From IMG/VR virus record IMGVR_UViG_3300008266_000128, positions 1 through 41,661 of that record: a stretch of 41,661 bases of DNA. One strand, 5' to 3'. The notes under the pieces are model-generated. The model did no database searches. It had not been told where the DNA came from and saw only the letters and a program-made list of their open reading frames with translations. Origin of the DNA: a virus. The position numbers and the translations under genes are program-made. Below, piece after piece: positions 1 to 41,661 of the stretch (position 1 is its first letter; every line of letters begins with the position of its first letter).

Positions 1-114
1 AATACGAATGGCTGCGTAAATCAGGGTTTGGTCAGCCTGCGTGTCAAACGCATCAACTGCCCGCTCTATCTGCCGGTAAACAGCCGGCGGGATCTTCTCA
101 CCAAGCAGGCCACC
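1..114. repeat. Terminal direct repeat, left copy (circular assembly overlap)
   Basis: These bases are identical to 41548-41661. The repeat lies inside a single open reading frame that reads through cleanly when the ends are joined, so it is best read as the overlap of a circular or circularly permuted genome rather than a functional terminal repeat. The unique length is 41,547 bp. Confidence 0.95.
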
Positions 115-348
115 GACGTTCGAAAGATCAATGATCTGCTGCGCAATCTCGCGCTTGACCTTGCGGGTTTTGGGACGAGGCTTTGCGGCCTCTTGCTCCA
201 GAACTTCCTCAATCTCTTCGACTTGGGGGAACTCTGGAACGAACTTGTTCCACGGTATGTCCGCGTCACGCTGGCTTGCCGCTTCCTGCCCGCCATCACC
301 TGCCGCGTATCCCTCGACCCAGTAGCCGGAGACGACATACAGTTCCAT
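1..348 (-). CDS. Small late protein of the head module, 5' part (gene crosses the circle junction)
   Basis: The N-terminal 116 codons of a 138-residue protein whose remaining 22 codons lie at 41479-41547. The start ATG at 348 shares its A with the TAA of the collagen-like gene upstream, so translation is probably coupled. The protein begins MELYVVSGYWVEGY, has an acidic then Lys/Arg-rich centre (residues about 45-70), a helical C-terminal half and an acidic EEAEEEDD patch near the end. I do not recognise the family. Its place between the fibre and scaffold genes suggests a role in head assembly or a virion component, which is inference from position only. No start codon is needed at the window edge because the frame continues through the join. 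Confidence 0.8.
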   Translation of the reverse strand, partial: MELYVVSGYWVEGYAAGDGGQEAASQRDADIPWNKFVPEFPQVEEIEEVLEQEAAKPRPKTRKVKREIAQQIIDLSNVGGLLGEKIPPAVYRQIERAVDAFDTQADQTLIYAAIRI

Positions 349-1649
349 TACAGCAGCGCCACCGCGCGCATTCTGATCGACGGGGGCGTAATACCGGCCA
401 CCAGATCAGACGATGTGAAAGTCCACGACGAAGGCAGGGCGCTTGAATAAGTCAGCGTCCGGCGTATCACCGTGAAATAGGTTGTAGCATTTGATCCACT
501 CAGGCCAAGGTTATAAGCCGACGTAAGCGGAATGGCTCGATAGGTCGCCGTGCTGTTCATCTTCACGCCGACCCAATACTTCACGCCCTTTTCGAACGTG
601 AAATCCAGACTGTGCGACTTGTAGCCGGTCGTTGACCCATCAAGGTTTGCGCTGCCCTCATACAGAAGCGTGTCAGGCCACCCGCTCGCATCGCTGCTAT
701 AGATGAAGCATTTGAGCGTGGAACTCGCTACAGCCGCTGAAATGGCAATCCCGAGCTGGTCAATGCGCATCCGTTCCGCGACGAAGAACGGTGCCATCTC
801 GACGCGGTTTGCAGCACCGGCAAGCGTGGTCGGTGCGCCACCATGGGGCGAGTTGTCGTAGTAGTTGTTGACGACAATGCCGCCATTGTTGGGGCTGGCC
901 GCTTCAGCAACCGTCGTGATGATTTCATTCAGGTTGGCAGCATCACCACGGGCCGTTTCGACTTCGGCCACAACAGCGTCATAAGTTGCGATGTCAACAG
1001 CCGTTGCGCCACCGCCGATGACTGTGACGGTGATGGCATTCGATGGGAGCGCGCCGCCATCAAACAGTGCAATTATAGAACACTCGTTGTTGGTCCGAAG
1101 GTCAGGAGCCTCCGCAATTTGAATAAGCAAGGACGCGTCGACGTTCTGGCTTTCCCATTGTTTGTAAACGGTCCCACCAGATATTATTCCATTTGTCTCC
1201 CATGCGTATGTGAAGTTTTCACCTGATATTGGGTTGTTGGGTTCAAACTGGAGAAAAACATTCTGCGTCCCCAAGTTATGGGTAATCGTGAATGTCGTAT
1301 CAGTGCTATTGCCAAGCGTGGTGGTGTAGCGGCCAACACCGCCGTCCGCCCCATCAGCCCCATCTGCACCGTCTGCGCCGGCAGGACCAGTCGCACCCGT
1401 CGCCCCGGTAGCGCCTGTTGCTCCAGTTGCGCCTTGTGGACCAACTAGCGACGCAAGCCACTCAACCTCTGTGCCGCTGTAGCCATTCGCCTGGGCAATC
1501 TGATACGCGGACAAGCCGTCTTCGCCATCAGCCCCATCTGCACCTGCCGGGATACTCTCGACTGCCGTCTTCAGGTTGGTGAAGTTGGCGTCGACCTCTT
1601 CCCATTCAAGCGGCGAACCTTTGGCCGCGCGGGTGGTAATAGATACCAT
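348..1649 (-). CDS. Collagen-like fibre protein in the head module
   Basis: 433 residues. The N-terminus (TTRAAKGSPLEWEEVDANFTN) resembles the short conserved start of many phage tail fibre proteins. Gly-X-Y runs follow at about residues 36-45 and 69-104 (GATGATG and GADGADG repeats), as in trimeric collagen-like phage fibres. The C-terminal half is beta-rich with no enzyme motif and probably forms a trimeric knob. The start ATG overlaps the portal stop (TGATG) and the stop overlaps the next start. It lies between the portal and scaffold genes rather than with the other fibre gene at 28660-29757, so it may be a head fibre or an appendage at the portal vertex. The product is a virion surface fibre with good confidence; its exact place on the particle is not shown. 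Confidence 0.75.
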   Translation of the reverse strand: MVSITTRAAKGSPLEWEEVDANFTNLKTAVESIPAGADGADGEDGLSAYQIAQANGYSGTEVEWLASLVGPQGATGATGATGATGATGPAGADGADGADGADGGVGRYTTTLGNSTDTTFTITHNLGTQNVFLQFEPNNPISGENFTYAWETNGIISGGTVYKQWESQNVDASLLIQIAEAPDLRTNNECSIIALFDGGALPSNAITVTVIGGGATAVDIATYDAVVAEVETARGDAANLNEIITTVAEAASPNNGGIVVNNYYDNSPHGGAPTTLAGAANRVEMAPFFVAERMRIDQLGIAISAAVASSTLKCFIYSSDASGWPDTLLYEGSANLDGSTTGYKSHSLDFTFEKGVKYWVGVKMNSTATYRAIPLTSAYNLGLSGSNATTYFTVIRRTLTYSSALPSSWTFTSSDLVAGITPPSIRMRAVALL

Positions 1650-3853
1650 CAGTTCACCTGCACAGTGTAGGTCTTGCCATTAGGCCCGGTGACCGTCTTG
1701 GGGCGAGCCTGAGACATCGAGAAGCCTTCGAGCGCCATTGCTAGGCGTTCCAGCCCCTGCATCACAGCGCCGTTACGCTCGTCCTCCATGTTCACCGGCC
1801 CAACCTCTGCCTTGTCCTTCATGCCCATCTTCAAAAGCTCAAGCTCGCGTGTTTGGGCCAGCTTCTCACGCTCAAGGGCAAGCTCTTCCTGCTTGATCGT
1901 GGCCTCAAACTGCATGCGCTGGGCCTCGACAGCCTGTGACTTCTCAAGCTCCGCCTGCTTGACGCGGACGTCGGCTTCCATCTGAGCCATTTCCTTGTCA
2001 CGAGCTGCGGCCATCTTGGCTTGCTCAAGCTGCATCTTGGCCATGATGTCGGGCGACGGCTGACCGGCATTCTGCGCCATCTTCTGAAGCGCTGCGGCGA
2101 CGTCTTCCTCGGTGATGTCAGGGAAATACTGGTCAGGAGCCTTGAGGCCAGAAGCGCGAACAATCTTCTTCATCGTGTTGAGGATGTACGGAATGAACTC
2201 CAGCGCCTTGTCGGTCATGCCGGCAGCAGCAAGCCGTTCAGCCGCCGCCATCTGGTTGCCAAGAATGTTCTGCATCATCAGCATGTCACGCTCACGCGAG
2301 CCTGTGCCGAGACCGATATCTACCGTCACGTCCATGTCCGCATTCCACGGCTTAGGATCGACAGGCTTCCATTCCTTGTTAGTCAGCCGGATCATCATCG
2401 GCTTGTCCTGGTGCTTGATGATAAGCCTCAGGAGAGCGCGGAAGACCTTCTTCCAGCCAAACTCTGCCATGTTGCGGGCGATCAGCTTAACCTTGCTGTA
2501 CCCTGCGTCCTTGGCGTTGTTGTTGGCCGTGGCCGACTGGTTCTGAAGCACATCGGCATCGAGAGCCATGGACTGCTGCGAAACACCGGTACGGCGCGCA
2601 ATGACCTCGTCCTGGTACCCAATCGCCTCAAACGCATAGTTGGCCACGAATGGCGTGATATGCGGGACAATCGGTGCAGAACCCTGCTTCTTGAGAATGA
2701 CGCCACCGAACGAAGGGCTGGTGAGTTCATCCATGTTCAGGACGGAACCGCTCTCGACTTCCTTCTGTGGAAGGTTGGTCGCGTAGATGTTGTCGAGCGC
2801 CTGACGCTGGAGAACCGTCTTGACCTTCTGCGGCTCTATCGTGTCGTCGGCAATCGACTGGCTGTCGAAGCGGTGCGGCACCTTCTTGCACGGGATCGAG
2901 TAGAACATGGGTTCGTCGTCCCATACCTCCCAATCCAGCAGCGTGCCGCCTTCCGTCTTGCCGCCATAATACGCGCGGATGGTTTCAGCTTCACCGTCGC
3001 CGTCGACGTCAACCTGAAACTGGCATTCGTAGAGGTTCACAAGCTCCGTCGCCTCATCAGCCGCCGTGCTTTCGCCGTCCATGTGATCTTCGCCACGGCT
3101 GACCTGTTCCGGCTCTTCCAGCCTGGACGCAATCTGTAGCGACTTCACCTTATCGGCGTCGAAGCCCATCTCAAGCAGCTCGGAACGTGTCTTTTCCGTC
3201 CGATGGGCAAGGAAGCGCGCTTCTTCAATCGAAGCTGCATCAGGGTCGATGAAGAAATCCTCAGGCGGGATTACGTCGACCATGTAGCACTGTTCGTAGC
3301 TCTCACGCTTGATCTTGACGTCGTGTGTACCGTCGTCATTGAGCGTGTGAGCAAGAACCTCGACTTCTTCGCCATCGAGCAAGGCAGCAAGCGCCATGTC
3401 ATCAAGGCCGGAATGGGTTGTGACCTCGGACTTGTCCTTTTCCTCGTGCCAGACCTTTACAATGGCATCACGGAGCAACAGCGCGTCATGCGTTGCCTCG
3501 TACAGCACCTTGTAGCCGTCGTTCTTCTTCCAGAACACATGGTTCAGCAGGAGCGTGGCATCTTCGGCAAATTGCACATCCTCGGGACCGGTCGGCTCAA
3601 CGAGTGCTGTATCTTCAGTGGCCCCGAACACATCCATCAGGCCCGGCAGTATCCAGCCGATCGTGTCGTTGACATCGCGAGAGACGACGGACGAGCGGTT
3701 GGACTCTGCCGGCACGTCTTCCATCTTGCCTTCGAAGTACTCAAGCGCCTTCTGACGGCTTTCGGACAACGAAGAACGATCCGATCCATTGGCAAGACGG
3801 ACCTCGCGCGCAATGATGGCGCGGATCTCGTCATCTGTCAGTTGTTTTGCCAT
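1649..3853 (-). CDS. Portal protein (P22-like)
   Basis: 734 residues, close to the roughly 725 of the P22 portal. It would form the dodecameric ring at the capsid vertex through which DNA is packaged and ejected. The N-terminal 500 residues match the P22-type portal pattern: an early conserved block with NDTIGWILPGLMDVF, then a PPEDFFIDPDA segment and a DNIYATNLPQ segment in the stem/crown region. About residues 600-690 are Gln/Glu/Lys/Met-rich and strongly predicted coiled coil, resembling the helical barrel that P22 portals extend into the head. The start ATG overlaps the terminase stop (TAATG) and the stop overlaps the collagen-like gene start. The order TerS-TerL-portal is standard for the late operon. 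Confidence 0.9.
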   Translation of the reverse strand: MAKQLTDDEIRAIIAREVRLANGSDRSSLSESRQKALEYFEGKMEDVPAESNRSSVVSRDVNDTIGWILPGLMDVFGATEDTALVEPTGPEDVQFAEDATLLLNHVFWKKNDGYKVLYEATHDALLLRDAIVKVWHEEKDKSEVTTHSGLDDMALAALLDGEEVEVLAHTLNDDGTHDVKIKRESYEQCYMVDVIPPEDFFIDPDAASIEEARFLAHRTEKTRSELLEMGFDADKVKSLQIASRLEEPEQVSRGEDHMDGESTAADEATELVNLYECQFQVDVDGDGEAETIRAYYGGKTEGGTLLDWEVWDDEPMFYSIPCKKVPHRFDSQSIADDTIEPQKVKTVLQRQALDNIYATNLPQKEVESGSVLNMDELTSPSFGGVILKKQGSAPIVPHITPFVANYAFEAIGYQDEVIARRTGVSQQSMALDADVLQNQSATANNNAKDAGYSKVKLIARNMAEFGWKKVFRALLRLIIKHQDKPMMIRLTNKEWKPVDPKPWNADMDVTVDIGLGTGSRERDMLMMQNILGNQMAAAERLAAAGMTDKALEFIPYILNTMKKIVRASGLKAPDQYFPDITEEDVAAALQKMAQNAGQPSPDIMAKMQLEQAKMAAARDKEMAQMEADVRVKQAELEKSQAVEAQRMQFEATIKQEELALEREKLAQTRELELLKMGMKDKAEVGPVNMEDERNGAVMQGLERLAMALEGFSMSQARPKTVTGPNGKTYTVQVN

Positions 3854-5109
3854 TAGACCGCCTTGAAATTACGTTTGGGCAGCGTTTCAATCGTCGCCGC
3901 CTCATTCCCGCCCATGACGCCATATCGGAAGCTGTCGGCACCGTGCGACGCCCAGTCATGCAAAGGACGGCTCTTGAGAACCTGGTGTTTTTCATCGAAC
4001 TCTGAGCGGTACATCCGCAGGCAATCTATGCCGCGCTTGCAGCCCTCACGGTCAAACCAGAAGCGGTTGAACCTCGTGCGAGCTGCGTTGATGCCGTCGT
4101 CTACCTCGTGGCGCGGGACGATCTCGCAAGTGAACCCACGACCTTCCAGAAACTGCTTTCGGCTCTTGCCAGTCTGAAGCTCTCGGGCCTCTGCGTCATG
4201 CGGCAGATAATGCCGGTGAACCGTGAACGGCAGCGCCTTGATCCAATCCACGTAATGGTCAAGACCAAAGCCGTTGTTCTCGTAGTACTTGATCCAGTGC
4301 CATTCCTTACCAACGATCTGGAATATCCAGATGGACATCATGTCGCCAATCCCGAGATCCCAAGAGGCGAACGTGTCTGCGGCGCGGTCATGCGGCACCG
4401 AACAAATGCGCTTGCCTGTCTCCGCCTCTTCGACATCCTTGCCGTAGTAAGAACCCTTCACGGCAGCGTCGAATGAACACTCGTATTCCTGCGCGTACTG
4501 TTCAGGCGTCATGGAGCGTTTTGCGTCCTCTAGCTCTGCCTGATCAATCGCGTTGGTCTGTGATGCCTTCAGCGTGGCCGAGAACCAGTCATCAGCGCCA
4601 AGAGCCTGCTGGTGAATGTCGTGAAAGGCGTTGCGACCTTTCGGAGTGCCGATGAACGTTGCCCAGCCCTTGCGGTCGGATAGCGCAGGACGGATAACCT
4701 CAGGCCATGCGCGCGGATCAATATCGCCCGTCTCATCAATGATGCAGCCGTCCAGATAAAGGCCACGAATGCGGTCGTAGTTCTCAGCGCCGTAAAGCCT
4801 GATGCGTGCGCCATTATGCGGGAACGTAACGCTTAGTTCGCTCTCCGACTTCTGAATGCCTGGGATAGCCGATGTGTATTCCTTGAGGTACGACCACGCC
4901 ACGTCCTTGGCTTGCGTGTAGGTCGGCGCGACGTAGGCAAATCGCGGCTCACGGCCCTGATGTTCAATCGCCCGCTTGATGAGATCCATGATGCAGGCAA
5001 CGGTCTTGCCACAACGTCGATGCGCAACAACGCTTGCCCAACGTTCCTTGCGATTGAGATACCCCCGGAATTGCTCACGAGGGACAATCTCGATTTCAAG
5101 TGTTGGCAT
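3853..5109 (-). CDS. Terminase large subunit (packaging ATPase/nuclease)
   Basis: 418 residues. The motor subunit that pumps DNA into the prohead and cuts it. Walker A is HRRCGKT ending at T36; Walker B is DGCIIDE with the acidic pair D125-E126. The C-terminal nuclease domain shows an RNase H-type first Asp in SWDLGIGD and a late Asp in HDWASHGADSFRY. This is somewhat short for TerL but complete. Its start lies 14 bp inside the end of the TerS-like gene. TerL type combined with a circular, permuted assembly fits headful (pac) packaging, though no pac site can be identified from sequence alone. Confidence 0.93.
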   Translation of the reverse strand: MPTLEIEIVPREQFRGYLNRKERWASVVAHRRCGKTVACIMDLIKRAIEHQGREPRFAYVAPTYTQAKDVAWSYLKEYTSAIPGIQKSESELSVTFPHNGARIRLYGAENYDRIRGLYLDGCIIDETGDIDPRAWPEVIRPALSDRKGWATFIGTPKGRNAFHDIHQQALGADDWFSATLKASQTNAIDQAELEDAKRSMTPEQYAQEYECSFDAAVKGSYYGKDVEEAETGKRICSVPHDRAADTFASWDLGIGDMMSIWIFQIVGKEWHWIKYYENNGFGLDHYVDWIKALPFTVHRHYLPHDAEARELQTGKSRKQFLEGRGFTCEIVPRHEVDDGINAARTRFNRFWFDREGCKRGIDCLRMYRSEFDEKHQVLKSRPLHDWASHGADSFRYGVMGGNEAATIETLPKRNFKAV

Positions 5110-5359
5110 CGCCGCCGATGACTACCTTGATGGACAGCGGGTTATCATCCTCATCGCCACCAATGACGCCCTGAGGAACCTTGCCATCCAGACGGTCAGC
5201 AATCTCCTTGATCGCCTGCACATCGCCGTTCATGGCCTTATCAACCAAAGCGTCAGCGACAGCACGCAGCTTGGTTGTTTCCTTGCCTTCGACCGCCTCT
5301 TTGATGGCGATATTAAGCATGTTGGCGAAGGATTTTTCCTTTGGCGGTCTACCAGCCAT
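5096..5359 (-). CDS. Terminase small subunit-like protein
   Basis: 87 residues directly before and overlapping TerL. It begins MAGRPPKEKSF, a Gly-Arg-Pro-Pro-Lys basic start seen in DUF5681-like and other small terminase or DNA-binding phage proteins, followed by two predicted helices. It probably recognises the packaging site and hands DNA to TerL. The assignment rests mainly on position and size. A weak Shine-Dalgarno (AGGTGA) precedes the ATG. The acidic C-terminal tail (GGDEDDN) could contact TerL. Confidence 0.65.
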   Translation of the reverse strand: MAGRPPKEKSFANMLNIAIKEAVEGKETTKLRAVADALVDKAMNGDVQAIKEIADRLDGKVPQGVIGGDEDDNPLSIKVVIGGDANT

Positions 5360-5444
5360 TTAAATTCACCTAAGCCTTTGGAATTATTTTCTACGGCCTC
5401 TAGTGCTTTGCCGTGATTACCCGCACTTGGCGGAATGGTTTTGC

Positions 5445-5627
5445 TCACTGGAGCGTCGGCAGCTCTATCACCATCACGCCGTCAGTCTCATCGACCGACA
5501 TCTCAAGGCCGTTCTCTTCGGTCCTGTCGTCTATGATGGTAGAGAGCATGATGATTAAAGCCGGGGCGCCGTGTTCAGCTTCAAAGTCCAGGCAGCAAGC
5601 GAGCAGGTCTTCCGGCTGTATGGCCAT
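5445..5627 (-). CDS. Hypothetical small acidic protein
   Basis: 60 residues, not recognised. The start ATG is immediately after the stop of the preceding gene. It contains two Cys (CC at 11-12) and is strongly acidic in the second half. It is one of two small genes between the late terminator and TerS. The 85 bp between it and TerS holds no convincing gene. Confidence 0.55.
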   Translation of the reverse strand: MAIQPEDLLACCLDFEAEHGAPALIIMLSTIIDDRTEENGLEMSVDETDGVMVIELPTLQ

Positions 5628-5819
5628 CTATTCCACGTCCTGCGTTATCGCCGGGGCTTTGGGCTGGATGAGGGAGAGAAAGCCTTCGCGCCTGTTGCCT
5701 CCGATAGAGCAAACCTTGCCGCTCTTGAGGCGGACATCAATGCCCCAGCCGAGATCCTGGATATGCTCGATGCTGTCGAGGTTAAACCATTCCTGATCGG
5801 TGTACTTGAATAGCAGCAT
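5628..5819 (-). CDS. Hypothetical small protein
   Basis: 63 residues starting MLLFKYTDQEWFNLDSI. An AGGAT element 9 bases upstream of the ATG at 5819 serves as ribosome binding site; a TTG codon directly before it is the only earlier start. The pattern of alternating hydrophobic residues suggests a small beta protein, perhaps a bacterial 'KOW/Hfq-like' barrel, but no family is recognised. First gene after the intrinsic terminator at 5834-5873. Confidence 0.55.
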   Translation of the reverse strand: MLLFKYTDQEWFNLDSIEHIQDLGWGIDVRLKSGKVCSIGGNRREGFLSLIQPKAPAITQDVE

Positions 5820-5833
5820 CAACCGGCATCCTG

Positions 5834-5873
5834 AAACGAGAAAGCCCCGCCATGCAGAAGCAGAGGGCGGGGC
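5834..5873 (-). terminator. Rho-independent terminator ahead of the late genes
   Basis: On the minus strand a perfect 8-bp stem GCCCCGCC/GGCGGGGC (5866-5873 with 5844-5851) is followed at once by TTTCTCGTTT. The U-rich tail is only on the minus side, so it acts on transcripts coming from the early minus operon or from the promoter at 6335-6363. In this place it would be the tR'-like terminator that a late antiterminator must overcome. Confidence 0.8.
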
Positions 5874-5982
5874 CGTGTTTGGTGTCGGGAAGGCGTTAGC
5901 GGCAGGTCTAGAACCCCGAGCGGTTAAGCTCCACCTTCCCGATCTGTGTTGACGCTATACGTCGAATTGGCTTTGGAATGTG
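5874..5982. other. Intergenic stretch without a gene
   Basis: About 110 bases between the terminator and the stop of the two-TM protein gene. I see no open frame with a ribosome binding site and no further clear regulatory element. Confidence 0.5.
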
Positions 5983-6195
5983 CTAGCGCAAAAGTGCCCA
6001 GATCAACCACACAATGAGGTTGACGATGAGGACGGAGCCGGCCACGAGAAGATCAAGCAACCCCGATACAGCTTGCGCCCCGATATCTGAACCCGCGTCT
6101 GCGAGGAACCCTTTCCAGAAGATGAGGAAGGCAACGCTTGCTGCCGACAATGCAGCGGGGAGCATCCACCAACCAATCTCAATTGTCAGGGCCAT
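5983..6195 (-). CDS. Small two-helix membrane protein
   Basis: 70 residues from MALTIEIGWW. Two hydrophobic helices, at about 8-30 and 45-68, are separated by a short segment with Asp and Gln. A GGAG box sits 6 bases before the ATG at 6195; the upstream frame start at 6213 has none. It is the first gene of the transcript from the promoter at 6335-6363 and is followed by a terminator. That placement resembles the first late gene after lambda pR', where lysis genes lie, so a holin or antiholin role is possible but not shown. Confidence 0.65.
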   Translation of the reverse strand: MALTIEIGWWMLPAALSAASVAFLIFWKGFLADAGSDIGAQAVSGLLDLLVAGSVLIVNLIVWLIWALLR

Positions 6196-6334
6196 ATATG
6201 TCTCCAAGGTCAACTTGCGCTGTTCGCCTGACGGGGTATGTCAGAGCCGGCTCTCAGATAACCCCACTTGCATAAGCGAGTGCTTTTATCATCGCGCGTC
6301 CGGTTGCCCAGAGGGCAAATCACCATTGTTCAAA
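6196..6334 (-). other. Structured leader of the late transcript
   Basis: This 139-base leader has no gene but is dense in hairpins on the minus strand: TTGCCC-TCT-GGGCAA (6304-6318), a 7-bp arm pair around 6270-6290 nested in a GATAA/TTATC pair, and the 12-bp perfect palindrome AGAGCCGGCTCT (6243-6254). Together with the terminator downstream it resembles the leader on which late antiterminators load. Function is inferred. Confidence 0.45.
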
Positions 6335-6363
6335 TACATACCACTCTGGTTATAAGTTCGCAA
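6335..6363 (-). promoter_or_regulatory. Putative late promoter (pR'-like)
   Basis: On the minus strand -35 TTGCGA (6363-6358) and -10 TATGTA (6340-6335) are separated by exactly 17 bases. The promoter starts just 7 bases after the DUF6456 gene ends, and it reads toward the two-TM gene, the terminator and the whole structural block. Confidence 0.55.
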
Positions 6364-6369
6364 GATCCC

Positions 6370-6930
6370 TCAGCTATAACGCCGAGCTTTCCCCATAGAA
6401 GCATAACCCCACAGTTCTGAAAGGTCGGTCAGCGCGTGCTTGAGATAGTCGGCATATGTCGTGCGCTCGCGATGCGATGCCCCAAGATCCGAAACGCTCA
6501 CACCCTCCCCGCAGACTTTCTCAACTACGCCAAACGCACGAACACCAACGTGCATCTGCGCTTGCTTCAGCTTCAGACCGGCATCAATCTGTCGATCAGT
6601 GATAGGCTCACGAGCGCCGCCGCCGTCTACAGGCTCGCGTGTGTAGTCCATGGCACCAGCACCAGACCCGCCTAGCGCTTCCCATAGCTTGCGAAAGTGG
6701 TTTGCCGCCGCAAGCTGGCTTTGGTCGATGTGGCCCTTTGCTGCCATCATGGCGACAGGGCTTTCGCGGAGGTTTATTGCCACGCTGATCTTGCGCGGGT
6801 TGCCTGCTGCTCCTGCGTGGATAGGCGCGTAAAGCGGGTTATCAGCCTCTACGATGGCGATCTGTGACTTTAGCGTGCCAATGCCAAGGATCGGGCTAAC
6901 GTTGACTGGCTTGCGCTTGCGTTGCTTCAT
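6370..6930 (-). CDS. DUF6456-type protein, candidate late regulator
   Basis: 186 residues from MKQRKRKPVN; the ATG at 6930 overlaps the previous stop (ATGA). From about residue 60 it shows the pattern of the alphaproteobacterial DUF6456 domain: AANHFRKLWEALGG, GAGAMDYTREPVDGG and VCGEGVSVSDLG. Such domains are found in rhizobial regulator-like and phage proteins; their biochemical role is not known to me. The N-terminus is basic. It is the last gene of the early minus operon, directly before a promoter, a structured leader and a terminator. That is the position of lambda Q, so a late transcription activator or antiterminator role is a reasonable inference, not a demonstrated one. Confidence 0.65.
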   Translation of the reverse strand: MKQRKRKPVNVSPILGIGTLKSQIAIVEADNPLYAPIHAGAAGNPRKISVAINLRESPVAMMAAKGHIDQSQLAAANHFRKLWEALGGSGAGAMDYTREPVDGGGAREPITDRQIDAGLKLKQAQMHVGVRAFGVVEKVCGEGVSVSDLGASHRERTTYADYLKHALTDLSELWGYASMGKARRYS

Positions 6931-7103
6931 GTCCGCTGCCTTTCCATGAACAGATATGCCAGACCGGCTTGAGACACGCCGCCGTGAAGAATGCCGAGGA
7001 TGAAGGCCACATCTGGCCCCGTCTTCAGCGCAACCCACAGGAGGCTCAGAGCTGCATTAAGAACAAGCCATGCGACGATGTATTTTAGTATCCTGAGCTT
7101 CAT
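6927..7103 (-). CDS. Small two-helix membrane protein
   Basis: 58 residues starting MKLRILKYIVAWLVLNAAL. Two hydrophobic helices (about 7-26 and 33-51) flank a short Lys-Thr-Gly-Pro-Asp turn, with a charged end ERQRT. Both ends overlap neighbours by ATGA, typical of the tightly coupled genes in this operon. No family is recognised. Confidence 0.6.
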   Translation of the reverse strand: MKLRILKYIVAWLVLNAALSLLWVALKTGPDVAFILGILHGGVSQAGLAYLFMERQRT

Positions 7104-7765
7104 TCGGCGTCTCCTGCGTTGAAGTACCAGTTGAGCTTACCCTCTGCCCGCATACGCTTGATCTTGCCGTGAGCGTGCAAAACGGTGGAATGGTCGCGGC
7201 CACCTAGATACTGGCCTATGCGATCCCAAGACAGTTCTGGGCGCTGCTCCTTCATCTCGTAGGCGACAATCTGCCGAGGCAGGACAAGCGGACGCGTCCG
7301 TGAGGCGCTCTTGAGCATGTGGATGTTGAGGTTATCGAAGCGCTGGAGAACTTCAGCCGCAATCTCATCAAGGGATTTGACGTTGGCGTCTTCCGGCGCC
7401 CGGCCTTCTTCCATAGCCAGCAGATACCGTCGATAGGTAACGACGTGATCGTTGAAATGCACTATGCCTGATGCCCAGAGCGGCTTAGGCTCAAGCGCAA
7501 AAGTGACCTTAGGCTTTGCGCCCTTCTCTCTTGTCTTTGCTATGCCGTAGTAGCGGCGCACATGGTCATCAAAGCGGATGTCCTGGAGGCACCAGAGAGG
7601 GCGCTTTCCTCTGTTGCGCGGGTCGATCAGCTTCGGCCCCTCTTGCCTCTGCACGGCCTTGTAAATGGGCTTGGCTTGGACACCGTAGATCCGCTTGCGG
7701 AGGGCGGCATAGCTCGCGATGATCTGCGCCTCGGTGGTGAAGTCTTTGTGTGGAACCATGCCCAT
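7100..7765 (-). CDS. Phage protein with a C-terminal DnaA domain IV
   Basis: 221 residues. The C-terminal third (about 147-200) is a DnaA domain IV: VLPRQIVAYEMKE, then the DnaA-box recognition signature GGRDHSTVLHAHGKI. The N-terminal 140 residues are basic and not recognised; there is no Walker A motif, so the AAA+ ATPase of DnaA is missing. It may bind DnaA boxes to recruit or block host initiation, or serve as the phage initiator or a repressor. An AAGGGT box sits 8 bases before the chosen ATG at 7765; an in-frame ATG at 7759 is possible, and the frame opens earlier at 7792 without a ribosome site. It is in the minus early operon at the place of lambda replication genes. Confidence 0.8.
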   Translation of the reverse strand: MGMVPHKDFTTEAQIIASYAALRKRIYGVQAKPIYKAVQRQEGPKLIDPRNRGKRPLWCLQDIRFDDHVRRYYGIAKTREKGAKPKVTFALEPKPLWASGIVHFNDHVVTYRRYLLAMEEGRAPEDANVKSLDEIAAEVLQRFDNLNIHMLKSASRTRPLVLPRQIVAYEMKEQRPELSWDRIGQYLGGRDHSTVLHAHGKIKRMRAEGKLNWYFNAGDAE

Positions 7766-7766
7766 T

Positions 7767-7949
7767 TTAGTTACCCTTACTCGGCGGGGCATATACGGCC
7801 CCTGTTGACCAGAACCATTTAGAGCCTTCGGGATACTTGCCCTTGCTCTGTAGGCTGTTGACGGCTTCGATGGAGATCGTGGCGATGTGTTGCCAGCCTT
7901 TGCGCTCCAGCGACTGCATCTCTTGCTCTTGACGGATGACGTGGTTCAT
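7767..7949 (-). CDS. Hypothetical small protein
   Basis: 60 residues starting MNHVIRQEQEMQSLERKGW. ATGA overlap with the gene before. It has an amphipathic N-terminal helix and an aromatic C-terminal half (KWFWSTGAVYAPPSKGN). Family unknown. It ends two bases before the DnaA-like gene starts and is probably translated with it. Confidence 0.55.
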   Translation of the reverse strand: MNHVIRQEQEMQSLERKGWQHIATISIEAVNSLQSKGKYPEGSKWFWSTGAVYAPPSKGN

Positions 7950-8125
7950 TCGATGCCCTTCGGAACCATCTCAAGGTGAGCGGAAACCTTGGCCTTGCCG
8001 CCCACCTTCTCAACCATAAAACGGACACGGGCAGTGCACTCAGCATCAATGGTGCGGTTTCGCTCCACATACTCACATGCAGCTCTTGCAAGCTCGCTTT
8101 CCGTGAGGATCATTTCCTTGATCAT
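7946..8125 (-). CDS. Hypothetical small protein
   Basis: 59 residues, MIKEMILTESELARAACEY onward. Both ends overlap neighbours through ATGA (8125 start, 7946-7948 stop). Predicted helix then beta strands, ending HLEMVPKGIE. No recognised domain. The overlaps on both sides are the main reason to believe it. Confidence 0.6.
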   Translation of the reverse strand: MIKEMILTESELARAACEYVERNRTIDAECTARVRFMVEKVGGKAKVSAHLEMVPKGIE

Positions 8126-8511
8126 TGCAGCGCCCCCCTCACAAGCCGGTTAACACGTTCAGACATGCGCGCGTCGGTGGGCGACTCCCATTCGCGCTTG
8201 TTCTGCTCTATGGCGCGGCGGATGTAGTCCTCTCGCGTCTCTGTCTTGGCGCTGGGGTTGTTTGTATCGGTGAAGGCTCCAGGCTTCTTTATCCACTCGG
8301 CCTTGAAACCCTGCCACCCTCGGTTCAAATGCTCTTCAGCAGCCGCTACAGCGTTTCCTGTCGCCTCATACTCCCGGAGCAATGAACGCGCTCCACGGGG
8401 TGTTAAAGGGCATTTCTTGCCGTTACGATGTGCGATGATGTCAGCGGCCAGCTCTTCGCCCAGAACAGGCGTGAATATGGCCATGATGGCTGCGCGGTCT
8501 TCCTTGGTCAT
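8122..8511 (-). CDS. Hypothetical protein with a replication-protein-like C-terminal helix motif
   Basis: 129 residues from MTKEDRAAIMAIFTPVLG. It has an Ala-rich helical middle with HRNGKKCPLTPRGARSLL, then HLNRGWQGFKAEWIKK. Segments of the form 'RGWQGFKxxWI' occur near the C-terminus of several phage replication proteins, so a link to replication is possible, but the usual winged-helix N-terminal part is absent. The C-terminal 40 residues are charged (REDYIRRAIEQNKREWE). ATGA overlaps on both sides. Function unknown. Confidence 0.6.
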   Translation of the reverse strand: MTKEDRAAIMAIFTPVLGEELAADIIAHRNGKKCPLTPRGARSLLREYEATGNAVAAAEEHLNRGWQGFKAEWIKKPGAFTDTNNPSAKTETREDYIRRAIEQNKREWESPTDARMSERVNRLVRGALQ

Positions 8512-8756
8512 GCTGCACCGCCTTTCAACCTGTCCAAAGCTACGGCATATTGACGGCGAAGCTTCATCAGGACGGAACCAGCCCAATTCTCCTTGGCGTG
8601 GTCAATGTCTGCGATGACCTGCTTCAATCCACGCTCACGCTCGGCAAGGATGGCGCGGGCAATCTCATGTTCAGCCATTGGCTGCGAGCCGTAGCTCATT
8701 GCCTCGTCATAAGCCTTAATCGCGGCTTCCATGATGTCTCTTGGTATTTCGCTCAT
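8508..8756 (-). CDS. Hypothetical helical protein, paralogue of the gene at 24237-24473
   Basis: 82 residues, starting MSEIPRDIMEAAIKAYDEA. The same pattern, MSxIPxDIxExA then an ERERxxxxV helix, appears in the plus-strand gene at 24237-24473, so the genome carries two divergent copies in two operons. It overlaps RusA (ATGA at 8756). Role unknown; this kind of short helical protein is common in early regions of rhizobial phages. Confidence 0.65.
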   Translation of the reverse strand: MSEIPRDIMEAAIKAYDEAMSYGSQPMAEHEIARAILAERERGLKQVIADIDHAKENWAGSVLMKLRRQYAVALDRLKGGAA

Positions 8757-9127
8757 GATGCCATTGCCTCCTCGTTCCATTCCAACTCCACCTTAATCAT
8801 CCCGTGCTTTTGAACGGGGCCGCGTGGAGCGATTGAGATTGACCATTTGCTGTCATCGATCCCGACAGCCTGGGAAATTCCATCGGCCGAAGCCTTGAGG
8901 GATGCGATGATGTTGTCCTGATCGCGCCCTCTGTTGTCAGGAGGAAAGACCACGTAGCGAACTGACAAAGCGCTTGCGTTGATCTTGCCAATGCCAGCCT
9001 CTAGGGTGGCGTAGTATGCGTCCTGCTTGGCCTTCTTCTTCGCCTTGGCGAGCTTCGACCAATGCACCCGGCTATTGGGGCTTAGGGTCTTGTCAGGCCA
9101 CGGGAGGAAAACGGTTGCCGTGTTCAT
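8753..9127 (-). CDS. rusA: RusA-like Holliday junction resolvase
   Basis: 124 residues, the usual length of RusA (about 120). Motifs: FLPWPDKTLSPNSRVHW at the N-terminus and the acidic core DNRGRDQDN (D64, D69, D71) with D91/D92 in GIDDS, matching the conserved Asp cluster of RusA that binds metal. It would resolve branched recombination or replication intermediates before packaging. It is in the minus early operon while the annealing protein and SSB are in the plus operon. The start ATG shares its A with the TAA stop of the gene before. Confidence 0.88.
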   Translation of the reverse strand: MNTATVFLPWPDKTLSPNSRVHWSKLAKAKKKAKQDAYYATLEAGIGKINASALSVRYVVFPPDNRGRDQDNIIASLKASADGISQAVGIDDSKWSISIAPRGPVQKHGMIKVELEWNEEAMAS

Positions 9128-9318
9128 TAGCGGCGCTTCCCATCGACTAGGGAGACGATTTCCTCGGCATAAGGCACGATAGAACCGGCCTTGATTTCGG
9201 CCATGACCTCACGCATAGCTTTGCGGAGATTGTCCTTGCTCTGAGGCGTGTAGTGACGGAGAGACGAGCCTGCCGCTCTCAGGATGTGTTCAATGTGGGC
9301 GTCTGTTCGATCGATCAC
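9127..9318 (-). CDS. Hypothetical small protein (GTG start)
   Basis: 63 residues. The start is a GTG at 9318 overlapping the previous stop (GTGA), with GGAG 8 bases upstream; the frame extends further up but without a ribosome site. Mostly helical, with QSKDNLRKAMREVMAEIKAG and a basic end DGKRR. Not recognised. Confidence 0.6.
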   Translation of the reverse strand: MIDRTDAHIEHILRAAGSSLRHYTPQSKDNLRKAMREVMAEIKAGSIVPYAEEIVSLVDGKRR

Positions 9319-9623
9319 GTAGGCTCTCCCCCGATCTTGAACATCTCCCGGCAAAACTCGTTCAACTGCTGCCGCGTCCGAATGCCGGCCAGGATCTGCG
9401 CAACGTAAATGCGGGTAACGTCGATGGCCTGACCTTCAGCTAGCCCAGCCTGAACGCTGCCTGAGAAGATCCACGAGACGATCTGAACGTCCGAAAAGAC
9501 TTCGCCGCCGCAATTCTGATTACTTACGATGCCAATTGCCGCCGCTTTCAAAAGCGTGTGGTCTGGCTCTTGAGCGAATGCCGGGACAGCAGCTAGGAGG
9601 AAGGCGAGAGCGTACTTGATCAT
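9315..9623 (-). CDS. Secreted (periplasmic) hypothetical protein
   Basis: 102 residues. The first 18 form a clear Sec signal peptide, MIKYALAFLLAAVPAFA, with cleavage expected after AFA before QEP. The mature part has two Cys (in NQNCGGEV and NEFCREM) that could form a disulfide in the periplasm. It resembles Rap1a/Tai-like small periplasmic phage proteins in size, Cys spacing and the RTRQQLNEFCREM end, but this is tentative. AAGGGG serves as ribosome site about 10 bases before the ATG at 9623. A periplasmic early protein might act in immunity to lysis or superinfection; this is speculation. Confidence 0.65.
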   Translation of the reverse strand: MIKYALAFLLAAVPAFAQEPDHTLLKAAAIGIVSNQNCGGEVFSDVQIVSWIFSGSVQAGLAEGQAIDVTRIYVAQILAGIRTRQQLNEFCREMFKIGGEPT

Positions 9624-9874
9624 GATGACCACCCCTTGCGAATGAGTGCTGCCGCTCGCCTAAACTTGCTCTCCCACATGCTGGCGTGATTACCCTCGTG
9701 GGCTATCCCTTCCACCACCTGCGCGCAGCGTTCGCGCTCTTCCATAATGGCTTCATAGACGAGCGTGCGAAGGTATTCTCGGTCTTCAAATGGCAGAACA
9801 CGAAACCGCCGATCGTGCGCCAGGTCCGAGGCTTTGACGTAGGCCGCTTTTTGGCCGATGGTCTGCTCGCTCAT
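9620..9874 (-). CDS. Hypothetical helical protein
   Basis: 84 residues from MSEQTIGQKAAYVKASDLA. AAGGAG sits 8 bases before the ATG at 9874, favouring it over the in-frame ATG at 9907. Contains REYLRTLVYEAIMEERERCAQ, the ERERC helix seen in several small early proteins of this genome (compare 24237-24473). Role unknown. Confidence 0.6.
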   Translation of the reverse strand: MSEQTIGQKAAYVKASDLAHDRRFRVLPFEDREYLRTLVYEAIMEERERCAQVVEGIAHEGNHASMWESKFRRAAALIRKGWSS

Positions 9875-10020
9875 TCGTCCCGCTCCTTGAGCTCTGGCGC
9901 GATCCATTCGCAGAGATCCGCACCCCAGTCCCTAGCCTTCAAAGCCAGTTTGAGCCGCCATTCGAAGGGCAGCCATCTCACGAAGACGGGCGGTTTTGGC
10001 CCGGAACTCTGCGTGTTCAT
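9871..10020 (-). CDS. Short hypothetical protein nested over the end of the gene before
   Basis: 49 residues, MNTQSSGPKPPVFVRWLP onward, ending APELKERDE. It has GAGGAAG 9 bases before the ATG and its stop overlaps the next start (ATGA at 9874). Its first 89 bases lie inside the 3' end of the neighbouring gene in another frame. The Trp-rich, charged helical sequence looks like a real protein, not random antisense. Confidence 0.5.
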   Translation of the reverse strand: MNTQSSGPKPPVFVRWLPFEWRLKLALKARDWGADLCEWIAPELKERDE

Positions 10021-10318
10021 CTCGGAGCTTCCTCAATTCTTCCGCCGTCTCGTAAAGCTCCATCATCTGGAAGTGCTTCACCGTCTGGCTTTCGTTGTTC
10101 CACCATCCCCTTAAGCGGCGCTCCGTCCATTTGTTCTCGGGATCGTCGCGATGTGGGAACCTCTTGCTCAACTCACGCCACGCGGCGTAAATCATCTCGT
10201 TTACTCGGCGCTTCCCGCCGATCTGCTCGACCAGGAAGTTTGCGACGGCTACGTCTGACATGTGCCGTTCCTTTCCCTGTTTTAGCGATCCCGTACGTAC
10301 GGGATTTTCATCCGCCAT
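9932..10318 (-). CDS. Hypothetical DNA-binding-like protein
   Basis: 128 residues from ATG 10318 (AGGAG 9 bases upstream), or 109 from ATG 10261 (MSDVAVANFLVEQIGG, AAGGA 9 bases upstream). The core has a helix-turn-helix-like stretch (QIGGKRRVNEMIYAAWRELS) then RRLRGWWNNES, and a C-terminal coiled coil rich in Arg and Glu. This pattern resembles small phage regulators, but no family is assigned. If the shorter start is right, the 18-bp palindrome at 10288-10305 is in its promoter region; with the longer start it is inside codons 5-10. Confidence 0.55.
   Translation of the reverse strand: MADENPVRTGSLKQGKERHMSDVAVANFLVEQIGGKRRVNEMIYAAWRELSKRFPHRDDPENKWTERRLRGWWNNESQTVKHFQMMELYETAEELRKLRDEHAEFRAKTARLREMAALRMAAQTGFEG
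10288..10305. promoter_or_regulatory. 18-bp perfect palindrome, candidate operator
   Basis: ATCCCGTACGTACGGGAT is a perfect inverted repeat. Its core carries the CGTAC and GTACG arms seen in the repressor operators, but with no spacer. On the plus strand it is followed by TTTTC, so a short hairpin is also possible. It lies between the two possible starts of the 9932-10318 gene. Confidence 0.45.
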
Positions 10319-10367
10319 CTTCTGAAGCTCCTGTGGTTCAAATGTCCTCGTTGAAAGGACGACACCG

Positions 10368-10550
10368 ATGAACACACAGGACGAAACTCAACTTGACTGC
10401 TTTGTCTCACTCGGAGACGCCTTCTTGCTCGTGGTTGCCGCCACTTGCGGAAGGGCTTTGGAAAGGGTGCTGGCGACGGCACGGGAGGAGGAGGACCGCC
10501 GCCAGCTAGTCATGCGCAAGGGAGGAGGTGCGCACGACCGGGAGAATTAA
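10368..10550 (+). CDS. Doubtful small plus-strand ORF
   Basis: 60 residues starting MNTQDETQLDCFVSLGDAF. AAAGGA lies 9 bases before the ATG. It is the only plus-strand candidate in the minus early operon, converging on the gene at 10547-10780 with a 4-base overlap. The opposite strand here holds only a Ser/Arg-rich 41-codon frame without a ribosome site. A middle hydrophobic stretch (AFLLVVAATCG) could be a weak membrane helix. Coding is uncertain. Confidence 0.35.
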   Translation: MNTQDETQLDCFVSLGDAFLLVVAATCGRALERVLATAREEEDRRQLVMRKGGGAHDREN

Positions 10551-10780
10551 ACGTTGGCAACAACGAAGGCCGAGCCGTCATCCAGCACCACAGGCCCGTG
10601 ACCTGTGAGGTGATCGTGCATCGCCATCATTGCGTTAGCGAACCAGCCGACCATGTTTTCTTCCGTGTCAAATTGGCCCCACGGGTTCTTTTCGTAGTAC
10701 GCGAGGCGCGTTTCCATGTAGAATTTAGCCCACGCCGCTGCGTCAGGATTTGTGTGAATGCTCATGTCGTAATCGCTCAC
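10547..10780 (-). CDS. Hypothetical protein
   Basis: 77 residues, MSDYDMSIHTNPDAAAWAKFY onward, with aromatic and acidic residues and no membrane helix. ATGA overlap with the gene before. Resembles a small soluble alpha protein; no family recognised. The GHGPVVLDDGSAFVVANV end suggests a small beta extension. Confidence 0.6.
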   Translation of the reverse strand: MSDYDMSIHTNPDAAAWAKFYMETRLAYYEKNPWGQFDTEENMVGWFANAMMAMHDHLTGHGPVVLDDGSAFVVANV

Positions 10781-10989
10781 TTGCCGTCCTCCGCGTTGAA
10801 TTTCCTGACATGGCCCTCAAGCTCGATCTGAAGCTGCACGATGTCGATCTCCGGCTCACGATGCCGAAGCCAAACCCAGATGATCAGGGCTGCGAAGGCT
10901 GCTATCCCAAGAGCGCCGACGTACAGGACGCCAACGAATGGGCTTAGGAGAGCCAGGACAAAGGCGGATAGGCCGATAGCTCGGGTCAT
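10777..10989 (-). CDS. Small two-helix membrane protein
   Basis: 70 residues. Two adjoining hydrophobic helices (about 6-25 and 27-44) precede a charged cytoplasmic-type tail (RHREPEIDIVQLQIELEGH). The start ATG 10989 shares one base with the stop of the 28-residue gene before it. Member of a run of four tiny membrane protein genes. Confidence 0.6.
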   Translation of the reverse strand: MTRAIGLSAFVLALLSPFVGVLYVGALGIAAFAALIIWVWLRHREPEIDIVQLQIELEGHVRKFNAEDGK

Positions 10990-11075
10990 CAAAACCACCC
11001 GAAAAAGTCAGACATTGCCAACAGCAGAAGTCCGATGAAGTTAGCCACGATGAGAAACTTTTGAATGCGGTTCAT
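10989..11075 (-). CDS. 28-residue membrane peptide
   Basis: MNRIQKFLIVANFIGLLLLA then MSDFFGWF. A single hydrophobic helix with a basic N-terminus. GGAGG lies upstream of ATG 11075, and the ATG overlaps the previous stop (ATGA). Confidence 0.5.
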   Translation of the reverse strand: MNRIQKFLIVANFIGLLLLAMSDFFGWF

Positions 11076-11221
11076 CGTGTGCCTCCTTTGCGCTTTGCGT
11101 ACTGAGCCACGAATTCCTCGTCCTCTAGACGGCGCTCCTCTTCTGTAGGGCGCGGGAGAATGAGAAGGATCATCACGGAAAAGACGATGGAGCAGGTGAG
11201 GAATGCGAGAAGGATGCTCAT
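11072..11221 (-). CDS. Small single-helix membrane protein
   Basis: 49 residues. An N-terminal helix (MSILLAFLTCSIVFSVMILL) is followed by a strongly charged tail (TEEERRLEDEEFVAQYAKRK). GGAG lies 9 bases before the ATG. The topology (short outside end, charged inner tail) is like small bitopic phage proteins. Function unknown. Confidence 0.55.
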   Translation of the reverse strand: MSILLAFLTCSIVFSVMILLILPRPTEEERRLEDEEFVAQYAKRKGGTR

Positions 11222-11222
11222 G

Positions 11223-11306
11223 TCAGACCACTCCAATTGTCTTGAGGATTGCGATAAGGGCCAGGAGGGCGAGAGGCGCCCATATCCACCAGTCGGAACG
11301 GGTCAT
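11223..11306 (-). CDS. 27-residue membrane peptide
   Basis: MTRSDWWIWAPLALLALIAI then LKTIGVV. A single Trp-led hydrophobic helix. GGAG lies 11 bases before the ATG at 11306, which shares its base with the previous TAA (TAATG). Small, but the ribosome site and overlap support translation. Confidence 0.5.
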   Translation of the reverse strand: MTRSDWWIWAPLALLALIAILKTIGVV

Positions 11307-11455
11307 TACGCGTCTCCTTCGTTCTGGTGCGGCGCTTCCGTCCGCTGTTCGGCCTTGGCCTTCTCAATGATGGAGGCGAAGGAAATCTGGCGAATGGCCT
11401 CTATGCGGATGCGGCGCTCTGATCTGTCTAAGTGCTTGGGAGTGGGAGGGATCAT
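11306..11455 (-). CDS. Hypothetical 49-residue basic protein
   Basis: MIPPTPKHLDRSERRIRIEA at the start; a single charged helix then a hydrophilic tail. ATGA overlap with the gene before and TAATG with the gene after. No family recognised. Confidence 0.5.
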   Translation of the reverse strand: MIPPTPKHLDRSERRIRIEAIRQISFASIIEKAKAEQRTEAPHQNEGDA

Positions 11456-11769
11456 GCTGCTACCCTTGCCTTGCTCTGGAGAGACTGGAGAGCGTCAACG
11501 ACTTCGGGGATCTGGTCAGGCCAAATCCACCAAACGGGGAACGCATCCTCGTCGCGAGCGCGCTGGAAATGCGCGCCGTTGTGGCACCTGCGCCCCTTCG
11601 CATCGAAGCACATGGCGGTGAAGTGATGGCCGCGCCAACCTTTCGTCTCGCCGTGTTCGGTGTTGTTGTAATCGTTGTGGCATGTGAGCCAGCTAGAGGC
11701 TCTGCTTACCCACTGCTCGAACGTATCGAACTGCTGGGTGCTGAACGGTGCCTGCAAATGTCCACTCAT
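11452..11769 (-). CDS. Hypothetical protein with Cys/His pairs
   Basis: 105 residues. The middle contains TCHNDYNNTEHGETKGW and AMCFDAKGRRCHNGAHF, so Cys and His are spaced as in a small zinc site. Trp-rich near the end (FPVWWIWPDQIPEVV). ATGA overlaps the gene before. Not recognised; a zinc-binding role is inference. Confidence 0.55.
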   Translation of the reverse strand: MSGHLQAPFSTQQFDTFEQWVSRASSWLTCHNDYNNTEHGETKGWRGHHFTAMCFDAKGRRCHNGAHFQRARDEDAFPVWWIWPDQIPEVVDALQSLQSKARVAA

Positions 11770-12032
11770 GTCCTAAACCCTCTCAGCGCCTCGGAGACAC
11801 GGCCTTGATTGACGTTGAAATGCCTGCCGATATCGACCTGCGTCATCGTCGGGTTGTCTCGTGCAAACTTCCGTATGTTCGCTGCCTTCTCGTCCGTCAT
11901 CGCGTCAGACGACTTGGGGGCCTTTCGCTTTGGAGCGCGGCGCGTCAACTGGTGGGCCAAGCGCTCTATCTCTGGAATGCGATGCATGTCGGCTATCTGG
12001 AGAAGCCTGTCGCGGATCTCTGGAATTCTCAT
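11766..12032 (-). CDS. Small helix-turn-helix protein
   Basis: 88 residues. The second half has a clear HTH: MTQVDIGRHFNVNQGRVSEAL, preceded by a basic linker RRAPKRKAPKSS. It resembles the DNA-binding modules that rhizobial phages use in regulators. Second HTH protein of the operon; it may control early transcription. The start overlaps the stop of the GIY-YIG gene (ATGA). Confidence 0.65.
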   Translation of the reverse strand: MRIPEIRDRLLQIADMHRIPEIERLAHQLTRRAPKRKAPKSSDAMTDEKAANIRKFARDNPTMTQVDIGRHFNVNQGRVSEALRGFRT

Positions 12033-12496
12033 TCCGCAGCCTCCTGCAAGGTGTTCAACCGTTTCCTCGGGAAAACTAAAATGTTGTGCAGTTCAATCTC
12101 TCTGAGGATCTCTGCTTCGATGTCGAGAGGAGCGCGAACGTTGTCACGGAGACGGGGCAAAGCCCTTTTGCGGCGTCTCTCCGCGTCATCTGCGCTGAGA
12201 GCCATCACCTCAGGACCGATAATGTCCCGAAAGGTTTCGCCAGACGTCAGTCTGGATATGTCCGCTTCTACCAGCCCTTCAAAGTGGAACCACTCACCAT
12301 GCGAGTGATGGGCCTTGTATCGATGGTGCAAAGCACGCTCCAACACATGTTCACCCTCTGCGTGGTAGATCACGTCCAGCTCGAATGGACTCCAGTAGCT
12401 CATCTTCTCGACACGAGACTCGATCATGGAAGTGCAGCCGACCTTGACTGGTCCTCGCATCCCAACAGGGCGAACGAAGTAAACGTGCTTGATCAC
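12029..12496 (-). CDS. GIY-YIG/T5orf172-type nuclease-like protein
   Basis: 155 residues from GTG 12496, which overlaps the Cro-like stop (GTGA) and has GGAGG 7 bases upstream. The N-terminal 80 residues fit the T5orf172/MUG113 branch of the GIY-YIG fold: HVYFVRP (the first strand), VKVGCTS with R42-like positions in ESRVEKMSYWSP, and ERALHHRYKAHHSHGEWF near the end. The C-terminal half is Arg/Glu-rich. Such proteins are found in phages as DNA-binding or nicking modules, but the exact role is unknown. It is translated right after the Cro-like protein. Confidence 0.7.
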   Translation of the reverse strand: MIKHVYFVRPVGMRGPVKVGCTSMIESRVEKMSYWSPFELDVIYHAEGEHVLERALHHRYKAHHSHGEWFHFEGLVEADISRLTSGETFRDIIGPEVMALSADDAERRRKRALPRLRDNVRAPLDIEAEILREIELHNILVFPRKRLNTLQEAAE

Positions 12497-12729
12497 TGCG
12501 CGGCCTCCGTCACAGACACGCGCTGCTCGGTCAGCCATTCAAACGTCACACCTGTAAAGCCACGATCCTTGCTTGCCTTGACAACGTTCGGCCAATGCTC
12601 GGGAGCGATGCTGTTACGGCGGCGCATTTGCCTTGCTGCCTCGTATCCGCAGCCAACGTCAGCCGCGAATTCGGCGATGGTGGGCCACTGATCAATCAGG
12701 GCGGGGATGGATGAAGGTGTGTTGCTCAT
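12493..12729 (-). CDS. Cro-like HTH regulator
   Basis: 78 residues from ATG 12729. The HTH is EFAADVGCGYEAARQMRRR, followed by APEHWPNVVKASKDRG, a pattern common in small phage Cro/YdaS-like regulators. It is the first gene leftward from the repressor operators and diverges from the repressor gene, exactly the place of cro. The predicted promoter would put the start of transcription at or within a base or two of the ATG, and no Shine-Dalgarno is visible, so the message may be leaderless. Confidence 0.7.
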   Translation of the reverse strand: MSNTPSSIPALIDQWPTIAEFAADVGCGYEAARQMRRRNSIAPEHWPNVVKASKDRGFTGVTFEWLTEQRVSVTEAAQ

Positions 12730-12735
12730 GGTCAC

Positions 12736-12764
12736 AACGTACAAAACGTACGAAGCGATTGCAA
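12736..12764 (-). promoter_or_regulatory. Early minus-strand promoter (PR-like)
   Basis: -35 TTGCAA (12764-12759) and -10 TACGTT (12741-12736) with a 17-base spacer, on the minus strand. The -10 falls in the right arm of operator 1, so repressor binding would block it. The plus-strand promoter at 13855-13883 has the same -10 hexamer in the same register to its operator. Confidence 0.6.
12738..12752. promoter_or_regulatory. Operator O1 (CGTAC-N5-GTACG)
   Basis: CGTACAAAACGTACG is an inverted repeat with perfect 5-base arms and a 5-base spacer, overlapping the -10 of the minus early promoter. The same site recurs at 13841 (one mismatch) and 13867 (perfect). Confidence 0.65.
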
Positions 12765-12771
12765 GAAAAAT

Positions 12772-12786
12772 CGTACACACTGGACG
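12772..12786. promoter_or_regulatory. Operator O2 (degenerate)
   Basis: CGTAC-ACACT-GGACG: one mismatch in the right arm. It lies 34 bp from O1, next to a GATAAT hexamer (12786-12791) that may be the -10 of the repressor promoter. It could mediate repressor autoregulation. Confidence 0.45.
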
Positions 12787-12810
12787 ATAATTTTACGCGA
12801 TAAGGCGGGG

Positions 12811-13512
12811 ATGATGAAACCGAAGCATCGATTGAAGCAGGCGAGAGCTGCGGCAGGCTATGAAACGCCTTCCGATGCTGCCCGCGCGCATCCTCGGGAC
12901 ATCAATGTCAACACCCTAATTAGCAACGAAAACGGCAACCGGGATATCTCGCGGAAGGCTGCGGAGAAGTATGCCAGGATCTTCGGCGTAACCGCTGGCT
13001 GGCTTCTCTATGGCGAGGATGTGACGGCAGTCACAGCACAACCGGCTAAAATTGGGGGTATTCCAGAAGTGGAACAACCTAATGCCGGTGCACCAAAAAA
13101 AATAGTTGCGGGTCTCGCTAAAATACCCGTTTATGGTCAGGCAGTGGGGGGCGTTGACGGGGAATTCGTCATGAACGGGAGCTTGCTGTACGAGGTGCTT
13201 GCGCCTCCAAACCTTTCCGAAACAAGCGGTGCTTACGCGGTTGTTGTCTCTGGAGACAGCATGTCGCCGCGCTATGAAGACGGGGAAACTGTCTTCGTGG
13301 ACCCAAAACGACGACCAAAGCGCGGCGATTACGTCATCGCGCAGATCCGTTTGGAGGAGAACGGGCCACTTCTCGCTTACGTGAAGAAGTTCACGCGCCA
13401 CAATGCCGAGGAGCTAGTTTTGGCTCAGTTCAACCCGGCGAAGGAATTGCGCTTCCGATCTGAGAACGTGCATTCGGTTCACGTCGTTGTCGGGATGCTT
13501 TCGGGCATTTGA
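12811..13512 (+). CDS. CI/LexA-type repressor with S24 self-cleavage domain
   Basis: 233 residues. N-terminal HTH (about 7-70: RLKQARAAAGY, then NTLISNENGNRDISRKAAEKYARIF). The C-terminal peptidase S24 domain has the catalytic Ser150 in VSGDSMSPRYEDG and the Lys192 in AYVKKF; the likely cleavage site is the AVGG near residue 112. It would keep the prophage silent by binding the CGTAC-N5-GTACG sites on both sides of its gene and would be inactivated by RecA during SOS. ATG 12811 is used; ATG 12814 is 8 bases from AAGG and equally possible. It lies back to back with the Cro-like gene. Confidence 0.93.
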   Translation: MMKPKHRLKQARAAAGYETPSDAARAHPRDINVNTLISNENGNRDISRKAAEKYARIFGVTAGWLLYGEDVTAVTAQPAKIGGIPEVEQPNAGAPKKIVAGLAKIPVYGQAVGGVDGEFVMNGSLLYEVLAPPNLSETSGAYAVVVSGDSMSPRYEDGETVFVDPKRRPKRGDYVIAQIRLEENGPLLAYVKKFTRHNAEELVLAQFNPAKELRFRSENVHSVHVVVGMLSGI

Positions 13513-13840
13513 GCGTTCGCGCGTTTATATAATCTCTACCTGTAGTTATCTTAACTCTTAAGTCCCTGAAGGATTGAGAGGGAGGGCTCCAGCCAAAGCT
13601 TCCCCCTACCCCATGGAACTAAATCCATGAGGCGGGGAAACCTTGGCATGTCCTGAAGGCCCGAGCCGGGATGGGACACATACCAGGCATGGGCGTTACC
13701 CATGACCGTCCTGATTTTCTGGCAGCGCACTTAAGGACTTTCGCTTCCCGCGCCGTGGGTTTCACCAGCTCGGGAATTGCACCCGGTCGCCCACTGAGTC
13801 GTACAAGTAATCCAAAAAAAAACGCTCCGCAAGCAGAAAT
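13513..13840. other. Gene-free region after the repressor, with perfect hairpins
   Basis: No convincing gene. Two perfect small hairpins, CATGGA-ACTAAA-TCCATG (13612-13629) and CATGGG-CGTTA-CCCATG (13688-13704), suggest structured RNA. TATAAT at 13528-13533 could be a -10 but the -35 is poor. An A9 run lies at 13814-13822. Long frames on both strands here have unnatural composition and no ribosome site. Confidence 0.45.
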
Positions 13841-13855
13841 CGTACAAAACGTACT
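13841..13855. promoter_or_regulatory. Operator O3 (one mismatch)
   Basis: CGTAC-AAAAC-GTACT, with the same spacer as O1. Its last base is the first base of the -35 of the plus early promoter. Confidence 0.6.
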
Positions 13856-13883
13856 TGACCTGCGATCGTACAAAGCGTACGTT
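13855..13883 (+). promoter_or_regulatory. Early plus-strand promoter (PL-like)
   Basis: -35 TTGACC (13855-13860), 17 bases, -10 TACGTT (13878-13883). Operator O4 covers the spacer and -10, and O3 abuts the -35. It would drive the plus-strand recombination and integration operon. Confidence 0.65.
13867..13881. promoter_or_regulatory. Operator O4 (CGTAC-N5-GTACG)
   Basis: CGTACAAAGCGTACG has perfect arms. Centre-to-centre distance from O3 is 26 bp. It overlaps the -10 in the same way as O1 does. Confidence 0.65.
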
Positions 13884-14138
13884 GGGTTCATCAACGCAGC
13901 ACGAAGAAGCCAAGGCCGATCTGCTGCGGAGAGGTCCAACGAAAGGGGGACGCCATGTGAACCGCAGCGCGGGGCGCGCAGGGCCGGAAGAAAAGGCACC
14001 GGACCGAGCCGGATAGCTCTCGGATAGAAAATCTAGGTTTTAGATCCGCATACGTCCTGAGCATGACGCGAAACTGCTTCCACCAATTCAGATGCACCGG
14101 GGCCAGTTCCCCGGCAACCACAACCGAGGAGCAGGCAG
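13884..14138 (+). other. Leader of the plus early operon
   Basis: About 255 bases with no confident gene. A GTG frame at 13962 gives only 19 codons. A perfect hairpin, CCGGGG-CCAGTT-CCCCGG, lies at 14097-14114, directly before the first ribosome site. A 48-codon frame from 14063 lacks a ribosome site and overlaps the next gene. Confidence 0.45.
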
Positions 14139-14351
14139 ATGAGAAGCATTCACGGAATTGGGATTGGAGCAATCCTTTCATCGATGATGGCAGACGCCGC
14201 AATGGTTAACTCCATCAGGTCTGTTCCGATGGCCGACTTCAGCAAGCCGAAGACCCACCGCACCGGCAAGAAATACCCCTTCAGCAGCAAGCGACAGAAC
14301 GACCGTTTCGCCCGCCAGTTGGCTGCCGGCAAGGTCAAGTTCGCCCCCTAA
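14139..14351 (+). CDS. Small basic protein, first gene of the plus early operon
   Basis: 70 residues; GAGGAG lies 8 bases before the ATG. The N-terminal 30 residues are mildly hydrophobic, the rest strongly basic (KPKTHRTGKKYPFSSKRQNDRFARQLAAGK), consistent with RNA or DNA binding. By position it corresponds to lambda N, and it is flanked by RNA hairpins before and after; an antiterminator role is a guess. No family recognised. Confidence 0.55.
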   Translation: MRSIHGIGIGAILSSMMADAAMVNSIRSVPMADFSKPKTHRTGKKYPFSSKRQNDRFARQLAAGKVKFAP

Positions 14352-14404
14352 CCATTCCAAAGCAGGAAGCCCCGCCTCTCCTGCACAACGTGAGGAACAA
14401 GACA
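14347..14404 (+). repeat. 58-bp direct repeat with hairpin and ribosome site, copy 1
   Basis: Identical to 14880-14937. It spans the stop of one gene to the start of the next: TAACC, a hairpin GCAGGA...TCCTGC, then GTGAGGAACAAGACA with the GAGGA ribosome site for ATG 14404. Confidence 0.95.
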
Positions 14405-14613
14405 TGATGGAACACAACAAGGATATCAACGAAATCCTGCTGTGTAAGGTCCACGAACTTAATTGTTCTGCGGACGCAATTCGCAGCCTTGATATTTCGG
14501 AGGGCGACAAAGCTCTTGCTCTGCTCGGGCAGATTACGGACCTGTTTTACGCATCTCATGCGATAGCAAGCGCAAGTGCGGATGCAACGCAGGGTGCCGG
14601 TCATGAGCAATGA
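14404..14613 (+). CDS. Hypothetical small acidic protein
   Basis: 69 residues, MMEHNKDINEILLCKVHELN onward. GAGGA from the 58-bp repeat is 7 bases before the ATG. Helical, with a few Cys and a Ser/Ala-rich tail (ASASADATQGAGHEQ). Its end overlaps the next gene by 11 bases. Not recognised. Confidence 0.6.
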   Translation: MMEHNKDINEILLCKVHELNCSADAIRSLDISEGDKALALLGQITDLFYASHAIASASADATQGAGHEQ

Positions 14614-14884
14614 TAAGCACACGCCTTTGCCGTGGGTCGCGAATGGCCGCTACATCGGCACCCCGAACCACCTGAGCTACGTCGGGGAAGTGCGCGACGA
14701 GAACGGCAATTGGAGCGACACGGTCAAGTCTCGTGGAGACGCCGCTTTCATCGTCCGCGCCTGCAACAGCCATTACGAGCTGCTGGACTGCCTGAAAGAG
14801 GCCCGTAGGCACATCAATGGCGCAGATATTGACCTTGGCTACATCGATGAGGTCATCGCCAAAGCTACCCCCTCCCAAGCCTAA
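14603..14884 (+). CDS. Phage early protein of the 'PLPW...FIVRACN' type
   Basis: 93 residues. MSNDKHTPLPWVANG at the start and GDAAFIVRACNSHYELLDCL in the middle match a widespread small phage protein of unknown function, in which the product begins with TPLPW and ends with a helix after FIVRAxN. AGGG is 8 bases before ATG 14603; the earlier in-frame ATG at 14576 lies inside the previous gene. Confidence 0.7.
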   Translation: MSNDKHTPLPWVANGRYIGTPNHLSYVGEVRDENGNWSDTVKSRGDAAFIVRACNSHYELLDCLKEARRHINGADIDLGYIDEVIAKATPSQA

Positions 14885-14937
14885 CCATTCCAAAGCAGGA
14901 AGCCCCGCCTCTCCTGCACAACGTGAGGAACAAGACA
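14880..14937 (+). repeat. 58-bp direct repeat with hairpin and ribosome site, copy 2
   Basis: Perfect copy of 14347-14404, 533 bp away. It again links a stop codon to the start of the next gene (ATG 14938) and supplies its ribosome site. Identity is exact although the flanking genes are unrelated. Confidence 0.95.
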
Positions 14938-15123
14938 ATGGACCCCGAACGTAAGAAGACAATCAACGGCCACGAAGTCTGCGAGTTTTATTGGGCCGGG
15001 AAGATGGTCGTTTACATCAACCATCACCTGACACCCGAGACGTTTCCCGCCGCCTGCGAGCGTCTTGCCTCGCTGAAAGATGGCGAAGACCCGCTGAAGT
15101 TGCCCGAGGATCACGCCGCCTGA
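14938..15123 (+). CDS. Hypothetical small protein
   Basis: 61 residues, MDPERKKTINGHEVCEFYW onward. Ribosome site from the second 58-bp repeat. Predicted beta hairpin then helix. Family unknown. Confidence 0.6.
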   Translation: MDPERKKTINGHEVCEFYWAGKMVVYINHHLTPETFPAACERLASLKDGEDPLKLPEDHAA

Positions 15124-15143
15124 TCTCACCAAGGAGAAGTGCC

Positions 15144-15320
15144 ATGCACAGCGTTTACGTCCTCGTCCTGCTCAATAGCGACGGATCGATCAAGGAAATG
15201 ATCTCCGCGCATCCCAGCAAGTCGCTCGCTGACAGTGCCGAGCGGTACTACCGAACTTACACGCTCACCGGCTGGAACAAGCCCGATACCGACATCATCG
15301 AAACCACCTTTGAAGCGTGA
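15144..15320 (+). CDS. Hypothetical small protein
   Basis: 58 residues, MHSVYVLVLLNSDGSIKEM onward. AAGGAG lies 8 bases before the ATG. Ends in DIIETTFEA. Its leader, GGAGAAGTGCCATG, is repeated before the next gene, so these two initiation regions probably share an origin. Confidence 0.65.
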   Translation: MHSVYVLVLLNSDGSIKEMISAHPSKSLADSAERYYRTYTLTGWNKPDTDIIETTFEA

Positions 15321-15331
15321 GGAGAAGTGCC

Positions 15332-15655
15332 ATGCCAACTCCCAAGGAAATCGAAGTTCTCGAAAACCTTAGCCGGTCGCTGTCTCATCTCAAGGGCCAG
15401 TACTTGATCGCTGGTGGAGCCGAGAACAGGCGCGATCAGCTCACCGTCTTTATCAACGCCTCCATGAAGGCCATTGCTCAATTGGCTGATGAAGCTGGAG
15501 CCGATCCGCTTGTCGCCATCTACAGCCTCGACAGCGTGTTGCAGGATCTGGCCGACAGCTTTGTCGATGCCATTGACGCCGAGGAAGCGGGTCAGCCGGA
15601 TTACAGCCGGCCCTATTCCACGCTGTACGTGCAAGGAGGCTCGGTAGTCGGATGA
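15332..15655 (+). CDS. Hypothetical helical protein
   Basis: 107 residues, MPTPKEIEVLENLSRSLSH onward. Same ribosome-site cassette as the gene before. Mostly helical with a conserved-looking DSVLQDLADSFVDAIDAEEAG segment. Its stop overlaps the next start (ATGA). Not recognised. Confidence 0.6.
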   Translation: MPTPKEIEVLENLSRSLSHLKGQYLIAGGAENRRDQLTVFINASMKAIAQLADEAGADPLVAIYSLDSVLQDLADSFVDAIDAEEAGQPDYSRPYSTLYVQGGSVVG

Positions 15656-16023
15656 GCGAGTGTTTTCACACTGACAAAGAACACTTTTGGGATGCTGTGG
15701 CATGCAAGAGTTGCGGCGCGTTCATGACTGACAGCGGTTGGGGCATTGCTTCAAACCGCTGGTTTAAAGGCAGGGCTGAAGCTGAGTTCTATAAGGAAAA
15801 TGGGCGCTTACCTGAGGGGAGCGCCGATGACCTGGAGAACAGCATCGCCTCCCTTAAGGAGGAGAACGAGAGGCTTCGGAAGGCGCTGAAAGGCTGCAAA
15901 ACGCACATCGCTGGATTTCATCTGAGGGATTTGGACCAAGCTCCTGCGGTGCTGTCTGAGTTCAATAGCGAACTGCAGCGAATTCATCGGCTTGCGTGCG
16001 CCGCGCTGGAGGAAAAGCCATGA
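15652..16023 (+). CDS. Hypothetical protein with zinc-like CxxC start and coiled coil
   Basis: 123 residues. The N-terminus has CFHTDKEHFWDAVACKSCG, a Cys/His cluster that could bind zinc; FYKENGRLPEG follows, then a heptad helix (SIASLKEENERLRKALKGC). This order of short zinc-like head and coiled coil is common in phage early proteins of unknown function. Overlaps both neighbours. Confidence 0.6.
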   Translation: MSECFHTDKEHFWDAVACKSCGAFMTDSGWGIASNRWFKGRAEAEFYKENGRLPEGSADDLENSIASLKEENERLRKALKGCKTHIAGFHLRDLDQAPAVLSEFNSELQRIHRLACAALEEKP

Positions 16024-16181
16024 GCGAGCGAGATTTCATCCTCTACCGCAACGCCACCCTACAGCTCGCAATGGCAGGTATCGGAGCGCTCTTCCTGTGC
16101 TTCGTCTGTCTGGCCGCTTACGCAGAACCAGCGCTGAAGCAATACGCGCTCGAAACTCAGGAAAGTGACGCAAGATGGTAA
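16020..16181 (+). CDS. Small single-helix membrane protein
   Basis: 53 residues from ATG 16020 (overlap with the previous TGA). Hydrophobic helix at about 12-33 (LQLAMAGIGALFLCFVCLAA) and a charged tail. Function unknown. Confidence 0.6.
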   Translation: MSERDFILYRNATLQLAMAGIGALFLCFVCLAAYAEPALKQYALETQESDARW

Positions 16182-16492
16182 CGCACAGGGAAGCTGTCAA
16201 AGCCGCTGTGGATGCTGGTGAGATCGCAAATAACATGGTTGGCGCTGACGGCACGTCGAAAGACGAGGTCGATGCCTTCCTCTTCAAGGCAATGCTCGGT
16301 GCCTATCTCGACGCCCGAGGGCTGGTGATGGTGCCGCGAAAGCTGATGGAAGCGATTGCGGAAGGCTACCACGTTTCGTGCGCATCGGACACCTACATCT
16401 GCGTCGAAAACCCGGATTTCAAGCCCGATAATGGATCTGACGTGAACCTCGTTTTTGACCTTGGCGACGACCCGTTCGGAGACGCGCCATGA
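16175..16492 (+). CDS. Hypothetical protein
   Basis: 105 residues, MVTHREAVKAAVDAGEIA onward. Contains a middle helix with LMEAIAEGYHVSCASDTY and an acidic tail (DPFGDAP). No clear family. The start overlaps the previous gene by 7 bases; its stop overlaps the next start. Confidence 0.55.
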   Translation: MVTHREAVKAAVDAGEIANNMVGADGTSKDEVDAFLFKAMLGAYLDARGLVMVPRKLMEAIAEGYHVSCASDTYICVENPDFKPDNGSDVNLVFDLGDDPFGDAP

Positions 16493-16737
16493 CCTCCGGC
16501 TTTGAACGCAAGATGCTTCACGTCCGTTTGGATCAGGCATTGAACGAACGCCGTCACGCCCATTTCAAGCGCCGTTGTGGAGACGCAGCAGGCTTCAAGT
16601 GGGGCATGGAAGACGCCCGCTTTTACCTGCTCATGGCAAGACAATGGAAGCCGAAAGTTAGCCATCCGAACTTGGCAGCGCTTCCCCTCACCTATCCGAA
16701 GATTGAAGCCAACCAACGCTTGGAGGCAGCAGAATGA
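16489..16737 (+). CDS. Hypothetical basic helical protein
   Basis: 82 residues. Basic helix in the first half (RLDQALNERRHAHFKRRCGDAAGFKWG), and a LMARQWKPK segment. It is ATGA-coupled on both sides. Not recognised. Confidence 0.55.
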   Translation: MTSGFERKMLHVRLDQALNERRHAHFKRRCGDAAGFKWGMEDARFYLLMARQWKPKVSHPNLAALPLTYPKIEANQRLEAAE

Positions 16738-16946
16738 GCAACTGGCAACCAATAGAGACGGCTCCGACCGGCCAAAAAGTGCGGCTTGGAAAATGGTATT
16801 TTGCGTTCGACGGCAAGCCAATATGGATGACGTCCGCTGCAATTGCGTACGAAGCCACGTTCTTTGGCCTTTCAAAGCGGGCGACCTTTTACGGCGATGA
16901 ATACACTCACTGGATGCCCCTCCCAAGCCCACCGGAGGCCCCATGA
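16734..16946 (+). CDS. DUF551-family protein
   Basis: 70 residues. MSNWQPIETAPTGQKV at the start and THWMPLPSPPEAP at the end are the hallmarks of the DUF551 family (W-x-P-I-E-T-A-P ... T-H-W-M-P-L-P), common in phage and prophage early regions. Its role is unknown. Coupled by overlaps to both neighbours. Confidence 0.85.
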   Translation: MSNWQPIETAPTGQKVRLGKWYFAFDGKPIWMTSAAIAYEATFFGLSKRATFYGDEYTHWMPLPSPPEAP

Positions 16947-17158
16947 CCACCTTCTGCGTCGATTGCCGCCATGTCCACGAGGACAGCCGCAAGCGCTCTC
17001 CGACGCAATGGCTATGCAACAGACACAAGCGCCTTGAGGGAATGGGCTTCGTCCATCCGCAGTACTGGACCAACGAAGAGCCGTTCCTCAAGTGCCACCA
17101 AGTCAACGGCGGGGCCTGCCCGCTCTTCGAACCTAAGGAAGACGCAAATGCTGAATGA
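16943..17158 (+). CDS. Small zinc-binding-type protein
   Basis: 71 residues. Four Cys and several His (FCVDCRHVHED, WLCNRHKR, FLKCHQVNGGACPLF) in pairs indicate a zinc ribbon. The gene comes directly before the Rad52-like gene and overlaps it by 11 bases. It may act with recombination proteins, but this is inference from position. Confidence 0.65.
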   Translation: MTTFCVDCRHVHEDSRKRSPTQWLCNRHKRLEGMGFVHPQYWTNEEPFLKCHQVNGGACPLFEPKEDANAE

Positions 17159-17894
17159 CGCACAGAAGAAGCTTTTGAGCGACAAGCTCGACGCCTCGCA
17201 CGTCAAGCCACCATCCCAATTCGGGCCGAAGGGCGATTACCTTGAGGGGTGGCATGTAATATCCGAGGCTAACCGGATCTTCGGTTTCGACGGCTGGTCC
17301 TACGAAGTCATCAGCGCCACGGCTGTTGCTCAGGAAGCCCGCAAGATCGGCAAGGCGCAGAAAGACGGCTGGGGCGTCACCTACACGTCCAAGGTACGCG
17401 TAGAGGTTGCCGGCGTCTACCGTGAGGATTTCGGCGCTGGTCATGGCTATGACGTTGATCTGGGCCTCGCTCATGAGAGCGCCGTGAAGGAAGCGGTCAC
17501 AGATGCCCTTAAGCGGGCGCTCCGCACGTTCGGCAATCCGTTCGGCCTCGCACTTTACGACAAGAGCCGCGCCAACGTGGAAGCCACTCCAGAGCCAAAG
17601 CCAGCGGTTTACAATTCACTCGTTGCTGAACTGCGCAAGGCCGTTGTCGCTGCCGATGTTGGCCGCATGTGGCGCGATCAGGAATTCATCGATCTGCGCA
17701 AGTCCATGCCCGAGGAATGGCAGGCAAAGCTTCAGGATGAGGCCACGAAGATTGGCAACAACCTGAAGGCCAAGGAAGCAGCAAACGACACCGTCAAGGA
17801 CATTCAGGACGCCTTTCCAGGCTCCACCGTCAAGGACGAACGGATCACAGACATCTCAGGCCGTGAGCTTGAATATCAGGAGGCAGGCGAATGA
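17148..17894 (+). CDS. Rad52-type single-strand annealing protein
   Basis: 248 residues from ATG 17148. The N-terminal 160 residues show the Rad52/Sak pattern: YLEGWHVISEANRIFGFDGWS, KVRVEVAGVYREDFGAG, and HESAVKEAVTDALKRALRTFGN followed by FGLALYDK. The C-terminal tail is charged and may contact SSB. It would anneal complementary strands in phage recombination. Immediately followed by an overlapping ssb gene, the usual annealase-SSB pair. No partner exonuclease gene was recognised. Confidence 0.9.
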   Translation: MLNDAQKKLLSDKLDASHVKPPSQFGPKGDYLEGWHVISEANRIFGFDGWSYEVISATAVAQEARKIGKAQKDGWGVTYTSKVRVEVAGVYREDFGAGHGYDVDLGLAHESAVKEAVTDALKRALRTFGNPFGLALYDKSRANVEATPEPKPAVYNSLVAELRKAVVAADVGRMWRDQEFIDLRKSMPEEWQAKLQDEATKIGNNLKAKEAANDTVKDIQDAFPGSTVKDERITDISGRELEYQEAGE

Positions 17895-18274
17895 AGGCGA
17901 TTGTTATTTCAGGCGGCATTGGCAAGGACGCGGTTCTGCGCAGGACGCAGGACGGTGAAGCGATCCTTGGCTTCTCAGTGGCCGTTGATGATGGGTACGG
18001 CGACAAGAAGCGCACGATCTGGTTCGACTGCTCTGTATGGGGCAAGCGCGGCGAGAAGCTGGCCGACATGCTGACGAAGGGAACCAAGGTTTCCGTGTCT
18101 GGCGAACTCAGCACACGCGAGCATGAGGGCAAAACCTACCTCACGGTTAGAGCGGACGGGATCACAATCATGGGCGGCGGCGAGCGAAAAGAGCGCAGCG
18201 CGGACGCGGTCAAACAGCGCGTCACAGAACGCAACAGCTACCACGAAGATCTCTCGGACGATCTGCCATTTTGA
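17891..18274 (+). CDS. ssb: Single-stranded DNA-binding protein
   Basis: 127 residues: an OB fold (IVISGGIGKDAVLRRTQDG, IWFDCSVWGKRGEKLADMLTKG, VSVSGELSTREHEGKTYLTV) and the acidic interaction tip DDLPF at the C-terminus. Shorter than cellular SSB (about 170) because the linker is reduced. It works with the Rad52-like annealing protein. ATGA overlap with that gene. Confidence 0.93.
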   Translation: MKAIVISGGIGKDAVLRRTQDGEAILGFSVAVDDGYGDKKRTIWFDCSVWGKRGEKLADMLTKGTKVSVSGELSTREHEGKTYLTVRADGITIMGGGERKERSADAVKQRVTERNSYHEDLSDDLPF

Positions 18275-18282
18275 GGTGAACC

Positions 18283-18786
18283 ATGGCCAGCAAGCGCGAG
18301 AAGGCACCACACGTTGAAGTCATCCTAACCCCGAAAGGGCTGCGCGGATTGACGCTCTACGATGCCGAGCAACTGGCCATGTCAGCGCCGGGGAAGACGT
18401 TCCAGCTCGTGCCTATGTCGAAGCGGTCGAACAAGCAGCTCCGCACCTACTGGAAAGCGCTTGGGGTGGTCGTGAAGGCAACGGACAAGTGGGCATCGCC
18501 TGAGAACCTGAGCCGCGATCTGAAGGTCAAGCTTGGGTACTACACGCCAACCGTCAACGCCTTCACCGGCCAGATGGGCTTCGACACTGACAGCATCGCT
18601 CTCAACCAGATGTCGCCGGAAGAGTTCCGCACCTTCATGGACAGAGCAATGGCGGCAATCACCGAGGCCGTGGGCTTCGACCCAATGGCATTCCTAGACG
18701 AAGATCAACAAGCCGGGGCGGACCAAACGAGGGTTAGCCGGCAGGCGGATGTGGGGAGACCTGCATCCGCCAACAATAGAGGGTGA
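18283..18786 (+). CDS. Putative NinB-like recombination protein
   Basis: 167 residues. The core, SKRSNKQLRTYWKALGVVVKATDKWASPENLSRDLKVKLGYYTP, has the pattern 'R-S-x-x-Q-x-R-x-x-W/Y ... W' of phage recombination mediators such as NinB/Orf and similar rhizobial phage proteins. The C-terminal 30 residues are disordered. It lies next to SSB and the annealing protein. The assignment to NinB is suggested by order and pattern, not certain. Confidence 0.5.
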   Translation: MASKREKAPHVEVILTPKGLRGLTLYDAEQLAMSAPGKTFQLVPMSKRSNKQLRTYWKALGVVVKATDKWASPENLSRDLKVKLGYYTPTVNAFTGQMGFDTDSIALNQMSPEEFRTFMDRAMAAITEAVGFDPMAFLDEDQQAGADQTRVSRQADVGRPASANNRG

Positions 18787-18791
18787 TGAGC

Positions 18792-19013
18792 ATGAGCGAA
18801 GGAAGCAGCCGCCCACTTGATGAAGACATTGAACGCGTTTTGTGTGTTCGCGATGAATGCACCTACGTGATCAAGAACATGCTTCGCGGCAAGTATCCCG
18901 GCATTACGACACCTAAAGTTCGCCGCCGCCTTATCGCATTGGAAAGGGCCGGATTGGTCAAGAGAGTACCAAACCCATACAGCGCCGTTCACCAGCAGTG
19001 GAGCCTAGTATGA
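18792..19013 (+). CDS. Small winged-helix-like protein
   Basis: 73 residues from ATG 18792, which is 8 bases after AGAGGG; ATG 18786 is too close to it. The C-terminal half, TTPKVRRRLIALERAGLVKRVPNPYSAVHQQWSL, looks like helix, recognition helix and wing of a winged-helix fold. May be a DNA-binding regulator or adaptor. Confidence 0.6.
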   Translation: MSEGSSRPLDEDIERVLCVRDECTYVIKNMLRGKYPGITTPKVRRRLIALERAGLVKRVPNPYSAVHQQWSLV

Positions 19014-19195
19014 CCTTCTCCCAAGAGCAAATCGAAGCCCTCAAGGCAGAAGCCCGCCTTCACCCGCACATGCGTCTAGGATCATTCGTCCAGAAGCTTG
19101 AACGCAGAAAGCGCCGTGAGGAACGGGAAAAGGCCAAGGAAGCAGACAAGCCGCTGTGGTCGGCATTCCTGCACCTCATGGGGAAATCGTCATGA
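19010..19195 (+). CDS. Hypothetical basic helical protein
   Basis: 61 residues, MTFSQEQIEALKAEARLHP onward, with a long Arg/Lys/Glu helix (KLERRKRREEREKAKEADK). ATGA overlaps on both ends. Not recognised. Confidence 0.55.
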   Translation: MTFSQEQIEALKAEARLHPHMRLGSFVQKLERRKRREEREKAKEADKPLWSAFLHLMGKSS

Positions 19196-19344
19196 ACACA
19201 CGCATCATTGAAGAGCGCTCAGACCGCATCGTGATTGAGCGCACCGTGTTGCAAGCCCTGTCGGTCATCTTCGTGGACAAGCGTGTGACGCTTCCGAGAG
19301 TGACGATGCATGTCAAAGCATTGGAGGAGCGCAATGGCCTTTGA
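19192..19344 (+). CDS. Hypothetical 50-residue protein
   Basis: MNTRIIEERSDRIVIERTVL onward, from ATG 19192, overlapping the stop before. Predicted beta strands then helix. Ends 11 bases inside the HNH gene. Function unknown. Confidence 0.5.
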   Translation: MNTRIIEERSDRIVIERTVLQALSVIFVDKRVTLPRVTMHVKALEERNGL

Positions 19345-19729
19345 GATCCGCAAAATGCCGATGCAGTCGTTTCCAAAGCAGAAGCCGGCGAAGAGCAAGG
19401 ACTATCTGTCTTTCCTTCACAAGCTGCCGTGCGTGGTCACTGGAGCGTCAACGGTACAGGCCGCTCATGTGTCGTTCGCGGCACCTCGATACGGTCACTA
19501 CGGACGCGGCAAGGGAACGAAGGCACCGGATCGTTGGGCGTTGCCCCTGTCGCCCGATGAACACGCAAAACAGCACTCCATGAGCGAGGCGCGGTATTGG
19601 GGACACGTCGATATCAACCCGCATCTCTTGGCCCTGACGATCTGGGGGCTATTCACAGACATGGGCTATGATGCGGAACCCTTTGCCATCGCTGTTATCA
19701 ACCAATATCGCCAGGAGGCGGGACGATGA
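19334..19729 (+). CDS. HNH-like nuclease (DUF968/Ref-like)
   Basis: 131 residues from ATG 19334, with GGAGGAG 4-9 bases upstream. The pattern LPCVVTGASTVQAAHVSF, then DRWALPLSPDEHAKQHSMSE fits the treble-clef HNH fold in phage DUF968/Ref-like recombination proteins: the AAHVS His and the DEHAKQH His would hold the metal, although the Cys pairs of classic forms are partly replaced. Placed in the recombination block, it may act as a nuclease on recombination intermediates. Confidence 0.65.
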   Translation: MAFEIRKMPMQSFPKQKPAKSKDYLSFLHKLPCVVTGASTVQAAHVSFAAPRYGHYGRGKGTKAPDRWALPLSPDEHAKQHSMSEARYWGHVDINPHLLALTIWGLFTDMGYDAEPFAIAVINQYRQEAGR

Positions 19730-20847
19730 GTGCATGGAAATACGAAATCAAATACGGCCCGGAAGGTGAGACAGATTACGCTTGGATCTACAAGGGCGAT
19801 CTATTCGTTGCGACCATGCGCACTCATCATGCGGTTGAGATCGTTCGCGCCCTCTCAGCCTCACCGGCTGGCGTGGTGAAGCGGATCGAGCCGACATACA
19901 CGCAGGCCGAATATGATGAGGTCTATGAGCTTGGAAAGCGTGACGGGTACTCTGAGGCTGTCCAGCAGATCGACCAGTTAACCGGTGGCGACGGCGAATA
20001 CCGTTATTGCTCCGACCACGACCCGGAGCGCCACACCCCCGGCCCCGCTGAGATGATCCAGCGCATCGTTGACCGCTTCGAAACGCTGAACCTTATCGAC
20101 GATGCATCCAAGACTGGACGCGATCAGGAATGGGGCATGAGCGTCATCGAACCGGCTGGCCCGCAGTGCTGCATGTGCGGCAAGAAGGGGCTTTCGACTG
20201 TCGAAGGCGACGGCGGGACCGAATGCGAGCTTTCGGATGGCCGATGGGTTTGCAGCGTTGAATGCTGGGACCGGGCAGTCGAACCGGCTGGCGTGGGGGT
20301 GGAGACCCCACCACCCTCATCACATTTGGTGGGGCCTCCCAAGTGGCGCGTTTTCGAGGACGTAACTCATGGCTGGTGGGGCATCGAGGAAGACATCCAC
20401 GACGGCAACACAATCCTCTACCCGAAGAAGATGAACCGCGAGCCCTTGGACGAGGTAGTCCGCGCTCATAACGCTGCCCTTGCCGTCGGCAGCGGAGGAC
20501 GCCCGATGAAAAAGGTACGCGAGGCGGCTAACGCATACGTTGCTGAGAGCGGCTTTGAACACAGCGGAGGCGTTATAGAGACAGCCTTCGAGGCTGGCGC
20601 GTGTTGGGCGACAGAGTGTTTATCTGCGCCGTACGGGTATGTTTTCGGTGGGTGCACATTCCTGCCTAACGGTTCACCCCTGGTGACGGAATATGTCGCA
20701 GCTCACAGCCTACCAGTCTTTTTGCAGCCATCAGAAAACGTGATGGAAACGTTTAAAGAGGTCGTGGCCCAAAAAATCGGTGACGACAGCATACCATCGC
20801 CTCAACCGAGGGCGGCTGTGTCCCTCACCAAGGAGGGCGAACAATGA
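19726..20847 (+). CDS. Hypothetical multidomain early protein with a zinc site
   Basis: 373 residues, large for this operon. The first 100 residues have a small alpha/beta start (KYEIKYGPEGETDYAWIYKGD). The middle has a Cys cluster, QCCMCGKKGL then ECELSDGRWVCSVECWD, which suggests a zinc knuckle. Two VIEPAG/AVEPAG linkers bracket that zinc segment. The C-terminal part (PPKWRVFEDVTHGWWGIEEDI, MKKVREAANAYVAESG) looks like two further small modules found as separate genes in related phages, so this gene may be a fusion. No function assigned. Confidence 0.55.
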   Translation: MSAWKYEIKYGPEGETDYAWIYKGDLFVATMRTHHAVEIVRALSASPAGVVKRIEPTYTQAEYDEVYELGKRDGYSEAVQQIDQLTGGDGEYRYCSDHDPERHTPGPAEMIQRIVDRFETLNLIDDASKTGRDQEWGMSVIEPAGPQCCMCGKKGLSTVEGDGGTECELSDGRWVCSVECWDRAVEPAGVGVETPPPSSHLVGPPKWRVFEDVTHGWWGIEEDIHDGNTILYPKKMNREPLDEVVRAHNAALAVGSGGRPMKKVREAANAYVAESGFEHSGGVIETAFEAGACWATECLSAPYGYVFGGCTFLPNGSPLVTEYVAAHSLPVFLQPSENVMETFKEVVAQKIGDDSIPSPQPRAAVSLTKEGEQ

Positions 20848-21332
20848 GCATGGAGCCGGTAGCGTGGGCATACAAGTTCAAAGGGAAAAGCCCGGTTCTG
20901 ACGGACGAGAAGAAGGATTGGGCGGTCGGCAGCAGCAAGTGGACTGAGGAACCCCTCGTCCGTCTCTCCGACGCAGAGGCAAGGATTGCGGAGCTTCAAG
21001 CCAAGATCGAATGGCTTGAGCTTGAGGCCGAAGGACACGACAACGGAAAGCGTGATCTGGCGGAAGTCCTGAACTGCGCCGACGAGCCTCGTTGGAAGCA
21101 CATGCGCCTTGAGGCCGTGAAGCTCAAGGCCCGCGCAGAAGCCGCAGAGGCGCTGCTGAAGGAGGCGGGGGAAGCGCTGGAGCCGTTCAGCATGATGGCC
21201 GGCGAACTGTTCGCACGAAATTGGGAAGATAACGGCGTCGTCGTGATGTTTGACGAAGCACACAAGCTCACGTTCAAGGACTTCCGCGCCGCCCGCGCCA
21301 TCCATGACAAGATAGGAGGCAAGGATGAGTGA
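20844..21332 (+). CDS. Hypothetical coiled-coil protein (Ead/Ea22-like layout)
   Basis: 162 residues. MSMEPVAWAYKFKGK at the start, PLVRLSDAEARIAELQAKIEW leading into a coiled coil, then an Ala/Glu-rich helix. The order 'PVAWxxx... PLxxLxDAxxxIAEL...' is typical of Ead/Ea22-like phage proteins, whose role is unknown. Overlaps both neighbours. Confidence 0.6.
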   Translation: MSMEPVAWAYKFKGKSPVLTDEKKDWAVGSSKWTEEPLVRLSDAEARIAELQAKIEWLELEAEGHDNGKRDLAEVLNCADEPRWKHMRLEAVKLKARAEAAEALLKEAGEALEPFSMMAGELFARNWEDNGVVVMFDEAHKLTFKDFRAARAIHDKIGGKDE

Positions 21333-21531
21333 TCTGAAACCGTGCCCGTTCTGCGGCGGGGAAGCTGAATTCGCAGTCGGCAAAACCGGAGACGGTAAGG
21401 ACTGGCACTACATTGAGTGCAACGACTGCGGAGCGACAGGCCCAAACATCAAATATGCGGCCCACAACCTCTGGGTAAAGGAGGCCAATGCCGAAGCTTG
21501 GAACCGTCGCGCCCTGAAGGAGAAGCCATGA
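21325..21531 (+). CDS. lar: Lar-family restriction alleviation protein
   Basis: 68 residues. KPCPFCGGEAEF at the N-terminus and CNDCGATGP then AEAWNRRA are the signature of the Lar_restr_allev family (two CxxC pairs in a zinc ribbon, ending A-x-x-x-W-N-R-R). In the Rac prophage, Lar modulates type I restriction; here a role against host restriction is inferred from the family. It overlaps the excisionase gene (ATGA). Confidence 0.85.
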   Translation: MSDLKPCPFCGGEAEFAVGKTGDGKDWHYIECNDCGATGPNIKYAAHNLWVKEANAEAWNRRALKEKP

Positions 21532-21905
21532 CCCTTCCAAACGAGATCGGGGATGACGAACTGATATCGCTTGCCGAGGCCGCAAAAGTGTTCTTCCGTG
21601 GCAGGCTCACGAAATCATCGCTTCAGACCGAAGCCAGGAAAGGCAATTTGGAAGTCATCCGCATTGCCAACAAGGATTTCGTGACACGCAACGGGATCAA
21701 CAGGATGATTGAAAAATGCCGAGGAAACGCGCACCGGCCCGACTCTGGCTCAGGCCAGACACAAGAACATGGGTCATCAAAGATGGAACCGCCCGCATCA
21801 GCACGGAATGCGCTGAACACGATCTTGAGGCAGCGCAAAGAAAGCTCTCCGAACACATCGCCGCCAAATACGAGCCGCAGCGCGGAGGTTCTGCGGCTGC
21901 GGTAA
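21528..21905 (+). CDS. xis: Putative excisionase
   Basis: 125 residues. The first 70 contain a winged-helix HTH_17-like start, LISLAEAAKVFFRGRLTKSS then EARKGNLEVIRIANKDFVTR, as in excisionases that bind the att arms. The last 60 residues are low-complexity and coincide with the overlapping start of the integrase gene, which begins 190 bases before this gene ends. ATG 21528 overlaps the Lar stop. The tight link suggests that Xis and Int levels are coupled. Confidence 0.7.
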   Translation: MTLPNEIGDDELISLAEAAKVFFRGRLTKSSLQTEARKGNLEVIRIANKDFVTRNGINRMIEKCRGNAHRPDSGSGQTQEHGSSKMEPPASARNALNTILRQRKESSPNTSPPNTSRSAEVLRLR

Positions 21906-22747
21906 CTGTCGGTGACGTCCTGCTGATCTACCTTCAGGAGCGATCAGAGAGGACAGCAAGGCCAAAAGAGACGGAAGCCATGATTGGCCGTCTGAATGAC
22001 TTCTGGGGAGATATGACCGTTTCGCAGGTCAAGGGTGCCACCTGCCGGGACTATGTCAAGGACAGGGGCAACGAAGGAGGCGCTAGGCGCGATCTGGAGG
22101 TCTTGCGGGCTGCTGTGAACTACTACGCAGCGGAATATGATCTGGATTACATTCCGAAGATTACCCTTCCGCAAAAGGGCGAGCCGCGCCAACGGTGGCT
22201 GACGAGATCAGAAGCCGCAGCGCTGATCAGAGCCGCTAGGAAGACGACGCAGCACCGGCACATCATCAGACTGATAATCATCGGGCTCTACACCGGAACG
22301 CGCCTGGGGGCAATTCTAGACCTGCAGTGGATAGCAAACACGACCGGCGGGTATGTGAACCTAGAAACAGGCGTCATGTATCGCAAGGCGGATGGCGAGA
22401 GAGCCGCGCATAACAAGCGCAGGACGCCGGTTAAGATGCCGCGCCGCCTGATCCGCTTCCTCACGTACTGGAAGGCAAAGGACCAAGGCTTGCGGTATGT
22501 GGTGCACTACGGTGGGGAAAGCATCGACAAGCCGCACAAGGCGTTCAGAGCGGTTAGAAAGGTGGCGGGTCTGGACGGTAGCGTTACGCCTCACGTCCTA
22601 CGACACACCCGCGCAACGTGGCTTGCACAGGCAAATGTCCCGGCTGGAGAGGCCGCCGCATCGCTCGGGCTCACAGAGCAGGAATACGAGCGGACCTATT
22701 TGCATCATAGCCCAGAGTTTCAGAGCAGGGCGGCGGATGCTTACTAA
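21716..22747 (+). CDS. int: Tyrosine recombinase integrase
   Basis: 343 residues. N-terminal arm/core-binding part (residues 1-160), catalytic domain with Arg196 in YTGTRLGAI, His293/Arg296 in PHVLRHTRAT, and the nucleophile Tyr328 in ERTYLHHSPEF. The usual second His/Trp is not obvious in SLGLTEQEYE. It would integrate the phage at the tRNA-Pro gene, with attP 90 bases downstream. Starts inside the excisionase gene; the ribosome site is weak, so translation may depend on the upstream frame. Confidence 0.93.
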   Translation: MPRKRAPARLWLRPDTRTWVIKDGTARISTECAEHDLEAAQRKLSEHIAAKYEPQRGGSAAAVTVGDVLLIYLQERSERTARPKETEAMIGRLNDFWGDMTVSQVKGATCRDYVKDRGNEGGARRDLEVLRAAVNYYAAEYDLDYIPKITLPQKGEPRQRWLTRSEAAALIRAARKTTQHRHIIRLIIIGLYTGTRLGAILDLQWIANTTGGYVNLETGVMYRKADGERAAHNKRRTPVKMPRRLIRFLTYWKAKDQGLRYVVHYGGESIDKPHKAFRAVRKVAGLDGSVTPHVLRHTRATWLAQANVPAGEAAASLGLTEQEYERTYLHHSPEFQSRAADAY

Positions 22748-22987
22748 TCGGTCCGCAATCGGTACGGGAAGCGCGTAGCCCAAAAATGGGCAAGCAGTGA
22801 AAATCGGGAAATGTTATTATAATGCAATGGCATAAGCTGGTCGGAGTGGCAAGATTTGAACTTGCGACCCCCACGTCCCGAACGGCGGATGCTGCGACAA
22901 AACCCAGCAAATCTGGAGCGGTCGGACGGCGTTTGTTCTTGTCCGTTCCAGTTTTGTCCTTTGAAACGGTACGGAAAAGGTCCGCAG
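22748..22987. other. attP region between integrase and HNH gene, with candidate arm sites
   Basis: Gene-free. It holds the tRNA-like core and flanking short repeats: GGTCCGCA at 22750 and 22979, and GGTACGG at 22761 and 22968, in opposite order on the two sides. These are candidate integrase or excisionase arm sites. A small stem GCCCA-AAAA-TGGGC (22778-22791) lacks a U-tract. TATAAT at 22818-22823 may be a -10. Confidence 0.45.
22838..22882 (-). other. attP: attP core: 3' half of tRNA-Pro(CGG)
   Basis: On the minus strand these 45 bases fold as tRNA positions 32-76: anticodon loop TTCGGGA (anticodon CGG), stem half CGTGG, variable GGGTC, T arm GCAAG-TTCAAAT-CTTGC, acceptor half CACTCCG, A and CCA. 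Upstream, the 5' half of the tRNA is absent. Integration would thus restore a full host tRNA-Pro. The bacterial attachment site is inferred to be tRNA-Pro(CGG) with acceptor 5' CGGAGTG. Confidence 0.85.
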
Positions 22988-23638
22988 ATGACGAAAGTGA
23001 AGACAGGTCGCGCTGGTCTGGTGACGGAGGCAAATCTTGCCATCCTGCTCGACTGCCCGGTTGACCACGTCGCAGATATCGCCGCAGGAAGGGTGAAGCC
23101 TACACCACGCGAGAGCGCAATCATTACGCTGTGCAACACGGCGCGGGAAGCCGTGTTGGAAAGGGCCATGTCGCCATTGTCCGAAAACGAATGGCGAGTG
23201 ATCCCAGGTTACTCGAAATACGAGGCCAGTGTTTCGGGAACGGTTCGCAGGGCGAGATATGGCCACGGCTCGCAGGCTGGCAAGGTTCTAAAGCCTAAGG
23301 TTGCCAAATGGGGCCACCTGTACGTCAACCTATCGAATGATGAAGGCGAGATCAAAACAGTCGGGGTGCATGTTGCCGTGTGCCTTGCGTTCCATGGTCC
23401 GCAGCCATCCCCTGCGCATATCGCTTGCCACGACAATGATATCGTGACCGACAACACTCCCGGCAATGTCTATTGGGGAACGCACAGCAAGAACGCTTTG
23501 GACAGGGAGAGGAACAAGAGGGCTGAGGCTTCAGGCGCTAGGCGCGCTCATTGGCCGAACATCTACGGCCCTCCGACGCTGTCTCAGTTGAAGCGCTGGA
23601 CACATGCTAAAATGGCGGCGGCAAAGTCTGCTGCGTGA
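22988..23638 (+). CDS. NUMOD4/HNH homing endonuclease-like protein
   Basis: 216 residues from ATG 22988 (AAAAGG 8 bases upstream). Residues 1-60 form a helical domain of unknown type. A NUMOD4 motif follows (NEWRVIPGYSKYEASVSGTVRR), then an HNH nuclease core: GVHVAVCLAFHGPQP, HIACHDNDIVTDNTPGNVYWGTHSKN. Such genes are mobile and cut DNA that lacks them. It lies right next to attP, so in the prophage it would be the first gene at one edge. No intron is visible around it, hence a free-standing homing endonuclease. Confidence 0.85.
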   Translation: MTKVKTGRAGLVTEANLAILLDCPVDHVADIAAGRVKPTPRESAIITLCNTAREAVLERAMSPLSENEWRVIPGYSKYEASVSGTVRRARYGHGSQAGKVLKPKVAKWGHLYVNLSNDEGEIKTVGVHVAVCLAFHGPQPSPAHIACHDNDIVTDNTPGNVYWGTHSKNALDRERNKRAEASGARRAHWPNIYGPPTLSQLKRWTHAKMAAAKSAA

Positions 23639-23786
23639 CCGCCGCTGCGTATACGGAAAACCTAGGAAATGCGCAATACCCGCCGTGCCTATCTCGTAAG
23701 TTCGTGCAGATTTTTGTAGAACGTGACGAGAACAGGCAGGCACGGTTGCCACACGGCTGACACACGAACGTTCAGGAGATGTTCTG

Positions 23787-24194
23787 ATGAAAGAAAGGTA
23801 TTCCGACATGGAGCGCAGGCTTGCCGAGCAGATGGGCCGGCTGGCGATGTCTGCATTCTACGGCACAACGACGAACACGGCTAAAGAACCCGACGAGCCA
23901 CTAACCACAGAAAAGCTGCTGGAGATGATGGCGATGATGAAGGACCTACCGCCAGCGCCTCCGAAGATCCGGGCCACCCCGGATTACATATTCCCTCAAG
24001 AGCATTACGCGGACGAGGTGGCGATCATTCCGCACCATCCAGCGCACACGCTCTTTGCCAAGGCTTTTGCACCAGACGCGCCGACAGCTACAGTCATGAA
24101 GGCGGGTGAGAAGAAGCGGCCAGATGGGACGTGCTATCAGATCGGCGATACTGTCTATGTGCCTTCGTCTATGGCGTCGAAGTTAATTCGATAG
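23787..24194 (+). CDS. Hypothetical protein
   Basis: 135 residues, MKERYSDMERRLAEQMGRLA onward. AGGAG 9 bases before the ATG. Met-rich helix (LLEMMAMMKDLPPAPPK) in the middle; the end, CYQIGDTVYVPSSMASKL, looks like a small beta domain. No family. The 148 bases before it hold no gene. Confidence 0.55.
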   Translation: MKERYSDMERRLAEQMGRLAMSAFYGTTTNTAKEPDEPLTTEKLLEMMAMMKDLPPAPPKIRATPDYIFPQEHYADEVAIIPHHPAHTLFAKAFAPDAPTATVMKAGEKKRPDGTCYQIGDTVYVPSSMASKLIR

Positions 24195-24236
24195 CCCCCT
24201 AACCCCTTCCACCCTTCGCCATAACGGAGAGAGATG

Positions 24237-24473
24237 ATGAGCAAGATCCCGAAGGACATAGCAGAGAAGGCTTTCGATGCCGCCGCGACCTATGCGGCAG
24301 AGGACTGCATCAGTGATCTGGAGAAAGCCATCGTTGCCCTGCTTATGGGAGAGCGGGAGAGATGCGCCAGGATCGTTAAAGAAGCTGGAGAGGTCGACTT
24401 CGGTGACGCCAATGTTTCCGAATGCGTTGCTGAATACGCAATAGAGGCAATCATGAAGGGAAGCGCAGAATGA
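24237..24473 (+). CDS. Hypothetical helical protein, paralogue of the gene at 8508-8756
   Basis: 78 residues from the second ATG of an ATGATG pair, 7 bases from GGAG, which gives MSKIPKDIAEKAFDAA, parallel to MSEIPRDIMEAAIKAY in the copy at 8508-8756. Shared elements: SxIPxDI start and an ERERC/ERERG helix. The two copies are in the two opposing early operons. Function unknown. Confidence 0.65.
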   Translation: MSKIPKDIAEKAFDAAATYAAEDCISDLEKAIVALLMGERERCARIVKEAGEVDFGDANVSECVAEYAIEAIMKGSAE

Positions 24474-24976
24474 GCGAGATAGAAGAGGCAGTGGCACGGG
24501 CCATCAAAGACGCGTTGCACAGCCAGGATATTTACACATACGAGAACGGGGATAGCTTCAAAGCTGACGGGTTCATTGATGTGGGACAGGTCGCCCGCGC
24601 CGCTATTGATGCGTATGAGGCCGCGAAAAGGGGGGGCGAAGAGCCTTACGTCACGCGCGTTGAGAACGGCGTGACGTACTGGTCAAACGGGCTTTGCTCT
24701 CAGTCTGTCCCAGGCTCGAAAGAGTTTGCCGAGGCGCAGCTCACGGCGCTTCAAGAAGCCTCAGCAGCGATCCCTGATCTCATCAGGGGCCTGAACCCAT
24801 TCGATGACGAACCGACTAGGTTGCGGTCTTACGAGGCTAAATGGGAGCCAACCTCAATGATTGAAGCTAGTGATGTCGACACTAAAACATATACTGTGAC
24901 GTTCAACCCAGGCCAAATAAATTGGGCTGGCAACGAGATGCGCGTGATTACGCCCGATACGGAGCGCAAGCCATGA
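24470..24976 (+). CDS. Hypothetical protein
   Basis: 168 residues, MSEIEEAVARAIKDALHSQ onward. N-terminal helices with VARAAIDAYEAAKRG, then a beta-rich C-terminal half. The start overlaps the previous gene (ATGA) and its stop overlaps the next. No family recognised. Confidence 0.6.
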   Translation: MSEIEEAVARAIKDALHSQDIYTYENGDSFKADGFIDVGQVARAAIDAYEAAKRGGEEPYVTRVENGVTYWSNGLCSQSVPGSKEFAEAQLTALQEASAAIPDLIRGLNPFDDEPTRLRSYEAKWEPTSMIEASDVDTKTYTVTFNPGQINWAGNEMRVITPDTERKP

Positions 24977-25065
24977 ATTCGCTCACAATACGTCTCGCCA
25001 CTCTATCGGCGTTTGCAATGGTGATTGGTGTCGCTTTATGGGAGGCTTGGGAATGGGTGATGTGA
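24973..25065 (+). CDS. 30-residue membrane peptide
   Basis: MNSLTIRLATLSAFAMVIG then VALWEAWEWVM. A single hydrophobic helix. GGAG lies 8 bases before ATG 24973, which overlaps the previous stop (ATGA). Confidence 0.45.
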   Translation: MNSLTIRLATLSAFAMVIGVALWEAWEWVM

Positions 25066-25247
25066 CCAGCAAGGTTGGCGCGTGGTTGCTTAAAGGACCG
25101 CCTGAGCATTATGTTGCCGTTAGGTTCGAAACGAGAGGCGATAGGGTTCTGGTGCGCAGCTTGGACGACGGATCGGCCATCGCAATATTTCGCCCTACTC
25201 CGCCCGCTTTTCAACCCACGCCTGAGCAACCCGATACCCCGTCTTGA
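25053..25247 (+). CDS. Hypothetical small protein ending the plus-strand block
   Basis: 64 residues from ATG 25053, 7 bases after GGAGG; the earlier ATG at 25038 is part of that site. Contains a beta segment (YVAVRFETRGDRVLVRSLDDGSA) and a Pro-rich tail. Converges on the minus-strand gene at 25195-25485 with 53 bases of overlap. Confidence 0.5.
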   Translation: MGDVTSKVGAWLLKGPPEHYVAVRFETRGDRVLVRSLDDGSAIAIFRPTPPAFQPTPEQPDTPS

Positions 25248-25485
25248 GAACAGGATACGACAAGAACGCGGCGATGCACGAAGACAGCGCCACGAACTCC
25301 CACGTTACCGGCCATTCCGTCTGGTGAAGCACGAAGGCTGAGATGATCGGGCCGGCGATCAGTGAGCCAAAAAAACGCCTCGCTCCGTCCCTCATGTTCT
25401 TGGGTTCGATGAAGAGTATGGACAGCAAGGCACCTGCCAGCGCGCCAACCAGCTTAGGGATCAAGCCCAGATTTTCGATGCTCAT
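25195..25485 (-). CDS. Small three-helix membrane protein, holin candidate
   Basis: 96 residues. Three hydrophobic segments (about 10-26, 38-54, 62-80) with a short basic loop (EPKNMRDGARRF) and a charged C-terminus (VEKRAE) fit a class I holin, and the layout recalls DUF6107-type proteins of rhizobial phages. It is the last gene of the minus lysis block. No experimentally known match can be claimed. Confidence 0.55.
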   Translation of the reverse strand: MSIENLGLIPKLVGALAGALLSILFIEPKNMRDGARRFFGSLIAGPIISAFVLHQTEWPVTWEFVALSSCIAAFLSYPVLKTGYRVAQAWVEKRAE

Positions 25486-25997
25486 TTGTGCTGCCAGGAA
25501 TGCGACGTTCTAGGAGCACGTAAAGTCGCCCGAGCTGTCTGACGATCAGGACGCCCATGAAAAAGAGAAGTAAGGCGTCCATACCATTCGGTCCATCCTG
25601 TTCGCGTGATGATGGCTAGAGCGGCCCAATTGAACCCCTCCAACAGGATAGCATAGACAGTGAAAAACTCACTCTCAAAAGTTGAGAGGAAGCCAAAGTA
25701 CCGCATAATGATATACGCGCCAAAAAACACAGCAGACGTGCCTGCCGACGCCTTATAGATCTTGCAAAGTTTCACTTCCCAAGCTTCGGCTGCGTACCGG
25801 TCGATCACGAGGAATATCGTTGCATCAACGATGATATTCAGAATGAACAGGTAAAAACCTCCATCCGAAAACCACCATAGCGTCGGGGCGAAATAACCAG
25901 CCGCGATCAGCGCCGCCCAATAGGCCGCACGTTTAACCGGCCAAGAAATGACCATGGTTATCAGGGCACCTAGACCGAGCAGCGCTGACCAGATCAT
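25482..25997 (-). CDS. Multi-pass membrane protein
   Basis: 171 residues with about five predicted helices (residues 3-20, 25-45, 47-66, 85-105, 113-132) and a basic, Arg-rich C-terminal tail. No family recognised. Between two lysis-region genes, overlapping both (TAATG and ATGA). Could be lysis-related or a superinfection factor. Confidence 0.6.
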   Translation of the reverse strand: MIWSALLGLGALITMVISWPVKRAAYWAALIAAGYFAPTLWWFSDGGFYLFILNIIVDATIFLVIDRYAAEAWEVKLCKIYKASAGTSAVFFGAYIIMRYFGFLSTFESEFFTVYAILLEGFNWAALAIITRTGWTEWYGRLTSLFHGRPDRQTARATLRAPRTSHSWQHK

Positions 25998-26320
25998 TAG
26001 CCTCGGCCCCCGCCGCCAAACACGACAAATTCACCTGGGAGCTCGCCGTCCGCGTCGTTGTCCTTCGCGATCTTCGTTCCCTCGCCGTGGAGGTCGTGAA
26101 CGTCGGCGCTGACTTCAGCGAGAGCGTGCTTGACCTTCATGAGACTTGCGATGATCCGCTTTGCCTTGCGCCCGTTGAGCATATCGAGCGGTACGCCGCG
26201 TTTGAACACGTCGATCAGCTTGTCCACGGACTCCATGTCGTCTTCGAGCGCTAGTTCAAGCGTTTCAAACTCGGATCGTCCCTCTCGGACCAGCGCAATC
26301 TTTTCTTCAATAGTGGCCAT
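25997..26320 (-). CDS. Hypothetical soluble helical protein
   Basis: 107 residues from ATG 26320, which is 9 bases from AAGGGA; the in-frame ATG at 26329 is too close to it. Acidic helices (EDDMESVDKLIDVFKRG), a KVKHALAEVSADVHDL helix and a Gly-rich end. Resembles small virion-associated or lysis-region proteins but no family recognised. Confidence 0.6.
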   Translation of the reverse strand: MATIEEKIALVREGRSEFETLELALEDDMESVDKLIDVFKRGVPLDMLNGRKAKRIIASLMKVKHALAEVSADVHDLHGEGTKIAKDNDADGELPGEFVVFGGGGRG

Positions 26321-26425
26321 CGGTTTCATTCCCTTATTCGGTAAATATGATACCGCCATTTGCTAACCCTCCCAAGGTGTTTATGGACCCTTGAGACGTT
26401 ATCAGACGGCAGTGGTGAGGTGGAG

Positions 26426-26659
26426 TCAGTTCCGGCAGATCTCGGCACCATCATTGAGCCGTTCCCACTCGGTTGCGAGTGTGTCGAGGCCCTTGTCTGC
26501 TGGTGCGCGGTCTAGGTAATCTGCTATGCTTTCGAGCCTTGCCCGTGGAGTTGGCCAAGGGCAGAGGTTAGCGGTCTGGCTTGGCAAGCTTGGAACGCAA
26601 GCGCTCCCTGACCCCAGCAGCGCCACCGCGATCAACGTTATCATTCTCACGCTGCGCAT
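26426..26659 (-). CDS. Putative outer spanin (Rz1-like lipoprotein)
   Basis: 77 residues. Signal peptide MRSVRMITLIAVALLGSGS leading to a Cys in GSAC, a lipobox-like end (not the ideal L at -3), then a Pro-rich mature start VPSLPSQ. GGAG is 8 bases before the ATG. Its first 92 bases overlap the gene at 26568-26750 in another frame, the usual Rz/Rz1 arrangement. The mature part, about 57 residues, is longer than in many Rz1 proteins. Confidence 0.6.
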   Translation of the reverse strand: MRSVRMITLIAVALLGSGSACVPSLPSQTANLCPWPTPRARLESIADYLDRAPADKGLDTLATEWERLNDGAEICRN

Positions 26660-26750
26660 CGGCTGTCTCCTGCGTCTTCTTCGCCTGGAAGTATCCCAGC
26701 GCCCGATCCATGAGCGCCAGGAGGAAGGCGATGACGAGTTTCGCTGTCAT
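26568..26750 (-). CDS. Putative inner spanin (Rz-like)
   Basis: 60 residues: one N-terminal membrane helix (KLVIAFLLALMDRALGYF) then a charged, helical periplasmic tail (KKTQETADAQRENDNVDRG). The type II membrane topology and overlap with a lipoprotein gene fit an Rz/Rz1 spanin pair that fuses inner and outer membrane at lysis. It is short for Rz, so the call is tentative. ATGA overlap with the holin-like gene. Confidence 0.5.
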   Translation of the reverse strand: MTAKLVIAFLLALMDRALGYFQAKKTQETADAQRENDNVDRGGAAGVRERLRSKLAKPDR

Positions 26751-26965
26751 TTCACGACAGGAGGCTGCGGAGCGAACAAGCCGCCGATACCGTCACGGGT
26801 AACGTTGATGGCAAGCTTGATGACCTTGTCGGCCAGCAAGACGCCGCCGGCAACCATTGCTGCGACTTCGGGAGAGAGGCCGAGGCCAGCCCAATCGAAG
26901 GTGATCAGCGAGCCAACGATGAGGCCGATGAGGTTCAGGATGTTATGGAGGGCATTGGAGTTCAT
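26747..26965 (-). CDS. Holin-like membrane protein
   Basis: 72 residues. Two hydrophobic segments (about 8-25 and 33-53) and a Pro-ending tail. Directly follows the endolysin gene and precedes the spanin-like pair, the normal place of a holin or pinholin. Which of the several small membrane proteins is the true holin cannot be decided from sequence. Confidence 0.6.
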   Translation of the reverse strand: MNSNALHNILNLIGLIVGSLITFDWAGLGLSPEVAAMVAGGVLLADKVIKLAINVTRDGIGGLFAPQPPVVK

Positions 26966-26977
26966 TTGGTCGTCCTT

Positions 26978-27502
26978 TCACATGAACGATTTGACGAGGT
27001 TTCGGAAGTTGTCGCCGCAGGCTTTTGCGCCAACGGTTTTCGGATCGAACGCCAAGCGGGTGACGTCCCATTTCCCATTCTGGCGAATGCCAAGGTTTGG
27101 CTGCACTTCGGCGTGGGTCAGGATGGTTTTGTCGGTGACGGGGATTTTGTAGAAGCTGGCCAGATGCGCCACGACTTCAGCAGCTCGCTTCCACTGGATT
27201 TCCTTCATCGGAAACGAGCCAGCACGAAACGGAACCTCTGTAGCGCCAGCCATGCAGGCCATGGATACGCCGATTGATCCGGTGTTGCAGCCGCGCGTGT
27301 GGGCCGCGTAATCGTCGTCAGCGGTGTTTACGTTGTCAGCGATGGAATGCTCACCACGGACAACGTTAGCGCCGCCGTCCACGATCAGGTGATAATGCTC
27401 TTTGTCGAGATCTGACACGCGATAGGCACCGGCAGACCAATGCAAGATAACGCGCGACATCTTGACCGCAGGCAGCCATTCGGCTGGCAGTTTGTAGGTC
27501 AT
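26978..27502 (-). CDS. Endolysin: N-acetylmuramoyl-L-alanine amidase
   Basis: 174 residues, the Amidase_2 (T7 lysozyme-like) fold. Zinc ligand candidates are His21 in VILHWSAG, His130 in ILTHAEV and Asp146 in KWDVTR; other family marks are HYHLIVDGG and CNTGSIGVSMACM. It cuts the amide bond between MurNAc and the stem peptide. No signal peptide or membrane anchor, so it needs a holin to cross the membrane. Start ATG 27502 is back to back with the plus-strand gene at 27561. Confidence 0.92.
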   Translation of the reverse strand: MTYKLPAEWLPAVKMSRVILHWSAGAYRVSDLDKEHYHLIVDGGANVVRGEHSIADNVNTADDDYAAHTRGCNTGSIGVSMACMAGATEVPFRAGSFPMKEIQWKRAAEVVAHLASFYKIPVTDKTILTHAEVQPNLGIRQNGKWDVTRLAFDPKTVGAKACGDNFRNLVKSFM

Positions 27503-27531
27503 TGCGATGTCCTTGTGGTTGAGTTTATGCT
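27502..27531 (+). promoter_or_regulatory. Putative promoter of the plus-strand moron gene
   Basis: -35 TTGCGA (27502-27507), 18 bases, -10 TATGCT (27526-27531). It reads away from the late genes into the single plus-strand gene at 27561. Confidence 0.5.
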
Positions 27532-27560
27532 ACGCAGGGATGCGCAGATCGGAGGGCCGC

Positions 27561-27830
27561 ATGGGAGCTTCAGACGTCCACCAGATGATGGCAGAGATTG
27601 CAAAGCTGGGCGGCTCAATCGAGTATTACGAACGCCAGCCACCGTTTCCGCAGGAGCTGATTAATGCTGCCGAGGAACTTGGATGGCTGACGTGTCGTTT
27701 GACGGGAGGCGCGGCAGGGGCTTTTGAAGAGGTGTCCCTGACCGATGAGGGACGGTCCCTGATGGGAATGCCGCCACGGTTTAGCCTGTCGCGGCTGTTC
27801 TCTTCAATGGCCGGTAAAGCTCACTCGTAG
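27561..27830 (+). CDS. Small plus-strand gene inside the late block (moron-like), winged-helix-like protein
   Basis: 89 residues from ATG 27561, GGAGG 6 bases upstream. The order of helix (SDVHQMMAEIAKLGG), helix (PPFPQELINAAEELGWLT) and beta wing (TGGAAGAFEEVSLTDEGRSLMG) resembles a winged-helix DNA-binding or MarR-like small protein. It runs opposite to its neighbours, with its own promoter, and converges with the gene at 27821 by 10 bases. It may be expressed from the prophage. Confidence 0.65.
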   Translation: MGASDVHQMMAEIAKLGGSIEYYERQPPFPQELINAAEELGWLTCRLTGGAAGAFEEVSLTDEGRSLMGMPPRFSLSRLFSSMAGKAHS

Positions 27831-28099
27831 GTCAGCACGTCCTCTGGCTGGGCCGTGATACCGGCAATCAGCGTGTTGTTTGCAGCGGCTGTGCTGGCGC
27901 AGATCGGGGCATCAGTGAAATCGCAGCCGATAACCTTGCCGGCGGGAACACTCGGGAACCACCAGAAGGGATTGCCCTCCTTAACCATGGAGAGGGCGTA
28001 CTGTCCCTGGTTGCCGGCTGGTGTCGTTGCGTTGACGAGGTAGACAACCCCGTTGACGGTCTTTTCAAAAATGAGCTTTGGCACTGGCTTGTTCTCCAT
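27821..28099 (-). CDS. Small protein of the fibre region
   Basis: 92 residues from ATG 28099, which overlaps the stop before (TGATG). MENKPVPKLIFEKTVNGVVY at the start; beta-rich, with a tail of Ala/Thr. Probably a virion or fibre-associated protein by position. No family recognised. Confidence 0.6.
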   Translation of the reverse strand: MENKPVPKLIFEKTVNGVVYLVNATTPAGNQGQYALSMVKEGNPFWWFPSVPAGKVIGCDFTDAPICASTAAANNTLIAGITAQPEDVLTYE

Positions 28100-28434
28100 C
28101 AGTTGACCCTCTTGATTTCGACGGAAAAGCTCGGAGGGTCGGAGGGCAGACCGTCCAATTCTGCTGTCACGACAAAGAAGTCTTCGTAACGCTCGGAGAC
28201 TGTCACGTCGTGAGAATGGTTGTAGCAAAGCGGGATGTAATCGGTGTCAGGCTGCGGGTTCGCGAAGAAGACCCAATAGACGCCCGTGTCGATATAGAAT
28301 GCACCGCCAATGCGAGCCGAAGGGGTAATGGATGAGATCGCCCCGTCTTCAATGGTCATGTGCGCGATTGCGTAGACCTGCGGCGTTGCTTCCGGCGTCG
28401 GGATAAGCCCCGTGTCGATGGTGATAATGGTCAT
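28099..28434 (-). CDS. Small beta-rich protein of the fibre region
   Basis: 111 residues, MTIITIDTGLIPTPEATPQ onward. Beta-rich with FYIDTGVYWVFFANPQPDTDY in the middle, which looks like a structural or fibre-tip domain. It overlaps both neighbours. Function inferred only from place. Confidence 0.6.
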   Translation of the reverse strand: MTIITIDTGLIPTPEATPQVYAIAHMTIEDGAISSITPSARIGGAFYIDTGVYWVFFANPQPDTDYIPLCYNHSHDVTVSERYEDFFVVTAELDGLPSDPPSFSVEIKRVN

Positions 28435-28649
28435 GCGCCTACTCCATCGGTTAGCTCTGCGTCATCGACGGTCCAGCCAAGGCGCTGAGTGCGGTCGGCA
28501 GGCAGGTCCGCGCTGTCAATGATCTTGTAAGGCTTGCCGGTCGGGACCACTGTCGGTGCGATTGCGGCGAGAGAACCAGCGAAATCAGCGGATGGGTAGA
28601 AAACGGAGATAACCCCGCTGTCCTGTTTGTAGATTACGACTTCTGCCAT
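28431..28649 (-). CDS. Small tail fibre assembly-like protein
   Basis: 72 residues from ATG 28649 with AAGG about 9 bases upstream. The sequence VIYKQDSGVISVFYPSADF ... PYKIIDSADLP and WTVDDAEL resemble phage proteins downstream of fibre genes (fibre assembly or C-terminal chaperone-like, 'PYKIIDxADLP' is a recurring pattern). No enzyme motif. Confidence 0.6.
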   Translation of the reverse strand: MAEVVIYKQDSGVISVFYPSADFAGSLAAIAPTVVPTGKPYKIIDSADLPADRTQRLGWTVDDAELTDGVGA

Positions 28650-28659
28650 TGTTTTGCCC

Positions 28660-29757
28660 TTAGCGGAAAATTGCGACGCAAAGCCCCGGCACGTCCACCG
28701 CGCCAACGCCAACTTGAGATGCGAAAACACGCAGTGCGGAAGTGGTCGGGGCCGTTGCGTTTATCTGGCCCTGTGTCTGAGACGTACCGGCAGCGCCAGC
28801 GATGGCGATGGTGTAGGCGTAGTTCGCGTCTGGCATTGCCGTGGTGAAATTCACCGTGTAGTCGCCTGTGCCGTTGTCAGTGATGCCCGTGACATTGCCG
28901 GAGGCTCTGACCGCAACGGTGCCAGTTCCGTTAAAATTCACCCACGCGCGGCAAGCATAAACAGGCGCGCTGCCAGAAGCATTGAACAGGGTAAGCACTT
29001 CGCTAGACGGAAGCCCGAGACCGACCGACTTGACGTAGTCAACGCAGCGCCAGTTGCCGGAGCCTTCAGAAATGAACTCGGCAACGTCTCCAGCCGCTGT
29101 GGTGATGTTTGCGGCACCAGGAAGAATTAAACTCGTGCCGTTGTGCGTGAGCGTAAGAATGCCCGCAAACCGAACGCGGCGGAATGTGCCAGCAGCAACG
29201 GTGCCAAGGCCGGTGATCGTCGTCGTGCCGGTAACGCGGACGTTCTGCGATGCAGCCGCGCCAATGTCGGTCGTGGTAGCCGAGGCAACGTCAACGGAGG
29301 CTTGCACAGCGTCGAGCTTGCTTGCAAAGAGGCTGTAATCTTCAAGCGCGCGGAAGTTCGTCCCGTCGCAAATGACCATGGTCGAGTTGCCGTCAGGAAT
29401 GGTGATGGTAGTCGCGCCGTTGATGGTTTCCGACGCGTTGGGGTCTATGACGACCGCGCCACCATCGGCCATGACCCAGCAGTGCCAGCCTGAGCCAAGC
29501 GTTGCCGCAGCCGTGAGGGACAAGGTAGCCGCAGCAGAAAACCTGATAACGGCGTTGTTGTCGTTCGCAACCGCCGTGTAGCCTGCGCTTTTGGTCGACA
29601 GCACAACGCGACCGTCGAGATCGCGGCGGAAGATAGCCAAGAACTCGCGAAACGCATTATCAAAGTTCTGAACAGCGTTCGTCCCTTGAATGCCGATACC
29701 GTTGACTGCGGTGTTGCTGGCTGGGGTTGTTGAGAAGCCTAGGAATGTGCTGGACAT
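28660..29757 (-). CDS. Tail fibre / receptor-binding candidate
   Basis: 365 residues, Ser/Thr/Ala/Gly-rich and beta-repetitive (ATTTDIGAAASQNVRVTGTTTITGLGTVAAG). The N-terminal 60 residues probably attach to the tail; the C-terminal 100 (FNGTGTVAVRASGNVTGITDNG, CVAIFR) look like a receptor-binding tip. It is followed by fibre-associated small genes. It is the most likely host-recognition protein of the phage, along with the collagen-like protein at 348-1649. Confidence 0.7.
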   Translation of the reverse strand: MSSTFLGFSTTPASNTAVNGIGIQGTNAVQNFDNAFREFLAIFRRDLDGRVVLSTKSAGYTAVANDNNAVIRFSAAATLSLTAAATLGSGWHCWVMADGGAVVIDPNASETINGATTITIPDGNSTMVICDGTNFRALEDYSLFASKLDAVQASVDVASATTTDIGAAASQNVRVTGTTTITGLGTVAAGTFRRVRFAGILTLTHNGTSLILPGAANITTAAGDVAEFISEGSGNWRCVDYVKSVGLGLPSSEVLTLFNASGSAPVYACRAWVNFNGTGTVAVRASGNVTGITDNGTGDYTVNFTTAMPDANYAYTIAIAGAAGTSQTQGQINATAPTTSALRVFASQVGVGAVDVPGLCVAIFR

Positions 29758-29766
29758 TGGTTTTCC

Positions 29767-31287
29767 TTAAAAAAGTCCGCCCTTGCCGCTCTTCACAGCG
29801 CGGTCAAACTGCTTGCTGTCTTTCTGGACCTGTCGGCCTTCGCTGCTGAGATCCTGCTCACGGTAGCCCTTGGCTTGGCTCGCCCCCTGAGCGCGCTGCG
29901 GAGCGTCGGGGAAATACGACTTGGCCCCGAAGTTCCGGCCCGCATAGCCGCCGATCAAACCACCGACCGGGCCGAGCGCCAGACCACCGAGCAGGCCACC
30001 GAGGACACCGCCGCCGAGCGTGCGCATCTGGAGACTGCGCTTCATGCGGTCTGCGTCTGCGGCGCTCATGGATGGGCCAAAGCCACCGGTCACGGGGCCG
30101 TCAACGCTAAGAAGCCCACCGCCCATCTGTGCAGGCTGGACGGCCCGTGCTGGAGATGCCGGCTGCGTGCTAACGGCTGGATCGACATAGGACGTCTGAA
30201 CCGCTGGCTGGTTTACGGGAGCGAGACCCTTGGCGGCGCGGAGATCGGCCACATCAAGCGCAAGGTTTGCCGCGTCCATTGCCGGCTGCATTCCGGGCGC
30301 TACAGGGCCTTGGAAGGATGCGGGGCCAACCGGTGCTGCGGGAAGCCTGCCGCTCTTCGGTGCCGCTGCCTGGAGGGCTGGCTGCGATGCTGCTGCCGTG
30401 TTGATGATGCCTTGCGGCTGGGCCATCTGTGCGTTTGAGGCAAGCAAGCCCTCACGCAGACCCGCCATGCCCTGCGGCTGTGTGGTCATCGAGCCGAAGC
30501 GGCCACTGTCGAACTGTGCGACCTGTACGGGCTGCGGGCGAGTGGCGCGGGACTGCGCAACCATGCTTTCATAGCTGACGTTAGGGCTGGTGCCGCCAAA
30601 ACGATTGCTGTCGAAGGATGCCGCTTGAGCTGGAGCTGGTTCGCCGAACCGTCCAGCATCAAAGCCCACGTCTGCCAAAAGGCCGCGCTCTACGGCTGCG
30701 GGCGTGGCTGGGAATGAAGCGCTGCGAAGGCCACCGTCACGAATATCTGCAATCTCTGTTCGCGAGCTGCCGAGTGCTTCCATAACGCCGCGCGGTGCAG
30801 CAGACGGTGTCGGAGCGGGACGCCCCATCATGCCGTAATTCTGCTGCGCAGCCTCGCCAAACCGGCCATCGATCGACATCAGTTTGTCGTCATAGCGGCG
30901 GTCTGTGGCATACCCGCCCGGCTGTCCAGCACGGAGGCCACCAACAGCCTCTGTGAAGCTTGTCGCGGCAGATGCGGCAGGGAAGCGGCGGTCGAGCAAG
31001 CCAGCCCAGTCGCCAAGGCTGTCAAACGGGTTTGTGTAAGAACGGAACTTGTCAACGATGTTGACGCGCCCGCCCATGTCTTCCCACGTCTTCAGATCTT
31101 GCGTCGGGCCTTTCCACGACTTCCCGGCCTTGATGCCGAACATGTTCCCGCCCGGCATAGACTTGCCGAAACCGGTTTCCAACGAGGCTTGAGAAGCAGC
31201 TAGACGAGCCTGAGCGTCGGATAGGCCCGCTTGACGAGCGCCCGCGTAGACTTCCGAATAGAACTGCTCTTGACGTTTGGTTGCCAT
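29767..31287 (-). CDS. Virion peptidoglycan hydrolase with glucosaminidase-like N-terminus
   Basis: 506 residues. The N-terminal 130 follow the glucosaminidase/FlgJ pattern: FYSEVYAGARQAGLSDAQARL, catalytic Glu37 in SQASLETGFGKS, and NMFGIKAGKSWKG, then a WEDMGG...DKFRSY strand pair. The middle has FDxxRFG repeats (FDAGRFG, FDSNRFG, FDSGRFG; one degenerate GRFGE) and long low-complexity Ala/Pro/Gln linkers. The end is Gly-rich hydrophobic (GGGVLGGLLGGLALGPVGG) and could insert in a membrane. As in P22 or T7 internal proteins, it probably opens the cell wall during DNA entry. GAGGGA precedes the ATG. Confidence 0.75.
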   Translation of the reverse strand: MATKRQEQFYSEVYAGARQAGLSDAQARLAASQASLETGFGKSMPGGNMFGIKAGKSWKGPTQDLKTWEDMGGRVNIVDKFRSYTNPFDSLGDWAGLLDRRFPAASAATSFTEAVGGLRAGQPGGYATDRRYDDKLMSIDGRFGEAAQQNYGMMGRPAPTPSAAPRGVMEALGSSRTEIADIRDGGLRSASFPATPAAVERGLLADVGFDAGRFGEPAPAQAASFDSNRFGGTSPNVSYESMVAQSRATRPQPVQVAQFDSGRFGSMTTQPQGMAGLREGLLASNAQMAQPQGIINTAAASQPALQAAAPKSGRLPAAPVGPASFQGPVAPGMQPAMDAANLALDVADLRAAKGLAPVNQPAVQTSYVDPAVSTQPASPARAVQPAQMGGGLLSVDGPVTGGFGPSMSAADADRMKRSLQMRTLGGGVLGGLLGGLALGPVGGLIGGYAGRNFGAKSYFPDAPQRAQGASQAKGYREQDLSSEGRQVQKDSKQFDRAVKSGKGGLF

Positions 31288-31344
31288 TTATTCCCTCGCG
31301 GAAATGAGGTATCGTGTCGGTTTCGCAACCAACGGGGATTGAGC

Positions 31345-31521
31345 GTGGACGATGAAAAGAAGGGTTTTGGCCGCTATGGTGTGCCGACGATTGGCGACGT
31401 ACTCCTGCACGCGGCCATTGCAGCAGTTTTGACGTATTTCTTTTTTGTCCCGATAAAGACTTACGTCAGCGAGGCTGTGAGGCCGTTGCTAACGCAGTCG
31501 TCTGAAGCGCCCGAGAAATAA
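31345..31521 (+). CDS. Small plus-strand membrane protein (moron-like)
   Basis: 58 residues from GTG 31345 with GGGG about 9 bases upstream. The first 20 residues are charged, followed by one membrane helix (VLLHAAIAAVLTYFFFVPI). It runs against the late operon and overlaps the end of the ejection protein gene by 56 bases. No convincing promoter is visible. Such solitary opposite-strand membrane genes are often lysogenic-conversion or superinfection-exclusion factors. Confidence 0.6.
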   Translation: MDDEKKGFGRYGVPTIGDVLLHAAIAAVLTYFFFVPIKTYVSEAVRPLLTQSSEAPEK

Positions 31522-33508
31522 GCGCCTGAATATTTTGAGACTTAATCGCCGCCGTGGCCTTTGATGCTTCAATCGCACTGATTTCAGCAGCCAATGCGCG
31601 AACGGCTTCAGGGTTAGTGGACAGAAGACGCTTGGAAACTTGGCTTGCGACCTCAGGCGTAAAGCCCCCCAGCATCTTCAACCTAGAGCCAACGTAATCC
31701 ATGATAGCCGCAACAGGGCGGCCGGAAAGAGCCGTGCCAACATTTCTGACACCGTCAGCCAGACCACCAGCATCCACCATTTCCGCCATCTGAGCAGCCG
31801 TGGTCGAATTTCCCTTGACGGCGTCGTAGGTAGCGCGACGACGAGCTTCGTTGAACATTTCCTTGCGGAATGCCGTGAAAGTCTCTTGATCTGGGAATGC
31901 TGCCTTGAGAACGCCGACGTTTTGACGGTTTGAGAAAAAGCGGAGAAGCGCATTCTGCGTGAAGCCAGCAGCGTCAACCCGCTTGCGGATAGCGTCAGCA
32001 ATGCCAATACGCGCCGCTTGCTGTTCTGCAGTTGACATTTCCTTGAACGTCTTGGCGACAGCCTCAGGGGAAAGCGTCATCGCTTCTTTCTGACCAAAAT
32101 CAAGCGCTTCCTTGACCTTTGCAAAGCCTCCCCACACAGAGCGGGCCTTTTGATAGTCAGGGTTCCAGCGGTCGATTTCTGCTAAGAATGCCTTCTGCAC
32201 CATATTGGTGGCGCGGCCTTCTTCTGTCAGCTTGCCAGTCAGCGGGTTCTTCATCTCCCCAATAATCGCATCGATGCCCTTCTTCGCGACGTTCAACGTA
32301 CGCATGTTTGGGACGCCGGAGATGATCGGGTCCCCGGCCTCGTTAAAACCAGTGATGGCATAATCAACCGGGTTAAAAGGCTTCCCTTCAGCAAGGCTTT
32401 CAAGGCGCTGGATTTTGACACCCTGCGCAAGGCCGCGCTTAAAAATAGGCTCGTCAACGAATTGCTTAAGTCTGTCTGTCCAGACAACCTTTTTCGCAAG
32501 CGCTGGCTCATAGACTTCACCGCCCACTTGAGACCAAGCTTTCGATAGTTTGTCGCCAGCAGTGATAAAGCCGTCAGGATCAGCAAGGACTTCACGAACA
32601 ACACCCTTGATGCGGTCGCCTTGGCCAAACTGGCGAAGTGTGATTGTCTTGTTGATGGCGTCCTTTGCCTTGCCGGGGATATTTGCAGATGCGCGCAAGA
32701 GATCGCGGCCAGATTTGCCGGAAACGTCTACAAGGCTAAGGCCGGATGCCTCCATCTTGTTTGCGGCTTGGGGGAGCGTCATGTTGCTTGACGCAAGACG
32801 CTCGGCAATCTTCCGCCCTGCATAGCCTGCCGGGTCAGCTCGTCCTCTTATGGCGTCAACAACTGGCTTAGCCGCAGCCTTGGCACCTGCGGCAATCGCA
32901 GGAACAGCACCGCCGATCACGCCACCAGCAACAGCCCCACCTATGGCATCTGAGACATCCCCACCGCGAGCCACTGAGTCCGCTCCAGAGAGCGCGGCCC
33001 CAGAAGCAGCAGACATTCCAACCCTTGCGCCAAGGGTTGGCCCAGTAATGCCAAGCAGCCGAGCGCCCGTAGCCGTAGCGGCCACTGGGACCGTCGCAGC
33101 GATACCGCCAGCGACTTGAGAACCAATGTCCAATATCGGATTAGCCGCCTTTTCCTGCTGGTTGGCCATGTCCACACGGCGCAGCGCTTCGGCATAGTCA
33201 ACGTCAGGGTCAAACGCCGCATAGGTAGCCGCAGCCGCCTTTTCCGTGCCACGGCGCAAGAGAGGCCCGAGAACGGGGATGCCCTCAATCAGGCCACCTG
33301 ACACCGTTCGGCCCATGGAAAGCGCGTCGTTGCCTTCCTGCGGCTTCTGAGTGGGCTGCGGAGCCTGTTCGGGCGCTGTCTGCTGCGGCTGGTTGCCGCC
33401 GAGGCTTGCCGCGATCTCGTCAACGGTCGCGTTCTGCTGCTCAGGCGACATGGACAGGAAACTGTCGTCCACCTGAACCTTGCGGCCATTGATCATGAGT
33501 GTGGTCAT
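31466..33508 (-). CDS. Internal virion / DNA ejection protein
   Basis: 680 residues from ATG 33508 (overlap ATGA with the stop before; GGAG 9 bases upstream; the earlier in-frame ATG at 33523 lacks such a site). The N-terminus is hydrophilic and Pro/Gln-rich (QPQQTAPEQAPQPTQKPQEG). Residues about 125-215 are Ala/Gly-rich and hydrophobic (GGIAATVPVAATATG, GGAVAGGVIGGAVPAIAAG), as in P22 gp16/gp20 or T7 gp16-type proteins that cross the cell membrane with the DNA. The C-terminal half is helical. No enzymatic motif seen. Confidence 0.7.
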   Translation of the reverse strand: MTTLMINGRKVQVDDSFLSMSPEQQNATVDEIAASLGGNQPQQTAPEQAPQPTQKPQEGNDALSMGRTVSGGLIEGIPVLGPLLRRGTEKAAAATYAAFDPDVDYAEALRRVDMANQQEKAANPILDIGSQVAGGIAATVPVAATATGARLLGITGPTLGARVGMSAASGAALSGADSVARGGDVSDAIGGAVAGGVIGGAVPAIAAGAKAAAKPVVDAIRGRADPAGYAGRKIAERLASSNMTLPQAANKMEASGLSLVDVSGKSGRDLLRASANIPGKAKDAINKTITLRQFGQGDRIKGVVREVLADPDGFITAGDKLSKAWSQVGGEVYEPALAKKVVWTDRLKQFVDEPIFKRGLAQGVKIQRLESLAEGKPFNPVDYAITGFNEAGDPIISGVPNMRTLNVAKKGIDAIIGEMKNPLTGKLTEEGRATNMVQKAFLAEIDRWNPDYQKARSVWGGFAKVKEALDFGQKEAMTLSPEAVAKTFKEMSTAEQQAARIGIADAIRKRVDAAGFTQNALLRFFSNRQNVGVLKAAFPDQETFTAFRKEMFNEARRRATYDAVKGNSTTAAQMAEMVDAGGLADGVRNVGTALSGRPVAAIMDYVGSRLKMLGGFTPEVASQVSKRLLSTNPEAVRALAAEISAIEASKATAAIKSQNIQALISRALQTTALATASQPR

Positions 33509-34521
33509 TCGACTACGCTCCAAGTTGCGCCGGTTGACGTGCGGTTGCCGCGATTGGCAGCACCGCCGGGCTTGTAGTACTCACCGCCGCGCATTTCGTT
33601 TGCACGCTGCTGGTAGAAATCAAGGCGACGTTGAGCCGCGACCTTGGCACGCTCAAAAATGGCCTTGCGGACTTCCGGCGGCTGGCTAACCGATCCCTGA
33701 AGGTCAAGCAGGATCTTGCGCTCACCTTCAGTCGGGGCCGCGCCGAAAATTGCCTTGAGCTGGCCAAGGGCCTGGGTGGCGACAACGTTATCAAGCTCCA
33801 TCGTAGCCTGACCGCTGTCCATGCCCAAGTTGCCGCCGATCATGCCGCGAAGGCCGGCAGTCGGCCCAGAATATGCCTGCTCGTTCAGCTCAAGAGCGCG
33901 GTCAATAAGAGGAAGCGCTCCCTGTGTTGCCAGCACCATTTCGTCTGCCTCAAGAATGGCTTTCTTGTCTGTGGCTGTGAGCGGCTGTGCATCTTCGCGG
34001 GGGAACTTGCCGGTCAGGATGAAGGACTGATAGCGCGGGTCTTCCGGCGACATGCCAAGCAGCTTGGCCTGCTGCTGACGAACCGAAAAGTCATCAGCTT
34101 TCGGCGCTGTGCCGAGCGGGGTAAAGTTGCCGCTTGTCTGGTCATAGTTGCCGTAAGTTCCGTCAGGCAGCGTCTTGAAGTCATAGGACGGTGCCTTCTG
34201 CTCGCTGAAGTCCGCAATCACCTGATACGTCTCAGGGTCTACCAGCTTGCCGTTGATCTGGAGTGGTGCGCGCTTGGTCTTGGCCTCCGTCAGCATCTTG
34301 AAGCCATCTGCCGGCGAGATGACGCCAGCCTGCACGGCCTGTGCGATCTCAGGCGGGGCGTTCTGAGCGATCCACTGCTTTGTCTTGTTCTCCTGACGGC
34401 CCTGCACAAATCCCTGTGCGCCCATGGCAAACTGCTCTGGAGCGGTGCGGCCCGAGAGGATGCCAGCGCCTGCCTGCGTGAGGGCTTGGCTGTTATTGCG
34501 GAGAAAGTCTTGGATTGCCAT
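33505..34521 (-). CDS. Internal virion protein (ejection-type)
   Basis: 338 residues, helical and charged, rich in Gln and Ala (MAIQDFLRNNSQALTQAGAG onward; VVATQALGQLKAIFGAAPTEGERK). This C-terminal part is seen in many podovirus internal proteins. By order after the connector block and before the larger ejection protein it is likely one of the three ejected proteins. Overlaps on both sides (TGATG, ATGA). Confidence 0.6.
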   Translation of the reverse strand: MAIQDFLRNNSQALTQAGAGILSGRTAPEQFAMGAQGFVQGRQENKTKQWIAQNAPPEIAQAVQAGVISPADGFKMLTEAKTKRAPLQINGKLVDPETYQVIADFSEQKAPSYDFKTLPDGTYGNYDQTSGNFTPLGTAPKADDFSVRQQQAKLLGMSPEDPRYQSFILTGKFPREDAQPLTATDKKAILEADEMVLATQGALPLIDRALELNEQAYSGPTAGLRGMIGGNLGMDSGQATMELDNVVATQALGQLKAIFGAAPTEGERKILLDLQGSVSQPPEVRKAIFERAKVAAQRRLDFYQQRANEMRGGEYYKPGGAANRGNRTSTGATWSVVE

Positions 34522-35357
34522 CAGAGGAAACTCCCAAGAATGCCAGCGCCGCCAGCAGCGTAGCCAAGAGCGTTCATAAGCCCAGACTGCCCAGGCTGAG
34601 ACGCGCGAGACGTGGACGAACCACCAAGCGAGCCGGCACCCGATGCAATGGCGTTGAGGAACGACACACGGTCACGGGCTGCTGTCTGCTCGTCATCGAA
34701 CTTGCCGATATTGGCCTCGATGAGCTGCTGTGCGCGGGCGTCGTTCTGAGAGCCGACACCAAGCAGCGTCTGTGCCGGGGCCTGCATGCCTGTGTAGGCC
34801 GTGCCGAGCTGGCCAAAGCCGGTGTTGCCCATGTTGAACAGGTTGGAGTTTGCAGCATCACGACGGCTGAGGAAGTTCTGATATTGCCGAGCGCCCGCGT
34901 CTGCGAGATTGGAGGCAAGCAGCGACTGGTTGGTGCCGGAACCCGTGCGGCCCATGCCCGACGAGCTGAGGTTGACGCCTTCGATTGCTGCGTCTCGCAC
35001 CTGCGCCCAACCGGGATCGCTGTTGAGGTCGAACTGTGAGTTGGCAACACTGCGTGTGTTGTTCAGCGCGTCCATCTGGGCCGAGTTATAGCCGCCCGAG
35101 TTGATGACGTCCTGATACTGGCCAGACAGGCCCTGACCGCCCATGTTGGAGTTTGCAACGCCCGTGAGAGCAGCCAAGCCGCCTTGGGTCTGTGACGACT
35201 GGTCGGCAACGCGCGGGCCTTGATAGGTCTGGAAGCCCTGCCCCGTGTTATAGAGGTTCTGAGCGCCAGACAATGCCGTGCTAATGGCCGGCTGTGCGCC
35301 TGACCAAGGCTCGTTATTGCTGACAGTCGTCGTTGTGTTCTTACCGCCACCGCTCAT
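34521..35357 (-). CDS. Internal virion protein, Asn/Gln/Ser-rich
   Basis: 278 residues. The N-terminus has MSGGGKNTTTTVSNNEPWSG, a pattern typical of podovirus and siphovirus internal virion proteins found beside the ejection genes. The middle is Asn/Gln/Gly-rich with SRRDAANSNLFNMGNTG; the end is Gly-rich hydrophobic (ALGYAAGGAGILGSF). Probably carried in the head and ejected. It overlaps both neighbours. Confidence 0.6.
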   Translation of the reverse strand: MSGGGKNTTTTVSNNEPWSGAQPAISTALSGAQNLYNTGQGFQTYQGPRVADQSSQTQGGLAALTGVANSNMGGQGLSGQYQDVINSGGYNSAQMDALNNTRSVANSQFDLNSDPGWAQVRDAAIEGVNLSSSGMGRTGSGTNQSLLASNLADAGARQYQNFLSRRDAANSNLFNMGNTGFGQLGTAYTGMQAPAQTLLGVGSQNDARAQQLIEANIGKFDDEQTAARDRVSFLNAIASGAGSLGGSSTSRASQPGQSGLMNALGYAAGGAGILGSFL

Positions 35358-35764
35358 CAGATAATCCTCATTTCATAGGTCGAACGAAGCTTCCGAGGCT
35401 CGTTGAAAATCCGTGTCCATCCGTCGCGGCCCTCTGCCACGATCCGGCCTGCGCCGTTTGCCTTGCCCATCCCGTTCAGGAAGTCCTTGACCTCTTGCGC
35501 CCATTCGCCGATCTGATCGCCGACCAGAGACAGCACCCGCAGCACTGAACCATTATTCCAGCGCTCAAACCGAACGACCGCAGCCATGAGTATTTTCGTC
35601 TCTTCATAGGCAACAATCAGGAATGCGTTTCCAGATCTGCACATCTGCCAGAGTTCGCCGGCTGTCAGGTCATCGCCGCATTTTTCGGACGCGACACAGA
35701 ACTTCGGGCCGACGAGGGGCCAGACCCCATCGACTTGGTGGACGCCAGCGATTTCGATTTTCAA
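35357..35764 (-). CDS. GNAT-fold-like phage protein
   Basis: 135 residues. The order FLIVAYEETKILMAAVVRFE, LRVLSLVGDQIGEWAQEVKDFLNGMGKANGAGRIVAEGRDGW then a short beta end matches the GNAT-like small protein (T7 gp13-like) present in many podoviruses near internal virion genes. The acetyl-CoA-binding loop is not clearly complete, so enzymatic activity is doubtful; it may be structural. Confidence 0.6.
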   Translation of the reverse strand: MKIEIAGVHQVDGVWPLVGPKFCVASEKCGDDLTAGELWQMCRSGNAFLIVAYEETKILMAAVVRFERWNNGSVLRVLSLVGDQIGEWAQEVKDFLNGMGKANGAGRIVAEGRDGWTRIFNEPRKLRSTYEMRII

Positions 35765-36120
35765 GATCTTGCCGTTTCCAACTGAACGAGAAGGTTCATG
35801 TGCAGCGTGACCGATGTATTCGCGACCGCGCGGATCACGTCGTTTTCACCAAGGCGCACAGGCTTGGGAAGGTCAGGCCCTGTCGAGTTTGCCGCAACAC
35901 TGCCGGTCCAGACAATGCGCTCGACGTTGTTCAAGCTGTCGTAGTAATAGAGCTTGCACTGGACCGCAGACCCTGTGTCATTGACGAACTGGAACGCGGC
36001 AAGCGTGAGCGTCTTTTGCCCTGCATCGACCGTGTAAGCGTCAGCCTTTGTCGTGCCGGAGAAGGCAGCAAAGAACTCGGAGAACGCGAGCGTGCCGATA
36101 TAGTTTGCGGTAATGCTCAT
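35761..36120 (-). CDS. Small structural protein
   Basis: 119 residues, beta-rich (LAAFQFVNDTGSAVQCKLYYYDS, TSVTLHMNLLVQLE). Between the gp10-like and GNAT-like genes, so probably a virion part of the tail or connector. Overlaps both neighbours. Not recognised. Confidence 0.6.
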   Translation of the reverse strand: MSITANYIGTLAFSEFFAAFSGTTKADAYTVDAGQKTLTLAAFQFVNDTGSAVQCKLYYYDSLNNVERIVWTGSVAANSTGPDLPKPVRLGENDVIRAVANTSVTLHMNLLVQLETARS

Positions 36121-37571
36121 TGCGCACCCGTGACCTTGAAGTCAGCCTCAGCAGAGCTTGCGATGCTCCAAACCGTGCCGGATGGGATGACGACGCGGAA
36201 CTGATGAAGCTTGCCGTCACCTCTAAGAGGCACATAGCCGGCCCTGTTCTGCGTGCTGGCCGTGGCGAACGTGATCGCCTGCCCGTGATAGTCCGTGGTC
36301 CCGTGAGCTACGCTGAACCCGGTTGCGTCCGTCTGGACCCTGCATCCCTTGCAAAATGTCCGGTTCGTCGGGCTTGGCTCAATCTGTGCTGTGTCCAGCG
36401 TCGCCTCAAGATTGGCACCGGTGAAGTAAGCCAGCTTGTTGTCAGGCGAGAACGTTGCGAAGGTCGGACGCCCACCCGTAAACAGACGGCTGTCGAAAGG
36501 CTCCGTGACATCATCAATGGTAGCGTAGAGCGTTCCCAGACCATCCCAAGAGAGCGCCGGAGTAGCAAGAGCCACCATTTCACCAACAGCGAGATCCGAC
36601 GTAAACCAGCGGTCAAGCTGCCAGTCATAGCCTAGGAGGCGATATTCCCCGCTCGGGATGCGATAACGCCACCACACGACCTTTTCGAACGGGTCGGCCA
36701 CGCCCTGCACTTCAGCAAGGTATGTCTGGTCGATTTGGTCAAGGAACCAGCTATCAACGCGCTCTGCGCCGATTGCCTGACGATTTGCACCGCCAAAGAA
36801 CCCATCTTCGGAAAGATAAAAGAACTGCCCGGGCCCAATGGAGACGATAGAGCGCGGCGCTACAGATCCCTGTTTAGGGTTAAGAACCGTGCGCGTGAAT
36901 GTGAAGCCAGAAGCAGGCGCGAAGGGAAAGAACTGCATGCCGGCGCGCTGGATGACGGTAAAGCCGCCCTGCTCGGCAAACCCGCCCATAATCTCGTCAC
37001 CTTCAGGCAATTCCTGAAAGTCAGCGCCGTTCTTTCTGATCCGCCAACCGCTGATATTGTTGACCTCAGACCATTGGACGGTTTTCTGACCGCCAGCCTG
37101 ATTGAGATAGCCAAGCACGAGGAAGTCGCCCGAAACCCACGAATATTTGGCCTGCGGAGGAGAACCGCCAAGGTCAGTGACCGCGCCGCCTGCTTCGATG
37201 TCGTAGACCTGGATCGGATCGTTGTAGTTGTGGATGACCAGATAGCCGCCGAACCGTGTCAGCGTCCACGCATCACCCGTTGACGGGCCTGTGTAGGGGC
37301 CTGACGTGCCGGTAACGTCGATCCAGCTATAGTCAGTCGTATCAAGCTCGAAAATGCCGGTCTGCGTGCATGCCACAATGCGGTATGTGCCGCTTGCGGT
37401 GCGCACGAATGTTGCGCCAAGACATACGGAGCCAAGGGCCTCGCTAATCTCGACATAAGACGGCATCGGCTTCCAGCCAGAGGCGGCGGGATAAGCGTTG
37501 ACGACGTTATTGGACACGGAACCGTCAAATGGAGACTTGTCCGGTTCAAACGGGGGGAGCGCCAGTCTCAC
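36117..37571 (-). CDS. Packaged DNA stabilisation protein (P22 gp10-like)
   Basis: 484 residues, close to the P22 gp10 length of about 472. Repeated beta blades, e.g. ASGTYRIVACTQTGIFELD, GGYLVIHNYNDPIQVYD, EMVALATPALSWDGLG, fit the Phage_stabilise family (PF11134), which plugs the tail channel after packaging. It follows the connector gene, as in P22. This strengthens the podovirus assignment. Confidence 0.85.
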   Translation of the reverse strand: MRLALPPFEPDKSPFDGSVSNNVVNAYPAASGWKPMPSYVEISEALGSVCLGATFVRTASGTYRIVACTQTGIFELDTTDYSWIDVTGTSGPYTGPSTGDAWTLTRFGGYLVIHNYNDPIQVYDIEAGGAVTDLGGSPPQAKYSWVSGDFLVLGYLNQAGGQKTVQWSEVNNISGWRIRKNGADFQELPEGDEIMGGFAEQGGFTVIQRAGMQFFPFAPASGFTFTRTVLNPKQGSVAPRSIVSIGPGQFFYLSEDGFFGGANRQAIGAERVDSWFLDQIDQTYLAEVQGVADPFEKVVWWRYRIPSGEYRLLGYDWQLDRWFTSDLAVGEMVALATPALSWDGLGTLYATIDDVTEPFDSRLFTGGRPTFATFSPDNKLAYFTGANLEATLDTAQIEPSPTNRTFCKGCRVQTDATGFSVAHGTTDYHGQAITFATASTQNRAGYVPLRGDGKLHQFRVVIPSGTVWSIASSAEADFKVTGAQ

Positions 37572-38176
37572 GGCGACACCGACTTCAGGCGCGTATTGGC
37601 CTTGGCATAGTTGGCAAGCTCGTTTTCCTGCTCCATTGACATCATCAGAGCTTCGGCAAGCTGAAGGTTCAGCGCCGCAATCTGATTGTCCTGAATAAAG
37701 TTAGCCGCATGGGCGAGCGAAAGGCGCAAATATAGCTCTGGACGCTTTGTCAGCAGCCAATTTGTCGTGTTGCTTCCCGACAAGGCCGGAACAGCCGCGT
37801 AATAAGTCAGTTCTACGTCATACGACGTGAGCGGGTATGTCTTGAGAGAGTTGCCTATAATGGTGAAATCAAGCGCGCGACCGGCTGTCCCGTATGGATA
37901 AAGGCTGTCAGCGACCGAAGGCGACACGTAATCAAGCTCATTCCGAGGGGAGCCCAGGTCAACGACGCGGCGATATTGCAGATAATCGTCGGGAAGCGTC
38001 ACAGCGCCGGCAGTCGGGGTCAGATTAACCACCGTTTCCATCTGGCGAACACGCAGCCGAGCATTAATCGAGCCTTCAGCCAACGTGATAAACGTCGTAA
38101 CGAAGCTCGAAAGGTCGGGACGGTCAAGATAATCCTGAACCGCCGTCTGAAGCTCGGCATACGTGGTGATGGCCAT
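37568..38176 (-). CDS. Head-tail adaptor protein (phage adaptor / gp4-like)
   Basis: 202 residues. MAITTYAELQTAVQDYLDRPD, then FITLAEGSINARLRVRQMETVV and PDDYLQYRRVV are the pattern of the podovirus phage adaptor protein family, which docks on the portal ring. The C-terminal half is helical with HAANFIQDNQIAALNLQLAEAL. Overlaps the gp10-like gene (ATGA). Confidence 0.8.
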   Translation of the reverse strand: MAITTYAELQTAVQDYLDRPDLSSFVTTFITLAEGSINARLRVRQMETVVNLTPTAGAVTLPDDYLQYRRVVDLGSPRNELDYVSPSVADSLYPYGTAGRALDFTIIGNSLKTYPLTSYDVELTYYAAVPALSGSNTTNWLLTKRPELYLRLSLAHAANFIQDNQIAALNLQLAEALMMSMEQENELANYAKANTRLKSVSP

Positions 38177-38520
38177 CAGAATTTACCTTCGTGCGTGCGG
38201 AATGCCTTGTTGTCGCCGTCGTTCAGCCACTTGGAAATCCAGCGATCGTCCCCGTTAGCCTTGGCATCGGAGAGGCCGGATTTTTCCATGAGTGAAAGCG
38301 GGACAGATGCAACGCGGACCCAATCGCCAAAGCCTTTGTTGCTGGTTTCGTTGCAAACGGCCTTGTTGACGTCGGTGATCTGCGTCACATCCTGGTCGAC
38401 ACGAAAAACCATCTGCCCATTGTCGTGTTTGACCCAGACGCGGGTTAGCGTGGCGTCGTCCTTGCCAAACAGGCTAAACCCGTTCGCGTCGTAGATCTCG
38501 GGGCCGAAATAAGGCTCCAT
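38176..38520 (-). CDS. Hypothetical head/connector protein
   Basis: 114 residues from MEPYFGPEIYDANG; ATG 38520 overlaps TAA of the gene before. Mixed alpha/beta with SNKGFGDWVRVASVPLSLME. The longer frame start at 38658 lies in another gene. By place a connector or head-completion protein; no family recognised. Confidence 0.6.
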   Translation of the reverse strand: MEPYFGPEIYDANGFSLFGKDDATLTRVWVKHDNGQMVFRVDQDVTQITDVNKAVCNETSNKGFGDWVRVASVPLSLMEKSGLSDAKANGDDRWISKWLNDGDNKAFRTHEGKF

Positions 38521-38702
38521 TACTCGGCCTCGTCGTCGTCTTCCGTGGACGCGCCAACAACAAGCTTTGCCTTGCCGATGTTGACCATGGCGGCAGCGTC
38601 GGCTTCCTTCAGACGGATGACAGAGCCTTCCTTGTGGCGCTGCTCCTTGTCGTCCCAATAGTCGTAAAGCAGTTCGATGCTGAGAAGTCTGGGGCGTGCC
38701 AT
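38520..38702 (-). CDS. Small acidic-tailed protein in the head module
   Basis: 60 residues, MARPRLLSIELLYDYWDDKEQ onward. A short beta domain with a very acidic end (EDDDEAE). Resembles small head proteins next to the capsid gene, but not recognised. Confidence 0.55.
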   Translation of the reverse strand: MARPRLLSIELLYDYWDDKEQRHKEGSVIRLKEADAAAMVNIGKAKLVVGASTEDDDEAE

Positions 38703-38774
38703 TTGCTTTTCCTTTGTGGAGTCAAAAGGGGCCAGCGTGAGCCAGCCCCTCGGTTCTTGTGTTGCCAGATTGGC

Positions 38775-39197
38775 TTACGAGACAGCAGCCGAGAACGGAG
38801 TTGCTTCCGTACCAGTTGCAGCGCCGATGATGGTCACCATCCACAGGCCAGACGAGACGTCCTGAAGCTTGATCAGGTCGCCACGAATGCCGCCCGTGGT
38901 CGAGCCGTTCAGCGTGATCGTGTCGCTGTCTGCGGCGGTTTCCCAGGCGTTTGCGGTGCTGCCGGCGTCTGCCGCCTGCATGGCCAGACCCTGCATCACG
39001 TCGGAGGCGCTTGCCACGCGGATGATGACAGAGTTCGAAGTGACGGTAGTGCCGATGAAGAACTCGAAATCATCGCCAGTACCAGTCGCGGCAGGGAGCG
39101 TGACCGTAAGGCCAGCCGCTGCGTTGATGGTGGTGACCGTGCCGGCATAACTACGATCAACCGTAGTGGTAGCCGTGAGGTTACGAGGTGCGTACAT
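38775..39197 (-). CDS. Capsid decoration-like protein
   Basis: 140 residues, Thr/Ala/Gly-rich and beta-rich (NLTATTTVDRSYAGTVTTINA, FEFFIGTTVTSNSVIIRVAS). Directly follows the capsid gene, as head decoration proteins do. No clear family but the trimeric beta-barrel type is plausible. The 72 bases between it and the next gene hold no feature. Confidence 0.65.
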   Translation of the reverse strand: MYAPRNLTATTTVDRSYAGTVTTINAAAGLTVTLPAATGTGDDFEFFIGTTVTSNSVIIRVASASDVMQGLAMQAADAGSTANAWETAADSDTITLNGSTTGGIRGDLIKLQDVSSGLWMVTIIGAATGTEATPFSAAVS

Positions 39198-39208
39198 GGT
39201 CGATCTCC

Positions 39209-40201
39209 TTACGAACCAGAGGTGAGGCCGAAGACGTCGGCAACAACGCCAAGCGCGGCTTCGTTCTTGACGACCAGCGTACCTTCACCGATCATCATGC
39301 CCTTGACGGCGTCACCGGTCTTGGCGAGGCCGGTATCTTCCTGGATCGGACGCAGGTTACCCCATGCGAGGTATTCAGCATCGAGAAGGAAGACGTTGCG
39401 GGCAACAGCCGCCGAAGTCGCCATAACGCGGTTCGGGGTGACGGTGACCTTGCCAAACGGGCCTTCATAGATGTCGGCAGTACCGACAATCGTATTCTTA
39501 CCCTTGCCGTCTGCCGCATAGCGGAAGGCCGCAACGTTCGTGTCAGACATGAAGGTGACGAAAACGCTCTTCGCATAAGGCGAGAGAACGCAGTCGCGGA
39601 CATTCGCGCCGGAGACGTAAGCCGACTGCATGACGGTATCCAGAAGAGCCTTGGTGAAGGCGCGCTGGGTGCCGTTGGTCGCAGCAACCGTCAGGCTGGT
39701 GCCAGAGTTGTAACCGCCATTGGAGCCGCCAGAGCCGCGCGAGACGTTGGAGGTAAGCCAGGAAGGCAGACCGCCGGAAACGCGGGTGGAGCCGCCGACA
39801 GATGCCGTGTTCGACACGACCGACAGTTCCTGGTCCTTGCGGATGGTGACAGCGGCCTTGATCTTCGCTTCTGCCAGCTTTTCAACGGAGCCGGCGTTGT
39901 CAATTGCTTCCTGCGTCTTGGAGACGATGTAGCCTTCACGGAAGATCTGCGTGCGGTTCTGCACACGGGTCGGCACGGTGATTGCGTTAAAGGCGTATTC
40001 GTCGCCTTCAAGCTGGGCGTTGGCGGCAGGAGCGCGGAGCGTGTCGATTTCCCAGTTAGGGTTGGTGTTCGAAACCTTGCGCTTGCCGATCATGGAGTAG
40101 ATCGGGGTGTCTTCCGGGGTGATGCGGGAGACGATGTCAGACAGGTCTTCGCGGTTACCGACCGCGCTAGACGAGCTGAAAGTATTGCTGATGACAGCCA
40201 T
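39209..40201 (-). CDS. Major capsid protein (SU10/DUF5309 type)
   Basis: 330 residues. The N-terminal segment EDLSDIVSRITPEDTPIYSMIGK and the body with HK97-like elements (IFREGYIVSKTQEAIDNAG, YNSGTSLTVAATNGTQRAFT, RNVFLLDAEYLAWGNLRPI) fit the SU10-type major capsid family (DUF5309). It is the subunit of the icosahedral head. GAGG lies 9 bases before the ATG. Preceded by the scaffold and followed by the decoration-like gene, the normal order. Confidence 0.9.
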   Translation of the reverse strand: MAVISNTFSSSSAVGNREDLSDIVSRITPEDTPIYSMIGKRKVSNTNPNWEIDTLRAPAANAQLEGDEYAFNAITVPTRVQNRTQIFREGYIVSKTQEAIDNAGSVEKLAEAKIKAAVTIRKDQELSVVSNTASVGGSTRVSGGLPSWLTSNVSRGSGGSNGGYNSGTSLTVAATNGTQRAFTKALLDTVMQSAYVSGANVRDCVLSPYAKSVFVTFMSDTNVAAFRYAADGKGKNTIVGTADIYEGPFGKVTVTPNRVMATSAAVARNVFLLDAEYLAWGNLRPIQEDTGLAKTGDAVKGMMIGEGTLVVKNEAALGVVADVFGLTSGS

Positions 40202-40207
40202 GTGAAG

Positions 40208-41209
40208 TTACCTCTTCTGAGTTGCGAGATACGCGGCCACCCCGTCACGGAGCGAACCGGTCTTGTTGAGACGTTGCAACGCAGTGTCAGCCTCGCGAGC
40301 GCGTGCCTGATCAGGGGCGACCCGCTTGCTGCCGGTCTGAACCGGTGGCTTGCCAGCAATCTTTTGTGGAACCGTTTGCGTGGCCTTGGTGATCGACTTG
40401 AGCCGAGCCAGGTCACGAAGAGCGACGACCACACGATGATCTGTGATGGTGGCAAACTCTTCTTGCGAGATCCCGTATTCCGTCGCCGTTGAGAGGATAG
40501 CCTTGATCGTGGCATCCTTTTTCTTCGGGTCAGAGAGTTCCGGGACTTTCTGCGCCAATAGCTGCTGTTCCCGCGCAAGCGTCTCTTGATGCTGTTGAGC
40601 TGCAAGAGCTTGCTGGTGTTCGCGGATTTGCTGCGTTTCGGCGTTGAGCTTGTTAAGCTCCATCATGCCCTTGTCGTATGAGGCCTTGGCCTGCATGTAC
40701 CCAATCGGGTCAGACATGAGCATTTCTGCGTCTGGTTCCTGCGGAATGCGCGCCTGCAATACCTTGATTGTCAGATCGCGCGTTTGCGCCAACTGCTGTT
40801 CGAACTGCGTGATTTGCGCTTGTTTGGCCTCAAGCTGGCGTTCTCTTTCCGCCCGCTCCTGGTTTTTGCGCGTATAGTCCGCTTCGCGAAGATTGCCCTT
40901 GATGAGGTCATCGATAGAAGCAACGGAGCCGTCAGGCAGGCGAACCTTTCCATCCTTGGAAACGAATTTGCCTTCTGCCTTTATCTCGTCGCTGTCATCG
41001 CCTTCCTCGGCGTCGTCTTCTTCTGCGGGTTCGCCGTCAACTTCTTCCTCTTCGTCAGAAAGTTCGGCATCTTCCTCCGGGGCTTCTTCTTCCTCTTCGG
41101 GGTGGTCCTTCTGGACTTCCTCAGGGGAGACAGCCGCGTAGGCCTTGATCGCCTCGTCCATAGACAAAGGCGTGTCGTTACCATTCCCTTCCGGGGTCAT
41201 GGTGATCAT
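40208..41209 (-). CDS. Scaffolding protein
   Basis: 333 residues. Residues about 30-80 are extremely acidic (Glu/Asp runs), followed by PDGSVASIDDLIKGNLREADYTRK, a pattern common to podovirus scaffolds, then a long coiled coil (ERERQLEAKQAQITQFEQQL, AETQQIREHQQALAAQQHQE). Directly before the major capsid gene. GGAGA lies before ATG 41209; the in-frame ATG at 41200 is a weaker choice. It guides prohead assembly and is later released. Confidence 0.8.
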   Translation of the reverse strand: MITMTPEGNGNDTPLSMDEAIKAYAAVSPEEVQKDHPEEEEEAPEEDAELSDEEEEVDGEPAEEDDAEEGDDSDEIKAEGKFVSKDGKVRLPDGSVASIDDLIKGNLREADYTRKNQERAERERQLEAKQAQITQFEQQLAQTRDLTIKVLQARIPQEPDAEMLMSDPIGYMQAKASYDKGMMELNKLNAETQQIREHQQALAAQQHQETLAREQQLLAQKVPELSDPKKKDATIKAILSTATEYGISQEEFATITDHRVVVALRDLARLKSITKATQTVPQKIAGKPPVQTGSKRVAPDQARAREADTALQRLNKTGSLRDGVAAYLATQKR

Positions 41210-41254
41210 AAATGTTCTCCGATGTGTGGGGGCCAGTCCGCTACGGGGTGCTGG

Positions 41255-41479
41255 CTATCGCTTCGATACCTTCGCGGCCTCAATCGTGCTGCGAAGCTTT
41301 CCCGTGATGGCGTCCAAGGCCCTCACAAGGGATTGGGTGTCCCGTATCTCGTCCGTGTGCGTCGGATCGGCGTTGACCAGCTTTTCAACTGCGTCGGCCC
41401 TGAGTTCTGCGACGGCTGCGAGAAAATACGGTTCGTTCAGGATGCGATCGGCGGCAAGCGATGCCTCTTTTATATCCAT
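41255..41479 (-). CDS. Hypothetical small helical head-module protein
   Basis: 74 residues from ATG 41479 (TGATG with the stop before; an in-frame TTG lies one codon upstream). MDIKEASLAADRILNEPYFLA then helices with EIRDTQSLVRALDAITGKLRS. Similar short proteins precede scaffold genes in some podoviruses. Function unknown. Confidence 0.65.
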   Translation of the reverse strand: MDIKEASLAADRILNEPYFLAAVAELRADAVEKLVNADPTHTDEIRDTQSLVRALDAITGKLRSTIEAAKVSKR

Positions 41480-41661
41480 CAAGCCACCATCAGGATTGCC
41501 ATCATGTCATCCTCTTCCTCCGCTTCTTCAGCGGCGCGGATGAGAGCAATACGAATGGCTGCGTAAATCAGGGTTTGGTCAGCCTGCGTGTCAAACGCAT
41601 CAACTGCCCGCTCTATCTGCCGGTAAACAGCCGGCGGGATCTTCTCACCAAGCAGGCCACC
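41479..41661 (-). CDS. Small late protein of the head module, 3' part (gene crosses the circle junction)
   Basis: The C-terminal 60 codons of the gene whose start is at 348. The frame enters at 41661 (equal to position 114) and ends with TGA at 41479-41481, which overlaps the next start. The last residues are MMAILMVA after an acidic EEAEEEDD patch. Bases 41548-41661 duplicate 1-114, so the true gene is 417 bp. Confidence 0.8.
   Translation of the reverse strand, partial: GGLLGEKIPPAVYRQIERAVDAFDTQADQTLIYAAIRIALIRAAEEAEEEDDMMAILMVA
41548..41661. repeat. Terminal direct repeat, right copy (circular assembly overlap)
   Basis: Exact copy of 1-114. See the left copy. Confidence 0.95.

Follow-up and report, generated by a model that had tools for sequence, protein, structure and literature searches.

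In phage lambda, the recombination and integration genes are transcribed from PL, cro and the replication genes from PR, and each operator contains three sites. The operators of the Rhizobium phage 16-3 C repressor are oL1, oL2, oR1 and oR2 (PMC12429752), and this repressor is the only known regulator of the 16-3 PL and PR promoters (PMC3694467). Among the telomere phages, CB of N15 binds two OL sites and three more in the cB-cro interval, and the cI and cro mRNAs of PY54 were both found by RACE to be leaderless (PMC4488713). In a 2025 survey, phiLM21-like prophages of Sinorhizobium meliloti yielded no operator identical to a lambda or 16-3 operator, and it was proposed that their operators differ or have changed (PMC12429752).

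The window analysed here is the whole of the virus record IMGVR_UViG_3300008266_000128 (41,661 bp). Short repeats common to both ends of the record, offset by 41,547 bp, suggest terminal repeats and are consistent with the circle assumed in an earlier note on this DNA. With a probability of roughly 0.9, we propose that the window carries the lambda-type lysis-lysogeny switch of a temperate phage of Rhizobiales soil bacteria, with the repressor acting through CGTAC-N5-GTACG operators. The switch is of the known lambda kind, with an apparently new operator specificity and its repressor. The order and direction of PL, OL, repressor, OR, PR and cro equal those of the lambda immunity region, as the earlier note had claimed; the mirror image in which it saw them reflects only the orientation of the record. 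Unlike lambda, this phage has two sites at OR and two at OL instead of three per operator, another operator sequence, a probable leaderless cro mRNA and a structured RNA between the repressor gene and OL. It resembles 16-3 in being a rhizobial phage with two operators on each side, a likeness that concerns the layout. In contrast, N15 and PY54 are linear plasmid prophages of enterobacteria, and the OL of N15 governs repA, whereas OL here precedes a recombination operon.

The repressor gene (12811-13512, plus strand) encodes a 233-aa protein with a predicted N-terminal DNA-binding domain and an S24/LexA-type C-terminal domain. The protein matched Pfam Peptidase_S24 (E = 1.3e-13) and, over its length, the PHROG 4 transcriptional repressor family (E = 4.7e-29). 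Pfam called the S24 domain alone and no HTH. The Ser and Lys motifs of S24 were visible in the alignment, in which no clear Ala-Gly cleavage dipeptide was found, and a search against solved structures returned no match. Divergent from the repressor gene lies an ORF of 78 aa (12493-12729, minus strand), which matched no family in the protein family search and is called Cro-like from its position alone. It points toward the replication side, where genes for RusA, an O-like replication protein and a DnaA-C protein follow. Past OL, the PL operon encodes a Rad52-type protein, SSB, a NinB-like protein and an integrase, that is, recombination and integration functions. Both sides thus agree with the gene assignment made in the earlier note.

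Clusters of one inverted repeat lie on either side of the repressor gene, and all four sites are located where they had been reported. These predicted, strandless operators comprise the perfect OR1 (12738-12752, CGTACAAAACGTACG), the weaker OR2 with one mismatch (12772-12786, CGTACACACTGGACG), OL2, also with one mismatch (13841-13855, CGTACAAAACGTACT), and the perfect OL1 (13867-13881, CGTACAAAGCGTACG), which lies over the PL -10 element. In related loci, the counterpart of OR1 is found at -73/-74, or at -85 in two of them, an equivalent one-mismatch site corresponds to OR2, and OL2 is kept. A third, weak OR site with two to three mismatches and an intact GTACG arm occurs at -16 in nine of 11 relatives examined; this third site of most relatives has been lost in this phage. 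Across the whole 41,661 bp, no site beyond the four was found at ≤1 mismatch. Dinucleotide-preserving shuffles (n = 1000) contained on average 0.44 sites at this threshold and 0.003 perfect ones; four sites anywhere were reached in 2/1000 shuffles, and three sites inside 1.2 kb in 0/1000.

A natural domain swap shows which part of the repressor the sites accompany. Among 18 further loci sharing the repressor N-domain (a count that, like those below, includes near-identical copies and close relatives and does not represent independent trials), all four sites were found in 16 (L005, L008-L014, L019-L021, L023, L027, L036, L041 and L064) and three, at ≤1 mismatch, in two (L015 and L040). In this layout, a perfect site lies at about -74 and a site with one mismatch at about -39; the second pair follows 1.0-3.6 kb downstream. 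The layout persisted where the C-terminal half of the repressor is different (L005, L027) and where the repressor lacks S24 (L020, L021), whereas the sites were absent at 8/8 loci at which mainly the C-terminal S24 domain is shared (L007, L016, L017, L018, L022, L024, L025 and L026). With N-domains at 43-48% identity, the CGTAC layout was likewise absent. The contrasts that count as independent are those between C-terminal contexts and those with unrelated N-domains. The whole records of seven N-domain-sharing phages contained the sites and at most one off-consensus extra. Since the sites track the N-domain and not the C-domain, they are tied to the DNA-binding half of the repressor, and the prediction that they are the operators of this repressor is well supported.

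The domain swap also bears on whether the sites are chiefly operators of the Cro-like protein, with the repressor acting elsewhere. The Cro-like gene starts beside OR1, and lambda CI and Cro are well known to bind the same sites; additional use of the sites by the Cro-like protein is possible. As their chief function, however, this is very unlikely, given that site presence follows the repressor N-terminal domain across different C-terminal contexts and that the second pair adjoins PL, beyond the repressor gene. It is hardly credible that the sites are a chance cluster of a GTAC-rich motif with no regulatory role: although half-sites arise easily because GTAC is self-complementary, the shuffle results oppose chance clustering, the conservation of the sites at fixed offsets argues strongly against it, and the same scaffold recurs with about a dozen other motifs.

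The two TACGTT hexamers with 17-nt spacers, which the earlier note had taken as the -10 elements of the outward promoters, are present. The predicted PR (minus strand) comprises the -10 element at 12736-12741, which overlaps one arm of OR1 at a position conserved in relatives, and the -35 element TTGCAA at 12759-12764. The predicted PL (plus strand) comprises the -35 element TTGACC at 13855-13860, between both OL sites, and the -10 element at 13878-13883, with the same spacer length found in 16/21 loci. By consensus, however, the hexamers are poor -10 elements: TACGTT is identical to TATAAT at 3/6 positions, and a generic sigma-70 promoter and terminator scan of 12650-14050 flagged nothing. 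Therefore, the case for these promoters is one of conservation, not of consensus strength. For the repressor, comparison with relatives pointed to a candidate -10 element, GATAAG (12799-12804, plus strand), 6 nt upstream of the ATG. The repressor start in most relatives reads CATAAT-N6-ATG; that of this phage is ambiguous, with an SD-like GGCGGGG also present. Because the cro ATG lies only 6 nt past the PR -10 element (6-9 nt in relatives), the cro mRNA would be leaderless, and the repressor mRNA appears to be likewise in most relatives. Neither these likely leaderless starts nor the structured RNA had been noticed in the earlier note. Downstream of PL, a leader hairpin was recognised by inspection at 13896-13927 (plus strand), around CGAAGAAGCC..GGCCGATC and including CGAAGAAGC. 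It was seen, again by inspection, in this phage, L064, L033, L029 and L006, and thus also in phages with other operators.

From this arrangement, we infer the following course of events. In the lysogen, the 233-aa repressor would occupy the CGTAC-N5-GTACG operators, perhaps cooperatively. At OR1 (12738), it would cover the PR -10 element and keep cro and the replication side off, and OR2 (12772), which overlies the weak promoter region of the repressor itself, probably tunes repressor expression. At OL1 and OL2 (13867 and 13841), it would cover the -10 element and flank the -35 element of PL, keeping the recombination/integrase operon off. Upon DNA damage, self-cleavage through S24 would release PR and PL together. 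Two of the relatives, L020 and L021, encode at about 5001-5300 a repressor with the same N-domain and a short C-terminus without S24, so that induction by self-cleavage is unlikely in these two.

The structured RNA is conserved and lies between the repressor gene and OL on the opposite strand (13565-13795, minus strand), with a core at 13795-13645 and a 3' hairpin extending to about 13565. It is probably expressed from a promoter divergent from PL, for which TTGCGG-N17-TACTTG (13804-13832, minus strand) is the candidate; this promoter is weak in this phage, and a promoter of TTGAC type, directed away from PL, was found at about half of 21 RNA loci. The RNA was discovered through blastn matches to non-coding stretches of a Synechococcus phage and a Pseudochrobactrum plasmid prophage, and further copies were taken from viral contigs. 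In an alignment of 27 distinct sequences, which was fitted to the model and hence leans toward structure, and which includes the probable false positive L063, changes on both sides were found in 23/32 pairs and 96.4% of cells were paired. No shuffle attained these values, and slid partners dropped to 42-53% pairing. An unfitted alignment of eight sequences already showed double changes in 19/53 pairs. Compared with the 96.4% on the minus strand, 80.2% of cells paired on the opposite strand. A plus-strand reading was rejected for this lower pairing and for its poorer consensus energy (-45.6 kcal/mol, against -65.6 kcal/mol for the minus strand). The RNA contains two copies of a six-base motif (minus strand), CCUUCAGGACAU at about 13650 and CCUUCAGGGACU at about 13570. 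Judged by eye, both copies change in concert among loci (CCUUCA, GGUUCA and CAGCAG types), which suggests that they share a partner; pairing partners for CCUUCA within the RNA were also sought by eye, and none was convincing.

The RNA appears to be new. Rfam 15 gave no match at E ≤ 1 in 12000-15000, nothing at the gathering threshold in the whole 41,661 bp and no match at E ≤ 0.1 in eight relatives, and a tRNA/tmRNA search found none. No published description was found in a literature search, which does not prove absence. A first search for the RNA in three genomes found nothing, and the minus-strand model then matched 22/298 Rhizobiaceae genomes, or about 21/298 when L063 (29 bits), which lies in a CRISPR-like repeat array and is probably a false positive, is set aside. 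A sample of 385 genomes from the class gave only two matches, both weak. The RNA loci comprise this phage, L006, L028-L033 and L042-L062, together with L064, which has both the RNA and CGTAC operators. The RNA was considered as a constant partner of CGTAC operators and rejected, since it was absent at the 13 CGTAC-type loci searched, though L064 has both. In L008, L013 and L014, which lack the RNA, a GC-rich hairpin followed by a T run, resembling an intrinsic terminator, occupies its place just upstream of OL.

OL could be read at 21 loci with the RNA. It consists there of two phage-specific inverted repeats, 26-36 bp apart, which enclose a -35-like hexamer; because the hexamer was picked as the best within a restricted region, the telling number is its TTGAC start in 16/21. 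The OL motifs, grouped by eye, represent about a dozen specificities. At 19/20 testable loci, a matrix built from each OL pair detected more sites on the repressor side, at a distance of 1-5 kb and with scores above the maximum of the shuffles; L006 was the exception, and L029 was left out because its flank is too short. With tblastn, an S24 repressor was detected at 16/20 large loci. The CGTAC pairs of this phage and L064 were missed by the automatic OL-pair finder because its arm threshold was too strict for this motif, and they were entered by hand. Prophages of S. meliloti, for example those of strains 4H41 and Ak57, carry predicted operators of a different sequence. This favours the option of the 2025 survey that the operators differ, provided that these prophages belong to the phiLM21-like group. 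The result is a readable operator code for rhizobial prophages: the RNA, lying next to OL, is a landmark that allows the operator specificity of new prophages to be read.

We think it fairly probable that many Rhizobiaceae prophage immunity regions share this undescribed RNA of ~230 nt, transcribed away from PL beside OL and retained through exchanges of repressor and operators among about a dozen specificities, and that it takes part, whatever the specificity, in the lysogeny decision or in early gene control. This raises the question of why the RNA stays beside PL while the repressor and operators are swapped. The RNA at 13565-13795 might instead not be free-standing but serve, in its original context, as the riboswitch-like 5' leader of a minus-strand gene, a possible if somewhat doubtful reading. 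A minus-strand gene does begin shortly past the RNA in L006 and in the Pseudochrobactrum plasmid prophage L033, but in this phage that position is the end of the repressor gene, with no plausible minus-strand gene beyond it, and the sequence flanking the RNA differs from locus to locus.

Two of the compared phages, L006 (Synechococcus phage Yong-M2-251) and L034 (Microcystis phage Mwe-JY08), showed features otherwise found in Rhizobiales phages; the cyanobacterial hosts stated for them may be wrong, or the samples may have been mixed.
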